DNA of 64,000 nt, taken from Calothrix sp. PCC 7716. GTDB taxonomy: Bacteria; Cyanobacteriota; Cyanobacteriia; Cyanobacteriales; Nostocaceae. The DNA lies in contig NZ_AP025018.1 of the NCBI RefSeq assembly GCF_019977735.1, positions 7,196,580 to 7,260,579 on the forward strand, read 5' to 3'. This document shows, piece by piece, positions 1 through 64,000 of the stretch; position 1 is the first letter of the stretch, and the number at the start of each line of letters is the position of its first letter. Made by a program: the position numbers and the translations under genes. The notes below the pieces were generated by a model. It did no database searches and was not told where the DNA came from. It saw only the letters and a list, made by a program, of their open reading frames with translations.

Positions 1-665
1 TTAATTTGCCAAGTCTGACGGTCTACTAAAAATTCTCTAATTAGGGTAATTATTTCGTCGTAATTTAAGTCTTGTATAATTTCTGCTTCTGGAAGCTCAA
101 TCCCAAATTGCTTTAACTTTTGCACTAAGGTTGGATTTAATACTACATCCTCTTCTAAGGCAGATAGTTTATATACATCTCGTCTAGGTTGCTTAATTAA
201 CTTTACAGGAACTAAAATTAACGGCGAGGTTAAAGCTTCTTCTGGTTTATCCTTGTCATACCAAGTTAATGCTCCCAATGCAAGAAATAAACTGTTTACT
301 CCTCGCTCTTCAAATGACAGTCGCGCTTCGCTACGTAATTTCTTCAGGCGTTTGAGTTGTTCGCTACCTGTTTGACGAGTAATTAATTCCAGAGGATTTG
401 CGGCGCCTGGTAATGCTTTATTATTTTTCAATAGCGAAGTATCTTGATACTCACTATCAAACATCTGAAAATTAAGCGTTTTCTTCTCAAATACAAGGTT
501 TTGCAAGAGAATATTCGCAGAATCTGTGAGAATCTCTAAAGCTCGTGGACTATCTTGGTTAAACTTGATAAGAGGATTTCGTTTCCCCAAGTCAGCTAAC
601 CCAGCTTTCCACTTTGCAATCTTTTGAATAAGGTTTTGCCGAAAGTCCAAAGCTGGCTGCTGCAT
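1..665 (-). CDS. DUF4011-type superfamily I helicase, N-terminal part
   Basis: The reading frame starts at the ATG at 663-665 and stays open to the left edge, so only about 221 N-terminal residues are visible and the rest lies outside the window. The translation shows KWKAGLADLGKRNPLIKF near the start, then RALEIL, and later FEERGVNSLFLALGALTWY followed by SPLILVPVKL. From family knowledge this pattern is the DUF4011 domain that heads very large COG1112-type SF1 DNA/RNA helicases. The ATPase motifs would be further left. Some defence systems (Mokosh type) use COG1112 helicases, so a defence role is possible but not shown here. Confident on the domain, not on the role. Confidence 0.75.
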   Translation of the reverse strand, partial: MQQPALDFRQNLIQKIAKWKAGLADLGKRNPLIKFNQDSPRALEILTDSANILLQNLVFEKKTLNFQMFDSEYQDTSLLKNNKALPGAANPLELITRQTGSEQLKRLKKLRSEARLSFEERGVNSLFLALGALTWYDKDKPEEALTSPLILVPVKLIKQPRRDVYKLSALEEDVVLNPTLVQKLKQFGIELPEAEIIQDLNYDEIITLIREFLVDRQTWQI

Positions 666-879
666 ATCCGCTCTCTTGTTTAATTACACTTATACTAGAA
701 CACTGTAGTTATTTTAGCTGACTAGCGTTTGCTTGAAAAATACTTTCTATACAAATAAACAACAAGATTTTTCCTGTATCTCTAAATTCGTATCAGGAGA
801 AAATTCTCAGAGGTAAAGTGTAATATGTTTTACAGATAAGCAACGGCGCCCATTATCTTGTAGAAGGCACCTATCCAAC

Positions 880-1572
880 TTATGGTTTTGCTAATTTTTG
901 TACAAAACTTACATATTCGGAACTACTCAATCCTTGTTGTCGCACAGCTAAAACCTTTGCCATATCACCCGCAAGCAATGCTTTCACATCTAACCACAAA
1001 CCTGGATAAACCTGGCTTTTAATTACACCACTTGCATCAGCTTCTAAAGATATATACTCGCCATTCTGTAAGCAAAACCAATCAAGTTTATTATCTAACG
1101 TTTGCCAAACAATATATTCTTTTACGCCATTGCGACGATAAACTTTTTTCTTATCGTGTAAATCATTCGCTGCGCTGCTTCCTGCGACTTCAGCAACTAA
1201 TTCTGGCGCCCCTTCTATATAATCATCAATAGTAATACGCGAATTTCCACCTGATTCGATACGTAGCGAAGCGTCAGGTTGTGGTTCGTTGTCTGCATCT
1301 AACCGAACTGTTGCATTATCATTCAAATCAACCCCCGGAGTAACTGCTTCGTAAACTCCCAACCACGTCATCAACCTTCCGTGAGGTTTACCATGAGCTT
1401 TAGAGCGGACTGGAGATGCCATGTATACTATTCCCTCTATCAATTCTGCTTTTTTAATATGCGGCATCGCGGTATATCGCCGTTCAAATTCATGACGAGT
1501 CAACCTATCGCCATTTTCCAATGGTGGAATGTAAGTACTTCTATTAAGGTTTTGCTCTACTGATGCTGTCAT
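880..1572 (-). CDS. Uma2 family (DUF820) putative endonuclease
   Basis: A protein of about 230 residues with the Uma2/DUF820 PD-(D/E)XK-like fold that is greatly expanded in cyanobacteria. Visible family marks are DNATVRLDADNEPQPDASL, then PELVAEVAGSSAANDLHDK, then YRRNGVKEYIVW, which carry the conserved acidic residues and the core lysine. The frame could open five codons earlier at a TTG, but the ATG at 1570-1572 is the natural start. Function in cells is unknown for most members. About 85 bases around its 3' end (838-895) reappear in decayed form at 11262-11345. Confidence 0.8.
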   Translation of the reverse strand: MTASVEQNLNRSTYIPPLENGDRLTRHEFERRYTAMPHIKKAELIEGIVYMASPVRSKAHGKPHGRLMTWLGVYEAVTPGVDLNDNATVRLDADNEPQPDASLRIESGGNSRITIDDYIEGAPELVAEVAGSSAANDLHDKKKVYRRNGVKEYIVWQTLDNKLDWFCLQNGEYISLEADASGVIKSQVYPGLWLDVKALLAGDMAKVLAVRQQGLSSSEYVSFVQKLAKP

Positions 1573-1758
1573 GCCGGAAAATACCAATAAAGAATTGTCC
1601 TTGCGTTTAGTATATCAGTTTTAGTCAGTAGCTGTTTAACATTGGGGGCTAAATGATAAGATTTGTAACAATTTCGGCAAGTTTGTGTAAAAACCGCGCG
1701 CATAAAAATGAATTATATTTATAAGCTCAACTTTTGATGATGCTGTTTAGTAGCAGAT

Positions 1759-2328
1759 ATGAGATTAACACCTTGGTCGCTCTTTATCTTGATGGCAATA
1801 GGGATAATAGTTAATATTCCGGTTAGTCTCCTTGCTCAATCTCAACCTATACAGCAAGTAGGACAACCAAACAGCGAAGAAGAAGTCAAGCAAAAGAATC
1901 TACAAGTGCTTCGATTGTACATGGAAGGCAATTACACAGATGCTATTAACCTTGCAGAGCGTACTTTGGCAATTGCTCAAAAGATATTAGGAAAAGAACA
2001 TCCTGAATTAGCTACTAGCCTTGAAAATTTGGCTATACTCTACCAAGTACAGGGAAACTATCAACAGGTTGAACCTCTCCTGCAACGTGCCCTAGTTATT
2101 TTAGAAAAGGTGCGTGGAAAAGAACATCCTGAAATTGCCAGAATTCTCAACAATTTGGCTCAAGTATATCAGGTACAAGAAAAGGTGCTAGGAAAAGAAA
2201 ATCCTGATATTGTTAGTACTCTTCACGGTTTAGCATATTTGTACCAAACACAGGGGGCGCCTCTAGTCCCGTGGTGTTTGCAGATATTGATTACAACCAG
2301 CAAGAAAAAGGGACTTCCAATTAAATAA
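1759..2328 (+). pseudogene. TPR/CHAT protein, internally deleted
   Basis: The first 26 or so residues form a signal peptide (hydrophobic LFILMAIGIIVNIPVSLLAQ). Then come kinesin-light-chain-like tetratricopeptide repeats with the repeated signature LGKEHPELATSLENLA, ALVILEKVRGKEHPEIARIL and a third, shorter one. Homology ends at about 2256, and the last 24 residues look unlike any TPR. In another frame, 2267-2390 reads PVVFADIDYNQQEKGTSN, stop, INTPSTQLQSVGLKDIA, which resembles the interior of a CHAT (caspase-like) domain. The sensible reading is a TPR-CHAT gene that lost its middle and was shifted out of frame. The junction sits next to a GGCGCC. Confidence 0.6.
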
Positions 2329-2518
2329 ACACCCCGAGTACACAGTTACAAAGTGTTGGTTTGAAAGATATCGCAATGAACCAAAAGTTGAGTGCTGTAC
2401 ACTTACTGATTCTGCTAAATTGTAAAATTTTGTTTCTTACTCTCTTAAATCACTTGAAGCGGTAGCAGGTAGGCGCCTGATACCTAGCCCGCTCAGGAGT
2501 GACTGATGAATCCTAGTA

Positions 2519-4381
2519 TTAGGCAACTTTGTTTGAGTCTAACTTCTTTGAAAAATCTGATATAGATTTTTGTGGAAGTGAGTGTGGTAATAATTGCACG
2601 CGCCAGAGTTCTCGGTCATCAGTTAAATCGCTTGCAGCGGTTCTACCGTGCAACATGTAATGATTTTCAATTAAAAGTAGGTCGCCTTGCTGCCAATCAT
2701 GGCAAATTAAACAGCTATCGTCGTACACCTTGGCTTGTAGTTCAGCAATTAGTTGTTGAAAATCTTGTTGGGGTAGACTTTGTGATGATAGCTCAAAGGT
2801 TTGTAATTTAGAGCTAGAAGCTTCTTGATAGCGAAGGATATCTTCACCTGTAATCGGGTGTTGCATAATTAATGGATAGCTGTGTTTTTTGCCTCCGTAG
2901 TAAGTAAGTTTGGTGAAGTAATCAATTTCTATTTGTTTCCAAACCTCAACTTTTGTAGAGCCGGCATTTTCAAGCACTCTTCGACCGTCAACTATTGTGG
3001 TCTGTCCTTCTCCATTTGCTGGAGCTTTATGACAATAAAGAATAAAAAACTGAGGTGTAAAATCTTCATAGCGACCGCTTGCTTCTAAGTAAGAGGGTGG
3101 CATACTTAAATCCCAATGTAAGGGAACAGCTTCACGAGAAGCAATATAACCATCAGGTCTTTCTTTTGGTCGAATTGTATGTACAGGTCCGAAGTCCCAG
3201 ATTACTGGTTTTCCAAACAAGCTTGAAAACTCGACAAGATGCTCTTTACTGTCAACATGAAAACCTCGTAAAACCACAAACCCATACTCTAAACAAAGAT
3301 TTTGTAATGTTTTTGAATTAAGGCAAGAACAGTCAGGCTTTTGCTGATTAACATTACCTTTATAAGTAATGCGAATTCCTGTTTTTGGCGGGTTGATAAT
3401 TTCTAATTCACATTCACTCCAAATTTCTTCAGTTGACTGTAAGAAATACCAAGGTTGTTGGTGACGCTTAACTAAAGCGGTTAGTGGTAATTTTTCTGCT
3501 TCTTCTTTTTTCATCATAATTTCTTGATTGTCAGAAGTTTTAACAACTACGTTATGCCAAGGGGTAATACAACGATAATCATTAGGCAATACATGAACAG
3601 CAAATTTTGGTCCTGAATTATTATGACCATGAACAGAAAGCCGAACATGATGTGGAAACTTTTCTGAAAGTAGTTTCGTTAATGCATCATTCCGTTGAAT
3701 CATTATTTTAGCGAATTCACCACTCTGCTTGAGCCGAGTTTTTTTTGTTTTAGGGGAATTACTATTAGTCCAAGGATTGTCTTGAAAAAGGAAATTCTTC
3801 AGACCTTGGTAAGTTTGACGTATTTGTTCATCATTTTGGATTTGCGCTTCTACTTGCTGTTTGTCAAGAGAACAATATTGGCTCATCAGTTGTTCTCGGA
3901 GAGCATCATATCCATTTTGTGATGAGAAAAAGCTATCTAAAGATTCCCAGGAAATGTGACGAACTTTGATAAGATTTTTAAGAGTAATATTATACTTATC
4001 TTGGGTTTCTTCAGAAACTCCAATTAAATCAGAGAAGGTAGTTCCATCACTAAAAATGATAAGTTTACATCCTGGTGCGTAAAATTTTCTCACTTGTTCG
4101 CAGAAATTATCTAGATATTCTAAGGCAATTTCTTCTCCTCGGTCTGGTAAATAGCCAAATACTTTAGAGTTTGTGTTGGGTGACTTGCAGGGAAATCCAG
4201 GCAAAATCATCTCTATTGGTTGACTCCTGCGGATAAAATACATTAGTTGCTCTGCTAAAAAAGTTTTCCCTTTTGTTTCAAAGCAGTCATTTTTAGCTTT
4301 AGAAAGTAATTGGCGGAAAAGTTTCACAAATTGGGAAACAACCAATTGATGATTTTTGGCTTCAATATGTACTGTAGTCAT
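2519..4381 (-). CDS. isocyanide synthase fused to Fe(II)/2-oxoglutarate oxygenase
   Basis: Two enzymes of isonitrile biosynthesis in one chain of 620 residues. Residues about 15-340 are the isocyanide synthase (PvcA/DIT1/IsnA) domain: LPGFPCKSPNTNSKVFGYLP and LIIFSDGTTFSDLIGVSEE are its best-known stretches. Residues about 350-610 are a TauD-type oxygenase with the iron triad His426-x-Asp428 (PLHWDLSM) and His582 (NHYMLHGR) and a likely 2OG-binding Arg598; numbering counts from an upstream in-frame ATG at 4393. Known homologues convert an aromatic amino acid (Tyr or Trp) to an isonitrile, and the oxygenase then decarboxylates or desaturates it. The start at 4381 is preferred because AAGGA lies 11 bases upstream, while the ATG at 4393 overlaps it. 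No other biosynthetic gene adjoins it. The exact product is unknown. Confidence 0.85.
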   Translation of the reverse strand: MTTVHIEAKNHQLVVSQFVKLFRQLLSKAKNDCFETKGKTFLAEQLMYFIRRSQPIEMILPGFPCKSPNTNSKVFGYLPDRGEEIALEYLDNFCEQVRKFYAPGCKLIIFSDGTTFSDLIGVSEETQDKYNITLKNLIKVRHISWESLDSFFSSQNGYDALREQLMSQYCSLDKQQVEAQIQNDEQIRQTYQGLKNFLFQDNPWTNSNSPKTKKTRLKQSGEFAKIMIQRNDALTKLLSEKFPHHVRLSVHGHNNSGPKFAVHVLPNDYRCITPWHNVVVKTSDNQEIMMKKEEAEKLPLTALVKRHQQPWYFLQSTEEIWSECELEIINPPKTGIRITYKGNVNQQKPDCSCLNSKTLQNLCLEYGFVVLRGFHVDSKEHLVEFSSLFGKPVIWDFGPVHTIRPKERPDGYIASREAVPLHWDLSMPPSYLEASGRYEDFTPQFFILYCHKAPANGEGQTTIVDGRRVLENAGSTKVEVWKQIEIDYFTKLTYYGGKKHSYPLIMQHPITGEDILRYQEASSSKLQTFELSSQSLPQQDFQQLIAELQAKVYDDSCLICHDWQQGDLLLIENHYMLHGRTAASDLTDDRELWRVQLLPHSLPQKSISDFSKKLDSNKVA

Positions 4382-4754
4382 AATTAATTTCATCCTTAAT
4401 ATCCGTTTAATGAGCTATCCATACAGTGGAATGGCTCTCTATTAACTCAAACGGTAAGGAATTTTCTTTTATGCATCCTCTAGAACTGTGCGTTTGCACT
4501 TTGAGTGAGGTGGTAAGAGCATAAAACCCTGAGAAAAAAGAAATAAGTTAATCTTTAAACTCTAGATAAGCTTCCGTTAATCAGGGAATGACATCATTGT
4601 GTCAAGAAAACAAGCGTGGATTCTAGGAAACAATAATTAGTGACTGTATATTATCAAGTTATTCGTGTACTAGATACCCCGGACGTGAAGCGGCGTAATA
4701 ATTGACACCATCAAAAAGCAATAGCTACATAGTCATCAAAAAATTATTGGTTTT
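4382..4754. other. divergent intergenic region
   Basis: About 370 bases between the divergently transcribed isocyanide synthase fusion and the alkaline phosphatase. It must hold both promoters. I see no gene, no strong hairpin and no PHO-box-like tandem repeat that I would defend. Confidence 0.4.
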
Positions 4755-7700
4755 ATGAATATGACGAATTCTACCAGTGGGAATCACGTAATTTTTCTGC
4801 ACCCAGATGGAACCAGTCCGTCGCATTATGCATTGGCAAGATTTGTAGATCAAGGGCCTGACGGACGTTTGAATTGGGACATGATGTCTAATTCAGGTGT
4901 TTACCTGGGTCATATGGAAGACCAACTGGGGGGAACCTCGAATGGTGGTGCAGTGACTCACGCTACAGGCGCCAAGGTATATGCAGAATCTTTTGGTTTG
5001 AATGCAGATGGTTCGCCAGTTACTCCTCTCTCAGGTAACACAGGTAAGACCATTGTCGAAGAAGCAATTGCAGCGAACAAGGTGACTGCTTTGGTTCAGT
5101 CGGGTGCTGCATTCGAGCCTGGTACAGCCGCGTTTGTATCTCAGGTGGGTGAAATAGTTGATGCAAATGGAAACAGAATTCCACCCCGTCAGCGTGCGGC
5201 AGATATCACTAAAGAAGTCATCCTCTCTGGAGTAGATTTCATTTTAGGTGGTGGCGAACTCAACATGATACCCATCGGTACTGAGGGCTTCCACGGTACG
5301 GCGGCTGAATATGATGCCCTTAGCACTAGCGCCTTGCAACGTCCCAGCGAAAACCTGATTGAATTGGCGAAGGGCAATGGTTATACCGTTGTTTACAACG
5401 AGCAACAACTCAACGACCTGCTCGATCCGACAAAGACTCCTACACCACCAACCAAAGTGTTGGGCGTATTTGCTCCTATCCACACCTTCAACGACCGTCC
5501 AGAAGAAGTTTTAGCCTCACGGGACTTACCACTCTATGCTGAAACAGCCCCGACAATCGCCGAGATGCTGGATGTTACCCAGAAGTTGATGGAAAAACAT
5601 CCTAACTTCAACAATGGCTCGATTACAATTGTTGAAGAAGAAGGAGCCGACAACTTCGGTAACAATAACAATGCTGCTGGAGTTCTAGAAGGTGTGCGTC
5701 GTGCAGATGCGGCGGTTGGGGTAGCAATGGACTTTATTAACAAGTATCCTAATACCCTGTTGCTAACTGCAGCTGATAGCGATGCAGGTGGTTTACAAGT
5801 AGTTGACCCACGTACTCCAGGTCAGCCTGTCAGCAATATTAACAATAACCCCACTACCGAACCACGCAACGTACCCCTTGATGGTCAAACAGGAGCAAAT
5901 ACCCTGCCTTTTGTTGCTGCTCCTGACGCGAATGGTGATGTTTTCAATTTTGCTGTCGGTTGGGCAGGTACACCCGACTTTGCTGGTTCCATCGTATCGA
6001 AGGCACACGGTCTGAACGCAGATAAGTTACCTGCAACGGTGGACAACACGGGGATGTACGAGTTGATGTACGAAACTCTGTTTAATACCGAACTACCTTC
6101 GCGCAACGAAGCACCAACAGCAGCACCGAAAGCCACCAAGGACACTGGCAACGTTATCTTCATTCACCCCGATGGTACCAGCCCTTCGCATTACATGGCG
6201 TTGCGAAACATCGATAAGGGTCCCGATGGGCGCCTCAACTGGGACATGATGTCCGATGCTGGGGTTTACCTGGGACATATGGAAAACCAACTAACAGGTA
6301 CTTCCAACGCGGGTGCAGTTACCCACGCGAACGGCGTAAAGGTGTTCAACGAATCCTTTGGATTGGAAGAAGATAATACTCGCGTTACTCCAGCATCAGG
6401 TAAAACTGGCTACACCATCCTTGAAGAAGCAATTGAAGCTGGAAAAGCAACTGCGCTAATACAATCTGGTCACTTAGCAGAACCTGGTACTGCTGCTTTT
6501 GCTGCGGAAACTACTAACCGTGATGGTGATAATATTCGAGCGCGCGATAAGTATGCTGAAATTATCGAGGACGTCATCCGCTCTGGTACTGACGTAATTA
6601 TGGGCGGTGGTGAACTATATATGTTGCCGCAAGGCACTACAGGTTTCCACGTCACTACTGAACTAGATGCTTCAGAAAGCAGCCCCGAAAGGCGCCCTAC
6701 TACTAACCTGATTGATTTGGCTAAGTCTTTGGGTTACACAGTGGTTTACACTGAAGAACAAATGAATCAGGTAGTTAATGGTACTAACCCACCACAGAAA
6801 CTCTTGGGTGTGTTCGCTGCAACAAATACCTATAACGACCGCACTGAAGAAGCACTAGGACTCAACAGCAGCAATCCTCTACCTTTGTATGTAGCAACAG
6901 CACCCACCGTCGCCGAGATGATGGAGGCATCTTTGAAGATACTTAATAAAGACCCGGATGGCTTCTTTGTAGTAGTTGAGGAAGAAGGTTCGGATAACTT
7001 TGCTAACAATAACAACGCCGTAGGGACAGTTGAGGCAGTCCGTCGGGCAGATGCAGCAATTGGCGTGGCGATGAATTATGTTAATACCCAAGACCCTAAC
7101 ACTTTAGTTATTACTGCCGCAGACAGTGATGCTGGTGGTTTGCAAGTGACCCAATTTGCTCCTTACACTCGTCCATCTGGAAACTATACTCCTAGCAATC
7201 CAGCAATCGCCGATAGTGAACCATCTGCTCCTTTTCTCAACGTTAACCCAACAACAACCAATACCAACCGAGCTGTGTTGGATGGTGTGAATGGCAGTAC
7301 AGGTAGTGCAGAGGCACCTTGGATACCATTTGCTGCTCAGGACAGTATAGATGGACCAATGGGTAACTTTGGTGTTGCCTGGGTCGGTACTCCAGACTTT
7401 CCTGGTAGCATTGTTTCCAAAACCTACGGTATGAATGCTGATAAATTACCTAGTACCTTAGATAACACCAAAATCTACGATTTGATGTACCAGACGTTGT
7501 TTGGTGTCACACCAGAATTTGCTGCTGCCCAGCAAGAAACCAAGTTATTATCCGGTACTAGTGGGAATGATATCTTAATTGCAGGCGCCCCTGGTGGTAG
7601 CTTTGACGGTATTAATGACTCCGTATTTACTGGTGCAGGCAATGATGAAGTTGATACACAAACTGCAACTTCTCCAATTGCTGGTCGTAATCGCATTGAC

Positions 7701-8183
7701 TTAGGTAGCGGTAACGATACTGTCTTTGTTAGCAAGAGCGATAGTGCATTTGGTGGTTCCGGAAATGATGTATTCGATGCTACTAATGCCCTTGGTGGCA
7801 ACCGCATGTCCGGTGGGGCTGGGAATGATATTTTCTATCTTGGTAGTAATGACCGCGCATTAGGTGGCAATGGTAACGACCAATTCTATGTTCAATCGGG
7901 TGGTGACAACCTGCTTTCTGGTGGTGCTGGTGCAGACCAATTCTGGATTGCAAACGCGGAATTACCTTCAACAGCGAACACTATTCTCGATTTCCAAGTT
8001 GGTACTGATGTAATTGGCATTCTTGGTAGTGCTAGTTTGGGCATTTCTGCATCAACTGTGAATCTAAGCCAAGTTGGTAGTGATACACAGATTGCTTTTG
8101 GCGGTCAAACTTTGGCTGTTCTAGGTGGTATTGAAGCAACCAGCTTGAACCCAGATGATGCTAGCCAATTTGTCTTTGCTTAA
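4755..8183 (+). CDS. tandem alkaline phosphatase with RTX-like calcium-binding tail
   Basis: A 1142-residue protein made of two alkaline-phosphatase-superfamily domains (about 10-450 and 470-910) and a C-terminal haemolysin-type region (about 925-1140). Each phosphatase copy repeats the same landmarks: HPDGTSPSHY, RLNWDMMS, VYLGHMEDQLGGTSN or its equivalent, EEEGADNFGNNNN and AADSDAGGLQV. The TSN serine lines up with the PhoA nucleophile, but the usual preceding Asp is Thr. The tail has GTSGNDILIAG, GAGNDEV, GSGNDTV and GGSGNDVF glycine/aspartate nonamers. There is no Sec signal peptide, which fits type I secretion of RTX proteins. The likely role is releasing phosphate from organic esters outside the cell. 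The two domains have diverged, so the duplication is old. Confidence 0.85.
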   Translation: MNMTNSTSGNHVIFLHPDGTSPSHYALARFVDQGPDGRLNWDMMSNSGVYLGHMEDQLGGTSNGGAVTHATGAKVYAESFGLNADGSPVTPLSGNTGKTIVEEAIAANKVTALVQSGAAFEPGTAAFVSQVGEIVDANGNRIPPRQRAADITKEVILSGVDFILGGGELNMIPIGTEGFHGTAAEYDALSTSALQRPSENLIELAKGNGYTVVYNEQQLNDLLDPTKTPTPPTKVLGVFAPIHTFNDRPEEVLASRDLPLYAETAPTIAEMLDVTQKLMEKHPNFNNGSITIVEEEGADNFGNNNNAAGVLEGVRRADAAVGVAMDFINKYPNTLLLTAADSDAGGLQVVDPRTPGQPVSNINNNPTTEPRNVPLDGQTGANTLPFVAAPDANGDVFNFAVGWAGTPDFAGSIVSKAHGLNADKLPATVDNTGMYELMYETLFNTELPSRNEAPTAAPKATKDTGNVIFIHPDGTSPSHYMALRNIDKGPDGRLNWDMMSDAGVYLGHMENQLTGTSNAGAVTHANGVKVFNESFGLEEDNTRVTPASGKTGYTILEEAIEAGKATALIQSGHLAEPGTAAFAAETTNRDGDNIRARDKYAEIIEDVIRSGTDVIMGGGELYMLPQGTTGFHVTTELDASESSPERRPTTNLIDLAKSLGYTVVYTEEQMNQVVNGTNPPQKLLGVFAATNTYNDRTEEALGLNSSNPLPLYVATAPTVAEMMEASLKILNKDPDGFFVVVEEEGSDNFANNNNAVGTVEAVRRADAAIGVAMNYVNTQDPNTLVITAADSDAGGLQVTQFAPYTRPSGNYTPSNPAIADSEPSAPFLNVNPTTTNTNRAVLDGVNGSTGSAEAPWIPFAAQDSIDGPMGNFGVAWVGTPDFPGSIVSKTYGMNADKLPSTLDNTKIYDLMYQTLFGVTPEFAAAQQETKLLSGTSGNDILIAGAPGGSFDGINDSVFTGAGNDEVDTQTATSPIAGRNRIDLGSGNDTVFVSKSDSAFGGSGNDVFDATNALGGNRMSGGAGNDIFYLGSNDRALGGNGNDQFYVQSGGDNLLSGGAGADQFWIANAELPSTANTILDFQVGTDVIGILGSASLGISASTVNLSQVGSDTQIAFGGQTLAVLGGIEATSLNPDDASQFVFA

Positions 8184-8516
8184 TTGCCGCGATTTAAACT
8201 AACTAGCACTCTTTAGGTAGAGACGTTGCATGTAACGTCTCTACCTAACCGTATTGCATCGAAGATTTCGTATATCAGTTTTAAGAGCGTCGATGTGCGC
8301 GCATTGGGGCAAAATTTTAGAGTTTGCGCGAAGATATTGGTATCTCAATGTCAGCAGGATAGTCAAGGACTTTTATGAAGACTAGCAACGGATTATGAAC
8401 GGATGTAACCGATGGTTAATTTTATAAAACCAGAACTTATTTGTAACTAATAAATTATCCGTTACATCTGCTGTATCCGTTGCAAACCAACCTCCAAATT
8501 CAATGATATATAGGTA
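8184..8516. other. intergenic region with strong hairpin
   Basis: Sequence between the convergent phosphatase and ScyD/E-like genes. Apart from the palindrome listed separately at 8214-8247, it holds a cluster of short direct and inverted words around CGGATGTAAC and CCGTTACATC (about 8395-8480) that could form a second hairpin. No gene is visible. Confidence 0.4.
8214..8247. repeat. GTAGAGAC palindromic repeat, likely bidirectional terminator
   Basis: Perfect 14-bp inverted repeat TAGGTAGAGACGTT (8214-8227) and its complement (8234-8247) around a 6-base loop. It lies 30 bases after the phosphatase stop. It belongs to the dispersed GTAGAGAC...GTCTCTAC family seen also at 18684, 40854, 42740 and 44300. 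Confidence 0.7.
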
Positions 8517-9905
8517 CTAGCAACTAACTCTGTGCTTGCGCTTCAACATTGCACTACCACCAATAGCACCAACTACTAGTAATCCCACCATAGAAGAAGG
8601 TTCTGGAATTCGCGTCCTTTCAACCCGAACAATTTGCCCTAGGTTTGGACCTACACCGCGCGTTGTTACATATATTTGGTTGTCAGGGCCAATAGTGATT
8701 CCATCAGCCGATGCCAGTCCTTGACCTGCTGCGACGAGAGTTGTGCGAGTTCCATCAGGAGCTAGTTGTATTAAAGAACCTGGCAAGTTTTGTAAGTCAC
8801 CCTTCCACTGCGCCTGGTCGCTAAACTGTAATACAAGCAAGTTGCCATTTTTATCAAATGTTAAGTCAGTGATGTGTGTAAACCCTTCAGCAAAAACTTG
8901 TGGCTGATTATCTTCCCCAATACGAAAAATCCGAGCTTGACCTTCGGGATAAGGAAAACCCAAATATTCGCCAACGTACAAGGCGCCATCAAGACCAATT
9001 GCGGCGCCTGTGGGTACTGATTGAACTAATATCTGAGCAGGTATTTGTCCTGCTCCATCTGCAGGTTGCCCGTCTGGCAGTGCGTCTGCTGGTATCTCTA
9101 CTAGCCCTGGAGGTATCTCTGCTCCTGGTGGAAGCGGTGGAAAGTCTGGGTTATCTATGAGTTTTTTGGGTAATGGAATTGCCGCCATATCACTGCCATC
9201 AAGTTTGATTTTATAGGCGGCATTCCCTCCTCCATCAACAACGTAAGCAGTATTACCACCAATAGTTAATTCATAGGGGTTACTAACGACATCCGCGCCA
9301 TCAGGATTATTGATAATTTCATATTTGCCAAAATCGAAAATCTCTGTCAACTGCTCGGTTTTCAAGTCAGCTTTGAATAGTTTTCCTAAGTTAGGGGTAT
9401 TCAAGAGTTGATCTGGTGGGGATGGAGGAAAAGTATTAAGTTGCGCTTCTGGAATTGGGTATTGAGTACCAAGAGTATTTAGTTCTAAGTCACGGTTTCC
9501 TGGATAACCTGCAAAGCCAGTCAGAAGATAAGCATTACCCAGCGAGTCAAATTGAAGTTCTTGAGGACCCGCTCCCTGATTACCAGAGGGTTGTTCTGCT
9601 AGAGACTGGAAGTTGTTGAATATACGCTCTTGCTTGCCGTCCGGCGTAATTTTGACAACTGAACCAGTGTTACCAGCACAAATTGGTTGAAAAAGTGTAC
9701 TAGGGGATGGTTGGCAGTTTCCATTCCCCCCAATACCTGGTTCACCTACATAAAGATTACCGTCAGGGCCAAATGCAGCACCGCGCGCGTTACTAATTCC
9801 ATCAGCAATTACCGTCAGAGATGCAGCTTGTACAGCTTTCGTTCCGGCAACAGCAGTAAAACAAGTAGTTAGAGCAAAAGTAATCGTAAATTTTTTGGCT
9901 TTCAT
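8517..9905 (-). CDS. ScyD/ScyE family beta-propeller protein with PEP-CTERM anchor
   Basis: A 462-residue exported protein. It has an N-terminal signal peptide (cleavage probably after VQA, about residue 27), six or so NHL/SMP-30-like blades with the repeated phrase FGPDGNLYVG, IGLDGALYVG, TFDKNGNLLV and IGPDNQIYVT, and a C-terminal PEP-CTERM signal (IPEPSSMVGLLVVGAIGG, then KRK). ScyD/ScyE homologues occur in scytonemin clusters, where ScyE is needed for assembly of the sunscreen pigment, but the family is wider than that and no scyABC genes lie here. A proline-rich insert (PPLPPGAEIPPG) sits mid-protein. The family is fairly sure; a scytonemin role is only possible. Confidence 0.75.
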   Translation of the reverse strand: MKAKKFTITFALTTCFTAVAGTKAVQAASLTVIADGISNARGAAFGPDGNLYVGEPGIGGNGNCQPSPSTLFQPICAGNTGSVVKITPDGKQERIFNNFQSLAEQPSGNQGAGPQELQFDSLGNAYLLTGFAGYPGNRDLELNTLGTQYPIPEAQLNTFPPSPPDQLLNTPNLGKLFKADLKTEQLTEIFDFGKYEIINNPDGADVVSNPYELTIGGNTAYVVDGGGNAAYKIKLDGSDMAAIPLPKKLIDNPDFPPLPPGAEIPPGLVEIPADALPDGQPADGAGQIPAQILVQSVPTGAAIGLDGALYVGEYLGFPYPEGQARIFRIGEDNQPQVFAEGFTHITDLTFDKNGNLLVLQFSDQAQWKGDLQNLPGSLIQLAPDGTRTTLVAAGQGLASADGITIGPDNQIYVTTRGVGPNLGQIVRVERTRIPEPSSMVGLLVVGAIGGSAMLKRKHRVSC

Positions 9906-10282
9906 AACCTTTAAAATTCCAAGTTATTTTAATTAAAAATTACCGGATTTAATGGTTATTTGAAATGAACATTCTTTGGGGAAAATATATCTATTATTTA
10001 TATTGTATTTATATTGCAATCAAACAAAAAATTTATGAACACTTTATTTTTAAAAACATCAAGCGCTCATAAACATAAATGTAGTATTCAATTTGATTAG
10101 TCGCTAAAAAACCTAACTAAAAACTAAACTTGCTTTATTATTTAATCTGTACTAATGATAAGTCTATATTTCCAAAAAGTCTACCTAACATTATGTTGTA
10201 TTCTTGCTATAAATATTCTAAATTTGCGAAAACATTTAGATTAGAGGTTGATATAAGACGAATAAACGTAAAAAATTTAAAA
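9906..10282. other. AT-rich intergenic region
   Basis: About 380 bases between the ScyD/E-like gene and the 3' end of the AraC gene. It is very AT-rich (runs such as TTATTTATATTGTATTTATATTG). It must contain the promoter of the ScyD/E-like gene. I see no gene or clear hairpin. Confidence 0.4.
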
Positions 10283-11170
10283 TTAAAGATTTTCTCTATA
10301 CACTTTTGGTGTCATTGTTGTATGCTTCCGAAATAGTGCTGTGAAGTGACTAGGGTTGCGGAAACCTATGCACTCACCAATGTCAGCTATTGACAATTGT
10401 TTTTGAGCTAGTAAAACCTTTGCTCGCTCGATTCTATAATTAATTACGTATTGATGAGGAGTAAGACCAGTTGACTGCTTGAATAAACGAGAAAAATGAT
10501 AAGTACTCATTTGTACGACGTTCTTAAGTTCCGTTAGCGTCAAGTCACGTTCAAGATTGTCACTAATATATGTGAGTACGTTTGATAACTTATATTTAGG
10601 TAAACCACCACTAAAATCCTCAACAGTGATAGAAGTAGAATACTGGTGTAACAAATAACTAGAAAGTGCGGTTGCTAATGATTCACCGTAAAGATGCCCA
10701 GACTTGCAACCAAATTCAAGTTCTGTTTTCAGGGCTAGCCCAATATATTGAATTTGGGGACTTACTACACCTAAGCTCGGCACAATCTCAATATCTTTTA
10801 AGTTCAACTCCTGTGCAATGTGAGTCACAAACGTTTGTTTGAGGCGTAATACCAGGAAGTCACAAGCATCATAACATATTCCAGAACATAATAAACCTGG
10901 AGGCATAATTGTAATTTCGCCGTATGTAAAGCGTTTGCTGACTAGTTGCCCATTCCACATTAACTCTACCCTAGCTGGGCGTTGGAAGTGCAGGTTAATA
11001 ATATAATCTGATGTTGTTTGTGGCGGTATTTCGTGTGCTTGTAGCTGCCAGTATTCAACAACAATGCTGTCCCAAGAGGCGCCTGCACTCGAAAGCATTG
11101 GCGCCATAAACTTTGGTTGTTGTCTCTGTATGTTAATTTTTTCAATGTTTGAAATTTTACCTTTGGACAT
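10283..11170 (-). CDS. AraC family transcriptional regulator
   Basis: A 295-residue regulator. The C-terminal 100 residues are the double helix-turn-helix of AraC/XylS proteins: LTLTELKNVVQMSTYHFSRL for the first unit and LSIADIGECIGFRNPSHFTA for the second, separated by the linker helix YRIERAKVLL. The N-terminal 180 residues are the variable effector half. It stands alone, with no clear target operon beside it, so the signal it senses cannot be read from context. Confidence 0.9.
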   Translation of the reverse strand: MSKGKISNIEKINIQRQQPKFMAPMLSSAGASWDSIVVEYWQLQAHEIPPQTTSDYIINLHFQRPARVELMWNGQLVSKRFTYGEITIMPPGLLCSGICYDACDFLVLRLKQTFVTHIAQELNLKDIEIVPSLGVVSPQIQYIGLALKTELEFGCKSGHLYGESLATALSSYLLHQYSTSITVEDFSGGLPKYKLSNVLTYISDNLERDLTLTELKNVVQMSTYHFSRLFKQSTGLTPHQYVINYRIERAKVLLAQKQLSIADIGECIGFRNPSHFTALFRKHTTMTPKVYRENL

Positions 11171-11261
11171 TATTGTTGCCGCCGCTAACTACTACAATAT
11201 TATTGGCAAACCAGCAAACAGAAGCAATATCTATCCAAATAAAGAAGCGCTCAATGTCAAG

Positions 11262-11345
11262 ATAAGTAACGGCGCCTTACTATCTTGTAGAAGGCGCCTA
11301 CCCAATTTATAGCTTTGCTAATTGTTATACAAAAGTTATTACATG
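11262..11345 (-). pseudogene. relict 3' end of a Uma2 gene
   Basis: This stretch closely matches the 3' end and downstream flank of the Uma2 gene near position 838-915: both contain a GGCGCC or GGCGCCC, the word TATCTTGTAGAAGG, then CTATCCAACTTATGG or CTACCCAATTTATAG, then TTTTGCTAA or CTTTGCTAA. No open frame survives upstream. It is best explained as the remnant of a second Uma2 gene or of a duplicated flank. Confidence 0.5.
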
Positions 11346-11402
11346 CTCCCAAAACTTTCGACTTCGTGCGGCACGCTAGAGTAACTAGCAATATTTAATC
11401 AA

Positions 11403-12668
11403 TTAGCGTAAATATGACGAGATACAAGTTGGAGTTGTTTTGGTTTCTAATTCTTCGATTTTTAATCCTTCTGTGGGAGGTGGACTCTTCAATCGCCGAT
11501 TCCGGTTAACTGCGGGAGCTTCAAGAGTTAAGTAAAGGATACCCTTATAAATCAATTCATAGAGCCAATCTTGATTAATTGCAGTTGCATAGGCTTGCCA
11601 TTTAGGTTGAGAGTGATTGATATCTTGCAACATACGATACATTTGTTCGCTAATTTGGTAAGTTGTAAAATAGGGATTATTGGGAGAAAATAATTCTATT
11701 TCGCGCTCTCCCGTTGTGGGACTGATTTCTAGGCGAAATCGCAAATCAGGAGACATAACCAAAAAGCAATCACTTATTTGCTGTTCTTCTAGTAACTGCC
11801 GTTGCTGGAAATATTCTTGTACATACTGATAAATTGGCTGATTCGGGTTGTGGATTGTGCGGCTATAATAAGAGCGTGTACGAATACTATCAACTTGACA
11901 AATTAAGATATAACCAAAGTTAACTGTACGTAAACCAGTAGTATTAAAGTTCTGTAGCCACTGATCTAATTCGATGTTGTATTGTTGCCAGGTTTGATTA
12001 AAAGCTGTATGGCAGTGGGGAACTGAAAACAGAATATCATTACGATCGGCAGTACTCAGTACTAACTTATAAGCCGCTCCTCCCTGCCACCATTGCTCCA
12101 GTTTAGACTCATACTGCTGAATGTTAACTAAATCCGAAACAATAAATACCCTGCCATTAGGCGCCAGGTGCTTTGTACTCTCAGTAATAATTTGAGCGAG
12201 AATTTCTTCACCAGTTATGCCACCATCCCGGAAGCGACATTCCTGGCTAGGACTAGGAACAAACGGAGGATTTGCTAGAATTGTATCAAAGTAGCCAGAA
12301 GTTGTTTCGTAGAGATTGCCGACAGAGAAGTGAGTATTAGATATACCATTGAGTTGAGCGTTAAACCGAGCAAAGCGAATTGCTCGTGGGTTAATATCAA
12401 CTCCGATAGCTTCTTTCGTATAACGGCTTGCGACTAAACTTTGAATACCGCTACCACAGCAGAGATCTAAAACTCGATTGACTGGATATTGAGGAGCTGT
12501 ATAAACCAGTCCCATACTATCCATACCTACGTACATCACAACGTCTTCCTCAATTTGATCTTCAGAAAGAATCATGTAGCGATGATCTGTAGCCACATAT
12601 AGCCCAGCAACAGCAAATAAATCGACTCGTGAAGCCCAATCTTCACCACGTTGAATTAACAGACCCAA
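11403..12668 (-). CDS. class I SAM-dependent methyltransferase, 5' end cut by IS
   Basis: A HemK/RsmC-like methyltransferase of at least 421 residues. The SAM-binding loop is VLDLCCGSGIQSL, motif II is GVDINPRAIRFARFNAQLNG, and the catalytic NPPF motif reads ILANPPFVPSP, a signature of N-methyltransferases acting on amide or exocyclic nitrogens. The C-terminal 200 residues are unfamiliar. The only usable start is a TTG at 12668, right beside the terminal inverted repeat of the IS at 12671, and the frame continues into IS sequence with no ATG. The natural N-terminus has therefore probably been lost. Whether the remainder is expressed is unknown. Confidence 0.75.
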   Translation of the reverse strand: MGLLIQRGEDWASRVDLFAVAGLYVATDHRYMILSEDQIEEDVVMYVGMDSMGLVYTAPQYPVNRVLDLCCGSGIQSLVASRYTKEAIGVDINPRAIRFARFNAQLNGISNTHFSVGNLYETTSGYFDTILANPPFVPSPSQECRFRDGGITGEEILAQIITESTKHLAPNGRVFIVSDLVNIQQYESKLEQWWQGGAAYKLVLSTADRNDILFSVPHCHTAFNQTWQQYNIELDQWLQNFNTTGLRTVNFGYILICQVDSIRTRSYYSRTIHNPNQPIYQYVQEYFQQRQLLEEQQISDCFLVMSPDLRFRLEISPTTGEREIELFSPNNPYFTTYQISEQMYRMLQDINHSQPKWQAYATAINQDWLYELIYKGILYLTLEAPAVNRNRRLKSPPPTEGLKIEELETKTTPTCISSYLR

Positions 12669-12670
12669 GC

Positions 12671-14132
12671 CAATACCTTCGCCAAAATAAAGAGGGCCTT
12701 CTGTAGTAGAGTTATGTTTACTAGACTACAACTCAAACATATACAGAAAGCCCATGCCAAATATATTAGCACTATTGGAATGCCTACAGCGACATACGAC
12801 AAGAACAACTTTGAGACGGTGGGGTCGAATCATACCAGCAATACTAGCTATGAGTGGAAGAATAACTATGCTGGGCATATCACGGTGGTGTGGAAAAGGG
12901 GGGAGTTATCGAACAATACAACGTTTTTTTGCTTCATCGCTACCTTGGGCAGTGTTGTTTTGGGTATTTTTTAAAGAACATATATTTAGAAGCAAAGAAA
13001 CATATATACTAGCTGGTGATGAAGTAGTAATTAGTAAAGCAGGAGAAAAAAGCTACGGAATCGATAGATTTTTCTCATCCTTATATCAAAAACCAATACT
13101 CGGTTTATCTTTTTTTACTTTATCGCTTGTAAGTGTGGAGCAAAGAAGAGCATTTCCTATTAGCATAGAGCAAGTTATAAAGCCTAAAGAAGATAAAGCA
13201 AAAAAAATAATAGAAAAGCCTAAAGCGACTAAAGATGAGTCGAATAAAGAAGCTGTAAAAAAGAAAGGTGGGCGCCCAAAGGGTAGTAAGACAAGGGATA
13301 AGAAAGAAGTAAATTTAACTCCCGACTTTTTACGTATTCGTCGTCTAGTTCAGGATTTACTTAAAAAAATCAGTAATTTTTTACCATTAACCTACTTAGT
13401 ACTTGATGGTTATTTTGGAAATAATAAAGCTGTAGTAATGGCTCGGCAGCTAGGTTTACACCTAATTTGTAAAATGCGCCATGACTCAGCATTATACATA
13501 CCTTACGAAAATCCAGACCCTACCCGTAAGTCTCGTCGTAAGTACGGGGAGAAAATAAACTATTCATTTATACCAGAGCGTTTTTTAAAAAAATCTAACA
13601 TTGAAGATGACATTCGTACAGATATTTACCAAGCACAACTTCTACACAAGGAGTATTGTCAAGCATTAAATGTCGTCATCATAGTACGAACAGATATTAA
13701 AACTTGTCATAGAACTCATGCTGTGTTATTTTCCACTGACTTAAATTTAAGCTATGACAAGTTAATTGATTATTACAGTCTCAGATTTCAAATTGAGTTC
13801 AATTACCGAGATGCTAAACAATTTTGGGGGCTAGAAGATTTTATGAATGTTGGAAAAACAGCAGTTACAAACGCTGCTAATCTTGCATTTTTTATGGTTA
13901 GTGTTTCACAAGTTTTGCTTGTTCATTTTCGGAAATTTAATCCGGATTTTAGTGTTACGGACTTGAAGGCACTGTTCCGAGGTTATAAATATGTTGAGGA
14001 AACTATAAAACTCCTTCCCGAAAAACCAGACCCAGTTTTAATGGCAAATATTTTCCACAGAGTTACCAATTTAGGGCGCATACACCCTGCTAGTACTTGC
14101 TCCACCAGTTCTTAAATTTGGCGAAGGTATTG
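12671..14132 (+). mobile_element. insertion sequence, IS4/IS701-like, 1462 bp
   Basis: A complete element bounded by perfect 16-bp terminal inverted repeats CAATACCTTCGCCAAA (12671-12686) and its complement (14117-14132), with weaker similarity running some 30 bases further in. It encodes one transposase. No target duplication is seen: the outer bases are CCCAAGC on the left and TAGTAAAA on the right. Together with the truncated genes on both sides this suggests a deletion next to the element after it inserted. Confidence 0.85.
12754..14115 (+). CDS. DDE transposase of the IS at 12671-14132
   Basis: A 453-residue transposase of the IS4/IS701-like group. Candidate catalytic acids are the Asp in LAGDEVV (about residue 88), the Asp in YLVLDGYFGN (about 227) and the Glu in RFQIEFNYRDAKQFWG (about 350), the last being the YREK-like box of this superfamily. 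A lysine-rich linker (KKKGGRPKGSKTRDKK) is typical. The frame is intact, so the element may still be active. Its final codons lie in the right terminal inverted repeat region. Confidence 0.85.
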   Translation: MPNILALLECLQRHTTRTTLRRWGRIIPAILAMSGRITMLGISRWCGKGGSYRTIQRFFASSLPWAVLFWVFFKEHIFRSKETYILAGDEVVISKAGEKSYGIDRFFSSLYQKPILGLSFFTLSLVSVEQRRAFPISIEQVIKPKEDKAKKIIEKPKATKDESNKEAVKKKGGRPKGSKTRDKKEVNLTPDFLRIRRLVQDLLKKISNFLPLTYLVLDGYFGNNKAVVMARQLGLHLICKMRHDSALYIPYENPDPTRKSRRKYGEKINYSFIPERFLKKSNIEDDIRTDIYQAQLLHKEYCQALNVVIIVRTDIKTCHRTHAVLFSTDLNLSYDKLIDYYSLRFQIEFNYRDAKQFWGLEDFMNVGKTAVTNAANLAFFMVSVSQVLLVHFRKFNPDFSVTDLKALFRGYKYVEETIKLLPEKPDPVLMANIFHRVTNLGRIHPASTCSTSS

Positions 14133-15447
14133 TAGTAAAAAATGGGTCAAATATTCGCTTTCTGGTTATTTCATCCATGCCAATTCCATTGTCAACAATC
14201 CGAATAGCCACATAAAGTTCGCCAACAACTTCTGTATGAATCCGGATTATGGGCACAAACAAAATTATGTCCTCCGGAACCTGTGAAACTATCTGATGCT
14301 GAATTTTTTCGTCATATTCGCTTTTACAGCGAGACACAACAGCATCGATAGCATTGGTCAGCAAGTTCATAAACACCTGATTTAATTGCCCTGCATAGCA
14401 CTCTACTTGTGGCAATTCGCTGTACTCTTTAATCACTTGGATAGGGTTGCAGTCTTTTTCAACCTTAAGACGGCTTTGTAAAATCATTAAAGTACTGTCA
14501 ATTCCTTCATGGATATCAACAGCTTTAATCTCTGCCTCATCTAAACGGGAGAAATTGCGGAGCGAAACTACAATTGCACTAATACGATCTGCCCCCATTT
14601 GCATAGAAGACAACAGTCTGGGCAGGTCAGCCAGCAGAAAATCCATATCTATCTTATGTATCTTATCCTGAATATCCTTAACTGGTTTAGGATAGTGCTG
14701 CTGATACAGACGGATTAAATCCAGTAAGTTTTGGATATACTCATTCGCATGAGTTATGTTGCCGTAAATAAAATTGACAGGGTTGTTAATTTCATGGGCA
14801 ATACCAGCAACTAACTGCCCTAAACTTGACATTTTTTCCGCATGTAGCAGTTTAGCTTGGGTTTGTTTAAGTTCTTGTAAAGTTGCTTCTAATTGTTGGG
14901 TTTGCAGCCTCAACTGCTCTCTTGATTGTAAAAGTGTTGCTTCTGTTTGTTTCCGTTCCTGGTTTTCAAAGCGCAGCTGCTCAATTCGCATTTGTAATGC
15001 TTCGTTGGCTTCTTTCAACGCTCCTTGCGCTCGTTTACGATCGGTGATGTTTGTTAAAGAGCCACTTATTTCTCCATGAGCTTCAGAACGAGCTGATAAT
15101 TCTAACCAAATAATTTCTGTACTTTTATGATGAAATCGTAATTCCCAACAGGCAAGATCCTGTTTAGTATGCATTTGAGTTAAAAAGTTTAGCCAAACCT
15201 GCCGATCTTCAGCATGAAGATAGTCATCTATTGGGTGATTTAAGCATTCAGATGTACTATACCCTAAAGTTAGTGTCCAAGCTTTATTCAAAAGTATAAT
15301 ATTTCCTACCTTATCACACTTAAATACAATTTCACGTAGATTTTCAACTAACTCTCGATAACGTTTTTCTGACTCAGAAATTTGTTCTATTAAACGGTAT
15401 TGAATCTGCGTATGCAGTTCATTATCAGCTAAAAAATCGGATTTCAT
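14071..15447 (-). pseudogene. PAS-containing histidine kinase, 3' end cut by IS
   Basis: A cytoplasmic sensor kinase. It has a PAS domain (about 25-150), a coiled coil (about 150-215), the HisKA motif GQLVAGIAHEINNPVNFIYG with the phosphoacceptor His, and the N and start of the F boxes of the HATPase (FMNLLTNAIDAV, IRIVDNGIGMDEITRKRIFDPFFTT). After FFTT, where a G2 box (GTGLGLSI-like) should follow, the sequence enters the terminal repeat of the IS and ends in a short unrelated tail. The ATP lid and last 40 or so residues are missing, so kinase activity is doubtful. Confidence 0.8.
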
Positions 15448-15537
15448 AAAAATATAGCCAGCTGTTTTAATATATTATCACGCTGAATTCAAACTAATAA
15501 TTTTCATTAAAAAATTGTTTTAAAGTATATTTATTAG

Positions 15538-16152
15538 TTACACAGGAACTGAAGAAGCTAAATGGCTCAATAATTCTGTGTGAGTCATCACTTCTGCGTA
15601 GAGCGGAAAAATACTACTACAGTAAAAACCTTGTTCAAAGACAGTACGAGCTGAAGTACAATCTGAGATAATTATTACGCGGTAGCCCTTTTCATGAGCA
15701 GAGCGCCCAGTAGAGTCAATACATATGGATGTAACAGCACCTGCTAGCACAACATCTGTAATCCCTTTTTCTTTGAGAATTTCATCAAGGTTAGTATTGA
15801 TGAACGCATTAAATCCTCGCTTACCAGGCACCTCCATAATTCTATCTTTAAAAGGGTATAATTCTTCAATTGTTTCTGAACCTGGAGTTCCCATCTGAAA
15901 AGCATTTACTTCTTTAATAGTGTTAAGAATGCCAATCGGCTCGATTAATTCTTCATAGTTAGATGTAAAGAATATTGGAGTTGTGATAATCAATGTAGCC
16001 GTAGAAGCAAGACATTGAAGAAGATGGACTGTGTTGGCTATGACGTTTGTAACTTTGGATGATTCTTCGATTACTCCATAGAGTATTCCATTTGGGGAGA
16101 AATAATCATTTTGATATCCAATTAGAATAAGTGCCGTCTTGTGAGATTTCAT
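15538..16152 (-). CDS. isochorismatase-like cysteine hydrolase
   Basis: A 204-residue member of the isochorismatase-like hydrolases. The catalytic triad is visible as Asp16 (LIGYQNDYF), Lys in VPGKRGFNAF and the nucleophilic Cys in AGAVTSICIDSTGR. The family hydrolyses amides or vinyl ethers in small molecules. The substrate cannot be read from the sequence. It lies 90 bases from the damaged histidine kinase on the same strand, so the two may once have been co-expressed. Confidence 0.85.
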   Translation of the reverse strand: MKSHKTALILIGYQNDYFSPNGILYGVIEESSKVTNVIANTVHLLQCLASTATLIITTPIFFTSNYEELIEPIGILNTIKEVNAFQMGTPGSETIEELYPFKDRIMEVPGKRGFNAFINTNLDEILKEKGITDVVLAGAVTSICIDSTGRSAHEKGYRVIIISDCTSARTVFEQGFYCSSIFPLYAEVMTHTELLSHLASSVPV

Positions 16153-16419
16153 TAGTGTATTAAGTGGTTAACTTTCAAGGAGAAAGCAGCGCAATTATAG
16201 CTAAAAGCCAGAAGTACAAGCCAAAGGGCAAAAGTGATGCAATATAGCGTAGATATGTACCACCACCAATTGCAAGCTCTTTCTGTCCTTCGCCTCCTGC
16301 CCTCCGCTTCTGTCACCATGTCAAAGCGCTACTACCTTACTTAGCGAAATTTTAGCAATTGCCTTGATAAACCTGAATCAGTAATTTCTTTGAACTTTGG
16401 CTATAGACATACTAATTTT

Positions 16420-19400
16420 TTATAAGATTAATTTATGTAAGGGCTTTTCAACTGCCCCAAGGGCTAACAAAGTATGTTTTTGCGCTTCTGTTAAACCTAT
16501 GGCGCCATAAATATTCATTCCTTCGTAAATTCGTTCTGCTTTTAAAGTTTGAATACGTTCAAATGTTTTTGTATCCCAAACTTGAATAACAGCATTTGTA
16601 TCTCCACTTATTAACATCCGACCGTCCGGACTAAAAGCTAGAGACATAACCCAGGTATTTGCTGCTATTTCTAATGTTTTTAGACAGTGACCTGTTGTTA
16701 CATCCCAAAATTTAATGGTGCCATCACTACTACAACTAGCAAGGGTTTTACCATCGGGACTAAAAATAGTTGCCCATATCCAATCTTGATGTGCTGAGAG
16801 TATATGTATACATTCACCTGTACGCGCGTTCCATAGTCTAATTGTGCGGTCGGAACTACATCCAGTGGCAATAGTAGCACCATCTGGGCTAAAGTTAAGG
16901 CGCCAAATCCAATAACTGTGTCCTTTTAAAGTTAAACAACATAGAAAAGTTTCTAAATCCCAAATTCTAACGGTATCATCAAAGCTACCTGCTACTAAAG
17001 TTTTTCCATTTGGGCTAAAAGCTACAGACATTGCAATGTGTTCTGGAAATGTGTGCAGAAGCTGACCTGTTGCCATATCCCAAAGTTTAACACTACGGTC
17101 GTAGCTGCTGCTCGCTATAACTTTACCATCTGGACTAACGGCAACTCCTGTCACCATACCAGAGTGTCCCCGCAATATTTTAGTGCAATTACCTGTTTCT
17201 ACATCCCACAATCTTATAGTTTGGTCAGCGCTACCACTAACTAAGCTACGACCATCTGGACTAAACGCTACTGAAAAAATAAAATCGGTATGTCCAATTA
17301 AATCGCGGCGCCGTCCATCTAAATTCCAAAGTCTAACGATACAATCTTCATTGCCACTAGCAATAATTGTACGACTTGGATGAAAAGCAATGGCGCCAAC
17401 CCAATTAATTCTGGCTTTGAAACTTCTTACACATTCTCCATTTAAAATACTCCATAACTTTACTGAAAAATCATCACCACCACTAGCAAGCAAAGTTCCT
17501 TGAGAATTAACGGCAATAGTATTAATCGAATTTGTATGTCCATACAAAGTTTTAATACATTCAAAGCTAGTAATATCCCAGAGACGAATTGTGCGGTCGA
17601 TGCTCGAACTAACGAGGATATTTCCATCACCAACAAATATTGCCCTTAATACTCCATTGGTATGTCCTTGCAAAACTCCTATACAAGTACCTTCGTTTAT
17701 ATCCCAAAGTCTAATAGTCGAGTCTAAACTGCTACTAGCAAGTACTCCTGCTTTGCTAAATGCCACCCACATAACCCAGTCGTTATGTCCTTGCAAAGTT
17801 TTGATACAATTACCTGTCTTCAGTTCCCATAAGGTAATAACATTACTTTTACCGCAAGTGGCAATTATGGAACCATCTAGACTTAGTGCTGCAAAAGTTA
17901 TTGATACTGGATTTTCTTGATTTTCTTGTAAAATCTTTATTGTGCATTGCCCGGTGTCAATATCCCAGACTCTCACAGAATTATCTGTACTACTGCTAAT
18001 TAATGTTTTGCCATCATGGCTAAATACAATTGAAAAAACTCCGTTTTTATACCCTTCCAAAGTTTTTAGTATTTTTAAATCACCTGTACTTATATCCCAC
18101 AACTTAATTACTTTATCATCGGCGCCAGTAGCTAGTGTTTTACCATCTGGGCTAAAGTCAATACACCATATTGGAGCAAAATGCCCTTGAAATTTGATTA
18201 GATGTTGACCGCTAGTACTATCCCATAGTGAAATTGAACCTTCACTATGACCTGTTGCCAAAATTTTACCATCTGGACTAAACACTGCTGACATTGCTGT
18301 CGAAAAAGTTTTGGCAAATACCGATTTTGATAAGTCGGCGCCTGTAAAATTAACTTGTTTTAAAGGTGTATCTTGTAAATATGCTTGCCAGATAGTTAAA
18401 TAAGAAAAATCATAGCCTGTTAAATCTACTTGTAAGTTATTCAACAAATTAATAATATTCCCAATTGCATAACCTGGCTCAATTGGCTTGCCAGATATAT
18501 CTGAACCGACCCGAACTAGTTGAGTTACTATTGACTCTTTTGTTCTTAGTTTTAAAAGTAATTGCTCAATTACAGGTTGGAGAATTAATTTGGTTTGAGT
18601 AATACGAATATAATCTTTTGCTGTGGCTTTAATTAAAGCATGGGTGTTAAGGAGTGATGAGTGCTGAGTGTTGAGTGCTGAGTGTAGAGACCGAATTAAT
18701 TCGGTCTCTACGAGTTCCAAAGATATTTGTTCAATCAATTGTTCTGTTACAAATTCCATTACTACAGGTTGAAGAGTAAATTGTACTGAAGTATGGGGAA
18801 GTGATGTTTTTTCGATTAAATTTCTTCTACTTAAAGACTCTAAAGCTTCTAAAAGCTTCATTGATGATACAGGCAATACTAAATCCGCACGCAATTCGGC
18901 TAAAGTGACTGGTTCTCGGTTAATACAAATCCAGTACATCAAGTCTTTTTCGAGAAATGAAAGACGGTGAAATTGCTGTGATAGCAAGTCGTAAATAGTA
19001 CCAAAAACTTTTGTACCTTGGGCAAGAAATTCTTTTATATCACCGTTAAATAGTTCTTGAATAGTCGTTGCAATAATTTTTAAAGCTAAAGGATTACCTG
19101 CATAATGCTGTATTAAATCTTGCCATTCGGCATCTGAACCATAAAAAACACTTTTGCTTCTTACTAATTCAAGGGCTGCCTTTTCTTGTAAACCAGTTAA
19201 TTGTAATGTTTTAACTGGTAGAGCATCACCTTCAAGCGTCGCTATTTCCTGTGGTTTCTCCCGACTCGTTAATACTACACAGCTATTATGACTCGTTTCT
19301 CCTACTAGCTTGAAAAATTCTCCATAATTCTCATAAGATACTTGATATTGACCTGAACGGGCGCCGTCCGCTAAAATTGATTCCAAGTTGTCTAAAATTA

Positions 19401-20070
19401 TCAAGCAGCGATGCTCACGCAAATGAGCCATTACTTGTGTTAAACGTTCGTTAATATTCTCAGATAAATTAACGGGTTTAGAGTTGGCAAAAAACTGAAG
19501 TAGACTGGCTAGCATTTCTCCCAAACTAGGACTGTTACGAAGACTGCGCCAAATTACAAACTGAAATTCCTCTTGAATATGGTGCCCTAGCTTTATAGAT
19601 AGAGAGGTCTTACCAATTCCTCCCATTCCCAGCAGCAAAATTAAACGATTATCATTACCAATCCAATCCTCTAAAAGTGCAAGCTCCTGCGCTCGTCCAA
19701 AAAATATCGCAACGTCTACTGCTTCACCCCAATCTGTGACAGAAGTCGAGGAGACATGCATAGGAACGATTTCCCCTTGTATTCCTTGCTCCCACTCACT
19801 ATTCCCCTTCACAAAGTCATTTTTCGTCAAACTTAGCCCAAAAGCTCTAAAGAAACATTCTAAGGTTTGCTTATCTACTCCTTCTTCCCTTGCCATCACT
19901 TTGGAAACAGTAAAAGGAGCAAGTTGAGTCCGCGCGCTTAGTTCTTCCAGAGTCAACCTGGCGCCATCGTTTTCCAAAATTTCTGCTTGATGTTTAGCCT
20001 CAGTCAATTTTTTCCATCCCTGGAGGCTAAGAATTACACCACGCCTGCGTCTTTGTTTAGAGGCTTCCAT
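16420..20070 (-). CDS. HTH-NB-ARC-WD40 STAND protein
   Basis: A 1216-residue STAND ATPase. Residues about 35-85 form a helix-turn-helix-like domain ([20 protein letters not shown]). The NB-ARC P-loop is [16 protein letters not shown] (148-156 core), Walker B is CLIILDNLE, and GNPLALKII is the GxP motif. A short pentapeptide-like stretch ([15 protein letters not shown]) precedes 14 WD40 repeats, counted by their LWD/VWD endings from about residue 600 to 1180, enough for two propellers. In other bacteria such proteins sense a ligand with the repeats and oligomerise, some in conflict or defence; no effector domain is seen here. A 28-bp palindrome sits in frame within the gene. A decayed relative lies at 21290-21425. 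Confidence 0.85.
18684..18711. repeat. GTAGAGAC palindrome inside a coding frame
   Basis: A perfect 28-bp palindrome (half-site GTAGAGACCGAATT) that lies within the STAND gene without breaking its frame. It is translated as part of [10 protein letters not shown], next to a run of GAGTGCTGAGTGTTGAGTG-like repeats that adds SALNTQHSS. It is the same family as the intergenic palindromes at 8214, 40854, 42740 and 44300. Confidence 0.8.
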
Positions 20071-20344
20071 AGGGTAAGAAGGGCCAATGCTTTACAGAAA
20101 TTAATTTTACTGGTTTTAAGCTAAGTTAAGGAATTCCTTTATATTTTATACAACTTAACTAACATCGGTGCTTGACAATCTTCTCCAAAAGGGCTTGAGT
20201 AATAACTCTCAAAGATTTTTGTTACAAAACTTAACTTAGCGCTTAAAACCTTTATGTTTACTGGTGCAAACCGATAACCAGAGCGACACTGATATTACAA
20301 CCAACTAGAAAACTTACAACTTGGAAAAAGGAGTACAAAAGAAT

Positions 20345-20542
20345 ATGTTTGCACCAATGATAATTTTAACCCGTAAATATTTCGGTAATGCTCAGTTTAA
20401 TAAGCTACGTGGCAGATTAATTGCACAACACGCTCAAGTCATTAATTATTTTTGCGACTACTTTGATATTGACCGTGCAACCCGTCAACAGCTTATTCGT
20501 TTGGCGCGCGATAATGGTAAACGCCTAGGATTGCTTGCTTAG
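20345..20542 (+). CDS. small conserved cyanobacterial protein, 65 aa
   Basis: The likely start is the ATG at 20345, with AAGGAG about 11 bases upstream; a TTG at 20321 would overlap that ribosome site. The 65-residue product begins MFAPMIILTRKYFGNAQFNK and ends RLARDNGKRLGLLA, a tail I recognise from a family of short proteins in cyanobacteria whose function I cannot name. It is basic and probably soluble. It is divergent from the STAND gene, with 270 bases between them. Confidence 0.65.
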   Translation: MFAPMIILTRKYFGNAQFNKLRGRLIAQHAQVINYFCDYFDIDRATRQQLIRLARDNGKRLGLLA

Positions 20543-20697
20543 ACGAAAAAAATTCAAAGTAATAAAAACTACTTACTTCCTAAATTAATACTTATAAGGT
20601 GGTTATCATGACATATGACAATTTAAGTTAGCACCAATGGCGCCTTTATTTTTGCTCGCATCCGAAATACTTGATTATAGAACCGGGGTCGTTGACT

Positions 20698-21261
20698 TTA
20701 AATTAATTCTGCTTCTTCAAAAATCTGCTTTACTGTCAATGTTAAACCGGGTAATAAATTATCTGTAATTGTTAGTTCATCTGTATATACTTGACTTGAT
20801 TGTGCTGAGAAGAATGCGCGAATGATAATTTTTTCTGGGTCTACTACCCATACTCGTGATACACCAGCAGCAAAATAATCCTTGGCTTTCTCCTCAAAAT
20901 CTTCCATTGTTTGATCCGGAGAAATAATTTCTATTACCAATTCTGGAGGCACTGGACATGCTTCATTACGCCTCCAACTGCGTGGTAAACGAGTGTAAGA
21001 AATATAAGTTAAATCTGGTACTGGCGCCCAATCTTGACCTTGGCGCTTTAATAAAATTGCCCATTCAGTACAGACTCGACCTTTGCCTTTACACCATGTA
21101 CGCAACAAAAGTCCTAAAGCTAATTGTAAAGTTGAATGAAAAAATTTTGGTGACACTTTTGGAACCGCATAACCATCAACAAACTCATGATATATATCTC
21201 CATCGGGAAGCGATAGAAATTCTAAGAGCGTGAGTTTTTTTCTTGTGGGTATTTTAACCAT
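20698..21261 (-). CDS. Uma2 family (DUF820) putative endonuclease
   Basis: A 187-residue Uma2 protein with the expected landmarks: KLTLLEFLSLPDGD at the N-terminus, WAPVPDLTYIS, PPELVIEIISPDQT and YFAAGVSRVWVVDPEK with the conserved Asp, Glu and Lys positions. It is distinct in sequence from the Uma2 protein at 880. It sits between repeats derived from the neighbouring STAND gene. Confidence 0.85.
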   Translation of the reverse strand: MVKIPTRKKLTLLEFLSLPDGDIYHEFVDGYAVPKVSPKFFHSTLQLALGLLLRTWCKGKGRVCTEWAILLKRQGQDWAPVPDLTYISYTRLPRSWRRNEACPVPPELVIEIISPDQTMEDFEEKAKDYFAAGVSRVWVVDPEKIIIRAFFSAQSSQVYTDELTITDNLLPGLTLTVKQIFEEAELI

Positions 21262-21289
21262 ACGAGTGCCAGTGTTTCATACATGTACA

Positions 21290-21425
21290 TTAATTGTAAT
21301 AAACAATTATCTAATTCACTACTACAACTAGCTTCTGTTTTACGATTCGGACTAAAGACTCTGTGAGTTTTTTTCATCCCTGAAGGTTAAGTATAACACC
21401 ACGCCTCAGTGTTTGCGACTAGGCG
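21290..21425 (-). pseudogene. relict of a second STAND/WD40 gene
   Basis: Read on the minus strand, about 21395-21415 matches the start of the 20070 gene (RRGVILNLQG against [11 protein letters not shown]), and about 21320-21355 matches a WD40 blade (FSPNRKTEASCSSE against [14 protein letters not shown]). The two ends abut, so the middle of the gene has been lost. The sequence upstream (21425-21520) also copies the upstream region of the intact gene, including a TTATATAACTTAA-like box and the CCTTTAT...TTTACTGG word near 20250 and 20640. Confidence 0.55.
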
Positions 21426-21560
21426 CCATCAGTAACTTCAAAGAAATATACACATTTTATATAACTTAAGGTAGCAGCTTAAGTTAGCACTTTAACGCCT
21501 TTATCTTTACTGGCACCTGAAATTTATTGATTACATACTGTAGAGGTAAGGTGGGCATTG

Positions 21561-21739
21561 CTAGCCCTGTCAAGGTGTACCAATACAGTACTAGATAAAA
21601 GCCTTATTCTTACGTTGTACCCCCAACTCTGGAATATAAAATTGAGCGCAAATATTATTTTTTGCTTTCAAATTTTAATCAGTGAAAGGCTAAAACCCTT
21701 ATAAATGGTTAGTACCCATGCTCACCTTGACAGGGCTAG
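21561..21739 (+). mobile_element. 179-bp MITE, copy 1
   Basis: A non-coding element with perfect 17-bp terminal inverted repeats CTAGCCCTGTCAAGGTG and a 10-bp target duplication GTGGGCATTG (21551-21560 and 21740-21749). It has landed in a GTAGGGTGGGC...GCCCACCCTAC palindromic repeat. The copy at 44371-44549 is in the opposite orientation and, read base by base, appears identical throughout. Confidence 0.9.
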
Positions 21740-21813
21740 GTGGGCATTGCCCACCCTACTACGAAATTACAGAACATATTTAATAGTCATAAATTAATAA
21801 GGGGACTCTAGTT

Positions 21814-22500
21814 ATGACAGATACAATTATTAATCCTGCTAAACATCCTGAAGTTACGCAACAACTCTCTGAGAACATTATTCTCACCACTTTAGATGAC
21901 CTTTACAACTGGGCAAAAATGTCTAGTTTGTATCCAATGATGTTCGGTACAGCTTGCTGTTTTATGGAATTTATGGCAGCTTATGCTTCTCGCTTTGATA
22001 TGGAACGGTATGGAATGATTCCACGCGCGACTCCAAGGCAAGCAGATTTACTTATTACCGCAGGTACTATAACTATGAAGTATGCGCCTAACTTGGTGCG
22101 ACTTTACGAACAAATGCCCGAACCTAAGTATGTAATAGCGATGGGCGCCTGTACTATTACAGGTGGGATGTTTAGTGTAGACTCACCTAGTGCAGTACGC
22201 GGAGTAGATAAGCTAATTCCTGTTGATGTTTATATACCAGGATGTCCACCCAGACCTGAAGCTGTACTTGATGCGATTATTAAACTACGAAAGAAAATCG
22301 CGAATGAAAGCATTCAAGAACGAGAGCGAACTAAACAAACTCACCGCTATTACAGTATTCCTCACAAAATGAAGGTGGTTCCTCCTGTTAACGATGGGGA
22401 GTATCTTAGAAGTGGAACACGGGAGGCGCCAGTGCAGGAGATTTTAGGGGCAACTGGTTTACCTTTACCGTTGAAGCTTTCAAAAGAAAGCAAAGTTTAA
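21814..22500 (+). CDS. ndhK: NAD(P)H-quinone oxidoreductase subunit K
   Basis: A 228-residue NdhK/NuoB homologue, the subunit that carries iron-sulphur cluster N2 next to the quinone site of the NDH-1 complex. The four expected cysteines are visible: the CC pair in [11 protein letters not shown], one in MGACTITGG and one in [11 protein letters not shown]. In cyanobacteria ndhK normally sits between ndhC and ndhJ; here it has neither neighbour, so this may be an extra copy. An AGGGGACT-like Shine-Dalgarno (about 21801-21807) precedes the ATG. The MITE ends 74 bases upstream and may have altered its promoter. Confidence 0.9.
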
Positions 22501-22507
22501 AAATATC

Positions 22508-22577
22508 CTCTTGTGGGATAGGCGTCCTCGCCTGTCCCTAAATCTAGAACGGGCAAGGATGCCCGTTCCACAAGATA
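22508..22577. repeat. CTTGTGG...CCACAAG palindromic repeat
   Basis: Inverted arms CTTGTGGGATAGGCG... and ...GCCCGTTCCACAAG bracket two inner stems (GGCGTCCTCGCC and GGGCAAGGATGCCC). It follows the ndhK stop and could end transcription. Related pieces occur at about 23740, 32398, 49380 and 51684. Confidence 0.6.
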
Positions 22578-22663
22578 ATTTTGCATAAAAATCTATTTAA
22601 TCTCATGTAAGTTTATATTGCTATTTTGTAGTACACAATACAAAAAATTAGAGGTTATGTGAT

Positions 22664-23716
22664 ATGAATGAAGCGCGCTTACAAGAATTTTTGTATCAAG
22701 TTGTTAATGATATGGCAGCAAGTATGTCTGGTGTGATGGCTAACATCGGACACAAGCTCGGTCTTTATAAAGCAATGGCAGGCGCCGGAGCTATCACACC
22801 CAAGCAGCTAGCCCAAAAGACAAATACAAAAGAACGTTACGTACAAGAGTGGCTAAATAATCAAGCCGCAGGTGGTTATGTTATTTATCATCCCACTACG
22901 CGCGCTTATGAGTTACCTGATGAACATGCGATGGTGTTAGCTAACTCTGAAAGTCCTGTGTTCCTAAGCCCTGCTTTCGACTTGGTTTCATCAATGTGGT
23001 TAGATGAGGACAAAACTATTGATGCTTTCCAAACAGGTAAAGGTATTGGTTGGCACGAGCATAATCCAAGATTATTTTGCAGTTGTGAAGCATTCTATAG
23101 AAATGGTTACAAAACTTATTTAACTAATTCGTGGATTCCTGCACTTACTGGAGTCGAGGCAAAGTTAAAGGCAGGCGCCAAAGTAGCTGATTTGGGTTGT
23201 GGTCACGGCGCCTCTACTATTATCATGGCGCAGGCTTTTCCTAATTCCACTTTTTTTGGCTTTGACTATCACTTTGACTCAATTGCTACTGCACGTCTGC
23301 GTGCCCAAGCTGCGGGTGTTGCAGACAGAGTTCACTTCGAGGTCGCCACAGCTAAAGATTACCCAGGAAACGACTATGACCTAGTTTGTTTTATGGATTG
23401 TTTGCATGATATGGGTGACCCAGTAGGCGCCGCAAAATATACCAAACAAGTATTAAGCAAAGATGGAACTATATTATTAGTCGAACCTTATGCAGGAAAA
23501 AAACTCGAAGATAATCTCAACCCAATCGGTCGGATGTATTACGCAAGTTCCACAGCCATATGCACGCCAAATTCGCTTTCTCAAGAAGTTGGATTAGGAC
23601 TAGGTAACCAAGCAGGAGAAGAGAGACTAGCTCAAGTCATGTCTGAGGCAGGTTTTAGTCATTGTCGTCGTGCGACTGCAACACCCTTCAACTTAATATT
23701 AGAAGTGCGAATTTAA
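22664..23716 (+). CDS. class I SAM-dependent methyltransferase with winged-helix N-domain
   Basis: A 350-residue protein. Residues 1-100 form a winged-helix dimerisation domain as in small-molecule O-methyltransferases (GHKLGLYKAMAGAGAITPKQ, then LAQKTNTKERYVQEWLNNQA). The Rossmann domain has AKVADLGCGHGAST for SAM binding and FMDCLHDMGDP as the motif IV region. The substrate is unknown. Four GGCGCC sites fall within this 1-kb gene. It ends 21 bases before the convergent 3' end of ccaS. Confidence 0.8.
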   Translation: MNEARLQEFLYQVVNDMAASMSGVMANIGHKLGLYKAMAGAGAITPKQLAQKTNTKERYVQEWLNNQAAGGYVIYHPTTRAYELPDEHAMVLANSESPVFLSPAFDLVSSMWLDEDKTIDAFQTGKGIGWHEHNPRLFCSCEAFYRNGYKTYLTNSWIPALTGVEAKLKAGAKVADLGCGHGASTIIMAQAFPNSTFFGFDYHFDSIATARLRAQAAGVADRVHFEVATAKDYPGNDYDLVCFMDCLHDMGDPVGAAKYTKQVLSKDGTILLVEPYAGKKLEDNLNPIGRMYYASSTAICTPNSLSQEVGLGLGNQAGEERLAQVMSEAGFSHCRRATATPFNLILEVRI

Positions 23717-23736
23717 TAAATAGGGTTGGTATAATT

Positions 23737-26055
23737 TTAATCTTGTGGGGTAAGCATCCTTGCCCGCCCATTAATAGGTAATATAATTGTCACAGTTGTA
23801 CCTTGACCGAGATAACTAGCAATCTCAATATTACCCCCATGCAAATCAACGCACTTTTTGACAACTACTAATCCCAACCCTGTACCTGAAATGTGACGAA
23901 CATTTTTTCCGCGATAAAACGGCTCGAAAAGCTGTTTTTGGTCATCGGGAGGAATGCCAATGCCGTAATCACGTATTTGAAGTCGCACGCAATCTGGCTC
24001 AAATTTCAAAAAGCAGTGAATCTGACTACCTCTGGGCGAATATTTAATGGCGTTAGATAGAAAATTACCTAAAATAGATCGTAGCAATTTCTCATCCAAA
24101 TAAGGGTGAGTACATGTTCCCTGACTAACAAATGTCAGGGTATGTTGACTTCCCGCACTCATTTGCATCTCTTCGACAAATTGACGGCAGAAATTTTCCA
24201 GAGCAAGTGGTTTGGGATTAAATTCCAGCTTTCCTGTTTCCGCGCGATTGATTGTTAAAATATCTTCTAATAGCTGAATCATATTTTTAACAGAGTCTTG
24301 AATGCGGCGCAGGTTCCTCAACCTTTTTTCTGGGTTATCTGGGGGAGAATTTTCTAGTAGTTGGGCTGCTGCCAATACGGTACTGAGCGGTGTACGAAAT
24401 TCGTGGGATGCCATTGAGAAAAAACGGGTTTTGAGAACACTTAATTCTTTCTCTTGCTCTAATGCTAACCGCACTTCGTCTAACCGCTTCCGTTCGGTGA
24501 TATCTCGCTGCACTGATATCCAATGAGTGTATTGACCAGTTTTGTTGGCTACTGGCACCACACTAAACTCCGACCAAAACTCAGAGCTGTCTTTGCGGTA
24601 GTTAATAACTTCAACGATAATTGGCTTTCGCATAGCCAAGGCAGAGCGGACTTTATCCAGTTCGGTTTGACTTGTTTTGGCGCCTTGGAGAAGACGGGGT
24701 GTTTTGCCTAAAACTTCTTCGAGTGTGTAGCCAGTAATTCGGGTGAATGCTTCGTTAACATAAAGAATACGTGGACCTGGCTCATTAATCGGGTCAGCTT
24801 CAGTAATCACTATAGCGTCATTAGTATTAACTACGACAGACTGAAGTAACCGTACTTGTTCGGCTTGCCGTTTTTGCTCAGTTACATCACTAACAACGGC
24901 TACCATTCCGCTAATTTTGTTACTGCTGTCGGTTAAAGGAGCGGCCGAGAAAACAATGTCAATTGGAGAACCATCTTTTTTTTGCCGTCGTATCTCTAAA
25001 CTTGGAGGAGTTATTCCTTGTAAGACACTTTGCTTTATTGTTTCGTATTCCTGCACGCTCTCTTGGGAGATAATGGGATTAGGGCGTTCAATTACCTCTG
25101 CTTCAGTCCAGCCAAACATCCTTTCTGCTGCTGGGTTCCAAATTTTAACGCGCTCGGTTAGGTCGAGGGTGAAAATGGCACGGGGAGAGGCGGCAATTAA
25201 AGATTGTAGGGTTTGGTTAGTGTGGCGTAGAGCAGCTTCGGTGCGTTGGCGTTCGGCAATTTCTTCTCTTAAAAAATCGTTGCTCAAAGCAAGTTCTTCG
25301 GTGCGTTGCTGTACTCTCTGTTCCAGTTGGGCATTAAGTTGTTGCAGTTGCTCATGAAATTCTGACTGTTGAATGGCAATTGCTACTTGGGTTGCCAATT
25401 GCTTCATTAATTCTATTTCTTCATGCTGCCACTGTCGAGATTGACTACATTGATGTGCAATTAGTAATCCCCAAAGATAGGGAGAAGAAGAGTTTAGTTC
25501 TCTAATTTCTTGGATAATCGGTACTACTAATTTTGCTTTGACTCGAAACTGTTTAACAAATTCTGCTAAACAAGGTGCTATGTCGCCTTGATCAACATCG
25601 GTAATGGCGCCGATTTTTCCCCTAATATAAGCTTGATGGTACTCACTAGGAAAGACTTCTGCTGGAAATGTTTCTCCCAAAATAGCTGGATATTGGGTCA
25701 AAACATTTTCTGTAATGGCACTACCTGTACCATCTTCCCAGATGCGATAGATTAACACGCGCTCGCACTCAAGAAACTGTCTGACCTCTGCTACCGTCGT
25801 TGCTAGTACTTCCTCCAAGTTCAAAGATTGGCGGATATGTTGAGCTATTTGATTGACTATTCGCTCCCGTTTGGTTTGTTGTTGTAAAAAAATTTCTGCA
25901 GTACGACGCTCTTGTATTCGCCGTTGAAGTAGGTAGTAAATAATCAACAAAGCAATGCTTACGACACACGCACTAGTGCCAATTATGGTGATAAAATCAT
26001 CTGAATTGAGTGCAACACCAAATTGGATAAGCATTACAGCGATGTCGGTCAACAT
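23737..26055 (-). CDS. ccaS: green/red cyanobacteriochrome histidine kinase
   Basis: Membrane-anchored light sensor: transmembrane helix, GAF, two PAS domains (about 290-410 and 415-545), HisKA (SMASHEFRTPLS) and a complete HATPase (FLSNAIKYSPRG, DYGIGIP, GTGLGLVVV). The GAF domain has the bilin-binding Cys in APCLAEF, followed by Leu and, 12 residues after that Leu, a Lys (VKAKL). Spacing matches the Leu and Lys of the protochromic triad known for CcaS/RcaE; the Glu may be that in AEVFPSEY. The start at 26055 has GGGAG at good spacing; a TTG 13 codons earlier also opens the frame. In characterised homologues green light activates phosphotransfer to CcaR. It lies 62 bases after cpeR on the same strand. 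Confidence 0.92.
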   Translation of the reverse strand: MLTDIAVMLIQFGVALNSDDFITIIGTSACVVSIALLIIYYLLQRRIQERRTAEIFLQQQTKRERIVNQIAQHIRQSLNLEEVLATTVAEVRQFLECERVLIYRIWEDGTGSAITENVLTQYPAILGETFPAEVFPSEYHQAYIRGKIGAITDVDQGDIAPCLAEFVKQFRVKAKLVVPIIQEIRELNSSSPYLWGLLIAHQCSQSRQWQHEEIELMKQLATQVAIAIQQSEFHEQLQQLNAQLEQRVQQRTEELALSNDFLREEIAERQRTEAALRHTNQTLQSLIAASPRAIFTLDLTERVKIWNPAAERMFGWTEAEVIERPNPIISQESVQEYETIKQSVLQGITPPSLEIRRQKKDGSPIDIVFSAAPLTDSSNKISGMVAVVSDVTEQKRQAEQVRLLQSVVVNTNDAIVITEADPINEPGPRILYVNEAFTRITGYTLEEVLGKTPRLLQGAKTSQTELDKVRSALAMRKPIIVEVINYRKDSSEFWSEFSVVPVANKTGQYTHWISVQRDITERKRLDEVRLALEQEKELSVLKTRFFSMASHEFRTPLSTVLAAAQLLENSPPDNPEKRLRNLRRIQDSVKNMIQLLEDILTINRAETGKLEFNPKPLALENFCRQFVEEMQMSAGSQHTLTFVSQGTCTHPYLDEKLLRSILGNFLSNAIKYSPRGSQIHCFLKFEPDCVRLQIRDYGIGIPPDDQKQLFEPFYRGKNVRHISGTGLGLVVVKKCVDLHGGNIEIASYLGQGTTVTIILPINGRARMLTPQD

Positions 26056-26117
26056 AACCAGCTCCCAAATTATCCCTACGGAGAAAACGTCCAACTACAA
26101 TTTTTACTTTAAAATGG

Positions 26118-26423
26118 CTAAGGTCGTTCATCAAACCTTGTATAAAAACTACCGTATTTGAACCAATATTGTTTTAGATCATGATGAGGTGTATTTAAGC
26201 TGGCTTTTGCTTGATAAAGAATTACTTGTCGATGGCTTCCCATCCAAACTTTTTTAAAAGGTTCGACAGAGATTAAGCTTCCTCCTAAACTTGTAATACA
26301 TTGTTCAAATCTTTCAATAGCTGGGTATTCTAAAGTTTCAAAAATTATAAATTGACCATCACAAATCAAATGACGGCTTCTGATCCAAGTCTGCATTTTT
26401 TTACAAGCTACTGGAGGTAACAT
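26118..26423 (-). CDS. cpeR: phycoerythrin operon activator CpeR
   Basis: A 101-residue protein recognised by length and by CKKMQTWIRSRHLICDGQF, GGSLISVEPFKKVWMGSHRQ and TPHHDLKQYW near the end. CpeR is required for green-light expression of cpeBA in Fremyella and Nostoc, though how it acts is not settled. GAGGAAA lies upstream of the ATG. It follows the linker gene after 408 bases and precedes ccaS by 62 bases; the likely logic is that CcaS/CcaR controls cpeC and cpeR, and CpeR then turns on cpeBA. Confidence 0.85.
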   Translation of the reverse strand: MLPPVACKKMQTWIRSRHLICDGQFIIFETLEYPAIERFEQCITSLGGSLISVEPFKKVWMGSHRQVILYQAKASLNTPHHDLKQYWFKYGSFYTRFDERP

Positions 26424-26831
26424 ACTTCATTTCCTCTGTTTAGCAAAATTTTGATTAATTTTTTTCACTATTTATAATAGTTTAACTCACGTTAATTAAA
26501 AAAAAGCTCAAAAATCTAGAGACAACAGCCTTCCCAAATTCATTTGAAATTTTGAGAATTTAAATTTTATTTTGCAGTATAAATAGAGCGAATAAATAAA
26601 CTCGCTCTAGCAGAATAGGAGATAGGAAAGATACAAAATTTAAATGAAGACAAATAGCGAAGCTTTCTTCATATAGCATTTCTATATGAGTTGTAAAAAT
26701 TATATTCCCGTAGAGAGGCGATGTCTTATGCGTCTCGACAACGCATGTAAACCGAAGGTTTGCCTGTAGGAATTTTTACGAATGATTTAGGACTGCTATA
26801 GATGAGGATTTAGTTAGCTTCGATTAGTGCT
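26424..26831. other. intergenic region between rod linker and cpeR
   Basis: No gene. It contains an imperfect hairpin around GTAGAGAGGCGATGTC...GCGTCTCGAC (about 26709-26740), a degenerate member of the GTAGAGAC family. It is long enough for a separate cpeR promoter, but I see no second CTTTNCNATTT tandem here. Confidence 0.4.
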
Positions 26832-27599
26832 TCAGAGTATTTCTGTAATACTAACAATGGTTCCGCCCGCGCGATGAATACGTTGAATTTGTGGAGACAT
26901 CTTTGCTCCAGAAACAATATATTCAGTGACACTAAGTCGGCGAGGAGCGTCAAACTTCGACCCCGAAACTTTAATTTTAAACATCTTTTCCGTTGCGTCT
27001 TTACGATAGCTCAGGCGCCCACCTGTACTCGGTAAAGTAACCTTGTTAGCACTATTAGTGGCAATATTATAAACTAAGCGAGAGTCAGAAAAAGCACTAT
27101 CCACTCCGGCATAGCCTTGATATAAAGAAAGAGTACGATTGTATCCTACTTGCTTTTGTCCAACTTTACTTTTAGCTCCTTGATAGTAAGGGACAATGTT
27201 TTCTCCAAATGAAAGCTGATACTCATTACTATCAAGATAAGAGTCAATTTCAGCTTCATATCCCTTCTCTATACAAAGGCGAATATGTTCTGATAGTTCA
27301 GCTTGGTCTAAAGGCGCCCGACCTAACAAATGCTTAAAATTTAGCTCGACAAAGCGATAGGGAGCGCAAGATTCAAAATAGCGACTGCGATAAAAATTAG
27401 ATTTAGCTACCGCGCGCACGAATTCTCTAACGGTTATTTCCCCATTGGTCAATTGAGATTCTGCTGTCACTAACCGTTCGCTTTCCATGACGTGAGGATT
27501 GCCTAGTACTTGCTTATAAACGGCACGAATAACGGCAGTAATATCTCCTAAGTCACTATTAGCTCTAAGTTCTACAGGTTTATCTAAAACAACGCTCAT
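26832..27599 (-). CDS. cpeD: phycoerythrin-associated rod linker (CpeD/CpeE type)
   Basis: A 255-residue rod linker. Residues about 15-150 are the PBS linker domain (ITAVIRAVYKQVLGN, EITVREFVRAVAKSNFYRSR, RFVELNFKHLLGRAP, YEAEIDSYLDSNEYQ). Residues about 200-255 are a CpcD-like domain (MFKIKVSGSKF, PQIQRIHRAGGTIVSI). It positions phycoerythrin hexamers in the rod. The start is the ATG at 27597-27599 with AAGGAG seven bases upstream. I cannot separate CpeD from CpeE by eye. It lacks the hydrophobic C-terminus of CpcG2/CpcL, which I recall holding this position in Nostoc punctiforme. Confidence 0.8.
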   Translation of the reverse strand: MSVVLDKPVELRANSDLGDITAVIRAVYKQVLGNPHVMESERLVTAESQLTNGEITVREFVRAVAKSNFYRSRYFESCAPYRFVELNFKHLLGRAPLDQAELSEHIRLCIEKGYEAEIDSYLDSNEYQLSFGENIVPYYQGAKSKVGQKQVGYNRTLSLYQGYAGVDSAFSDSRLVYNIATNSANKVTLPSTGGRLSYRKDATEKMFKIKVSGSKFDAPRRLSVTEYIVSGAKMSPQIQRIHRAGGTIVSITEIL

Positions 27600-27637
27600 C
27601 AAATTTCTCCTTAAGTAAATTGGTGAAAACTACTACA

Positions 27638-27662
27638 GTAGGGTGGGCAATGCCCATCTTAC
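27638..27662. repeat. GTAGGGTGGGC palindromic repeat
   Basis: Near-palindrome GTAGGGTGGGCAATGCCCATCTTAC in the cpeC-cpeD spacer. It is the same family that hosts both MITE copies. Confidence 0.6.
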
Positions 27663-27742
27663 GCACGCATTTATAAATTTAAAATTAAACAAATGTTTCT
27701 AAATTAAGTAATGCAGTCAGAGCAAATTCAATTTCTAAACAT

Positions 27743-27776
27743 AACTATGTCACGTTTTACTTTTTATGACATAGTT
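27743..27776 (-). terminator. hairpin between cpeC and the next linker gene
   Basis: A perfect 10-bp stem AACTATGTCA (27743-27752) and TGACATAGTT (27767-27776) with a 14-base loop, 23 bases after the cpeC stop codon. No long T run follows, so it is more likely a processing or 3'-end stabilising structure, or a partial terminator, than a full stop. Confidence 0.5.
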
Positions 27777-27798
27777 AAATTTACTAGTACTTAACTAC

Positions 27799-28668
27799 TT
27801 AACAAGGGGTAATACTAGCAATTACGCCGCCTTGTTTATGAATGCGCTGATATTCTTGAGAGAGACGCTCGTAAGGAACAAAATAAACTTGGTTGCTACG
27901 ACGGAATTTAGAAATTTGATTAACGCGACCAGGAGATTTGTATCCAGTAACTTCGATTCGATAAACCTTTCCTTCTTCTAAAGAACCCAAACGAGTTGAT
28001 GCTCCTTGTGAAGTATCTTGAAACGACCAGCCATCCCCTACCGAACCACCAGACGGAGGAATAACAGGGATAGGAATATCTTGAATAACATATTTATTTA
28101 AAGCAGGGGCTTTTCCTGCAAGACTTCCTTTTAAATCGCTACTAGAAGCTCCACGCAACAAAGCAAACATATGTGTAAACCCAACCATATTTTGCCCCGA
28201 TTCAGTCTTGTAGCCTCGATAATAAGGAACAATATTCTCACCGTAAGCATTTTGATACTCATCACTATCAAGATAAGAATCAATATCTGCCTCGAACCCT
28301 TGAGTATCTAAAATCGTGCTGTGTACTCTCATTTCCTCTAAACCATCAGGAGTACGACCGAGAAAATGCTTGAAATTAAGTTCGGTATAACGATAGCGAG
28401 GACAGGTATCGAAAAAGCGAGAGCGGTACAAATCAGATTTAGCAACTGCTCGTACAAACTCTCTTACGCTCAATTCTCCCCGTTTAAATTGGGACTCTGG
28501 TACGGTAGCGCGTTCGCTTTCCATAACATAGGCATTACCCAAAACTTGCCGATAAACGGCACGAATGATACTCTCTACTTCTTCAGTAGAGCATCCTGAT
28601 ACCAGTTCCAACGGTGGTGTATCTTCAAACAAACCAACACCAAGTTGGGACGCACGCCCAAGAGCCAT
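27799..28668 (-). CDS. cpeC: phycoerythrin-associated rod linker CpeC
   Basis: A 289-residue linker. The PBS linker domain spans about 25-165 (VESIIRAVYRQVLGNAYVM, LSVREFVRAVAKSDLYRSR, RYTELNFKHFLGRTPDG). The C-terminal CpcD domain (YRIEVTGYKSP, QEYQRIHKQGGVIASITPC) caps rods. It joins the phycoerythrin disc to the next rod disc. AGGAG lies eight bases before the ATG. It is the first gene of the minus-strand run cpeC, cpeD/E, cpeR, ccaS and is divergent from ccaR. Confidence 0.85.
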   Translation of the reverse strand: MALGRASQLGVGLFEDTPPLELVSGCSTEEVESIIRAVYRQVLGNAYVMESERATVPESQFKRGELSVREFVRAVAKSDLYRSRFFDTCPRYRYTELNFKHFLGRTPDGLEEMRVHSTILDTQGFEADIDSYLDSDEYQNAYGENIVPYYRGYKTESGQNMVGFTHMFALLRGASSSDLKGSLAGKAPALNKYVIQDIPIPVIPPSGGSVGDGWSFQDTSQGASTRLGSLEEGKVYRIEVTGYKSPGRVNQISKFRRSNQVYFVPYERLSQEYQRIHKQGGVIASITPC

Positions 28669-28731
28669 TGAAAATTCTCCTGAATACTTAGCTATCAGAA
28701 TTTACTAAATTAACCGTAATGAAAACAGTGA

Positions 28732-28755
28732 GAAAATGGTAAAGAAATCGGAAAG
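28732..28755 (-). promoter_or_regulatory. putative CcaR binding site (G-box) upstream of cpeC
   Basis: On the minus strand this reads CTTTCCGATTT directly followed by CTTTACCATTTTC, two head-to-tail copies of CTTTNCNATTT with an 11-base period, about one helical turn. It lies about 65-90 bases upstream of the cpeC ATG. From memory this is the tandem element (G-box) bound by CcaR in Synechocystis and Nostoc. Its place between cpeC and ccaR fits that role. Confidence 0.75.
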
Positions 28756-28983
28756 ATTTTAACAATCGGACTAAATTTGATATTACTTAATATATCTTAA
28801 CAAAACTATATATTTATTTGAGATAAAAACCCTAAATTGCTTGCTGAGGGTGCCTATCGCTTCTCTTTTGTTTACAAAGTTTTTATAAACCGCTTTTAAA
28901 CGGGTCACGTTTTTCTGTAAGTTTAGATTTATAAGTTTAAATGTGTAAGTTTAAATTTATTAGTCAAAGTCAGTTAAATAAAA

Positions 28984-29664
28984 ATGAGAATTCTTTTAAT
29001 TGAAGATGATATCCGCTTGGCTGAAACCTTAGCAGAAGCTCTTACTGACCAGCTTTATACCGTTGACATAGCAATAGATGGAGAGTCGGCTTTAGATTAT
29101 ACAAGGGCTTCTGACTATGACTTGCTACTACTGGATGTAATGCTACCTCTTCTTGATGGTTTTAGTCTCTGTCAACAGTTACGTTCTCACGGTTATCAAA
29201 TACCTATCTTGATACTGACAGCCCGTGATACAATTTGTGATAAAATAGCTGGGCTAGATGCAGGGGCAGATGATTACATTGTTAAACCTGTTGATTTAGG
29301 TGAGTTATTTGCTCGCATTCGAGCTTTATTACGTCGAGGCAGTGCTTCAAGTCCACCCATATTGAAGTGGGGAGCTTTGAATCTTGACCCCAGCACCTAC
29401 GAAGTGAGCTACACCAATAACCAGCTACACTTAACCCCAAAAGAATATAGCCTTTTGGAGTTACTGTTGCGAAATGGGCGCCGCGTTCTTAGTCGTCGTG
29501 CAATTATTGGACATATTTGGCCACTTGAGGCGCCTCCAGAAGAAGATACAGTGAAAGTTCACATTCGCAGCTTGCGCCAAAAACTTAAAGCGGTAGGCGC
29601 CCCAGAAGATTTTATCGAAACCGTTCACAGCATCGGTTATCGACTTAACAAGGAATATGGCTAA
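28984..29664 (+). CDS. ccaR: OmpR-family response regulator of chromatic acclimation
   Basis: A 226-residue response regulator: receiver domain with Asp-Asp near the N-terminus (IEDD), phosphoacceptor Asp51 (LLLLDVMLP), Thr in LTARD and Lys in IVKPVD, then an OmpR/PhoB winged helix (LTPKEYSLLELLLRN, EEDTVKVHIRSLRQKLKAVG). It begins MRILLIEDDIRLAETLAEAL. The location, divergent from cpeC and next to ccaS, supports CcaR rather than another OmpR regulator. The phosphorylated form should activate cpeC from the tandem site at 28732-28755. Confidence 0.85.
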   Translation: MRILLIEDDIRLAETLAEALTDQLYTVDIAIDGESALDYTRASDYDLLLLDVMLPLLDGFSLCQQLRSHGYQIPILILTARDTICDKIAGLDAGADDYIVKPVDLGELFARIRALLRRGSASSPPILKWGALNLDPSTYEVSYTNNQLHLTPKEYSLLELLLRNGRRVLSRRAIIGHIWPLEAPPEEDTVKVHIRSLRQKLKAVGAPEDFIETVHSIGYRLNKEYG

Positions 29665-29769
29665 GAAATGTGCCTTTGAATGATAAAATCAAGCTGGTAT
29701 AGCTCAACTGTAGCTCAACCAAGATTTTTTTATAACATCATTTAGGAAAACATTTAGGAAAAAAGTAAT

Positions 29770-30003
29770 ATGTCTGATTCAGAATTTGCAGCAACCGAAC
29801 AAGTAAACGCTCAAGAACTAGCAGAGGTGATTAAAGAATATGAAGAATATCGAGAACGGCTGCTTAATGAAACTTTAGAAACAGCAAAACGGGCTAAATT
29901 GATGAAGTCAGTTGTAATGGCACAACTGGAACCAGAACTTGCCAAAATTGATGCCACAATTAAAGCACTTCAAAATCAGCAAGCGGCTTTAGCTGCAAAT
30001 TAG
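29770..30003 (+). CDS. small coiled-coil protein upstream of cpeF
   Basis: A 77-residue acidic, alpha-helical protein (ELAEVIKEYEEYRERLLNE and so on), predicted to be a coiled coil over most of its length, with no recognised domain. A short AGGA precedes the ATG. It stops just before the start of the HEAT gene, so the two are surely translated from one message. That linkage suggests a helper role in bilin attachment or phycoerythrin assembly, but this is inference. Confidence 0.7.
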   Translation: MSDSEFAATEQVNAQELAEVIKEYEEYRERLLNETLETAKRAKLMKSVVMAQLEPELAKIDATIKALQNQQAALAAN

Positions 30004-30008
30004 GGGTA

Positions 30009-30875
30009 TTGATAGTGCAGAAAAAAACCGATGCTCTGCTTGAAAGTGTCGCAGAACAAATTAATGGGCAAACTTTCGATGTCAACAATCACCAGTTGCT
30101 TCGACAAATGGTGGAGTGTTTAGGAGATACACGCGGAACGGTGCGGTTGCGTTGTGCCCAGACACTAGCAGAAATAGGCAAACCAACCATCCCGTTTCTC
30201 ACAGAAGCATTAACGAATCATCAAAACGTGGTTGTGCGACGCGCGGCAGCCAAAACCTTGACTTTAATCGCTGACCCCGCGACAATTCCAACTTTAATCG
30301 GCGCCCTTCTCAATGATGAAGATACAGTTGTTAAAGGCTCATCAGTAGGAGGGCTTGCCAGAATGGGAGAAGCTGCTGTCCCAGTATTGCTGAATATCTT
30401 AACATCAAAAGAATATTCAGAAAGTACCAAAGGACATGCGGCATGGGCATTAGCATTTATTGGAGCAGAAGCGAAAGAGCATTTGTATCGAGAAATATCC
30501 TCTGAGTCGGTAGAGGTTCGCAGTGCTGTAGTAGGTGCAATAGCTAAAGTTGCCGAAGAACAGCAAGAACAAACAGCATTTAACTTACTAATCAATGCCC
30601 TTCGCGATATCTCTCTTAGTGTACAGTGCGAAGCCGCATCAGCATTAGGTAATCTGGCTTATAAACCAGCAATTCCTAACTTAGTTGAGTTACTGCATCA
30701 TCCTGACTGGGAAAGTCGAAAAGCAGCAGCTTTGGCATTGATGAAAATAGGAGACCCTGTTGCTTTAGACCCTCTACAAGCTGCCTTGACCCAAGAAACA
30801 GAAGCAGCAGTTCAGACAATTATCAAATTGGCAATTTCTCAGATTCAGAAGCAATTGGATGAGGATGACTGGTAA
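30009..30875 (+). CDS. cpeF: HEAT-repeat bilin lyase, CpeF-like
   Basis: A 288-residue protein of about eight HEAT/PBS-lyase repeats (RCAQTLAEIGKPTIPFLTEA, RRAAAKTLTLIADPATIPTL, CEAASALGNLAYKPAIPNL). It resembles CpeF (MpeV-like), which in Fremyella attaches the doubly linked phycoerythrobilin to Cys48 and Cys59 of CpeB; both cysteines are present in the CpeB here. The frame opens with TTG at 30009, but the GTG at 30015 with AGGGG upstream is equally plausible. The assignment to CpeF among HEAT lyases is by similarity and by elimination, since CpeY and CpeZ lie elsewhere. Confidence 0.7.
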   Translation: MIVQKKTDALLESVAEQINGQTFDVNNHQLLRQMVECLGDTRGTVRLRCAQTLAEIGKPTIPFLTEALTNHQNVVVRRAAAKTLTLIADPATIPTLIGALLNDEDTVVKGSSVGGLARMGEAAVPVLLNILTSKEYSESTKGHAAWALAFIGAEAKEHLYREISSESVEVRSAVVGAIAKVAEEQQEQTAFNLLINALRDISLSVQCEAASALGNLAYKPAIPNLVELLHHPDWESRKAAALALMKIGDPVALDPLQAALTQETEAAVQTIIKLAISQIQKQLDEDDW

Positions 30876-30877
30876 TG

Positions 30878-31004
30878 AGGGCACAATTAATTCTACAGAA
30901 ACTCCCTTGTCCAGCATATTTGTAACAATTCTTTGTATAGCTTCTTCTCGTCCCTCTTCTCGTCCTTATTTTAGAATAGACTGGTAAATAACTGATTCGC
31001 GCAT
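30878..31004 (-). pseudogene. fragment of an Rpn-type nuclease gene
   Basis: On the minus strand the frame from 31004 reads MRESVIYQSILK, stop, GREEGREEAIQRIVTNMLDK, then GVSVELIV. That is the C-terminal portion of an Rpn/PD-(D/E)XK recombination-promoting nuclease, closely like the neighbouring fragment (MRESVIYQSIKQEGREET...). It is broken by an in-frame stop and has no N-terminal half. Confidence 0.6.
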
Positions 31005-31108
31005 TCCGGTTTCTCCTTAAGATACAGGTATTGCTCTTTGGGTGCGTGAAAGCGTACAAAAATGGCGCCTTAAAAAACGTAATGCTTTCAGGTGCCATCT
31101 ACTAACTG

Positions 31109-31486
31109 TTACGATTGATTTTTTGATTGCTGGGTTTGTATTTGTTGAACCTGCTCAAGCGTTAAACCTGTAAATTCTGCAACTAATTCTAGTGAAACAC
31201 CCTTTTGAAGCATATTTACAGCAATTTCTCGCGCAGTCTCTTCTCGTCCTTCTTGCTTAATCGATTGATAAATAACTGACTCACGCATAATATCTCTCCT
31301 TAAGATACGTTGAATTACATCTTCTTTCAATGTTAGCCCAGCTAATATCGCTGCTGATGCCGTAATATTATTTTGTGTCCTTCGGTCGGTGATGTTGTCA
31401 ATTTGTGCTGCGACTGCCTGCAATGTGCTGTCTTTGGAATTAGTATCGGTTAAAACAGCAAACGGAAGCAAGCCCGGAGTACTCAT
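31109..31486 (-). pseudogene. Rpn-type nuclease, C-terminal half only
   Basis: A 125-residue frame beginning in mid-domain (LLPFAVLTDTNSKDSTLQAV, ITASAAILAGLTLKEDVIQR, DIMRESVIYQSIKQEGREET). It matches the middle and C-terminus of Rpn family proteins such as the one at 42878, but the catalytic N-terminal core is absent. It overlaps the end of the truncated ATPase at 31483-31486, as though two broken genes had been joined. Confidence 0.65.
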
Positions 31487-32274
31487 AAATAACTGAGTAG
31501 GTTGTTCTTCTCAGAAATAAATTCATTTTCCTGAGAATAAGCATCTGTAGCTTTACCTTCTTTACCTACTGCCAAAGTAAAAACGACACAAGCTTTATTT
31601 GAAGAACTAACAGCTTTAAATAACGTAGTTAAAAAAGGTGTTAATTGCTCTTGTTCTTTCCTACCTTTGATTTTACGTAAATATATAGATAACTCATCGA
31701 GTAAAATCAATACAGGCTCATTACCAAACAATTCCTGAATAGTAGCAGCACCAGGTGCCACTCGTTCAATATCACTTTGACGTACCAACTTATACCCATC
31801 AACTCCCGCTAACCCATAAGCGAGTTCACCCCAAGGAGTATAAGCACGTAAACCATCACCAAGAGGTCTGCCATTTACAGGGTCAGCATTTTCTCCATCA
31901 AAAGCTGCAAGTCTAACTTTCGTTGTTGGTACAAGTTGGGGGTCAATAAATTCCTCAACGTTATTAACTCCCTTCATACCATGAGCTGCATGAGTCAAAG
32001 CAATTAAACTATGAGTTTTACCACCACCATACTGAGTATCTAAACGTAAAACAGCGTTGCCACCAGTTCCCTGTAATCTTTGACAAACGGTTTTTAATAA
32101 AGCTTTCAAACCAACAGTTGGATGAGTATTCGCAAAAAAACTATTCGGCAAAACATACTCAAGCGGCGCCGTACCATTAATTACCTGTGCCAAATCTGCC
32201 GCAAAGTCAGACTCTTGAATATTACCGCTTAATATATCACTCCGAGGTACACAAATGTCAAATAGGGTTTTCAT
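31483..32274 (-). pseudogene. DUF499-type ATPase, truncated
   Basis: The N-terminal 263 residues of what is normally a protein of about 1000. The P-loop is visible as LDTQYGGGKTHSLIALTHAA, and a Walker B-like PVLILLDELSIYL follows. This DUF499 family is usually found with DUF1156 methyltransferases in DNA-modification defence systems (family knowledge). It ends abruptly at ENNLLSYL and runs into the Rpn fragment. It is a relict between cpeF and cpeZ and interrupts the phycoerythrin region. Confidence 0.7.
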
Positions 32275-32435
32275 GGGCGCCTGTATCCTAGATTTCCTGG
32301 TACTGTAGTTTGCGCGTCACGCATTTATTCATATAACTACATAACACCAAGATAAACCTGAACACCGTAAAAATACTACCTCTTCCGCATTATAATGAAC
32401 GGGCAAGGATGCCCATTCCACAAATGCAGCTAATT

Positions 32436-33044
32436 TTATTCTCTTTTATATTTATTTACTAAATCCATGCGGGATAAAGCGCTCGTTGCAGATTCTGATA
32501 CATAGGTGTCTACTGATTTATCATTAGTTAAGGCTGTTAAAATTTCTACGCCTCGCTCATCTCCTGAAGAAACAAGCGCATTAATAATTGTCACTTGTAG
32601 TGCTGGATTATCTGTTGTTTTGAGTGCTTCAACCAAAATCTCAAATGCAGGAGAACCGATTTCGCCTAGTGCCATTACTGAGCCAATATTAACTACAGGA
32701 TTTGGATCGTTCATGGCTGTTTTTAAGCCTTGCAACCCTTCCTCTGGAAAAGTCACATCTGGATAGTTAACGGCAACTTGCGCTAATGCCTTTGCCGCAC
32801 TACCTCGAACGGTAACATTGTCGCTGTTTAGCAATGATGCAACTAGGGGAGGGACGGCATCTACACCTATAACTCCCAATGCTTTGACTGCTGCCCGTCG
32901 ATAGACGACATCTTCTTCTCCCAGCACGTCTACTAAACGCGCGATAGTAGATGCATCGCGCGCTTCTGCGAGTTCCCACATCGCGCGTTCTCTAAGGTGG
33001 GGGTTAGGATGTTTTAATTGTTCAAAAAGAGAATCTGTTGTCAT
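32436..33044 (-). CDS. cpeZ: phycoerythrin bilin lyase chaperone CpeZ
   Basis: A 202-residue HEAT-repeat protein (RAAVKALGVIGVDAVPPLVA, RGSAAKALAQVAVNYPDV, NIGSVMALGEIGSPAFEILV). In Fremyella CpeZ aids CpeY and helps fold phycoerythrin subunits. Its start overlaps the stop of cpeY by four bases (33041-33044), the classic ATGA coupling, so the pair is translated together. Confidence 0.88.
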   Translation of the reverse strand: MTTDSLFEQLKHPNPHLRERAMWELAEARDASTIARLVDVLGEEDVVYRRAAVKALGVIGVDAVPPLVASLLNSDNVTVRGSAAKALAQVAVNYPDVTFPEEGLQGLKTAMNDPNPVVNIGSVMALGEIGSPAFEILVEALKTTDNPALQVTIINALVSSGDERGVEILTALTNDKSVDTYVSESATSALSRMDLVNKYKRE

Positions 33045-34327
33045 GATTTGCAGATATAGTTCGAGTTTACATTAGCTTTAGCTCGAATTAACCAGTCAGA
33101 GTCGTCGGCAACGATTTCACGACCACTGGTATCACCAAGTTTCTCTAGCGACATTAAAGCAGCATACTTCAAATCCCAGATTGGAGTTTTTAGGCTTTTC
33201 TTTAAATCTGGAATCGCACGTTGGTCACCAAGTTCCCCTAAAGCGATGGCAGCTGCCGACCGAGATTTTTGGAACTGCGGCTCTTTATTATGTAGTGCCT
33301 CTATTAATAAGTTATAGGCAGGAGTGTATTTAAGCCAGCCCAGTAATTTCATTACATGATAGTGGGCGCCATAATCAGTATAAGCTTCTTCTTCGTAAGT
33401 TTGAAGCAAAGCTGTAGGCGCCTGTACCGTATAAGTATCTAGTAGCGTTTTGCTAGCTAGATAACAGCGACCAAAATCAGTTTGATATAATTCCCGAATT
33501 ACAAAATCAAGGGTAGGGGGTTGATCGTACTCGTGAACCAAATCTAAATCGTTAGGGTGATCGCGCAGTGTTTGTTCCAAATATGGCTTGATTCCCTCAA
33601 AAGTAATTTCTCCCCGTTCAACACCAACATCTGCTAATATCCGAATGGCTCGAAGCCGAAACGCAATGGAAACTGAACAACGAGCAATTTCAGGAATAGC
33701 TGGGTAGTAGCAAGCATCAATTAGGTCTTGAATACAGGCACGGCGGGCATTACAGTTAGGATGTTGTAAAAAAGCCACTACCTTGTTCATCTGGGCATAA
33801 TCTCCCGTCAATCGACAAATGCTTGTGATTGCGGCACTGGCTGTTGGTTTATCTTCTGATTCAGTAAATCTACTGATTCGCTCTACTGCACCTTTATACT
33901 CTAGCTTTGCTAAGGTATGAAGTATTACTCGATAAATTTGTCCAGGCTTTTCTAGTAATTGAGCTATTTCTTCTAAAATATCTATATTTTTAGTGCCAAT
34001 TTCACCGATTGCCCAAACAGCATTTTCTACTGTATAGCAATCTTCGTCTGCCAAACAAGCACAAATGACCGACAGCGCTTGTGTTGCTTGCAGGCGCCCC
34101 AATGTCTCAACAGATTTTCGGCGTACAATGCGGTTATCCAGTGAAGGATTGGTGTTTTGCACTGCCCGCATCAATGCATTGATAGAACTATCTGTAGAGA
34201 AGTTAACCAAATGAGAGGCAGCAATATAGCGAGAATCATCCTCTCCTATTTGATCTTGAGGAGTGTCTAGAAGAGTAATAGCCTCTTCTTCTGTCAAATT
34301 GAATATATTAAAAAAACGTTTATTCAT
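33041..34327 (-). CDS. cpeY: phycoerythrobilin lyase CpeY
   Basis: A 428-residue HEAT-repeat lyase of the CpcE/CpeY group (RRKSVETLGRLQATQALSVI, NAVWAIGEIGTKNIDIL, RSAAAIALGELGDQRAIPDL). In Fremyella CpeY attaches phycoerythrobilin to Cys82 of CpeA. It lies 118 bases downstream of cpeA, behind a stem-loop, and is translationally coupled to cpeZ. The order cpeB-cpeA-cpeY-cpeZ is that known from Fremyella. Confidence 0.92.
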   Translation of the reverse strand: MNKRFFNIFNLTEEEAITLLDTPQDQIGEDDSRYIAASHLVNFSTDSSINALMRAVQNTNPSLDNRIVRRKSVETLGRLQATQALSVICACLADEDCYTVENAVWAIGEIGTKNIDILEEIAQLLEKPGQIYRVILHTLAKLEYKGAVERISRFTESEDKPTASAAITSICRLTGDYAQMNKVVAFLQHPNCNARRACIQDLIDACYYPAIPEIARCSVSIAFRLRAIRILADVGVERGEITFEGIKPYLEQTLRDHPNDLDLVHEYDQPPTLDFVIRELYQTDFGRCYLASKTLLDTYTVQAPTALLQTYEEEAYTDYGAHYHVMKLLGWLKYTPAYNLLIEALHNKEPQFQKSRSAAAIALGELGDQRAIPDLKKSLKTPIWDLKYAALMSLEKLGDTSGREIVADDSDWLIRAKANVNSNYICKS

Positions 34328-34342
34328 TTAAACCAAAATTAA

Positions 34343-34400
34343 GAGACTTCTTGTCAACAACTCAACCATTATCAGGCAAAGCCGTTGACATGCAAGTCTC
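34343..34400 (-). terminator. stem-loop between cpeA and cpeY
   Basis: Two nested 7-bp stems: GAGACTT (34343-34349) with AAGTCTC (34394-34400), and TGTCAAC (34352-34358) with GTTGACA (34384-34390), around a 25-base loop. No U-tract follows on the minus strand. It probably stabilises the abundant cpeBA message or ends most of it, leaving little read-through into cpeYZ. Confidence 0.6.
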
Positions 34401-34445
34401 GCGCGATAATTAAGTAATCACTAACAGTCTAATCAAATAATATCA

Positions 34446-34946
<501 letters not shown>

Positions 34947-35051
34947 TTATCTCCAGATTAATTTTGGATGCCTTGTTGCCACGCGCGAACCATCGTATAT
35001 TTATTTCGATGCGTTGCCGCGTCTGTTAAGTACTAATAATTATTCGCGCGA

Positions 35052-35675
<624 letters not shown>

Positions 35676-35688
35676 TCATTATGGCAAC

Positions 35689-35708
35689 AGTCTCATTTCT
35701 TAGAGACT
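35689..35708 (-). promoter_or_regulatory. inverted repeat in the cpeB leader region
   Basis: AGTCTC (35689-35694) and GAGACT (35703-35708) form a 6-bp stem with an 8-base loop, 85-100 bases upstream of the cpeB start. It could be a regulator site or a leader hairpin. No tandem CTTTNCNATTT is seen here, which fits indirect control through CpeR. Confidence 0.35.
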
Positions 35709-35762
35709 AAGTAATAATCCTTAACAATTGCTTTGTAAATTGTATTAATAGCCTGGAAACAG

Positions 35763-36365
35763 CTACACTAACAACAATTCTGAGGCAAAACTTTGAGACT
35801 TTTCAAACTGTAAGGAACCGTACTCAGAACCCCAAACTTGCTCGTGGGTGTTCACATCCATACCCCGATCCAAGCTGTTCCAAGTGCTTTCAGTGACTTC
35901 CACCTCGCTTACCAGGTAAGTTTGACAACCATGACGCTGGATTAAACAGCAATTCCCAGGTTCTACACTGCCCAGAAAGCGCTCACCGTCGCGCTTAAAT
36001 ACCATAGAGCAATGATGACGTCGCGAAATAATTGCAGGGGTAATCGTTCTCAGAATTGATAATTCCCGTGCGGCGCCAGCATAAAGAATCGAATCTTTAA
36101 GAGCGTAATTTTCAATATAAATATGGTCGCCAGTATCAACTAAGCGATGGACACCTTGGCGATAAGGACTCCACAAATCGTAGTCATAAACTTGTTCAGA
36201 ATAGAAACCAATTCCAGAGAAAAACTCAAACGGTAAAGGGCGGAAATATATGTGGATGTGGGCGTAAATACTAGGATTTGCTTGGGCTTGTTTGTAATTA
36301 CTAAAACCCCCTGCTATCCATTGAGCCAGAGTCTTCAAATTATCCGTGTTTTCCGAAGCAACCAT
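35763..36365 (-). CDS. cpeT: phycoerythrobilin lyase CpeT
   Basis: A 200-residue CpcT/CpeT family protein: LAQWIAGGFSNYKQAQANP at the N-terminus, HIHIYFRPLPFEFFSGIGFY and YSEQVYDYDLWSPYRQGVHR in the barrel, and STWNSLDRGMDVNTHEQVWG near the C-terminus. Family members attach bilin to Cys165 (or its equivalent) of the beta subunit. It lies 50 bases after cpeS and 157 bases before cpeB on the same strand. Confidence 0.92.
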   Translation of the reverse strand: MVASENTDNLKTLAQWIAGGFSNYKQAQANPSIYAHIHIYFRPLPFEFFSGIGFYSEQVYDYDLWSPYRQGVHRLVDTGDHIYIENYALKDSILYAGAARELSILRTITPAIISRRHHCSMVFKRDGERFLGSVEPGNCCLIQRHGCQTYLVSEVEVTESTWNSLDRGMDVNTHEQVWGSEYGSLQFEKSQSFASELLLV

Positions 36366-36415
36366 GTTCCTAAAAGTATAAAATGTATTAATTTATTAAA
36401 ACTTTAAGCAAAGCT

Positions 36416-36952
36416 TTAAGATTTGAGAGAGCGAATTTCTGACGAAAACGAAGCAGTAAGAACACCAATTCCATCACTAGTTTTAATCATCGATACCCGG
36501 AACCGCAAATTAGGATTGACAAACCAAATCTTCTCTTCGGCAGTCGCACGATCATATTTGGTCAGCAAAACAAAAGTGCCGTCATCAGTTAAGTGATAGT
36601 CTCCAACGGCTGGCATCGTCTCGGCATAACCTTGATCGCGCAGTAATTTGCCACGATTAGGCGACGACAAATCGGGAACAGGTACTAGAACAGTTGTCCC
36701 TTTAAGTTCTTCATTTTGATTTTCATCCCAGTCGGACTGTCCCTCCCAACTCATCCGAAACGGAGAAGCAATGTGAAGGGGGTCGATATTATTATCTTGA
36801 CAAAGAGCCAACACAGCTGGATCATCAGGAGCGAGAGCAACAATATCAATAACCGACTGTACCGCCTCAAAATGACTAAAAATCAGATGGTGGGCGCTAC
36901 GCTGCGATCGCCATTGACCAAAAGAACATGCAACAAATTGATTAATATCCAT
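36416..36952 (-). CDS. cpeS: phycoerythrobilin lyase CpeS
   Basis: A 178-residue CpcS/CpeS lipocalin-fold lyase. Family marks are FGQWRSQRSAHHL, the conserved Trp in RMSWEGQSDW, GKLLRDQGYAETMPAVG and EKIWFVNPNLRFRVSMI. In Fremyella CpeS loads phycoerythrobilin on Cys80 of CpeB. It heads a minus-strand run cpeS-cpeT-cpeB-cpeA-cpeY-cpeZ and is divergent from the HEAT gene at 37083. Confidence 0.92.
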   Translation of the reverse strand: MDINQFVACSFGQWRSQRSAHHLIFSHFEAVQSVIDIVALAPDDPAVLALCQDNNIDPLHIASPFRMSWEGQSDWDENQNEELKGTTVLVPVPDLSSPNRGKLLRDQGYAETMPAVGDYHLTDDGTFVLLTKYDRATAEEKIWFVNPNLRFRVSMIKTSDGIGVLTASFSSEIRSLKS

Positions 36953-37082
36953 TTTGAAATTTTTATGTTTGAGTCAGGCAAGTATTATTAAACATTGTAA
37001 AAATAATAAAGAATAATTGCCTTGAGTATCTTACTGTAATTTCAACGCATAAAGTTAAGAAAAACCCCTACTAGTTGTTGCT

Positions 37083-37673
37083 ATGAATATTTACGAAATT
37101 GAAACAAAGCTGAACGATTCTGATTTTCAACATCGTCTCAAGGCAATTTCCGCCTTAAAAGATTATGACCCAGGAGTGGCAGTTACTCTCCTGGTGAGCA
37201 AACTCCATGACCCAGAGTTTTTAGTTCGCTCCTTCGTTGCTATGGGATTGGGGAAACAAAAAACTCCCGAATCGTTTGCAGCTTTGCTGGAAATCATGAA
37301 GTTTGATAACACTCCCAACGTTCGAGCAGAAGCTGCCAATTCGCTCTCCCTATTTGGCACAGTTGCTGCATCCCATCTTGTCGTCACTTTTCATCAAGAT
37401 GAACACTGGCTTGTGCGTCGTAGTATTTTAGCAGCCTTAGTAGAAATGAACTGCCCTTACGAATTGTTTGAGGTTTGTAACCAAGCCGTGAATGATGAAG
37501 ACCCGAACGTGCAAGAATCAGCCGTTGATGCTCTAGCTTCTCTAAATGGAACTGCCCAGGAGGCGCCTGCCTTAAAATTACTCCTAAAACTTGTCAATGC
37601 CTCTTCTGAGCGTCTGCGTACCAAAGTAGCCTACGCTCTTCAAGAATTCAACTTGCCACAAGCTCTTAGTTGA
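37083..37673 (+). CDS. HEAT-repeat protein of the phycoerythrin region
   Basis: A 196-residue protein of HEAT/PBS-lyase repeats (RLKAISALKDYDPGVAVTLL, RSFVAMGLGKQKTPESFAAL, RRSILAALVEMNCPYELFEV). It is too short for CpeY and is not CpeZ or CpeF, which are accounted for. It may be a lyase chaperone or an NblB-like protein that removes or handles bilins. Its 3' end overlaps the convergent pentapeptide gene by eight bases. Location supports a phycobiliprotein role; the precise task is unknown. Confidence 0.75.
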   Translation: MNIYEIETKLNDSDFQHRLKAISALKDYDPGVAVTLLVSKLHDPEFLVRSFVAMGLGKQKTPESFAALLEIMKFDNTPNVRAEAANSLSLFGTVAASHLVVTFHQDEHWLVRRSILAALVEMNCPYELFEVCNQAVNDEDPNVQESAVDALASLNGTAQEAPALKLLLKLVNASSERLRTKVAYALQEFNLPQALS

Positions 37674-38466
37674 TGCTCAAACTTTGGCGTGTTGTCTGGC
37701 GAGTATAGGGATTCCAGACATCAAGTTCTGCGCTTGAACGGCTCAAAAGCATAGCTCTGTTTTTTTCACTTAATCCTTGAACAAGGCTAAAGTCGGCGCC
37801 AGCTATACTTTGGAGATTTTCCATCTCAACATTAGTCAAGTCAGCTGCCCGTAAATCGGCGCCAAGCAAATCTACCCCATTCAACCGAGCATTTCTTAAA
37901 TAAGCTCCGGTCAAAAAAGCTAGACGCATGGTTGCCCCACTTAATCGGGCATTTTGTAGATTAGCTCCGGTTAAATCGGCGCCGTTTAAATAAGCTCCTA
38001 GTAAGCTTGTATTTTGGAAATCAGCATCTCGTAAATACGCAGTACAGAGATAGGCGCCGTTTAAAATTGCTTTTGGACCAATTGCCCCAGAATTTTTGTA
38101 AGAATATCCTTCGGGCCAAATCGTACCAGAATCATAATAAGCAACTTGTAGTCTGGCATCTGTTAAATTTGCCCCACTCAAATCGGCTTTTTGGAGCATG
38201 GCTCGGTTTAGAGAAGCACTGTGTAAATTAGCACCTCGCAAATCAGCAGAATGTAAATTAGCACCTCGCAAATCAGCCCCAGATAGGTTAGCGTCACTCA
38301 ATATGGCACCTTCAAGATGGGCGCCTAACAAACTGGTATTGCTAAGGCAAGCGCCTCGTAAATCGACTCCTTTAAAATCAAACTGAGAGGCATCATAGTT
38401 AACTGTTCCAGCTTTAAGGGCTACTAATATATCTGGTGAGGGCACCTGCATTGTAGAATTTTTCAT
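37666..38466 (-). CDS. pentapeptide-repeat protein
   Basis: A 266-residue right-handed beta-helix of A(D/N)LxG repeats (ANLSGADLRGANLHSADLRG, ADLTGANLQNARLSGATM). There are two runs, about residues 35-110 and 135-215, separated by a GTIWPEGYSYKNSGAIGPKA insert with two aromatic residues. No signal peptide. Its function is unknown; it sits inside the phycoerythrin region, divergent from cpeU. Confidence 0.85.
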   Translation of the reverse strand: MKNSTMQVPSPDILVALKAGTVNYDASQFDFKGVDLRGACLSNTSLLGAHLEGAILSDANLSGADLRGANLHSADLRGANLHSASLNRAMLQKADLSGANLTDARLQVAYYDSGTIWPEGYSYKNSGAIGPKAILNGAYLCTAYLRDADFQNTSLLGAYLNGADLTGANLQNARLSGATMRLAFLTGAYLRNARLNGVDLLGADLRAADLTNVEMENLQSIAGADFSLVQGLSEKNRAMLLSRSSAELDVWNPYTRQTTRQSLSIN

Positions 38467-38574
38467 GTTTATTGCTCTAAAGTGACAGCATTTAAGAGAG
38501 GATTATTTGTAACGCTGTTTTGTCAATAAGCCATAGAATACATTATTTTTTGACGCACCAAGGCTAAGAAGTTT

Positions 38575-39165
38575 ATGGAATTTATCTCTCCTATGACAAT
38601 GATGGATTTTTTTTGCCGGAGTGAAGGTATTTGGTATATTGAACGCCATGTTCAGCACTTTGATACTGTAGCGGATGAATCTGGAAAATCAAATCTAATT
38701 GTTACAGTAGTAAAAAAAGATGACCCTAGAGTTAAAGTGGCGTGTTCAGAACAAGGAATTGACCCGGAGTTAGCGATGGGTGGCGCCAGTTTTATTTGGC
38801 AAGACAATCTTGACGAGCATCCACCCAATCCTGATTATGCAGCAGTACTGATTGACATTCCTGATTCTGAGAGCGGTCGAACAGGGAAATTAATTCGTGA
38901 TAAGGGTTACGTTGAAAAAATCCCTGTCCTATGCCGATACTGGTTTGGTCAAGATGGTATTCTCACAATAGACACTGAATACGACAACAACCAAGGACAA
39001 GAACGTTGCTGGTTTATTAACGATGATTTCCGCGTCCGAGTTGGCAGTGTGCAAACAGTTAATGGCATTAACTTAGTATCCTATTGCTCTGAACGTCGCT
39101 GTGTTTCTACTGAAAAGTTGGAGCAAATGATTCAACGAAATTTAGCAAGAGAGAAGGTAAACTAA
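38575..39165 (+). CDS. cpeU: CpeS/CpeU-type bilin lyase
   Basis: A 196-residue CpcS/CpeS family protein: MMDFFCRSEGIWYIERHVQH, NLIVTVVKKDDPRV, SGRTGKLIRDKGYVEKIPVL and ERCWFINDDFRVRVGSVQTV. It is a second, clearly different member beside cpeS, so CpeU (linked in Fremyella to alpha-Cys139) is the best fit. It is 106 bases upstream of pebA on the same strand. CpcU/CpcS alternatives cannot be excluded by eye. Confidence 0.75.
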   Translation: MEFISPMTMMDFFCRSEGIWYIERHVQHFDTVADESGKSNLIVTVVKKDDPRVKVACSEQGIDPELAMGGASFIWQDNLDEHPPNPDYAAVLIDIPDSESGRTGKLIRDKGYVEKIPVLCRYWFGQDGILTIDTEYDNNQGQERCWFINDDFRVRVGSVQTVNGINLVSYCSERRCVSTEKLEQMIQRNLAREKVN

Positions 39166-39271
39166 CATCAATATTACGTTTTATTACTTTAATATTACGC
39201 TTTATTGCTTTGTCTCTCAGAAATGGGACTGAAGTTAGGGCAATCCCCTATGGTCATTTCTACTTGGGCTA

Positions 39272-40015
39272 GTGAGTCAATCAGCTATGTATCAACCATT
39301 TCTGAAGCATTTAGAAGAATCACTGTTTTACAAATTTGATTTACAAAAGCGAGAGATTCCTGCTGGGTTAGAGGTGAATGTCAGCGAGCGCGGTCGAAAT
39401 CCTGCCACTATCCGCAGTTGGTGTTATGAATCTCCTCAGTTACGCAAAATTCGCTACACGTACATCGATGCAGGTGAAAGCGCTCAAATTTTCAACAGCG
39501 TAATTTACCCTAGTCATAATTACGACCTGCCTTTGTTAGGAATTGATTTTTTGTCCTTCGGCAAAGTCAAAAACCTGATTGTCCTTGACTTTCAACCCTT
39601 GTTTCAGGATGAGGCGTATCAGAGAAAATACATCTACCCTTTGAAAGCGTTGCATGACCAATACCCAGATTTGGCACAGAATTTAGAGATGAAGTTTTAT
39701 GATGCGAATCAATATTTCTCTAGATACCTACTGTTTGCTAAAACAGATGTCGAAACGGTTGCTACACAAGTATTTGCAGCCTTCAAAGATTATTTGAATT
39801 TGTACTGGCAACTGTTGGATAGAGCCGAACGACTGAATGACCCAGAAGATATTCAGCGTATTGTTAAAGCTCAAAAAGATTACGACCAGTACAGTGCCGA
39901 CCGCGACCCAGCTTCTGGTCTATTTAGCAGTTATTTCGGTCATGCCTGGTCAGAAAAATTTCTGTATGAGTTTTTGTTTGAAGATGCAGTACCATTAGCT
40001 GTGGCTAGTAAATAG
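39272..40015 (+). CDS. pebA: 15,16-dihydrobiliverdin:ferredoxin oxidoreductase
   Basis: A 247-residue ferredoxin-dependent bilin reductase. It reduces biliverdin IXalpha to 15,16-dihydrobiliverdin. Landmarks are RSWCYESPQLRKIRYTYIDA, SLIYPSHNYDLP-like FNSVIYPSHNYDLPLLGIDF and VLDFQPLFQDEAYQ. The frame opens with GTG at 39272; the ATG at 39287 (MYQPFLKHLEESL) is an alternative start. It is 13 bases upstream of pebB, so the two form one operon that channels the intermediate. Confidence 0.93.
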   Translation: MSQSAMYQPFLKHLEESLFYKFDLQKREIPAGLEVNVSERGRNPATIRSWCYESPQLRKIRYTYIDAGESAQIFNSVIYPSHNYDLPLLGIDFLSFGKVKNLIVLDFQPLFQDEAYQRKYIYPLKALHDQYPDLAQNLEMKFYDANQYFSRYLLFAKTDVETVATQVFAAFKDYLNLYWQLLDRAERLNDPEDIQRIVKAQKDYDQYSADRDPASGLFSSYFGHAWSEKFLYEFLFEDAVPLAVASK

Positions 40016-40028
40016 TAACCAGTGACAA

Positions 40029-40787
40029 ATGACGCTTTATCAACCCTTTCTTGATTATGCGATTTCTTACTTGGAGTCGCACCTAGAACTCCAGCCATAT
40101 CCCATTCCCGAAGGATTTGAGCGCAAAAGTGCTGTTACAGGAAAGGGAAAAAATGAGCAGGAAGTCGTTACCACTAGTTATGCATTTCAGGCGCCCAAGC
40201 TTCGCCAAATTCGAGCAGCACATGTACAAGGGGGGAATTCACTCCAGGTACTCAACTTCGTAATTTTTCCTCAACTAAGTTACGATCTCCCTTTCTTTGG
40301 AGCAGATTTAGTAACTCTGCCAGGTGGGCATCTAATAGCTCTGGATATGCAACCCCTGTTCCGAGACGACCAAGCTTATCAAGATAAATATACGGCGCCG
40401 ATTCTCTCTATTTTTCATAACTATCAGCAGCACCTCCCTTGGGGAGGAGACTTTCCCGAAGACGCGCGTCCATTTTTCTCCCCTACATTTCTCTGGACAC
40501 GTCCTAAAGAAACCTCAGTAGTAGAAACTTATGTATTTGAAGCCTTTAAAGACTATCTCAAAGCTTATCTAGATTTTGTAACGCAGGCTGAACCAATCAC
40601 TAATCCCGAAGAAATCGCTAAAATTAAACAGAAACAATTACAATACTTACGTTACCGATCTGAAAAAGACCCTGCAAGAGGAATGTTTCAGCGTTTTTAT
40701 GGGCAAGAGTGGACGGAAGAATATATTCACGGTTTTCTATTTGATTTAGAAAGAACATTGGAATTATCTGCTATTCGATCTCATTAA
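40029..40787 (+). CDS. pebB: phycoerythrobilin:ferredoxin oxidoreductase
   Basis: A 252-residue bilin reductase that turns 15,16-dihydrobiliverdin into phycoerythrobilin, the pigment loaded onto CpeA and CpeB. Landmarks are [40 protein letters not shown] and [15 protein letters not shown]. PebA and PebB are told apart by gene order and by the closer fit of this protein to PebB. Confidence 0.93.
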
Positions 40788-40853
40788 TTTTTATGACTTG
40801 TGGCATAGGCGTCTCGCCTGTGCAGTCAAGTATTTTATTTACAAAATAGACAC

Positions 40854-40881
40854 GTAGAGACCGTATTAATTCGGTCTCTAC
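40854..40881. repeat. GTAGAGAC palindromic repeat
   Basis: Near-perfect 28-bp palindrome (arms GTAGAGACCG and CGGTCTCTAC around TATTAATT). It lies 67 bases after pebB and may end that operon. A second palindrome, around GACTTGTGGCATAGGCGTCTC (40798 on), sits between them. Confidence 0.65.
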
Positions 40882-40950
40882 ATTAGAGGATGTTTTAAAA
40901 CTATTTTACAATGTCATACTGAACGCAGTGAAGTATCTGAGTATAAGTTA

Positions 40951-41166
40951 TTAGGCGCCGTATTACTGACAGCAAACCGTCCAGCAGATGCAGAAAAAGT
41001 GTATTGCGAAGATTTAAAACATTATCCCCAAAACGGTTGGTCGCTGTTTGGACTTACACAAAGTTTAAATATGCAGGGCAAGATAAAAGAAGCAGAGGAA
41101 ATACAAAAACAGTTTGAAACAACTTGGAAACATGCCGATGTTAAACTTATTGCATCACAATTTTAA
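40951..41166 (+). pseudogene. C-terminal fragment of a TPR protein
   Basis: An open stretch of about 72 codons without a start: LLGAVLLTANRPADAEKVYC, YPQNGWSLFGLTQSLNMQGK, TTWKHADVKLIASQF, stop. This is the end of a TPR-repeat protein; the NGWSLFGL phrase is characteristic. The DNA just upstream (GTCATACTGAACGCAGTGAA) looks like a dispersed repeat, so the gene has been cut there. Confidence 0.6.
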
Positions 41167-41178
41167 TAAAATCTAAAT

Positions 41179-41268
41179 GTAGGTTGGGTAAAGCGATAGC
41201 GTAACCCAACAATTCTTAAAAGAGTGTTGGGTTCCGTTGCACTTCACCCAACCTACTATAAAAAAACA
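41179..41268. repeat. GTAGGTTGGG inverted repeat
   Basis: Arms GTAGGTTGGGTAAAGCG and ...CACTTCACCCAACCTAC bracket inner stems GCGTAACCCAACA and TGTTGGGTTCCG. It is a large foldable repeat of a kind common in Nostocales intergenic DNA. It lies just before the acetyltransferase. Confidence 0.5.
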
Positions 41269-41283
41269 CGCACGAGGTCAACA

Positions 41284-42117
41284 ATGAAACTAAATCGCTT
41301 CTGTAATGCCAGTCAATTTTATAATCAAGTAAAAGATTACCTCATTAGCCAAGAAGCACAACATTGCTTGCTTTTAGGTATCAGTGATACCTTAGTTAAT
41401 AATCCAGAAAGATACCCACCCAATCCTTATCTGGCATCTGTGGAAGTTGCAGAACAAGTTGTAGCGGTAGCAATAATGACACATCCTTACAAGCTAGTAT
41501 TGTCTTGTGAGGATTTAGGAGCAATAGAAATATTTGCCAAAGACTTATACACTCAAAGCTTACAAGTACCTGGAGTTAATGGTCAAACAAACGAAGCTCT
41601 TACTTTTGCAAACATATGGCAAAATCTCACTGGTCAAACCTACCAACTAAGTATGCAAATGCGGATTCATAAACTACAAGCCGTAGAACCTATTGTCAGA
41701 ACCAATGGTTACTTACGCAATGCCACAGAAGCAGACCGCGCGCTTTTACTCCAGTGGAATCAAGATTTTGAGATTGAAGTATTTGGTGAACTTTTGACAA
41801 ATGCACAATATATAGATAACCACATAAAGCAAAACACTATTTATATCTGGCAGGATGAAATTCCTGTATCATTTGTTTGCTGTGCAGGCTCAACACCCAA
41901 TGGTAAAAGACTTGGGCCTGTGTATACACCAAAAGAATACCGTAAAAAAGGCTATGCTACTGCTTGTGTAGCTGATTTAAGTCAGAAGTTTTTAGATATG
42001 GGTTGTAATTCTTGCTTTTTGTTTACTGACTTGGCAAATCCTGTTTCAAATCATATTTATCGCAAAATCGGTTATTTACCAGTAACTGATTGTCATGAGT
42101 ACAAAATTATTATTTAA
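41284..42117 (+). CDS. GNAT family N-acetyltransferase
   Basis: A 277-residue protein from the ATG at 41284. An earlier in-frame codon at 41224 lies in repeat DNA, so it is unlikely. The C-terminal 140 residues are a GNAT domain: the acetyl-CoA loop is YRKKGYATACVADL (the Q/RxxGxG/A motif), and FTDLANPVSNHIYRKIGY is the conserved end. The N-terminal half is the extra domain seen in two-domain GNATs. The substrate is unknown. The RibD-like gene follows after 11 bases. Confidence 0.85.
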   Translation: MKLNRFCNASQFYNQVKDYLISQEAQHCLLLGISDTLVNNPERYPPNPYLASVEVAEQVVAVAIMTHPYKLVLSCEDLGAIEIFAKDLYTQSLQVPGVNGQTNEALTFANIWQNLTGQTYQLSMQMRIHKLQAVEPIVRTNGYLRNATEADRALLLQWNQDFEIEVFGELLTNAQYIDNHIKQNTIYIWQDEIPVSFVCCAGSTPNGKRLGPVYTPKEYRKKGYATACVADLSQKFLDMGCNSCFLFTDLANPVSNHIYRKIGYLPVTDCHEYKIII

Positions 42118-42128
42118 AGGGCGACGTA

Positions 42129-42677
42129 ATGAGAAAGCTTATATATCATATTGCCACTACACTTGATAATTATATTTCCCATGAGGATGGCTCGGTCGAA
42201 GGGTTTTTGGGGGAGGGAGAACATGTAGATGATTATTTGGAAAGTTTAAAAGCTTACGATACAGTATTGATGGGTAAAGTTACGTATGAGTTTGGCTATC
42301 AGTATGGTGTTAAACCTGGACAACCTTCACCTGTTTATTCTCATATGAAGCATTATATTTTCTCTAAAACTTTACGCTTTGGCGCCGAAGCCCATGAGCA
42401 GGTAAAAATTATAGATAACAACGAAGTCGAATTTGTCAAGGAATTGAAAAAGGCGCCGGGAACTGATATTTATTTGTGTGGAGGTGGAACTTTTGGAGGT
42501 TTTCTGTTTGATAATGAATTGATTGATGAATTAATAATCAAGCTTAATCCTGTTGTCTTTGGTAGTGGTATAAGGGTTTTTGGGAAAAGTACAAAGGCGG
42601 TTAATTTATCATTAATTAGCTCAAAGGCTTATAATAACGGTGTGTTGTTGTTAACCTATAAGATAGATTACAAATAA
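42129..42677 (+). CDS. RibD/dihydrofolate-reductase-like protein
   Basis: A 182-residue protein with the C-terminal RibD (DHFR-like) fold: IYHIATTLDNYISHEDGSVE, YDTVLMGKVTYEFGY, IYLCGGGTFGGFL and LNPVVFGSGIRVF. Such stand-alone proteins are NADPH-dependent reductases of unknown substrate, distinct from the riboflavin enzyme. It is in operon with the GNAT gene. Confidence 0.85.
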   Translation: MRKLIYHIATTLDNYISHEDGSVEGFLGEGEHVDDYLESLKAYDTVLMGKVTYEFGYQYGVKPGQPSPVYSHMKHYIFSKTLRFGAEAHEQVKIIDNNEVEFVKELKKAPGTDIYLCGGGTFGGFLFDNELIDELIIKLNPVVFGSGIRVFGKSTKAVNLSLISSKAYNNGVLLLTYKIDYK

Positions 42678-42739
42678 AAATTCATGGATATATAATATAT
42701 TTTAGGTTTTGGCAGGAAACGCATAATATCGCAAATTTG

Positions 42740-42767
42740 GTAGAGACGTGACATGTCACGTCTCTAC
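42740..42767. repeat. GTAGAGAC perfect palindrome
   Basis: A perfect 28-bp palindrome (half-site GTAGAGACGTGACA), 63 bases after the RibD-like gene. Same family as 8214, 18684, 40854 and 44300. Confidence 0.7.
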
Positions 42768-42877
42768 ATGTTTTTTTTAATATATTTCTTGAGGTAGAGC
42801 ATAATTAACACATTGAATATTTAGCAAATTTAAATTTAATCCTATTATTAAATAGCTGTATAAAATAGGTGGCAACA

Positions 42878-43696
42878 ATGAGTTATGACAACGTATGTAA
42901 AATACTAGCTGAAAAATATCCGCTCGAATTTGCAGGCTGGTTGTTGCCTAAAAAACCGCGAAAAGCTAAAGTGCTAAAGACAGAATTAAGTATTGAGCCT
43001 ATTCGTGCAGATTCAGTGACATTTCTTCAAATGATGAATCGCATTCTTCATATTGAATTTCAAACCCTAACAGAATCTGACCCTCCAATTCCCTTGCGAG
43101 CTTTGGATTATGGGTCTAGACTTAAACGGATATACCGACTTCCTGTAACGCAGGTGATAATTTTCTTGCAAGAAACAAATGATGAAATAGCCTTTACCGA
43201 AGAGTACCGTGATGAAAACACAGTTCATAAGTATCGAGTTATACGGATGTGGGAACAAGACCCAGCACTGTTTCTTAATAACCCCGCATTACTACCACTG
43301 GCGCCTTTAGCCAAAACAACTTCACTTCCGGGGTTACTATCGCAGGTTGCTCAAAGCATTGCTACAATTTCAGATAGAGGTGAAAGACAGAATACAGCAG
43401 CATACACGGAGATATTAGCAGGTTTACGTTTTGAAAAGGACTTTATTCGTCAAGTACTAAGTGAGGACATTATGAAAGAGTCAGTGATTTACCAAGATAT
43501 ATTACAAAAGGGAGAAAAAAACGAGGCTTTCCGTCTTGTCAATAGCCAGTTGAATCGAAGGTTTGGTAATATAGATTCATTAATTACAGAGCGTATTCGA
43601 GTATTACCTACCGCCCAACTAGAAATACTAGCTCTTGAGCTTTTAGATTTTTCAAGTACGTCTGATTTAGAGACGTGGTTGAATCAACACTCTTAA
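42878..43696 (+). CDS. Rpn family recombination-promoting nuclease
   Basis: A protein of about 272 residues of the Rpn/transposase_31-like group with a C-terminal DUF4351-type tail (NSQLNRRFGNIDSLITERIR, LPTAQLEILALELLDF). The nuclease core reads RILHIEFQTLTES, where E-x-Q replaces the common E-x-K/E-x-Q pair of this clan. The start at 42878 has AGGTGG upstream; a GTG at 42869 is also in frame. It is the intact relative of the two broken pieces at 30878-31486. Confidence 0.8.
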   Translation: MSYDNVCKILAEKYPLEFAGWLLPKKPRKAKVLKTELSIEPIRADSVTFLQMMNRILHIEFQTLTESDPPIPLRALDYGSRLKRIYRLPVTQVIIFLQETNDEIAFTEEYRDENTVHKYRVIRMWEQDPALFLNNPALLPLAPLAKTTSLPGLLSQVAQSIATISDRGERQNTAAYTEILAGLRFEKDFIRQVLSEDIMKESVIYQDILQKGEKNEAFRLVNSQLNRRFGNIDSLITERIRVLPTAQLEILALELLDFSSTSDLETWLNQHS

Positions 43697-43714
43697 AGAT
43701 TAATCGCGCATCAA

Positions 43715-43747
43715 AAAAGACCGACTCAAATTAAGAGCCGGTCTTTA
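43715..43747 (+). terminator. terminator of the Rpn gene
   Basis: AAGACCG-A-CTC and GAG-C-CGGTCTT arms with a 7-base AT loop, one A:C mismatch, then TTTAATATTT. It begins about 20 bases after the Rpn stop codon. Confidence 0.65.
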
Positions 43748-43839
43748 ATATTTGATGCTATTCTATTAGAAACAAGGGCAGATAAAATTTTTTAAGAAGC
43801 CGAAAATATAAATACAATAATTTCTGAAATGGAGGAATA

Positions 43840-43993
43840 ATGATAGACCTAAGAAGCAGAGCTAAAGATTTAGCTGCATATGCTGCTGATTACAGTCGGC
43901 ACGTTAATGAAAAAAGCTAATGAGACTGGTAAACGCTGCCGAGTGATTTTACAGCAACTAGTAGCACTATCAGATTCTACAATAGCAAGTTAA
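43840..43993 (+). pseudogene. small gene, apparently frameshifted
   Basis: A strong GGAGGAATAATG start (ATG 43840) gives 26 residues (MIDLRSRAKDLAAYAADYSR, then HVNEKS) and a stop. An ATG at 43907 in another frame continues for 28 residues (MKKANETGKRCRVILQQLVA...). A single-base change would join them into one protein of about 50. No family recognised. It could also be two short real ORFs. Confidence 0.3.
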
Positions 43994-44025
43994 TAACCGC
44001 TTGTACTTTTCTTTCCTACCACCCA

Positions 44026-44190
44026 CTAACTGAGGATAACTAAACAATTGTTCATTGCCTGTGCAACTAGTATTCTATCAAAAGGGTCACGGTGATGTAG
44101 AGGAAGCTTACGGACTTGTACGGTATCAGCAAATGAAATCGCCAGAAATGTTATGTCTGAAGATTCAACTTCGGTGCCATACATTCTTAT
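44026..44190 (-). pseudogene. VapC-type PIN toxin, C-terminal fragment
   Basis: The minus-strand frame ends at the stop 44026-44028 and reads FADTVQVRKLPLHHRDPFDR, then ILVAQAMNNCLVILS. The LPLHHRDPFDRILVAQA phrase is the hallmark of PIN-domain toxins. It lacks the N-terminal catalytic Asp, and an in-frame stop lies at about 44190, so it is a relict. The antitoxin is not identifiable. Confidence 0.6.
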
Positions 44191-44299
44191 ATTTTAATGG
44201 CATTTATAAAGAGTGTTCAAAAAGTTTATTTTGGTAAGTTCTCTCTTCTTACCTCTTTCTTTGTGTCCTTTGTGTCTTTGTGGTTCATCCTTCTTCTGT

Positions 44300-44327
44300 T
44301 TAGAGACCGAATTAACTCTGTCTCTAC
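44300..44327. repeat. GTAGAGAC palindromic repeat, degenerate
   Basis: Arms TAGAGACCGA and TCTGTCTCTAC around TTAAC. A degraded member of the family, 43 bases before the second MITE. Confidence 0.5.
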
Positions 44328-44370
44328 GTGTACATATGCAAAAAATATACATGACGTAGGGTGGGCAGTG

Positions 44371-44549
44371 CTAGCCCTGTCAAGGTGAGCATGGGTACTA
44401 ACCATTTATAAGGGTTTTAGCCTTTCACTGATTAAAATTTGAAAGCAAAAAATAATATTTGCGCTCAATTTTATATTCCAGAGTTGGGGGTACAACGTAA
44501 GAATAAGGCTTTTATCTAGTACTGTATTGGTACACCTTGACAGGGCTAG
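44371..44549 (-). mobile_element. 179-bp MITE, copy 2
   Basis: Same element as 21561-21739, in reverse orientation and identical along its length as far as I can read. The 10-bp target duplication is GTGGGCAGTG (44361-44370 and 44550-44559), again within a GTAGGGTGGGC...GCCCACCTTAC palindrome. It lies just beyond the 3' end of the GH31 gene. Confidence 0.9.
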
Positions 44550-44577
44550 GTGGGCAGTGCCCACCTTACTGCTGAGG

Positions 44578-47577
44578 CTACAGTTTTGCTTTTGTTGAAC
44601 CTGAATAAGTTATTTTCTGACTCTGAATTTGGTTGTTAGCTCCTGGTTGCCATTGCCATTTGCCGTTGCTGAGTTTTTTGACGCATTTCCATTCTATTGA
44701 TGTGTTGGGGGAAAAGCCTGATATTAAGCTTGTCCATTTTGGTGTTTTTGGGCCTGGGCCGTTATGGTTTGGTGGTGGGTTGTATATGTATTCGTGGTAG
44801 ACGTTTGGTGATAGTGCTTTGGCTTTGTTGGTGTCCCAGTTTCCTAGTTGTGGTTGATTTCCTACTACGTATATACTTTCTCCGGGTTTTGTCCATGCGT
44901 TGTCACAGACGAAGTTAATGGATGTTGTGGTGGGTACTGCGGTTAGGTTGAATTTAAATGTTTTGTCTTGTTGCGTGTTTTGAATTCCTGATTTGGCTAA
45001 AATTAGGTTTTCTCCTGCGTTATACCAGCCTGTTTCGGCGCCTTCAAATTCTGCTTTACTATTCAGTTGGGGTAGTTTGGCGCCATTTACGGTTACATCT
45101 GTGGCTTTGGCTTCGGCGATTAGTTGTACTACGTTGTTTCGCTGTTGAGTTGCTCCTTCGTAGGCACCTTTTGCTTTTGCTATTGTAACTGTGGCTGTGT
45201 TTCTTGATTTTGTGGCTGTAATTTCTGTTGTTCTGGTTTGATAATTTGGTTCTTTGTTATCTGTGTAGCTGATGGTTGAACCGTCGTCTTCGTAGAGTGT
45301 AAATTGGCTCTGTTTTTCGTCGGGGTACACTTTGAGGATTAGTTTTTTATCTGAAGCTAAGACGTTTTTGGTTTCAGCGTCAACCTGCATTAAGGGAATA
45401 ATGGCGCCGGAACGTACAAAAGTAGGTAAACGGAAAATTCCATCTATATATGTAGGGAAAGATTTTATCCATTCACCTGAACTTGTTAGTGATTGATTTG
45501 TATGGTAGTTTATCCATTCGCCCTTGGGTAAATATATGTCGCGTTCGTATTCCCCATGTTTGGTTACGGCGCCTACCATTATATCTTTACCAATTAATTT
45601 CTGATTTCCCATGTTTCTAACTACTGGGTCATTTTGGAAGTAGAAGACTAGGGGAGCTATGAGGGGTTCTGCGAATAAGTGCGCGCGGTAAGCAAGCGAG
45701 TAGTAGTAAGGGGTTAATTCGTAACGTTGGCGAAGGTTTGCTAAGTTGATTTGTTTATAACCTACTAAGTTAGGTGATGTTTCATAACGCTTTGCTGTTT
45801 GGAAACTGTTATCTGTGTGGGGACGAACGGGTACATCAAACCAGGCGCCATGAGCAAACCATGTGGTGTACATTTCGTTTTGATACTGTAAGTTACCTGA
45901 ATGATTCTCGTTATAAGGAATACCTTCACGCCGGAAACCACCAATATCTGACCCATAGTAATCAATGCCTGAAAAAGACATGTGCATATGCGAATTTATA
46001 TGAGTCGCAAGTAATTCTAAGTTAGAACCAATATCCCCCGACCACATTGCGGCGCCATATCTTTGAGTACCTGGGGCGCCGGAACGTGTGACAATAAAAG
46101 GCCTACGGTTGATTTTGTTACGATGACGGAAATAACCTTCATATATAGATTGGTTCCAAAATAAGTTGTAAAGGTTGTGGATATCAGCGTGCTGATTTTT
46201 ACGTTTACCTGCAACTTCTATACCTTCGTAACAAGCATTACCATCATACTTTTCTGGTTCTCCTAAATCTGTCCAATGACCAAGAATTCCCTTTTGCACC
46301 AAATTTGGAAAGCGTCGATTTTCATGTACCCATTCACCTGCTGCTTTATCCGACCAATCTACCATCCCAGCTTCACCAAACCAGTTTTTGAGAATTACGG
46401 GTGTAGATTGGTTGCTAGCATCACATTGATTATTAGTTTTGTTATAAGCCAATAGATTGGCGCCTTGCATTGGTGCAAAAGTATTGGTATTTTTACTGAT
46501 GTAAGCTTCTTCAATGGCAACTAAACCAATACCATCTTGTAGAAAATTGGAAATTTCTTTTACAGGGTTGGGAAATTCAAAGTTATTACCATCGTTACTA
46601 CTTTCGTCCCAGTCTAATGCTCCCATGCGACTATCTGGACTGTCTTTGATAATTCCTCCAAACCACTGTAAGTCTAGAACAAATCCATCAACAGGAAACT
46701 TGTCCGCACGTAACCCATCTCGAAGCGTTTTAACTTGATTCCAGTTTTTATAACCAAACTCTGAAACCCACATACCAAAAGCTTTTTTTGGTGGAACTGG
46801 AGGTTTACCCACTAGCTCTAGATAATCTTTACGTAAGTCGGGTAAATCTTTACCTGTCATTATATAGAAACGAATTTGCTCACCCCCCATTTGGACTTTC
46901 CAGGGTTTGCTTGTAAAGTCCCAGCGTTGTTTGTAAGGGTTATCGAGAAATAGAGCATAGTTGAGATTATTCTTTCCCAAACCATACATAATCGGAAACT
47001 GAACATTTCCCACCATCCCCGCAGAACCAAATGGCATAAAACCATTTCCATGCGCTTGTTCTTGCCATTTGGGTTGTTCTTCTCGTACTCCATGACTCAA
47101 CCAGTCACCATCAGTAGTACCCAATTTTTTAAACTGCTGTCCTAAACCGTAGACGTTTTCGATTTTTTCCGGCGCCAGAGTTAAACCTTTCCAATCTTGC
47201 TGTAAATCTTGGGGGCAAACGGTAGTTAATGCAGCTTTTTTTACTTTGTCAAATAGAGAAATACATAGACTGCTTTGATTAACGTTAACTTGAATGTCAC
47301 TTGTCTCGATAATGTTTTTATTTTGGGAATAAACCGATGGGCCTGGGTAGTTTTTCCGATAAATCATCGGTGAGGTAGGCAAGGGAGTATTGATATCAAA
47401 ACTATTATCATTATCTTTCTTAGTAGAGAATTCAAAATGAATTAAGTCATTGTCTAATATTTCGACAATTAGGTTTTGACCGCTGTTACTAAATTTAGCT
47501 CGCTTTACTTCTGCAAGTGCTGGGCTAGCGGAGATAGAAAGTAGTAAGGAGAGAATTAATAGGGATATGCTTTTCAT
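44578..47577 (-). CDS. secreted GH31 alpha-glucosidase with CBM20
   Basis: About 999 residues from the ATG at 47577; the frame extends 29 codons further but MKSISLLILSLLLSISASPA is a clear signal peptide. Residues about 150-700 are a glycoside hydrolase family 31 catalytic core: KKAFGMWVSEFGYKNWNQVK, the candidate nucleophile region GHWTDLGEPE and the acid/base region RYGAAMWSGDI. The C-terminal 100 residues form a CBM20 starch-binding domain (SINFVCDNAWTKPGESIYVV, NQPQLGNWDTNKAKAL, SIEWKCVKK). It should release glucose from alpha-glucans outside the cytoplasm. It is divergent from a sugar porter, which could import the product. Confidence 0.88.
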   Translation of the reverse strand: MKSISLLILSLLLSISASPALAEVKRAKFSNSGQNLIVEILDNDLIHFEFSTKKDNDNSFDINTPLPTSPMIYRKNYPGPSVYSQNKNIIETSDIQVNVNQSSLCISLFDKVKKAALTTVCPQDLQQDWKGLTLAPEKIENVYGLGQQFKKLGTTDGDWLSHGVREEQPKWQEQAHGNGFMPFGSAGMVGNVQFPIMYGLGKNNLNYALFLDNPYKQRWDFTSKPWKVQMGGEQIRFYIMTGKDLPDLRKDYLELVGKPPVPPKKAFGMWVSEFGYKNWNQVKTLRDGLRADKFPVDGFVLDLQWFGGIIKDSPDSRMGALDWDESSNDGNNFEFPNPVKEISNFLQDGIGLVAIEEAYISKNTNTFAPMQGANLLAYNKTNNQCDASNQSTPVILKNWFGEAGMVDWSDKAAGEWVHENRRFPNLVQKGILGHWTDLGEPEKYDGNACYEGIEVAGKRKNQHADIHNLYNLFWNQSIYEGYFRHRNKINRRPFIVTRSGAPGTQRYGAAMWSGDIGSNLELLATHINSHMHMSFSGIDYYGSDIGGFRREGIPYNENHSGNLQYQNEMYTTWFAHGAWFDVPVRPHTDNSFQTAKRYETSPNLVGYKQINLANLRQRYELTPYYYSLAYRAHLFAEPLIAPLVFYFQNDPVVRNMGNQKLIGKDIMVGAVTKHGEYERDIYLPKGEWINYHTNQSLTSSGEWIKSFPTYIDGIFRLPTFVRSGAIIPLMQVDAETKNVLASDKKLILKVYPDEKQSQFTLYEDDGSTISYTDNKEPNYQTRTTEITATKSRNTATVTIAKAKGAYEGATQQRNNVVQLIAEAKATDVTVNGAKLPQLNSKAEFEGAETGWYNAGENLILAKSGIQNTQQDKTFKFNLTAVPTTTSINFVCDNAWTKPGESIYVVGNQPQLGNWDTNKAKALSPNVYHEYIYNPPPNHNGPGPKTPKWTSLISGFSPNTSIEWKCVKKLSNGKWQWQPGANNQIQSQKITYSGSTKAKL

Positions 47578-47919
47578 AAACAGCTTTCTTTCGATTATTT
47601 TGATGCACCAAGAGGCAAATTGAACACAAATGTGATTTGGGATATTACATTGTTTTTTATACATAGCTCAATATACTTAATATTTATTTAATAATTTTAG
47701 TTAAAAGATTACAAAACTTTACATACTCTCCAAATTAAGGGGTAAGGTACAGTTGACATTTCTAAATTTATCTGCCTATTAATAGAGAACTAAATAACGC
47801 ATAAGTATAAAAATTGAATTAGTAAGGGGGAGATTAACTTAATACAACTGACGTTACTCGCATAGACTTATGCGAGCAAGTTTACCTGTGAAAAATCAAA
47901 GCAAGTTAGGGAATTGGAA
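47578..47919. other. divergent promoter region of GH31 and sugar porter
   Basis: About 340 bases, AT-rich, holding both promoters. The clearest feature is the inverted repeat listed at 47857-47876. No gene seen. Confidence 0.4.
47857..47876. promoter_or_regulatory. perfect inverted repeat, possible operator
   Basis: CTCGCATA and TATGCGAG with a 4-base spacer, 44 bases upstream of the sugar porter start. The symmetry and location suit a dimeric repressor; the regulator is not in the window. Confidence 0.4.
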
Positions 47920-49329
47920 ATGGCATCTAACAGTCAAGTTTTAACGAAACAACAAAATACAAGCTATGTAATTTTAATTGCAATCGCCGCAGCACTAGGT
48001 GGTTTTTTATTTGGTTTTGATACTGCTGTAATTAATGGCGCCGTTTCAGCTTTGAGCAAAGCGTTCAATATTGATAGCTTTATGACGGGGTTTGCAGTAT
48101 CTTCGGCGTTGTTAGCTTCGGCCGCTGGCGCCTGGATAGCTGGGCCAATTGCTGACAGGCAAGGTCGTATTAAAACGATGGTGGCTGCTTCAATTTTGTT
48201 TACATTGAGTGCAATTGGTTCTGGAGTTCCTTTTGGAATTTGGGATTTTATATTTTGGCGCTCTGTAGGTGGAGTTGCAGTTGGCATGGCAAGCGTGATA
48301 GCTCCAGCGTATATTGCTGAAGTGGCACCTGCTCATTTGCGAGGAAGATTAGGTTCACTACAACAGTTAGCGATAGTTGTGGGAATATTTATAGCACTGC
48401 TTTGTAATTACTTTATTGCATCTACAGCAGGTTCGGCAGAGGCGCCGTTTTGGTTTGGGATGACAGCATGGCGATGGATGTTTTGGTCAGAAATTCCCGC
48501 AGCAGTGTTGTATGGATTAGCTGCGTTAAAGATTCCAGAGTCACCACGCTATTTAATTGCTCAACAACGTTACGAGCAAGCAGGGGTAGTGCTGAAAAAA
48601 GTGCTTGGTGGAGATGTTGAAGCTAAGATAGATGAAATTCGCCAGACTGTGATGACGGAACGCAAGCCTAAATTTTCTGACTTGTTGAGTCGCAGTGGTG
48701 GATTATTACCAATTGTTTGGGTTGGTATGGGATTATCTATTTTGCAACAGTTTGTCGGTATTAATGTAATTTTCTATTACAGCAGTGTACTTTGGCAGGC
48801 AGTGGGATTCTCGGAAAAGGATTCTTTACTGATTACCGTTATCACTGGTGTGGTAAATATTTTGACCACCTTAATTGCAATTGCATATGTAGATAAATTC
48901 GGTCGCAAACCTTTACTTGTAATTGGTTCTATTGGAATGACTGTGACTCTGGGTACTTTGACTGTCATTTTTGGTGGCGCCAGTGTAGATGCAGTTACAG
49001 GTAATCCGAGTCTTTCGGGTACAGCGGGAATAATCGCTTTGATTGCAGCTAATTTATATGTAGTGTTCTTTGGCTTCTCCTGGGGTCCAATTGTTTGGGT
49101 AATGTTAGGAGAAATGTTTAATAATAGAATTCGCGCTGCTGCTTTATCTTTAGCTGCTGCGGTACAGTGGCTTGCAAATTTTCTTATATCTACTTCGTTT
49201 CCTCCTTTGCTGAAAAACTTTGGCTTAGGTTCCGCTTACGGTTTATATACCATTGCTTCAGCTATTTCTATCTTCTTTATAATTTTGTTAATTAGAGAGA
49301 CAAAGGGTAAAGAATTAGAAGAAATGTAA
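47920..49329 (+). CDS. MFS sugar porter
   Basis: A 469-residue, 12-helix major facilitator of the sugar porter family. Landmarks are GGFLFGFDTAVINGAVSAL in TM1, IADRQGRIKTMV after TM2, VGMASVIAPAYIAEVAP, PESPRYLIAQQ at the middle loop, QQFVGINVIFYYSSV in TM7 and VDKFGRKPLL. The QQxxGIN motif points to glucose, galactose or xylose:proton symport. The ATG at 47920 is preferred to the in-frame TTG at 47914. It is divergent from the GH31 gene and ends at a terminator. Confidence 0.9.
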   Translation: MASNSQVLTKQQNTSYVILIAIAAALGGFLFGFDTAVINGAVSALSKAFNIDSFMTGFAVSSALLASAAGAWIAGPIADRQGRIKTMVAASILFTLSAIGSGVPFGIWDFIFWRSVGGVAVGMASVIAPAYIAEVAPAHLRGRLGSLQQLAIVVGIFIALLCNYFIASTAGSAEAPFWFGMTAWRWMFWSEIPAAVLYGLAALKIPESPRYLIAQQRYEQAGVVLKKVLGGDVEAKIDEIRQTVMTERKPKFSDLLSRSGGLLPIVWVGMGLSILQQFVGINVIFYYSSVLWQAVGFSEKDSLLITVITGVVNILTTLIAIAYVDKFGRKPLLVIGSIGMTVTLGTLTVIFGGASVDAVTGNPSLSGTAGIIALIAANLYVVFFGFSWGPIVWVMLGEMFNNRIRAAALSLAAAVQWLANFLISTSFPPLLKNFGLGSAYGLYTIASAISIFFIILLIRETKGKELEEM

Positions 49330-49351
49330 ATTTGGAATAAAATCCCCCCAA

Positions 49352-49378
49352 CCCCCCTTAATAAGGGGGGCTTTAATT
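49352..49378 (+). terminator. terminator of the sugar porter gene
   Basis: CCCCCCTTA and TAAGGGGGG stem with a short AT loop followed by CTTTAATT, 22 bases after the stop codon. A CTTGTGG repeat (49380-49410) follows at once and separates it from the convergent gene. Confidence 0.7.
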
Positions 49379-49415
49379 CTCTTGTGGGATGGGCATCCTT
49401 GCCCGTCCCTTTATA

Positions 49416-50609
49416 TTACATAGACATAACAAGACTAAGACGCAATATTTCGCGCGTAAAATCACAAGAATAGCCAATCATTGCATCATTAAGAAACTTA
49501 CCAGCTTTTGATTGGGTAGTAGTTCCATACCCACCAAGAATTTCAAGCGCTAATTGCGCGTTTTTAATTGCAACATCTACAGCAAAAGTCTTACAAGAAG
49601 GCGCCTTTACTGTTGCAGCAAGAAAAGGATTTGTATCAGCACAGCAAGCTGCATCCCACACCATTAATCTTGCAGCTTGGGTGTTCACCATCATATCAGC
49701 TAATTTCAAAGCAACAGCTTGATGTTCGATAATAGGACGACCCCAGCTGACTCGTTTCTTAGCATAATCAACGGCGTACTCATATGCAGCGCGCGCTAAA
49801 CCTACATAAGAAGCAGCAAGTCCAATAGCGACTTCTGGAAGCAACATTAATAATTCTGCTGCTTGTCCCTCTTCTCCAATTCGGTTTTTTTCGTGAACTC
49901 GCACATTATCAAGATGAATAGCTGCATGATGTGAGGGTTTCCAGCCAATAAGCGATGTACGTTCACCAAATTTCAAACCGGGTGTATCAGCTTCGACGTA
50001 GAACAACGAAAGACTATCACGCATTGGTTTATCTTCGTCTGTACGCGCGATGATAAAATATCCATCGGCAATACCACCGTTTGTAACTAATAATGACTTT
50101 TCACCCTTGAGAATATATGTATCGCCTTCCCTTTGCGCGAATGTCTTCATACCAATTTTGGCATCTGGCATGGGGCAAAACATATCTGACGTTGCCACAT
50201 TTGGCTCACTCTCTGCGGCACTAAACAAAAAAGGCTCAGAGTTACTGACTTTGGATAATATACGCTCTTTTTGTTCGCTCGTTCCAGCCCTGGTAACAAA
50301 AAGCGCCATTGCAGCAGTAAGATTAAAGTAACTGCTAGCAACACTCACATCAACGGCGCCGAGTTCTTCTAAAACCAATACCAAGTCTACACACTTTTTA
50401 CCTTTACCACCGTACTCAGCAGGAAGTAATAACTGAGTAAATCCTAAATCAACTCCTTTAGAAAAGAAATTTTTACACAAATCCCAAGGTTCGACATGAG
50501 AATCGCTTGAATCAATCTTTTCAACAATTGGCTGAACCTCATTCAAAGCGAAGTCATGCGCTGTTTGCTTCAATAACTGCTGTTCTGGTGTTAGGCTTAA
50601 ATCAATCAT
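49416..50609 (-). CDS. acyl-CoA dehydrogenase family protein
   Basis: A 397-residue FAD-dependent acyl-CoA dehydrogenase. The N-terminal helical domain begins LSLTPEQQLLKQTAHDFALN; the FAD/substrate loop is LFSAAESEPNVATSDMF, where the usual TEPxAGSD is altered; the C-terminal domain has the R-x-x-F/W-type segment KKRVSWGRPIIEHQAVALKL and GGYGTTTQSKAGKFLNDA. Cyanobacteria generally lack beta-oxidation, so a role in amino-acid, polyketide or side-chain desaturation is more likely. No partner genes nearby. Confidence 0.85.
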   Translation of the reverse strand: MIDLSLTPEQQLLKQTAHDFALNEVQPIVEKIDSSDSHVEPWDLCKNFFSKGVDLGFTQLLLPAEYGGKGKKCVDLVLVLEELGAVDVSVASSYFNLTAAMALFVTRAGTSEQKERILSKVSNSEPFLFSAAESEPNVATSDMFCPMPDAKIGMKTFAQREGDTYILKGEKSLLVTNGGIADGYFIIARTDEDKPMRDSLSLFYVEADTPGLKFGERTSLIGWKPSHHAAIHLDNVRVHEKNRIGEEGQAAELLMLLPEVAIGLAASYVGLARAAYEYAVDYAKKRVSWGRPIIEHQAVALKLADMMVNTQAARLMVWDAACCADTNPFLAATVKAPSCKTFAVDVAIKNAQLALEILGGYGTTTQSKAGKFLNDAMIGYSCDFTREILRLSLVMSM

Positions 50610-50730
50610 TTACTTATTGCTGCGATTAGTGCATTTAATAAAAAATATATCCCCTTATCCAGTTATTATCCTGTCTTGTGTAAGTATAAAATTTACTATT
50701 ATTTCTCTAAATTTGTCATTTTAATTGCTC

Positions 50731-50814
50731 TTTATGTAAGTAGGGCTATGCCTCACATACTATTAACCACTATTTATGTAAGTAGGGCTATGCCTCACAT
50801 ACTATTAACCACTA
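50731..50814. repeat. two exact tandem 42-bp repeats
   Basis: Units 50731-50772 and 50773-50814 are identical, each containing GTAAGTAGGGCTATGCCTCA. Only a partial third copy (ATGTAAATGTAAACG) follows. There is no spacer, so this is not CRISPR. Confidence 0.85.
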
Positions 50815-50831
50815 ATGTAAATGTAAACGTA

Positions 50832-50862
50832 AAAAAAAAGGAAGGATTTTTAGCCCTTCCCT
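50832..50862 (-). terminator. rho-independent terminator of the 169-aa gene
   Basis: On the minus strand: GGAAGG stem, GCTAAAAAT-type loop, CCTTCC, then nine T residues. It begins 10 bases after the stop codon at 50871 and is the clearest intrinsic terminator of the window. Confidence 0.85.
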
Positions 50863-50870
50863 TAATTCGT

Positions 50871-51380
50871 TTATAAATCAGTTATTAGTTCTAACGCTTC
50901 AGTAAGTAGTTGCCTAGCTTGGTTTATCTTCCATAAAGCCTCAGTACATAATTTCTCTTCAGCTTTAAGCCCTTTTTCATCACACAAGTGCCCCAGGTCA
51001 TGATATCTAGGACGTAGCTCTATCAAGCGCGCGAGTATTGCTAGCTGTATAGCGTTAGGGTTATGGTCGTTGTCTACAAACTTAAGAGTTTCAAGTAAAC
51101 TCATTTTTAGACTCTGAGCTATAAACCGTTGCTTATCGCGTAATGCTCCCCAAGTGACTACTTTTGCTTCTGGCAAATACTCAACTAAAGCATCTACCCA
51201 ATTAATCATCATTTTAGGATTACCCATTGGAGGTATACCATAGAGCTTCGCAAGTGTTCGTAACTCTAGCATGTTACCCGCAAGGTAGCGCGAACGTCCG
51301 AATGCAGCATTATGCATATAATTAAGTTGTCTTGGTTCAAAAGTGTGAATTGAGATAGTGGGTAGGAAAGTGCCGGTCAA
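50871..51380 (-). CDS. hypothetical protein, 169 aa
   Basis: No family recognised. The product is soluble and largely helical, with a C-terminal heptad-like helix (ALWKINQARQLLTEALELIT). It starts divergently, 58 bases from a ribbon-helix-helix gene, and has its own terminator, so it is likely a real gene. The pairing with a small DNA-binding protein suggests a mobile or plasmid-derived unit. Confidence 0.6.
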   Translation of the reverse strand: MTGTFLPTISIHTFEPRQLNYMHNAAFGRSRYLAGNMLELRTLAKLYGIPPMGNPKMMINWVDALVEYLPEAKVVTWGALRDKQRFIAQSLKMSLLETLKFVDNDHNPNAIQLAILARLIELRPRYHDLGHLCDEKGLKAEEKLCTEALWKINQARQLLTEALELITDL

Positions 51381-51438
51381 GCTAAATTTCCTACCTGCTT
51401 ATACTTTACCATGTGAACACGGTTATTTCAATAGTTAA

Positions 51439-51633
51439 ATGAATCTTAATAAAGATGAAAGTGGTAAATTTACGACGAATAGAGATGAGCCATTAACCGC
51501 TAATCTCAATATTCGAGTATCTCCTAGCATGAGAGATAAAGTAAAAGCTATTCCAAACTACCCTGAGAAGCTAAGAGAGGTTATTCAGCAGTGGTTAGAA
51601 AATTTAGATTCTACTGAGCAAGATGAAAGTTAG
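51439..51633 (+). CDS. small ribbon-helix-helix-type protein
   Basis: A 64-residue protein. After an unstructured N-terminus, NLNIRVSPSMRDKVKAIPNY and LREVIQQWLENL fit a ribbon-helix-helix DNA-binding fold (strand, then two helices). It probably binds the 58-base divergent spacer and regulates itself and the neighbouring 169-aa gene. Confidence 0.55.
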   Translation: MNLNKDESGKFTTNRDEPLTANLNIRVSPSMRDKVKAIPNYPEKLREVIQQWLENLDSTEQDES

Positions 51634-51758
51634 GTGCTTTTTCCTGATTGGGTTAGTTTGTAATTTTACTTTATATGTTTTTAGGGACGGCTAAGGACAG
51701 CCGTTCCACAAGAGTTTTGGTTTAGGTAGTGAATTTACTTAGATTAAAAGTTTATTGA

Positions 51759-53204
51759 AAAAATTATCTGAAGAATTTTTCAGTATTTTTCCAACCGTTT
51801 CTTCGTCCCGGACAAACGTTTGCTCTTTATCCAATAGACACGCTTGCTTATGAGAGTTACTACCGTGCAAGTTTTTTACCTGTTGCAAACAACGTAGTAA
51901 CTCACCAGGGTGTTTTACTTCAACCTCGACAACTTAGCTTAGTTGCACAAACCGAACAGTTACAACTTCCTTTGTTAGTTGATGAAACAGTACAGGTGAA
52001 AGCTTGGGCACGCTGCGAGTTTTGTGAAATTCTTGACCACACAGCAAATCTGGATATTTTATCAAGATTAACTATCTGGGCAAAAGAAGCATTACAAGCG
52101 ATAATTCAACAGCGTCAGCAAATTTTCTTGGCGTACCTACGTGTCTATCAGTTACCTCAACCTCAAGATGTATCTGCTAATCTCGGTCAAAAGGAAAAGT
52201 TAGGAAAATTCATTGGTTTACCTAACTCACTCACTGCTTCTGAAGTAAACCCAGTATTGAGTGATAATACTTTTGCCATTCGCAAGCAGCAACTCGAAAA
52301 GCGTCAACCTCCATTACATCAAGAATTAGAGGAACTTCTTGGCGCCTTAACATCCATTAATATTCCTGCCGCAAAGCAATTAGAACAAGATATTCAAATA
52401 TTCTTAGGTTGGAGGCGCCCATTACAACCAGCATCCAACGATACAGATTTAACTTGGATACATAAAATTGCTGAAGTTGGTAATTCAAGCGATGGACATA
52501 GCTTTGAGAAACTTGTCCGTAGAAGCTTGTTAAAACTGGGTTTCACTGGTTCTAAACTAAATCCTGAAGGAGCAGGTGGCGCCGGAGGAATGGACTTTTA
52601 CTGTGAATATCCATACCCAGTAGTCGGTGAGTGCAAAGCAACTAAATCAGAAAAAGTTCCTGATGGTACCCCTGCACAGCTTCTAAAAATAGGTATTAAT
52701 CATTTAAAAACAACACAGTATACACGCGCAATTAAATTAATTATTGCAGCAGGTAAGTTAACTTCCTACGCACAGAGAACAGCTACTGAACATGATATGA
52801 ACGTAATTACACCAGAAACATTACAAAAATTAGTTGAGTTACAAGCTAGTTATAAAAACTCGATTAATTTATTAGAACTTAAAGAGTATTTGCAACAGGC
52901 ACTGTTTGGTATAGCTGATGATAAAGTTAATCATTATATATATAAAGTTAACCAAGACATTCAACTACGAGCGCAGTTAATTGAACTTGTCAAAAAATAT
53001 CAGGAAAATACAGGTTATAAACGTGCAAGTGTTGATGCTCTACATGGTTACGTAGCTGGAGCATCAATTAGAATTAAACTGCAAGAGTTACACGATATTC
53101 TGGTTGAACTCTCATCACCACTTGCAGGTTATTTAGGACGAATTAAAGGCGAAGACTGGCGCCGTGACAGGTTCTACTTTCTTCGCGATTTACTAATCTC
53201 CTAG
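51759..53204 (+). pseudogene. DUF1802-like/Mrr-like nuclease paralogue, 5' truncated
   Basis: The frame is open from 51759, and coding similarity to the gene at 57193 begins near 51800 (RPGQTFALYPIDTLAYESYY against NPGQQFVLCPVDVSFPWRQY), but there is no ATG, GTG or good TTG before 51972, so about 35 N-terminal codons are missing. The C-terminal nuclease half (from QLEQDIQIFLGWRRPL) is very close to the intact paralogue and keeps the catalytic set GGMDFYC and VVGECKATK. The N-terminal half has diverged much more. A shortened protein could still start at the TTG at 51972. It ends overlapping the aspartic-protease gene by 12 bases. Confidence 0.75.
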
Positions 53205-53558
53205 CGTCAGGATACCTGCTTGATAGTTTACAGCTAATGGTAAGATTTTTAGCCATGCGGAACCAAGCAATATTTCGGTAAGACCTTTACCTGCAAATAC
53301 TGGTATCTCATATTCTTGCTCATCTAAAGTTATTTTACCTAAGTATGCTTGGAATGTTGTAATTCCTTGTGCTGTTAGCATCTTTCGCTTACCAAGATAA
53401 GCCCACTCAAAACCGTCTAAATCTTGTTTATTCATAGCTATAAAGCCCGTGAAGCCAGTATCTAGCATTGCATCTTCGGGCAGTTTTGAGCCACTATCAG
53501 GTATTAACTCTATTTCAAAAAGTAGATGCCCAACCTCATCAAACCTACCATTTATCAT
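53193..53558 (-). CDS. retropepsin-like aspartic protease (clan AA)
   Basis: A 121-residue single-domain protein with the active-site phrase AMLDTGFTGFIAM and a second hydrophobic-G motif (EILLGSAWLKILPL), as in clan AA proteases that dimerise. Small proteins of this kind are common in cyanobacteria, often beside a short partner gene; their targets are unknown. Its start overlaps the stop of the partner by four bases (53555-53558). Confidence 0.75.
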   Translation of the reverse strand: MINGRFDEVGHLLFEIELIPDSGSKLPEDAMLDTGFTGFIAMNKQDLDGFEWAYLGKRKMLTAQGITTFQAYLGKITLDEQEYEIPVFAGKGLTEILLGSAWLKILPLAVNYQAGILTLGD

Positions 53559-53872
53559 ATTCTGCCTGAAGCTCCAGTTTCATTCAGGCAAAAGACAAAG
53601 TTATCCTTATTTGGATATTTTGTAAGTACTTTTTTGTGTGCCTCTATACTATCTTCATCAAGAAAGTACTCTCCACTATCTGGTTCTATACCAATATACC
53701 AACCATAGTATTTATCAATTAATTCAGGACGCAGACGCTCAAAAATAGCTTGACATCGCTGATCAAATATTTCATCAAGAGCTTCTTGTCGTGCAAGCTC
53801 TTCAGGTGTAATAGTTTTTTCAGGAAACATCCTACCGCTTCGTGCGCGAGGTTTATCTACAGATTCAGTCAT
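53555..53872 (-). CDS. partner protein of the aspartic protease, 105 aa
   Basis: A charged 105-residue protein with a helical N-terminal half (TPEELARQEALDEIFDQRCQ) and a more ordered C-terminal half (YYGWYIGIEPDSGEYFLDED). No named family. The ATGA overlap with the protease shows the two are co-translated. Toxin-antitoxin-like behaviour is possible, but nothing proves it. Confidence 0.65.
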   Translation of the reverse strand: MTESVDKPRARSGRMFPEKTITPEELARQEALDEIFDQRCQAIFERLRPELIDKYYGWYIGIEPDSGEYFLDEDSIEAHKKVLTKYPNKDNFVFCLNETGASGRI

Positions 53873-54049
53873 AAAATTTTGGCTTTTGGACTGTATACAT
53901 TATATATTGTATTTATTTTGATATTACTACTTAGTAATATTTTTTAAACTTCCATTATTAGTTAAAGTAATAGTTCATTGTATGTATCATATTTTACTAC
54001 TCCTTAAGCTTTTATTTATACAGAATAGGTAATGGCTTGCATTGTTATT

Positions 54050-54240
54050 TTTAAATCACTTATCAACTTTCATATTATCTTTATTAATTAAATATTCTTC
54101 ACTATTTAGCCCCATAGCATCATCAAATGACCTTGTATCATATTCGACCAGTAACTCCTATTTCATTGAGACAAAAAGCACTTCGGTACTAAATTTAGAT
54201 ACTTTTATTTCAAAGCAACAAAACTAGTGTGAAAATTTGC
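54050..54240 (-). pseudogene. relict second copy of the protease gene pair
   Basis: On the minus strand, about 54138-54175 reads FCLNEIGVTGRI, stop, against FCLNETGASGRI, stop, at the end of the intact partner gene. The overlapping ATGATA then gives MIQG and, after a one-base shift, FDDAMGLNSEEYLI against FDEVGHLLFEIELI of the protease start. Upstream it carries stops. So the pair was once duplicated here and has decayed. Confidence 0.55.
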
Positions 54241-54462
54241 TCGTAAAGTTTTGCCATATACATCTTTACATCATTATATGGCTGTTTAAACAAAAAAGAT
54301 TTTGATGTAGTTGAGTTTTGCAGTACAGTTATCCTATTTCTAAAGACATATGCCTTTAGAATGAGATTGATTGAATTGGCTCTATATTATCGTCTCCATA
54401 AAAATTTTCCGGGTATTTACTTAAATGCAAAGAAAGTGATATTTCATTAGAATATACTGTGG

Positions 54463-55170
54463 GTGTCAAATATTACAGTGGTTATGGCATCAAAAAATAC
54501 ATTGTCTGAAAGTATGGAATTTCAATCTAAAACTCGCCTCCTGCTTGCTTTGTGGGATTTAGGCGCCACGAAGCAGGAAGTCAAAAAAGGTGATCTTACA
54601 AAGCGAATTGTAACAAAGGGTAAGAAAGTCGCTGATTATCAAAATGTATTTAGCGAACTAGAGAAACAAGGAGCGATTATAGTTTCTAAGAAAGGATATT
54701 CGCTTGCAACTCCAGAGGGTTTGGAGGTTTTGAGCCAAGGTTTAAGAAGCTCAGATTTCCGTTTTGAAGGGACTATCGTTGGTACTTGGGCAGCAAATGC
54801 ACTTTTAAAGTGGATAGGTGAAATGAATGGTACTGTGCCTAATACATCTATATTAATGAATGGCATGAATGGCGCCAAAAGTGGTATTGAATCTTATAAG
54901 GAGTTTGAGCAAGTTGTATTAGAAACTTATAAGAAATTAAACCATAACCATAAATTAAATAATTTAGTACCAATTTACCAAATGCGAAGAGAAATTGGTG
55001 AGTGCATTAGCCGAGAAAATTTTGATGATTGGCTACTAGAAATGCAAGCTAATGAAGTTTTTCAACTAATGGCGGGAGAAATGCGAGATATAACTCCAGA
55101 TAAGCGTGAAGATTCTATTACCATTCCTGGAGGTGGATTAAGATACTACGCCAAACACTTAAATTCGTGA
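54463..55170 (+). CDS. winged-helix protein, first gene of the ATPase-nuclease operon
   Basis: A 235-residue protein. Residues 20-85 look like a winged helix (SKTRLLLALWDLGATKQEVK, FSELEKQGAIIVSKKGYSLA, TPEGLEVL). The C-terminal 140 residues contain no domain I know. The frame opens with GTG at 54463; ATGs at 54484 and 54514 are alternatives, and no ribosome site decides between them. It is 36 bases upstream of the AAA+ gene. A DNA- or RNA-binding sensor or regulator of the ATPase is the likely role. Confidence 0.7.
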   Translation: MSNITVVMASKNTLSESMEFQSKTRLLLALWDLGATKQEVKKGDLTKRIVTKGKKVADYQNVFSELEKQGAIIVSKKGYSLATPEGLEVLSQGLRSSDFRFEGTIVGTWAANALLKWIGEMNGTVPNTSILMNGMNGAKSGIESYKEFEQVVLETYKKLNHNHKLNNLVPIYQMRREIGECISRENFDDWLLEMQANEVFQLMAGEMRDITPDKREDSITIPGGGLRYYAKHLNS

Positions 55171-55206
55171 ATTATACCTAGCTAACTATAGTAAGATAAA
55201 AACACT

Positions 55207-57189
55207 ATGAACAATTCCGGTGTTTCAGCAAAAGAAACAATTGATGCCGCAATTCAAAGTTACAACCCATTTATTAATGCTGGGATTGTTAAAGAACAAG
55301 ATGTCTGGGGAGAAGGATTCCCAGATATGCCAACGTTAAATGCCCATGCTTCGGATGCTGTTTTTCAAGCGCTTGAAATGGTACGTACCAGTCAATCGGC
55401 TCAAGAGAAAGTAACATCAATTTCTATAACTGCTCAACAAGGAGTAGGAAAAACTCATCTTCTTAGTCGCATTCGCCATCGACTTAAAACAGATGGAACG
55501 GCTTTTTTTGTTTATGCAGGAGTAAATAATTATACAGACTTAAACTTGGTTAAATACCAATTTCAACAAACTTTAGTAGACAGTTTTAGTAATACTGGTA
55601 GTACTGATGTAATGCAGTGGCAAGAAGTAGCGACTGCAATGGCAAATGAAGGTTTTAAAGCGATTAATGCAAATGCTCCTAGTCTTTCACCAGAGGACTT
55701 GGTAGAAAAATTTGATAAAGTCTGTGCAAGTTGGTCTGCCAAAAATAAAAATTTAATGGACAGACTGATTAAAGAAGTTCTAAAAACAAAACCAAGTGCA
55801 GACCCTTATTTTGTACGAGCAATTCTATGGACGCTATCAGAGACTCAGGCAGCTTTTGCAACTAAATGGTTATCTGGTAATGAATTAGCGAATTCCAATG
55901 CTGATGCACTCGGTTTACCAAATCTGAGCAAGAGCAGTCAGGACAGGGAAGCTGAAGCTCTAAAAAGTATTCAGCAAATTTTGAATTTAGTTAGCTTTTA
56001 TAAACCAGTAGTCATTTGCTTTGACGAGATAGACGTAGAGAATAACTGTAGCGATGATGGACTCCCCACTCCATCAGTAATAGCTGACCTAGTTAAACGT
56101 TTGCACGATACTCTCGAACAATTGGAACTTGGTAGAGGTATTGTTATTCTCACTGTTATGCTACCTGATACATGGACTAAGAAAGTCGATATAATGCCAG
56201 GTGGTACACCAGACAGAATTTCAACATATACACAGCGTAAACCTATTGATTTGAAAAATCTCAATAGCGATTCAATGGTTGAGTTAGTTAGTCTATGGCT
56301 TACAGATTTTTACAAATCAAAAAATTTAACACCTCCTTATACACTCTACCCGTTTGAAGAAAAAGAATTGAGAAAATATGGCGGGGGTGGATTAACTGTA
56401 AGAGAAGCTTTAAGATGGTGTGCAGAACATTTCAAGGTAGAAGACAACTCACTAGCTAAAGACCCATACGAAAGGTTTGAAATTGCTTTGAAGGCAGAAA
56501 GTGAAGTTGAACGTAGCAATTTATTAGAAGATAATACTCTAATTGCTTACGCTTTACGCTTTGCTTTTGAGACACTGAAAGGTCAAATCCTAGAAGGTGA
56601 AACTGCAACAGCTGAGAAATTAGAACAAGTAATAATTAACGAAATAGCTGACATCGAGCCAAAATCAAAAAATCAGAGTTGGATAAACTTTAAAATTATT
56701 GGTAAGGAGAAAGATAAAACTTTTAAGCTTGGCGTTTCTGTTCTTCAGAATTCAAATGGCAAAGCAGTAGGTGCAGGAATGTGGAGGTTAATAGAATATA
56801 ATACATTTGATATAACTAGAGGATGTTTAGTTCGCTCAAAAGATAAGAAAATTCGTAAGAACTGGGATTCTTATGTCTATCTCAATAAGCTTGTACAAAA
56901 CTTAGGAGGAGAATGGGTTGATTTAAAGAATGACGAAATTAGACCGCTTGTTGACTTGTTTTCTATATACCAGAAACGAAACAATTATCAACTTAGTGAG
57001 CAAGAAGTTATTGAGTTTTCTCAAAAAATCACCCGTGATAATCCTTTACTTCTAGAAATTTTAAGTGACCCTTCTGGTCAAATTGATGAGGATGCTGTTG
57101 AAGGAGAAGAGTTATTAAACGACTTCTTTAATCCATCTAGCACACAAGACACCGACGATTCGGATGATTTGAGTGAGTTATTTACTTAA
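55207..57189 (+). CDS. AAA+ ATPase of the accessory operon
   Basis: A 660-residue P-loop ATPase. Walker A is SITAQQGVGKTHLL (residues 79-84 core) and Walker B is KPVVICFDEIDVEN (267-275). ILTVMLPDTW may hold sensor 1, and GGGLTVREALRWC an arginine-containing sensor 2-like region. The order resembles ORC/Cdc6-like or KAP-like ATPases, but I cannot assign a family. The last 50 residues are acidic (DEDAVEGEELLNDF, DTDDSDDLSELF). It ends three bases before the nuclease gene, so the two are translated together and probably form one complex. Confidence 0.75.
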   Translation: MNNSGVSAKETIDAAIQSYNPFINAGIVKEQDVWGEGFPDMPTLNAHASDAVFQALEMVRTSQSAQEKVTSISITAQQGVGKTHLLSRIRHRLKTDGTAFFVYAGVNNYTDLNLVKYQFQQTLVDSFSNTGSTDVMQWQEVATAMANEGFKAINANAPSLSPEDLVEKFDKVCASWSAKNKNLMDRLIKEVLKTKPSADPYFVRAILWTLSETQAAFATKWLSGNELANSNADALGLPNLSKSSQDREAEALKSIQQILNLVSFYKPVVICFDEIDVENNCSDDGLPTPSVIADLVKRLHDTLEQLELGRGIVILTVMLPDTWTKKVDIMPGGTPDRISTYTQRKPIDLKNLNSDSMVELVSLWLTDFYKSKNLTPPYTLYPFEEKELRKYGGGGLTVREALRWCAEHFKVEDNSLAKDPYERFEIALKAESEVERSNLLEDNTLIAYALRFAFETLKGQILEGETATAEKLEQVIINEIADIEPKSKNQSWINFKIIGKEKDKTFKLGVSVLQNSNGKAVGAGMWRLIEYNTFDITRGCLVRSKDKKIRKNWDSYVYLNKLVQNLGGEWVDLKNDEIRPLVDLFSIYQKRNNYQLSEQEVIEFSQKITRDNPLLLEILSDPSGQIDEDAVEGEELLNDFFNPSSTQDTDDSDDLSELFT

Positions 57190-57192
57190 GGT

Positions 57193-58617
57193 ATGGTCGA
57201 ATCAATTTTGCTTCAAACAGCGCTGTGTTTACCCGCTCCAGATGTTGAAGCGTTAGCTCAAGGACGAATGATTGTTGCAATGCCTCGGAGATATATAAAT
57301 CCGGGGCAACAATTTGTGCTTTGTCCTGTAGATGTTTCATTCCCTTGGCGCCAATACTATTACTCAAGCTTTTTCCCTACTGTCCAAACAAGTTTAGCTC
57401 AACTAACCTCACAAACAGTTCTAATTAAAACTTGGGCTAGATGTGAAACTTGCCAAATGCCTACTTCTGAAGCTTTTGATATATTATCACAGTCAACAGT
57501 TTGGACTAAACAAGGCTTATTACAAGCCCTTGGACAAAGACCAAATATTTTTCTAGCTTACTTGCGTGTTTACGATTTGCTTGAGCCTTTAGAAATTTCG
57601 TTGCAACTTCCTAATCGTCATTTTGTAGCATTATCACGACAGGTAAAAGTTGGCGATACATATCCTGTGCTAACAGATACTACTTTTGCTGCTCGTAAGC
57701 ATCGACTCGAAGAACTTCAACCACCATTACATCGGGAATTAGAGGAATTAGAAGGTGCCTTAACACCAATTACAAACCCTGCTGCGAAGCAATTAGAACA
57801 AGATATTCAAATATTCTTAGGTTGGAGGCGCCCATTACTCGCAGCATCCGACGATATAGATTTAAGCTGGATACATAAAATTGCTGAAGTTGGTAATTCA
57901 AGCGATGGACACAGCTTTGAAAAACTCGTTCGTAAAAGTTTATTAAAACTGGGCTTTACTGGTTCAGGACTTGACCCCGAAGGAAGCGGTGGCGCCGGAG
58001 GAATGGACTTTTATTGCGAATATCCATACCCAGTAGTCGGTGAGTGCAAAGCTACTAAATCAGAAAAAGTACCTGATAGTACTCCTGCACAACTTCTGAA
58101 AATAGGTATGAATCATTTGGGTAAAACGCAGTATGAAAACGCGGTTAAATTGATTGTAGCAGCAGGTGAGCTAAATTCCTTTGCAAAAAGAACAGCAACT
58201 GAAAATGGTATGAACGTAATTACACCAGAAACATTACAAAAATTAGTTGAGTTACAAGCCAATTATAAGAACTCGATTAATTTATTAGAACTTAAAGAGT
58301 GTTTGCAGCAGGCGCCATTTGGTATAGCTGATGAGAAAGTTAATAAATATATAGATAAAATCAATCAAGATATTAAACTGAGAGCGCAGTTAGTCGAGCT
58401 TGTTAAAAAATATCTGGAAAATACAGGCTACGAACGTGCAAGTGTTGATGCTCTACATGGTTTTGTTGCAGGGGCATCAATTAAAATTCAGCCACGAGAA
58501 CTACACGAAATATTAGTTGAACTATCATCACCACTTGCAGGTTATTTAGGACGAATTAAAGGCGAAGACTGGCGCCGTGATAGGTTTTACTTCCTTCGTG
58601 ATTTACTAATCTCCTAG
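57193..58617 (+). CDS. DUF1802-like domain fused to Mrr-like PD-(D/E)XK nuclease
   Basis: A 474-residue protein. Residues about 10-135 resemble DUF1802 (RRYINPGQQFVLCPVD, TWARCETCQ, FLAYLRVYDLLEPLEI). Residues about 225-340 are a restriction-endonuclease-like core of Mrr type: HSFEKLVRKSLLKLGFTGSG (Glu243), GGMDFYC (Asp272) and VVGECKATK (Glu284, Lys286), the D...ExK signature, all intact. It should cleave DNA. It follows the AAA+ ATPase after three bases. A truncated paralogue lies at 51759-53204. The first domain may read the target, a guess based on its faster divergence. Confidence 0.8.
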   Translation: MVESILLQTALCLPAPDVEALAQGRMIVAMPRRYINPGQQFVLCPVDVSFPWRQYYYSSFFPTVQTSLAQLTSQTVLIKTWARCETCQMPTSEAFDILSQSTVWTKQGLLQALGQRPNIFLAYLRVYDLLEPLEISLQLPNRHFVALSRQVKVGDTYPVLTDTTFAARKHRLEELQPPLHRELEELEGALTPITNPAAKQLEQDIQIFLGWRRPLLAASDDIDLSWIHKIAEVGNSSDGHSFEKLVRKSLLKLGFTGSGLDPEGSGGAGGMDFYCEYPYPVVGECKATKSEKVPDSTPAQLLKIGMNHLGKTQYENAVKLIVAAGELNSFAKRTATENGMNVITPETLQKLVELQANYKNSINLLELKECLQQAPFGIADEKVNKYIDKINQDIKLRAQLVELVKKYLENTGYERASVDALHGFVAGASIKIQPRELHEILVELSSPLAGYLGRIKGEDWRRDRFYFLRDLLIS

Positions 58618-58662
58618 TGTCAATATGCCTGCTTGATAATTGATTGCTAAATGCTTTGTATC
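58617..58662 (-). pseudogene. relict 3' end of an aspartic-protease gene
   Basis: The minus strand reads LAINYQAGILTLGD, stop, nearly the same as the end of the intact protease (LAVNYQAGILTLGD). It lies in the same place behind the nuclease gene as the intact one does behind the first paralogue. The rest of the gene is gone; the remaining 300 bases to 58960 show no gene. Confidence 0.7.
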
Positions 58663-58960
58663 GTCAAAAGCACCTTGTATTAAATTCTACTTTTCGTAAA
58701 ATTAAAAAATAGTTGGTAGCATTTTCTGCTATTAAATAATCATAATTATTCTTATTAAAGTAAGGCAGGAGCGTAAGGGATATTGCATAAATTTATGTAG
58801 GCGCTTGATGAAAAATTGCCAAAATATTTCTGCTTCCATGTTAGTCAGTTAAATTTTTTGGGAATACTTGTGTAAGCGTAGGCAATTCTCGCTTTGGTAT
58901 TGTCTACGTAATCTTACTATATTGGTTATTTACGTCTTAATATTCAACATCTATTGATAA

Positions 58961-61177
58961 ATGTCTATGTATACAGTCACTAATCGTGCTGCTACTATTG
59001 CTAGCATAATTGAAAAACGGCGCCCACTTGCAGAAAAAATTGCTCTGGTTGAAAATAACTTACAAACACTGTTTGATGCGTTACGTTCACTTGAAGAACA
59101 TCGTAAGCAGCTACTGACTCAAGTTGATGACGATGTTATTGGACGACTGCGAGATATTGATTTAACATCCTGGCAAAGTCGTATCGGAAATGAATGTAAA
59201 GCACTTTCTCAACTAAAAGCGCGGTTCTGTCGGAAAACATTAAATATAGGTGTGGTTGGACTCGCGCGACAAGGTAAAAGTCGCTTGCTACAAAGCTTAA
59301 CAGGACTGACTACAGCCGAAATTCCTGATGGTGATGGACAACACTGTACAGGTGTTCGCAGCACAATTTACCATAATCCATCTACAGAGACCTATGCTGA
59401 GGTTCTATTTCATTCCGAACGGTCGTTTTTAAATGAAGTAATTGCACCGTATTATGAGAAACTGCAATTAGGCGCCAAAGCAACATCACTTGAAGAATTT
59501 TCCCATAAATCCCTACCTGCATTACCTAAACACATTTCTGATTCCACTAAACTGGGAGCAATGTACGAACACTTGCAACGGTACTACATCAATTTTGATA
59601 AATACCAGCGTCTGTTACGGGAAACATCTGCTCTTCGTATATCTAGAAACCAGATTAGGGAGTACGTTGCACAAGACACACTTGATGGACAACGTATTTA
59701 CTTCAACTATCTGGCAGTAAAGGAAGTGAAAATTTTCTGTCAATTTCCAAATGCGGATATTGGCAACATTGCTTTAGTGGATATGCCAGGGTTAGGAGAT
59801 ACTGGGATTGGGGACGAAGAACGCTTAATGAAAACATTAGGACAAGATGTTGATGCCGTATTATTCGTGCGGATGCCTAAACCATCTGGCGACTATTGGG
59901 GTAAGTCTGATGTGGAATTATATGATACAGCTCGTGCCTCGTTACCTGATTTACCACTAGAGTTATGGTCTTTTATGGTATTAAACCGCATTGGTGGAAA
60001 TCCTCAGCTTGGTGATAATTTAAATAACTGTAAAGGTTTAGCCGGTGACATCACTAACAAACATATTAAAGTTATTAACCCTTTTATTGCAAATTGTGCA
60101 AGTTTAGAAGAAGCAGGTGGTGTACTAGACAATGTTTTAAATTATCTAACTAATAAAATAAATGACCTAGACGAAAAATATGCATCTACGTGTCAGCAAA
60201 AACTGACTCAGCTACAAAGTCATATTTTTGCTGAATTGCAAGAATGTCAAAATATTTTTACTTCCGAAGAGCAAACAGATGAAGAAGATGAAATATTTGA
60301 ATCTTTATTTGAGGAATTTTGGAACACCCTGACAAGTAGCCTTCTGAGTTTAGTGACTGAATTTAAAGAACAGTCTGATAACGATAATGACTTCCTCTTT
60401 TCAATAAATGATACTATTGCCAATTGCAAATCTAATACAGCAATTCCTTCTGACCTTAGAGAAATTAAGCAGAAGCACGATAGTATGGGTAGTTACAACA
60501 AAGCTTATGACCAATACTTAGATGAAGTCAGGACACGTTTAACACAACATTTTTTAACTTTAGATAAAGGTTTGAATTGTTCTATAGAAAAAGCTCAAAA
60601 AATGGTAGCACATGTACTGCTAGAACAAGGAGGTTTAAGAGGTTTAACCGAAAAACGAGGTATTGAGTTTCTCAAATTTATGGCAGAAGAACTACCTGAA
60701 AAACATAACAATCTCAAGCGAAGCTTTCAACTTTTATCAACTTTTGAACTTTCCTTCCGTGGGCTTGTTCAACCTCGTATCCGTAAACATCTAAATGATT
60801 TAAGACCTGATGCGAAAGTAATTCGGCTTTCTAGCTCACTATTAGAGGAGAAAATGCAAAAAGAGATACAGGAAAATTTACAAATACTTCATGCTGAAGC
60901 ACTTTATAAATGTAAAGAATCTTTAAATAGTATGTTAAGTGAGCCAAGTCAAGCAGCATTAGCAATAGTAGAAGAATTTGTAGACCAAGCTCTGCGGGCA
61001 AAAGGAGTAAATAAAGAATGGCGGCTATTTCTCAAAAAACAAAAAAGCAAGGTTTGGTCAGAAAAATTTGCTCAATTGAACCAACAATCTGAAATTAGGC
61101 AAAGATGGCTTGATATCGTGCGAAAAGCGATATTAGCAAATCAAGTAGAATTTATGCAATTTTTAAACTGTATATAA
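58961..61177 (+). CDS. dynamin-like large GTPase
   Basis: A 738-residue protein. An N-terminal coiled coil (about 15-90) precedes the GTPase: G1 NIGVVGLARQGKSRLLQS (residues 101-107), G3 VDMPGLGDTG, and a weak G4 (MVLNRIGGN) that departs from NKxD. The C-terminal 330 residues are helical, as in bacterial dynamin-like proteins, without a transmembrane helix. Such GTPases serve in membrane remodelling and in several anti-phage systems. The next gene starts 12 bases downstream. Confidence 0.75.
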   Translation: MSMYTVTNRAATIASIIEKRRPLAEKIALVENNLQTLFDALRSLEEHRKQLLTQVDDDVIGRLRDIDLTSWQSRIGNECKALSQLKARFCRKTLNIGVVGLARQGKSRLLQSLTGLTTAEIPDGDGQHCTGVRSTIYHNPSTETYAEVLFHSERSFLNEVIAPYYEKLQLGAKATSLEEFSHKSLPALPKHISDSTKLGAMYEHLQRYYINFDKYQRLLRETSALRISRNQIREYVAQDTLDGQRIYFNYLAVKEVKIFCQFPNADIGNIALVDMPGLGDTGIGDEERLMKTLGQDVDAVLFVRMPKPSGDYWGKSDVELYDTARASLPDLPLELWSFMVLNRIGGNPQLGDNLNNCKGLAGDITNKHIKVINPFIANCASLEEAGGVLDNVLNYLTNKINDLDEKYASTCQQKLTQLQSHIFAELQECQNIFTSEEQTDEEDEIFESLFEEFWNTLTSSLLSLVTEFKEQSDNDNDFLFSINDTIANCKSNTAIPSDLREIKQKHDSMGSYNKAYDQYLDEVRTRLTQHFLTLDKGLNCSIEKAQKMVAHVLLEQGGLRGLTEKRGIEFLKFMAEELPEKHNNLKRSFQLLSTFELSFRGLVQPRIRKHLNDLRPDAKVIRLSSSLLEEKMQKEIQENLQILHAEALYKCKESLNSMLSEPSQAALAIVEEFVDQALRAKGVNKEWRLFLKKQKSKVWSEKFAQLNQQSEIRQRWLDIVRKAILANQVEFMQFLNCI

Positions 61178-61189
61178 AAAGGTAAGAAA

Positions 61190-62158
61190 ATGCAAAAAAT
61201 CAATATTACAATGCTCGGGCCTAGCGGTATTGGTAAAACTAGCTTGATAACAGCTATGTTCCATCAGTTTATGGAAAAAGTTAGTATCACAAGTTTACAG
61301 TTAATACCCAGTAGCGAAACATGACGAGAAATTGAAGATTACTTAGCACAGCTAAAGTATCTAGTCAGCAGCAATAATTTCCAAGCAGAAGGAGGAGTGA
61401 AGCAGACAAAAGAACCTACGTCTCTCTATTATAATATTAGTCAGACATCTATAAATCCTTTGCTACAAGTCCATTTTCAAGATTTTCCTGGAGGTTACAT
61501 AGAATCAGAAGGTACTAAAGAAGAGATACAGAAAGTGGAAAAATTTTTAGAAGAATCATGCGCTGTTATCATACCAATAGATGCTGCTGCTCTCATGGAA
61601 AGGGAAGGCAAATGGCATGAAAAAACTAACCAACCAACAGTCATTACAAATTTGCTCAAAAAAGCTTACCAAAACCTGAATTCTCCAAGACTTGTTATCT
61701 TAGTTCCAGTAAAATGTGAAACTTATATGCAGGAACCAAACTCAGAACAAAAATTGCTGAATCAGGTAAAAGAGAAATATTCTGAGTTGCTAGATTTTTT
61801 AAGAACACCAAATTCAGCCACATATGTATCTGTTGTTGTAACACCTGTACAAACTGTTGGTAATTTAAAATTTTCTCGTATAGAAGGAGAAGATGAAGAA
61901 GAACCAAAGTTTTATTTTAGACAAACTGAGCGTAATGTCGCTTATGCTCCTAAAGATGCAGAACAACCACTTCAGTATTTATTTAGCTTTTGTTTAAAAC
62001 TCCATGCAGAGCAAAAGCTTTTTCCTGGAATCAATTTTATTAATAATTTAGCAGGTATAGATAATCCATTTAGGCAAGCAGCGTTACAAGTTGCTAGAGG
62101 ACGCAAAAGAACTGGTGGATTTGCTGTGTTACAAGGTCAGAACTGGTTAGATATTTAG
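61190..62158 (+). pseudogene. small GTPase-like protein interrupted by in-frame TGA
   Basis: From the ATG at 61190 the frame gives INITMLGPSGIGKTSLITAM (G1, residues 9-16), stops at TGA 61322-61324 (codon 45), then continues open to 62158 in the same frame with QVHFQDFPGGYIES (G3-like DxxG) and LVILVPVKCETYM (G4-like). Whole length would be 322 residues. It resembles TRAFAC GTPases found in conflict systems. TGA from CGA is a single C-to-T change. It may be a recent mutation, a sequencing error or genuine read-through. Downstream codons look intact, which argues for a recent event. Confidence 0.7.
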
Positions 62159-62174
62159 CTTTTTAAGGTAATTA

Positions 62175-62404
62175 TTGGACTTTGGACAAAAAAGGTTTGC
62201 TTACGTACTAATGTCCTAAGAAAATTTAATCATTTTTAATTATGCTTCCAGTTTATTGTATTAATTTTGCTGAACATTAACGTGAACTAATGCGAACTTA
62301 GGTACTGTTTTGTTGAGTTATAAAAATAGCTATCAGTATCTCAATACATTGTATTATCAGAACATACTATGTACCAAATCTACTGATTTGGACTTTGGAC
62401 AAAA
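62175..62404. repeat. 17-bp direct repeat flanking the left end of an IS
   Basis: TTGGACTTTGGACAAAA occurs at 62175-62191 and 62388-62404, 213 bases apart. The second copy lies immediately inside the left terminal repeat of the IS. The first copy may be a relict of an earlier or nested element of the same kind. Confidence 0.6.
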
Positions 62405-64000
62405 TAATAAGTTTGCGAACAATGTTTGTGAGCTAAAAAAGGACGCAGTTTTTTATCCCAGTTATGAGATTAACTGAGTAAAACAAGTATATTTGCAGAA
62501 AAACTACGCAGCTTTAGGCTGTGAAATGTTTGATTTTTGACTTTTTTTGATAACAGGATGCTTAACTCTTTTAGTCTGGGTCTGACCCCTCACCCTACCA
62601 GTCGCATTTCCTCGGGGTTTTGGCGAATTTCCTGGTTTTCCGACCTCCGAAATAATTCTTTGGAAGTCACGTTGTACGGTACTGGGAGAAATAATTTTAT
62701 CATTGTTTTGCTTTTGATAGCGCTCCCACGGTCTTGGTAAATAGTTAGATAATTCTTTTGCAGCCCATAATTGTACGTAGGCGAGCATTACTAAACGTAT
62801 CCAATTTTCTTCGCGCTTTACGTCGGTAGTTTGGAAATTAGTCATTAGTAAACGTTGCTTTTTAAATCTAAACATATGTTCTATGTCAAACCGTTGCCGA
62901 TAGCAAGAATAGACTTCTGCAAGCGTAATACGTCCGCGTTGCTCACCCATAACTATCAACCACATCGGTTTCCAAACCGCACAGCCAGTATCATCGGTAA
63001 CATGAACCCGTACTAGAGTAAATGGGCATTTATACATTTGTTCTTGTTGAGTTCCCCTCATCAACATATGGTGCCAAGCCTTGAGGGTTACTGTGAATTG
63101 GCGACCTTTCTTGCTAGTGCTCTTGAATTGTGTTGTCTCGTCAGGCGGGTGCCAAGTCTCTTCAAGGGCAAGGTCGAAACGTTCAGCAAATTTTTTTGGA
63201 CACCCGCGTTTCTTCTCTTCTTGTTGTGCAGGTGGTGAAGAGTAAAAAATTCGATTACTACGAACTCTGGTAATTACAACCAAATTTTTGTGTTTGGATG
63301 AATTAAATAGGAATGAGCGTTGACTATAAGCACTATCAGCAGTTAATACTGATAATTTACCGTGCCACGGAAGCGATTCATCTGACATCAATGCGTTAAT
63401 TTGGTTAATGCCAACACTTATACCTTTCTTATCAGTTGGAACTCTTTCTCCCGACAGTGGAATTGACCAAGGCGCCGACTGGTGGGAGTCTTTTTCAGGT
63501 AACAGCGACACGAATGAAAAAGAATGACCAACACCGATGGATTTATTACCTGCAATAGTATTTGGCTGGTAAATATAACCTCTTTCAGGTAAGGTTGGAG
63601 AGTAAGGGCGCGGGTGAGGAGTTGTATCCGTTGCAAATAAGTAAAAAGAGCGTTTTTCCGGTTGGGGCGTAACTTCAGCAATTAGTCGAGTTAAATTTTT
63701 TAGCTTTTTTCTCTTCTTTTTCTTATCATCGTTGAAATTAAATGATTTTTCAATTGCCTTGTAGATTGAGCTATAAGTCCTTTCAAATAAAGGACTTATA
63801 GATAACTCAACAGGGGAAGAAGCGCCGTTTGAGTTACTAGCCAAAGCATCAATTAAATCAATAATACTATCACTGTAAGATTTAAACAATTTACGTAAAT
63901 GTTGCCGAAAAGAGCGGAATTGCGCTATTAATTGATTATTGTTTATTACTTGCATAGCCATCAGTTGTTTTGGTATGTAGTTCGTTTCTGATAATACTAT
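62349..64000 (-). mobile_element. insertion sequence reaching the right edge
   Basis: Imperfect inverted repeats of about 40 bp bound it: on the left GTATTATCAGAA...ACTA..TACCAAA...ACTGAT (62351-62387), on the right the complement of the same words (63960-64000). The right end is at the window edge, so the exact boundary and target duplication cannot be seen. One transposase gene. Confidence 0.75.
62504..63961 (-). CDS. DDE transposase of the right-edge IS
   Basis: A 485-residue transposase with the phrases FATDTTPHPRPYSPTLPERG (first Asp), LSVLTADSAYSQRSFLFNSS (second Asp) and YRQRFDIEHMFRFKKQRLLM (Glu with the YREK-like box). It belongs to an IS4-like group common in cyanobacteria. The frame is complete, beginning inside the right terminal repeat. 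Confidence 0.85.
   Translation of the reverse strand: MAMQVINNNQLIAQFRSFRQHLRKLFKSYSDSIIDLIDALASNSNGASSPVELSISPLFERTYSSIYKAIEKSFNFNDDKKKKRKKLKNLTRLIAEVTPQPEKRSFYLFATDTTPHPRPYSPTLPERGYIYQPNTIAGNKSIGVGHSFSFVSLLPEKDSHQSAPWSIPLSGERVPTDKKGISVGINQINALMSDESLPWHGKLSVLTADSAYSQRSFLFNSSKHKNLVVITRVRSNRIFYSSPPAQQEEKKRGCPKKFAERFDLALEETWHPPDETTQFKSTSKKGRQFTVTLKAWHHMLMRGTQQEQMYKCPFTLVRVHVTDDTGCAVWKPMWLIVMGEQRGRITLAEVYSCYRQRFDIEHMFRFKKQRLLMTNFQTTDVKREENWIRLVMLAYVQLWAAKELSNYLPRPWERYQKQNNDKIISPSTVQRDFQRIISEVGKPGNSPKPRGNATGRVRGQTQTKRVKHPVIKKSQKSNISQPKAA

Follow-up and report, generated by a model that had tools for sequence, protein, structure and literature searches.

The operon and its three proteins

The window, a stretch of 64,000 nucleotides of Calothrix sp. 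PCC 7716 DNA, carries three same-strand genes with spacers of 36 and 3 bases (Table 1), so that the open reading frame coordinates confirm the compact operon described earlier from the letters of the DNA alone (hereafter, the sequence-only reading). The gene identities and operon structure given there agree with all of the results reported below.

Table 1. Positions of the operon, its predicted domains and neighbouring features within the window
Feature	Position	Strand	Basis or remarks
Second nuclease copy, truncated at its 5' end and unaccompanied by an ATPase or winged-helix gene of its own	51972..53204	+	EDEK site residues kept
Clan-AA aspartic-protease-like protein (121 aa) and 105-aa protein	53193..53872	-	TIGR03698 9.6e-6, under its cut-off
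Gene 1, small DNA-binding-type protein, two predicted winged-helix units	54463..55170	+	ORF, 235 aa from GTG
Gene 2, Orc/Cdc6-type AAA+ ATPase	55207..57189	+	ORF, 660 aa
Gene 2, AAA+ domain, residues 15-414	55249..56448	+	Walker A G79, G81, K82; Walker B D273, E274
Gene 2, C-terminal domain, residues 443-572, candidate inactive REase (iREase)	56533..56922	+	Model secondary structure, conservation
Gene 3, ASCH (DUF1802) - FokI/Mrr-type endonuclease - winged helix	57193..58617	+	ORF, 474 aa; DUF1802 match; model; fold search
Gene 3, DUF1802 part, residues 5-161, ASCH/PUA-like fold	57205..57675	+
Gene 3, endonuclease core, residues 220-391	57850..58365	+
Gene 3, site residues D272, E284, K286	58006-58008, 58042-58044, 58048-58050	+
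Gene 3, C-terminal winged helix, residues 391-474	58363..58614	+
IS701-type transposase gene	62504-63961		Family match of its own

Gene 1 probably starts at the ATG at 54484, giving 228 amino acids, because the database copy (P0121) has this length and the encoded methionine is an invariant column in alignment A3. The protein has 1370 homologues at E ≤ 0.001, and no Pfam, NCBIfam or PADLOC family matched it. Its profile aligns over 171 columns with the longer first gene of a sister operon (hhalign, E 1.3e-13), while winged-helix proteins in the PDB were matched weakly and non-significantly (E 0.16-0.6). The winged-helix fold named by the sequence-only reading is a prediction from this distant homology and these weak matches. 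Neither the sequences of genes 1-3 nor profiles of the ATPases, gene 1 and the nuclease found a convincing match in the PDB.

For gene 2, a fold search with the predicted model, which covered the AAA+ part, returned an Orc/Cdc6-like fold. The Walker A glycines, lysine and threonine or serine are kept in all 73 trios and the Walker B Asp-Glu pair in 70 of them, including the window copy, where both motifs are intact as previously claimed. In the model, residues 443-572 follow an alpha-beta order resembling a restriction-endonuclease core and are succeeded by helices at 575-619; judged by model and conservation, the D..ExK motif is absent, making this domain a candidate inactive REase.

Gene 3 matches Pfam DUF1802 (E 4.7e-23) and falls just short of the family cut-off for Mrr_cat (E 4.4e-4). 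Its model (pLDDT 86.9) yielded three folds in the fold search, namely ASCH over the DUF1802 part, a FokI-like endonuclease and a winged helix. DUF1802, a domain of unknown function, thereby gains a model-based fold; the one paper found on DUF1802 is, judged by title and abstract, unrelated. All 73 trios, like the window gene, keep E243, D272, E284 and K286, and together with the DUF1802 match this upholds the proposal of a nuclease with an intact D...ExK core behind a DUF1802-like domain.

The sister operon has the same gene order, with a wHTH protein of ~277 aa and an ATPase of ~660 aa followed by a third gene. The first two are homologues of the window's genes 1 and 2 (the ATPase at hhalign E 8.7e-33, gene 1 as given above). 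The third joins a 3'-5' exonuclease, a PD-(D/E)XK domain, FtsK-alpha and an FtsK motor, the motor matching the PADLOC SspH (4e-65) and mad8 models; profile comparison detected no homology between this gene and the window nuclease.

Distribution and chromosomal setting

The trio recurs across 78 cyanobacterial loci and is thus not confined to this strain; database matches to the ATPase and gene 1 include Trichormus variabilis ATCC 29413. Among the 76 complete ATPase genes at these loci, 71 are preceded by a winged-helix-type gene and followed by the nuclease, so here the nuclease is not mostly found without the ATPase; either outcome would have counted against the sequence-only reading. Across 195 genomes of the host's order the distribution is patchy, with a nuclease match in 95, some of which are fragments (for example, in G077) or DUF1802 alone (G186). 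One relative carries a relic at its empty site.

The genes fpg, mdh and pgi adjoin the trio in 46 of the 78 loci, compared with pgi in one and fpg and mdh in none of 20 random control regions. The window trio is followed by pgi after ~9 kb, past the window end (67576-69153 in window numbering). The 121-aa protease-like and 105-aa proteins, which often stand between trio and pgi, occur at 26 and 27 of the 78 loci, respectively, and in 3 of 20 fetched trio regions against 0 of 20 controls. The 'island of duplications, relicts and ISs' of the sequence-only reading holds as far as the truncated nuclease copy and the IS701-type gene are concerned, both being real, but the operon also occupies a conserved chromosomal site.

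Recurrence inside defence islands, also anticipated there, was not borne out, PADLOC matches being no clearer near 20 trios than in 20 random regions. The comparison drew 145 random ORFs out of 232 from 20 trio regions and 145 out of 295 from 20 regions placed at random on the same contigs, small samples in which the trio regions reach ~8-10 kb around the trio. ORFs had at least 110 aa; the trio genes and one ORF of at least 1500 aa were excluded from the former set and one ORF of at least 1500 aa from the controls. At E ≤ 1e-8, 121 PADLOC families were matched near trios and 113 in random regions, the commonest, PDC-S03, appearing 5 times versus 3, and no enrichment of defence families was seen among the best 25 of these 121 and 113. 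Searches of viral contigs gave 62 pattern matches with no trio relative among them. Besides the missing enrichment, a defence reading has against it the stable housekeeping site in many genomes, unlike that of mobile defence genes, and the want of a viral-contig relative.

Exchange of the endonuclease core

Pairwise comparison of trios shows that the endonuclease core swaps between copies while the ASCH half tracks the ATPase, as illustrated by pairs with 94% ATPase and 39% core identity or 45% ATPase and 100% core identity. Different core types occur in 43 of 120 pairs whose ATPases are at least 75% identical, and conversely 108 pairs with ATPases below 50% identity share cores that are at least 75% identical. 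Mapped onto the ATPase tree, cassette type needs 17 changes, and onto the core's own tree one; since the minimum reached by 300 shuffles of the labels is likewise 17 (mean 21.65), exchange does not run entirely independently of descent. Genes engaged in an arms race with viruses often swap parts.

The window holds a second example. Its truncated nuclease copy, whose open frame extends further upstream and which aligns to gene 3 from about residue 34, is 85% identical to gene 3 over 975 bases of DNA, yet protein identity is 42% over residues 62-161 and 84% over 162-474, so that the two copies break at residue 161 like the core swaps between loci. This sharp exchange point behind the ASCH domain offers a direct way to ask which part picks the target. 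An extra nuclease piece was found in just 6 of 73 loci, and truncated copies were rejected as general swap donors. We likewise rejected the notion that orphan nucleases are always dead. Site residues are lost in five nucleases outside the trio (L160, L161, L162 and the second nucleases of L097 and L151, the last two judged by pairwise alignment), but all four are kept in eight (L089, L109, two in L127, L115, L132, L144 and L154), several of which are truncated where a contig stops or lack an intact partner. Site loss outside the trio is therefore not a rule, and the L163 nuclease and the window's truncated copy keep all four residues as well.

Proposed function and relation to known systems

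We lean towards placing the trio in the Orc/Cdc6-centred class that PMC10853773 predicts, as an operon that cuts the DNA of invaders, and a role in defence is likely. Fold and gene order suggest that the Orc/Cdc6-type ATPase and its winged-helix partner would assemble on DNA with ATP, and together they may recruit and license the nuclease via its ASCH (DUF1802) half. The ASCH domain would, by analogy with the PUA/ASCH superfamily, probably read a modified base or nucleic-acid feature of the invader, its modelled fold being a hint of modification-dependent (type IV-like) restriction; cutting would then fall to the FokI-like endonuclease and the winged helix at its C terminus. The endonuclease half would serve as an exchangeable payload, and its exchangeability points to this half as the place where targets are chosen or phage inhibitors evaded. 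The operon, its domains, the intact sites and the exchange are shown here, and from them we infer DNA loading, modification sensing and defence; the earlier suggestion of DNA loading by the first two proteins and cleavage by the nuclease is compatible with all results. If true, this would be a widespread cyanobacterial defence system without an entry in defence-finding libraries (PADLOC-DB 2.0.0 checked), missed by island-based searches owing to its stable chromosomal site.

Other roles appear less compelling. A chromosome-maintenance operon, processing damaged or stalled chromosomal DNA as a repair or replication-conflict nuclease with no part in defence, is unlikely given that the operon is absent from about half of the 195 genomes and was lost in place in one relative; that its endonuclease half has been swapped repeatedly is also easier to reconcile with conflict than with a constant housekeeping function. 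Alternatively, the products of genes 1 and 2 might detect infection and turn the nuclease against host DNA or RNA, but such a suicide (abortive) effector seems distinctly doubtful: neither sensor repeats nor typical STAND helices were found, and the nuclease has a winged helix and an ASCH domain of its own, which point to recognition of a target. Pairing of an Orc/Cdc6 ATPase with a FokI/TnsA-like nuclease recalls Tn7, and a transposon-related module was considered; we give it almost no credence and rejected a Tn7-like or IS-borne origin, as the conserved unit lacks a transposase, the three genes stand alone in 71 of 76 cases, the chromosomal site is constant and the window's IS701-type gene belongs to a separate family.

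A link to phosphorothioation was also weighed. DndC (TIGR03183) was matched in 162 of the 195 genomes, 156 above cut-off, and by hand count in 87 of 95 nuclease-positive versus 75 of 100 nuclease-negative genomes (Fisher p 0.002). Inspected by hand, families in which some members lack DndC show no consistent direction of association, and we therefore take the link as shared descent. Genomes of the Nostocales type almost always have dndC but lack DndFGH. If the trio is what it looks like, it is a candidate partner for these modification genes; DndF (PDLC02673) gave just three weak partial matches in the 195 genomes. The broader idea that the trio and the FtsK sister operon form the missing restriction half of an ancestral cyanobacterial Dnd modification, as DndFGH-like Orc/Cdc6 machines whose endonuclease half is exchangeable and which distinguish foreign DNA from sulfur-marked self, we consider very improbable.

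With DndFGH, SspFGH and MADS mad6-8 the trio shares a three-gene logic of ATPase, winged-helix protein and nuclease or motor, but searches at E ≤ 1 linked none of its proteins to a DndF, SspF or mad model. It differs from FokI and BspD6I endonucleases in having ASCH in front, one winged helix behind and a partner ATPase. The sister operon, with its FtsK-alpha and 3'-5' exonuclease fusions, fits the Orc/Cdc6 HerA/FtsK capture systems set out in the main text of PMC10853773; unlike these and DndFGH, the window's three proteins have no FtsK or HerA match in Pfam, NCBIfam or PADLOC.

We rejected the trio as a known PADLOC system, no model in PADLOC-DB 2.0.0 having matched: genes 1 and 2 had no match at E ≤ 1, and gene 3 matched DpdD alone, at 0.02. 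The statement that no named system is known with this gene set thus stands for PADLOC-DB, but the domain combination is described by Rakesh, Aravind and Krishnan (2024, PMC10853773), whose main text predicts an anti-invader role for operons of an Orc/Cdc6 ATPase, an ASCH-fused REase and DndG-like winged helices; the trio therefore does match a described system, as a predicted class. In that text the ATPase family bears an inactive REase between AAA+ and a C-terminal wHTH, the DndG-like protein is separate with 2-4 (triple) winged helices, and the gene neighbourhoods are mobile; cyanobacteria, DUF1802, a constant chromosomal site and REase-half exchange go unmentioned in it. The window operon differs in that the trio occupies the constant fpg/mdh/pgi site at 46 of 78 loci, and gene 1 looks like two winged helices where the DndG-like protein has three. 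It shares the Orc/Cdc6 AAA+ ATPase and an active REase fused to ASCH, the modelled strand and helix order of the ATPase C terminus fits the stated inactive REase, and gene 1 is the predicted counterpart of the third component. Given the same domain set, the trio belongs to a known kind, described so far in silico.

A conserved operon often found at one chromosomal site

The operon is real and conserved. ORF calling confirmed the three genes of the sequence-only reading, with their order and gaps of 36 and 3 bases, and places the probable start of gene 1 at ATG 54484, 21 bases downstream of the called ORF start. At this level of similarity, the window's own genome carries single copies of the ATPase and gene 1 but two nucleases: gene 3 and the truncated copy upstream of the trio. 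Scanning named genomes with an ATPase profile yielded 208 relatives, among which we examined 78 distinct loci, every record titled cyanobacterial. These hold 86 ATPase ORFs, 10 of them fragments or at contig ends; 71 of the remaining 76 are preceded by gene 1 and followed by the DUF1802-Mrr nuclease, all on one strand (3 have only the nuclease and 2 neither neighbour). Of 195 genomes from the window's order, 144 had a match to the ATPase, 95 to the nuclease and 98 to gene 1, counts that take in weak and partial matches and, for the ATPase, a related 'sister' operon and solitary ATPases. No relatives were found in the viral contigs searched.

A truncated copy and a transposase gene do flank the trio, but the island of relicts and insertion sequences proposed from the sequence alone gives way, in a wider view, to a stable site, with fpg, mdh or pgi in the examined flanks of 46 of the 78 trio loci (fpg 30, mdh 27, pgi 35), frequently in the order fpg-mdh-trio-protease-like pair-pgi. 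Among 20 fetched trio regions, mdh occurred in 5, fpg in 3 and pgi in 4, against just one pgi and no mdh or fpg in 20 randomly placed regions of those contigs. The window's trio is followed by pgi at a distance of 9 kb, and mdh and fpg are absent from the 64-kb window. A same-family relative (G077) has an mdh-pgi interval lacking the trio, where 29 codons from the end of the nuclease gene remain. PADLOC models, among the families listed, showed no visible excess near trios over random places (20 versus 20 regions). Together, the stable site, this relic and the absence of a visible PADLOC excess speak for long residence at one site, with losses.

The protease-like pair usually sits between nuclease and pgi. 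In the window the protease-like gene's last codons recur behind gene 3, so the pair probably once followed this copy of the trio. A dynamin-like GTPase gene and its neighbour are inserted between trio and pgi in the window's genome.

Features of the window and of loci in related regions (L, numbered loci; G000:C1, contig of the window's genome)
Feature	Position	Strand	Remarks
Gene 1, winged-helix-type	54463-55170	+	
Gene 2, Orc/Cdc6-type AAA+ ATPase	55207-57189	+	
Gene 3, nuclease	57193-58617	+	DUF1802 (ASCH-fold) half, FokI/Mrr-type core, C-terminal winged helix
Truncated nuclease copy	51972-53204	+	5'-truncated
Aspartic-protease-like protein and 105-aa protein	53193-53872	minus	pair at 26-27 of 78 trio loci
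Dynamin-like GTPase	58961-61177		Dynamin_N, E 1.4e-4
Protein after dynamin-like GTPase	61397-62158		weak DO-GTPase2 match, 0.0066
IS701-type transposase gene	62504-63961		NF041680, E 2.2e-155
Sister operon of the window's genome	L166 (G000:C1:10395000-10412000), 8284-12645	minus	third gene shortened to 488 aa
Second full-length nuclease behind trio	L097:12652-14097		other core type; site residues lost (pairwise alignment)
Second full-length nuclease behind trio	L151:11584-13032		other core type; site residues lost (pairwise alignment)

Exchange of the endonuclease half

Two types of core can be told apart among the 74 nucleases, 48 having one and 26 the other, with about 65% identity within a type and 41% between types. 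Core type changes once on the FastTree tree of the core itself, compared with 17 times on that of the ATPase and 16 times each on those of gene 1 and DUF1802. Shuffling the labels 300 times on the ATPase tree gave 17-26 changes (mean 21.65), so that the observed 17, at the lower end of this range, leaves some signal of descent in core type. Loci whose ATPase is more identical to the window's also tend to be more identical to it in DUF1802 (rho 0.70) and gene 1 (rho 0.62), but not in the core (rho -0.11). Core type differs in 43 of 120 trio pairs whose ATPases are at least 75% identical, as in L086 and L087 (ATPase 94%, gene 1 90%, DUF1802 94%, core 39%), while 108 pairs combine ATPases below 50% with cores at least 75% identical, as in L085 and L145 (core 100%, C-terminus 96%, but ATPase 45% and DUF1802 53%). 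Within the window, gene 3 and its truncated copy share 42% identity over residues 62-161 and 84% over residues 162-474. Because core types swap among close ATPases and cores are shared among distant ones, we read the trio as a putative chassis (gene 1, ATPase and ASCH half) to which an interchangeable payload is attached, namely the endonuclease and its winged helix.

Relatives outside the trio

Nuclease activity appears, from the site residues E243, D272, E284 and K286, to tend to go where partners are missing: L160-L162, nucleases from a single genus that lack adjoining partner genes, have lost E243 and E284, one also K286, and at L097 and L151 pairwise alignment shows site residues lost from the extra nuclease that follows the trio. 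This is not a rule, since L163 and the truncated copy in the window keep all four, as do eight other nucleases outside called trios, of which several are trio members that have a broken partner or are truncated where a contig ends.

Solitary ATPase relatives, with neither gene 1 nor nuclease, lie directly behind mdh at six loci (L035, L036, L037, L039, L050 and L074), five of which have a PhzF-like gene after the ATPase. At two of these, L035 and L036 (G104:C46 and G121:C7), three and four ATPases stand in tandem at this site, together with two and three nucleases. The window's genome also encodes DUF1802 as a protein by itself (L075, G000:C1:4005153-4005671; about 200 aa), whose Pfam match (E 1.9e-72) is far better than the trio's; with an ASCH-type fold, it too would be expected to bind a nucleic acid.

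In the sister operon, seen at 14 loci selected from distant ATPase or gene-1 matches, the trio-type first two genes are followed by a third, broken at some loci, for a protein of some 860 aa comprising a 3'-5' exonuclease, a PD-(D/E)XK nuclease, FtsK-alpha and an FtsK motor that matches SspH (4e-65) and mad8 models. By profile comparison, the ATPases of trio and sister operon are related over 519 columns (E 8.7e-33) and the first genes over 171 (E 1.3e-13), whereas the third genes show no detectable relationship. The shortened third gene in the window's genome retains, by alignment range, the exonuclease and PD-(D/E)XK parts only.

Proposed function and related systems

Most likely, the gene 1 protein and the ATPase would load onto DNA, using ATP, and act on the nuclease's ASCH half to license cutting by the payload half; the ASCH half may read a base modification. 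We infer a defence role. The stable site and the lack of a visible PADLOC excess argue against a typical defence island, and the main rival explanation is that the trio serves chromosome maintenance.

Either the trio or the sister operon could be the missing restriction half of phosphorothioate (Dnd) modification. A published survey describes Nostocales as rich in dnd genes without dndFGH (PMC8569181). Of the 195 genomes, 162 have DndC, which lies beside DndD, DndE, DndB-like and dnd-associated proteins in the one cluster scanned most fully (L211); L210 has a DndB-like match. For DndF the same 195 genomes yielded three matches, all weak and partial, one adjoining a sister-operon gene 1. By hand count, 87 of 95 nuclease-positive genomes have DndC versus 75 of 100 nuclease-negative ones (p 0.002). 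Within families, however, this crude association showed no consistent direction, and we therefore consider such a partnership very improbable.

The pairs of active and inactive nucleases at L097 and L151 recall the two subunits of BspD6I. We file the trio in an Orc/Cdc6-centred operon class already predicted in silico by Rakesh, Aravind and Krishnan (PMC10853773), whose main text makes no mention of cyanobacteria. Its Orc/Cdc6 ATPase and ASCH-REase, with gene 1 as the putative DndG-like winged-helix component, give it the composition of one set they describe, and the sister operon's composition is that of their Orc/Cdc6 HerA/FtsK set.
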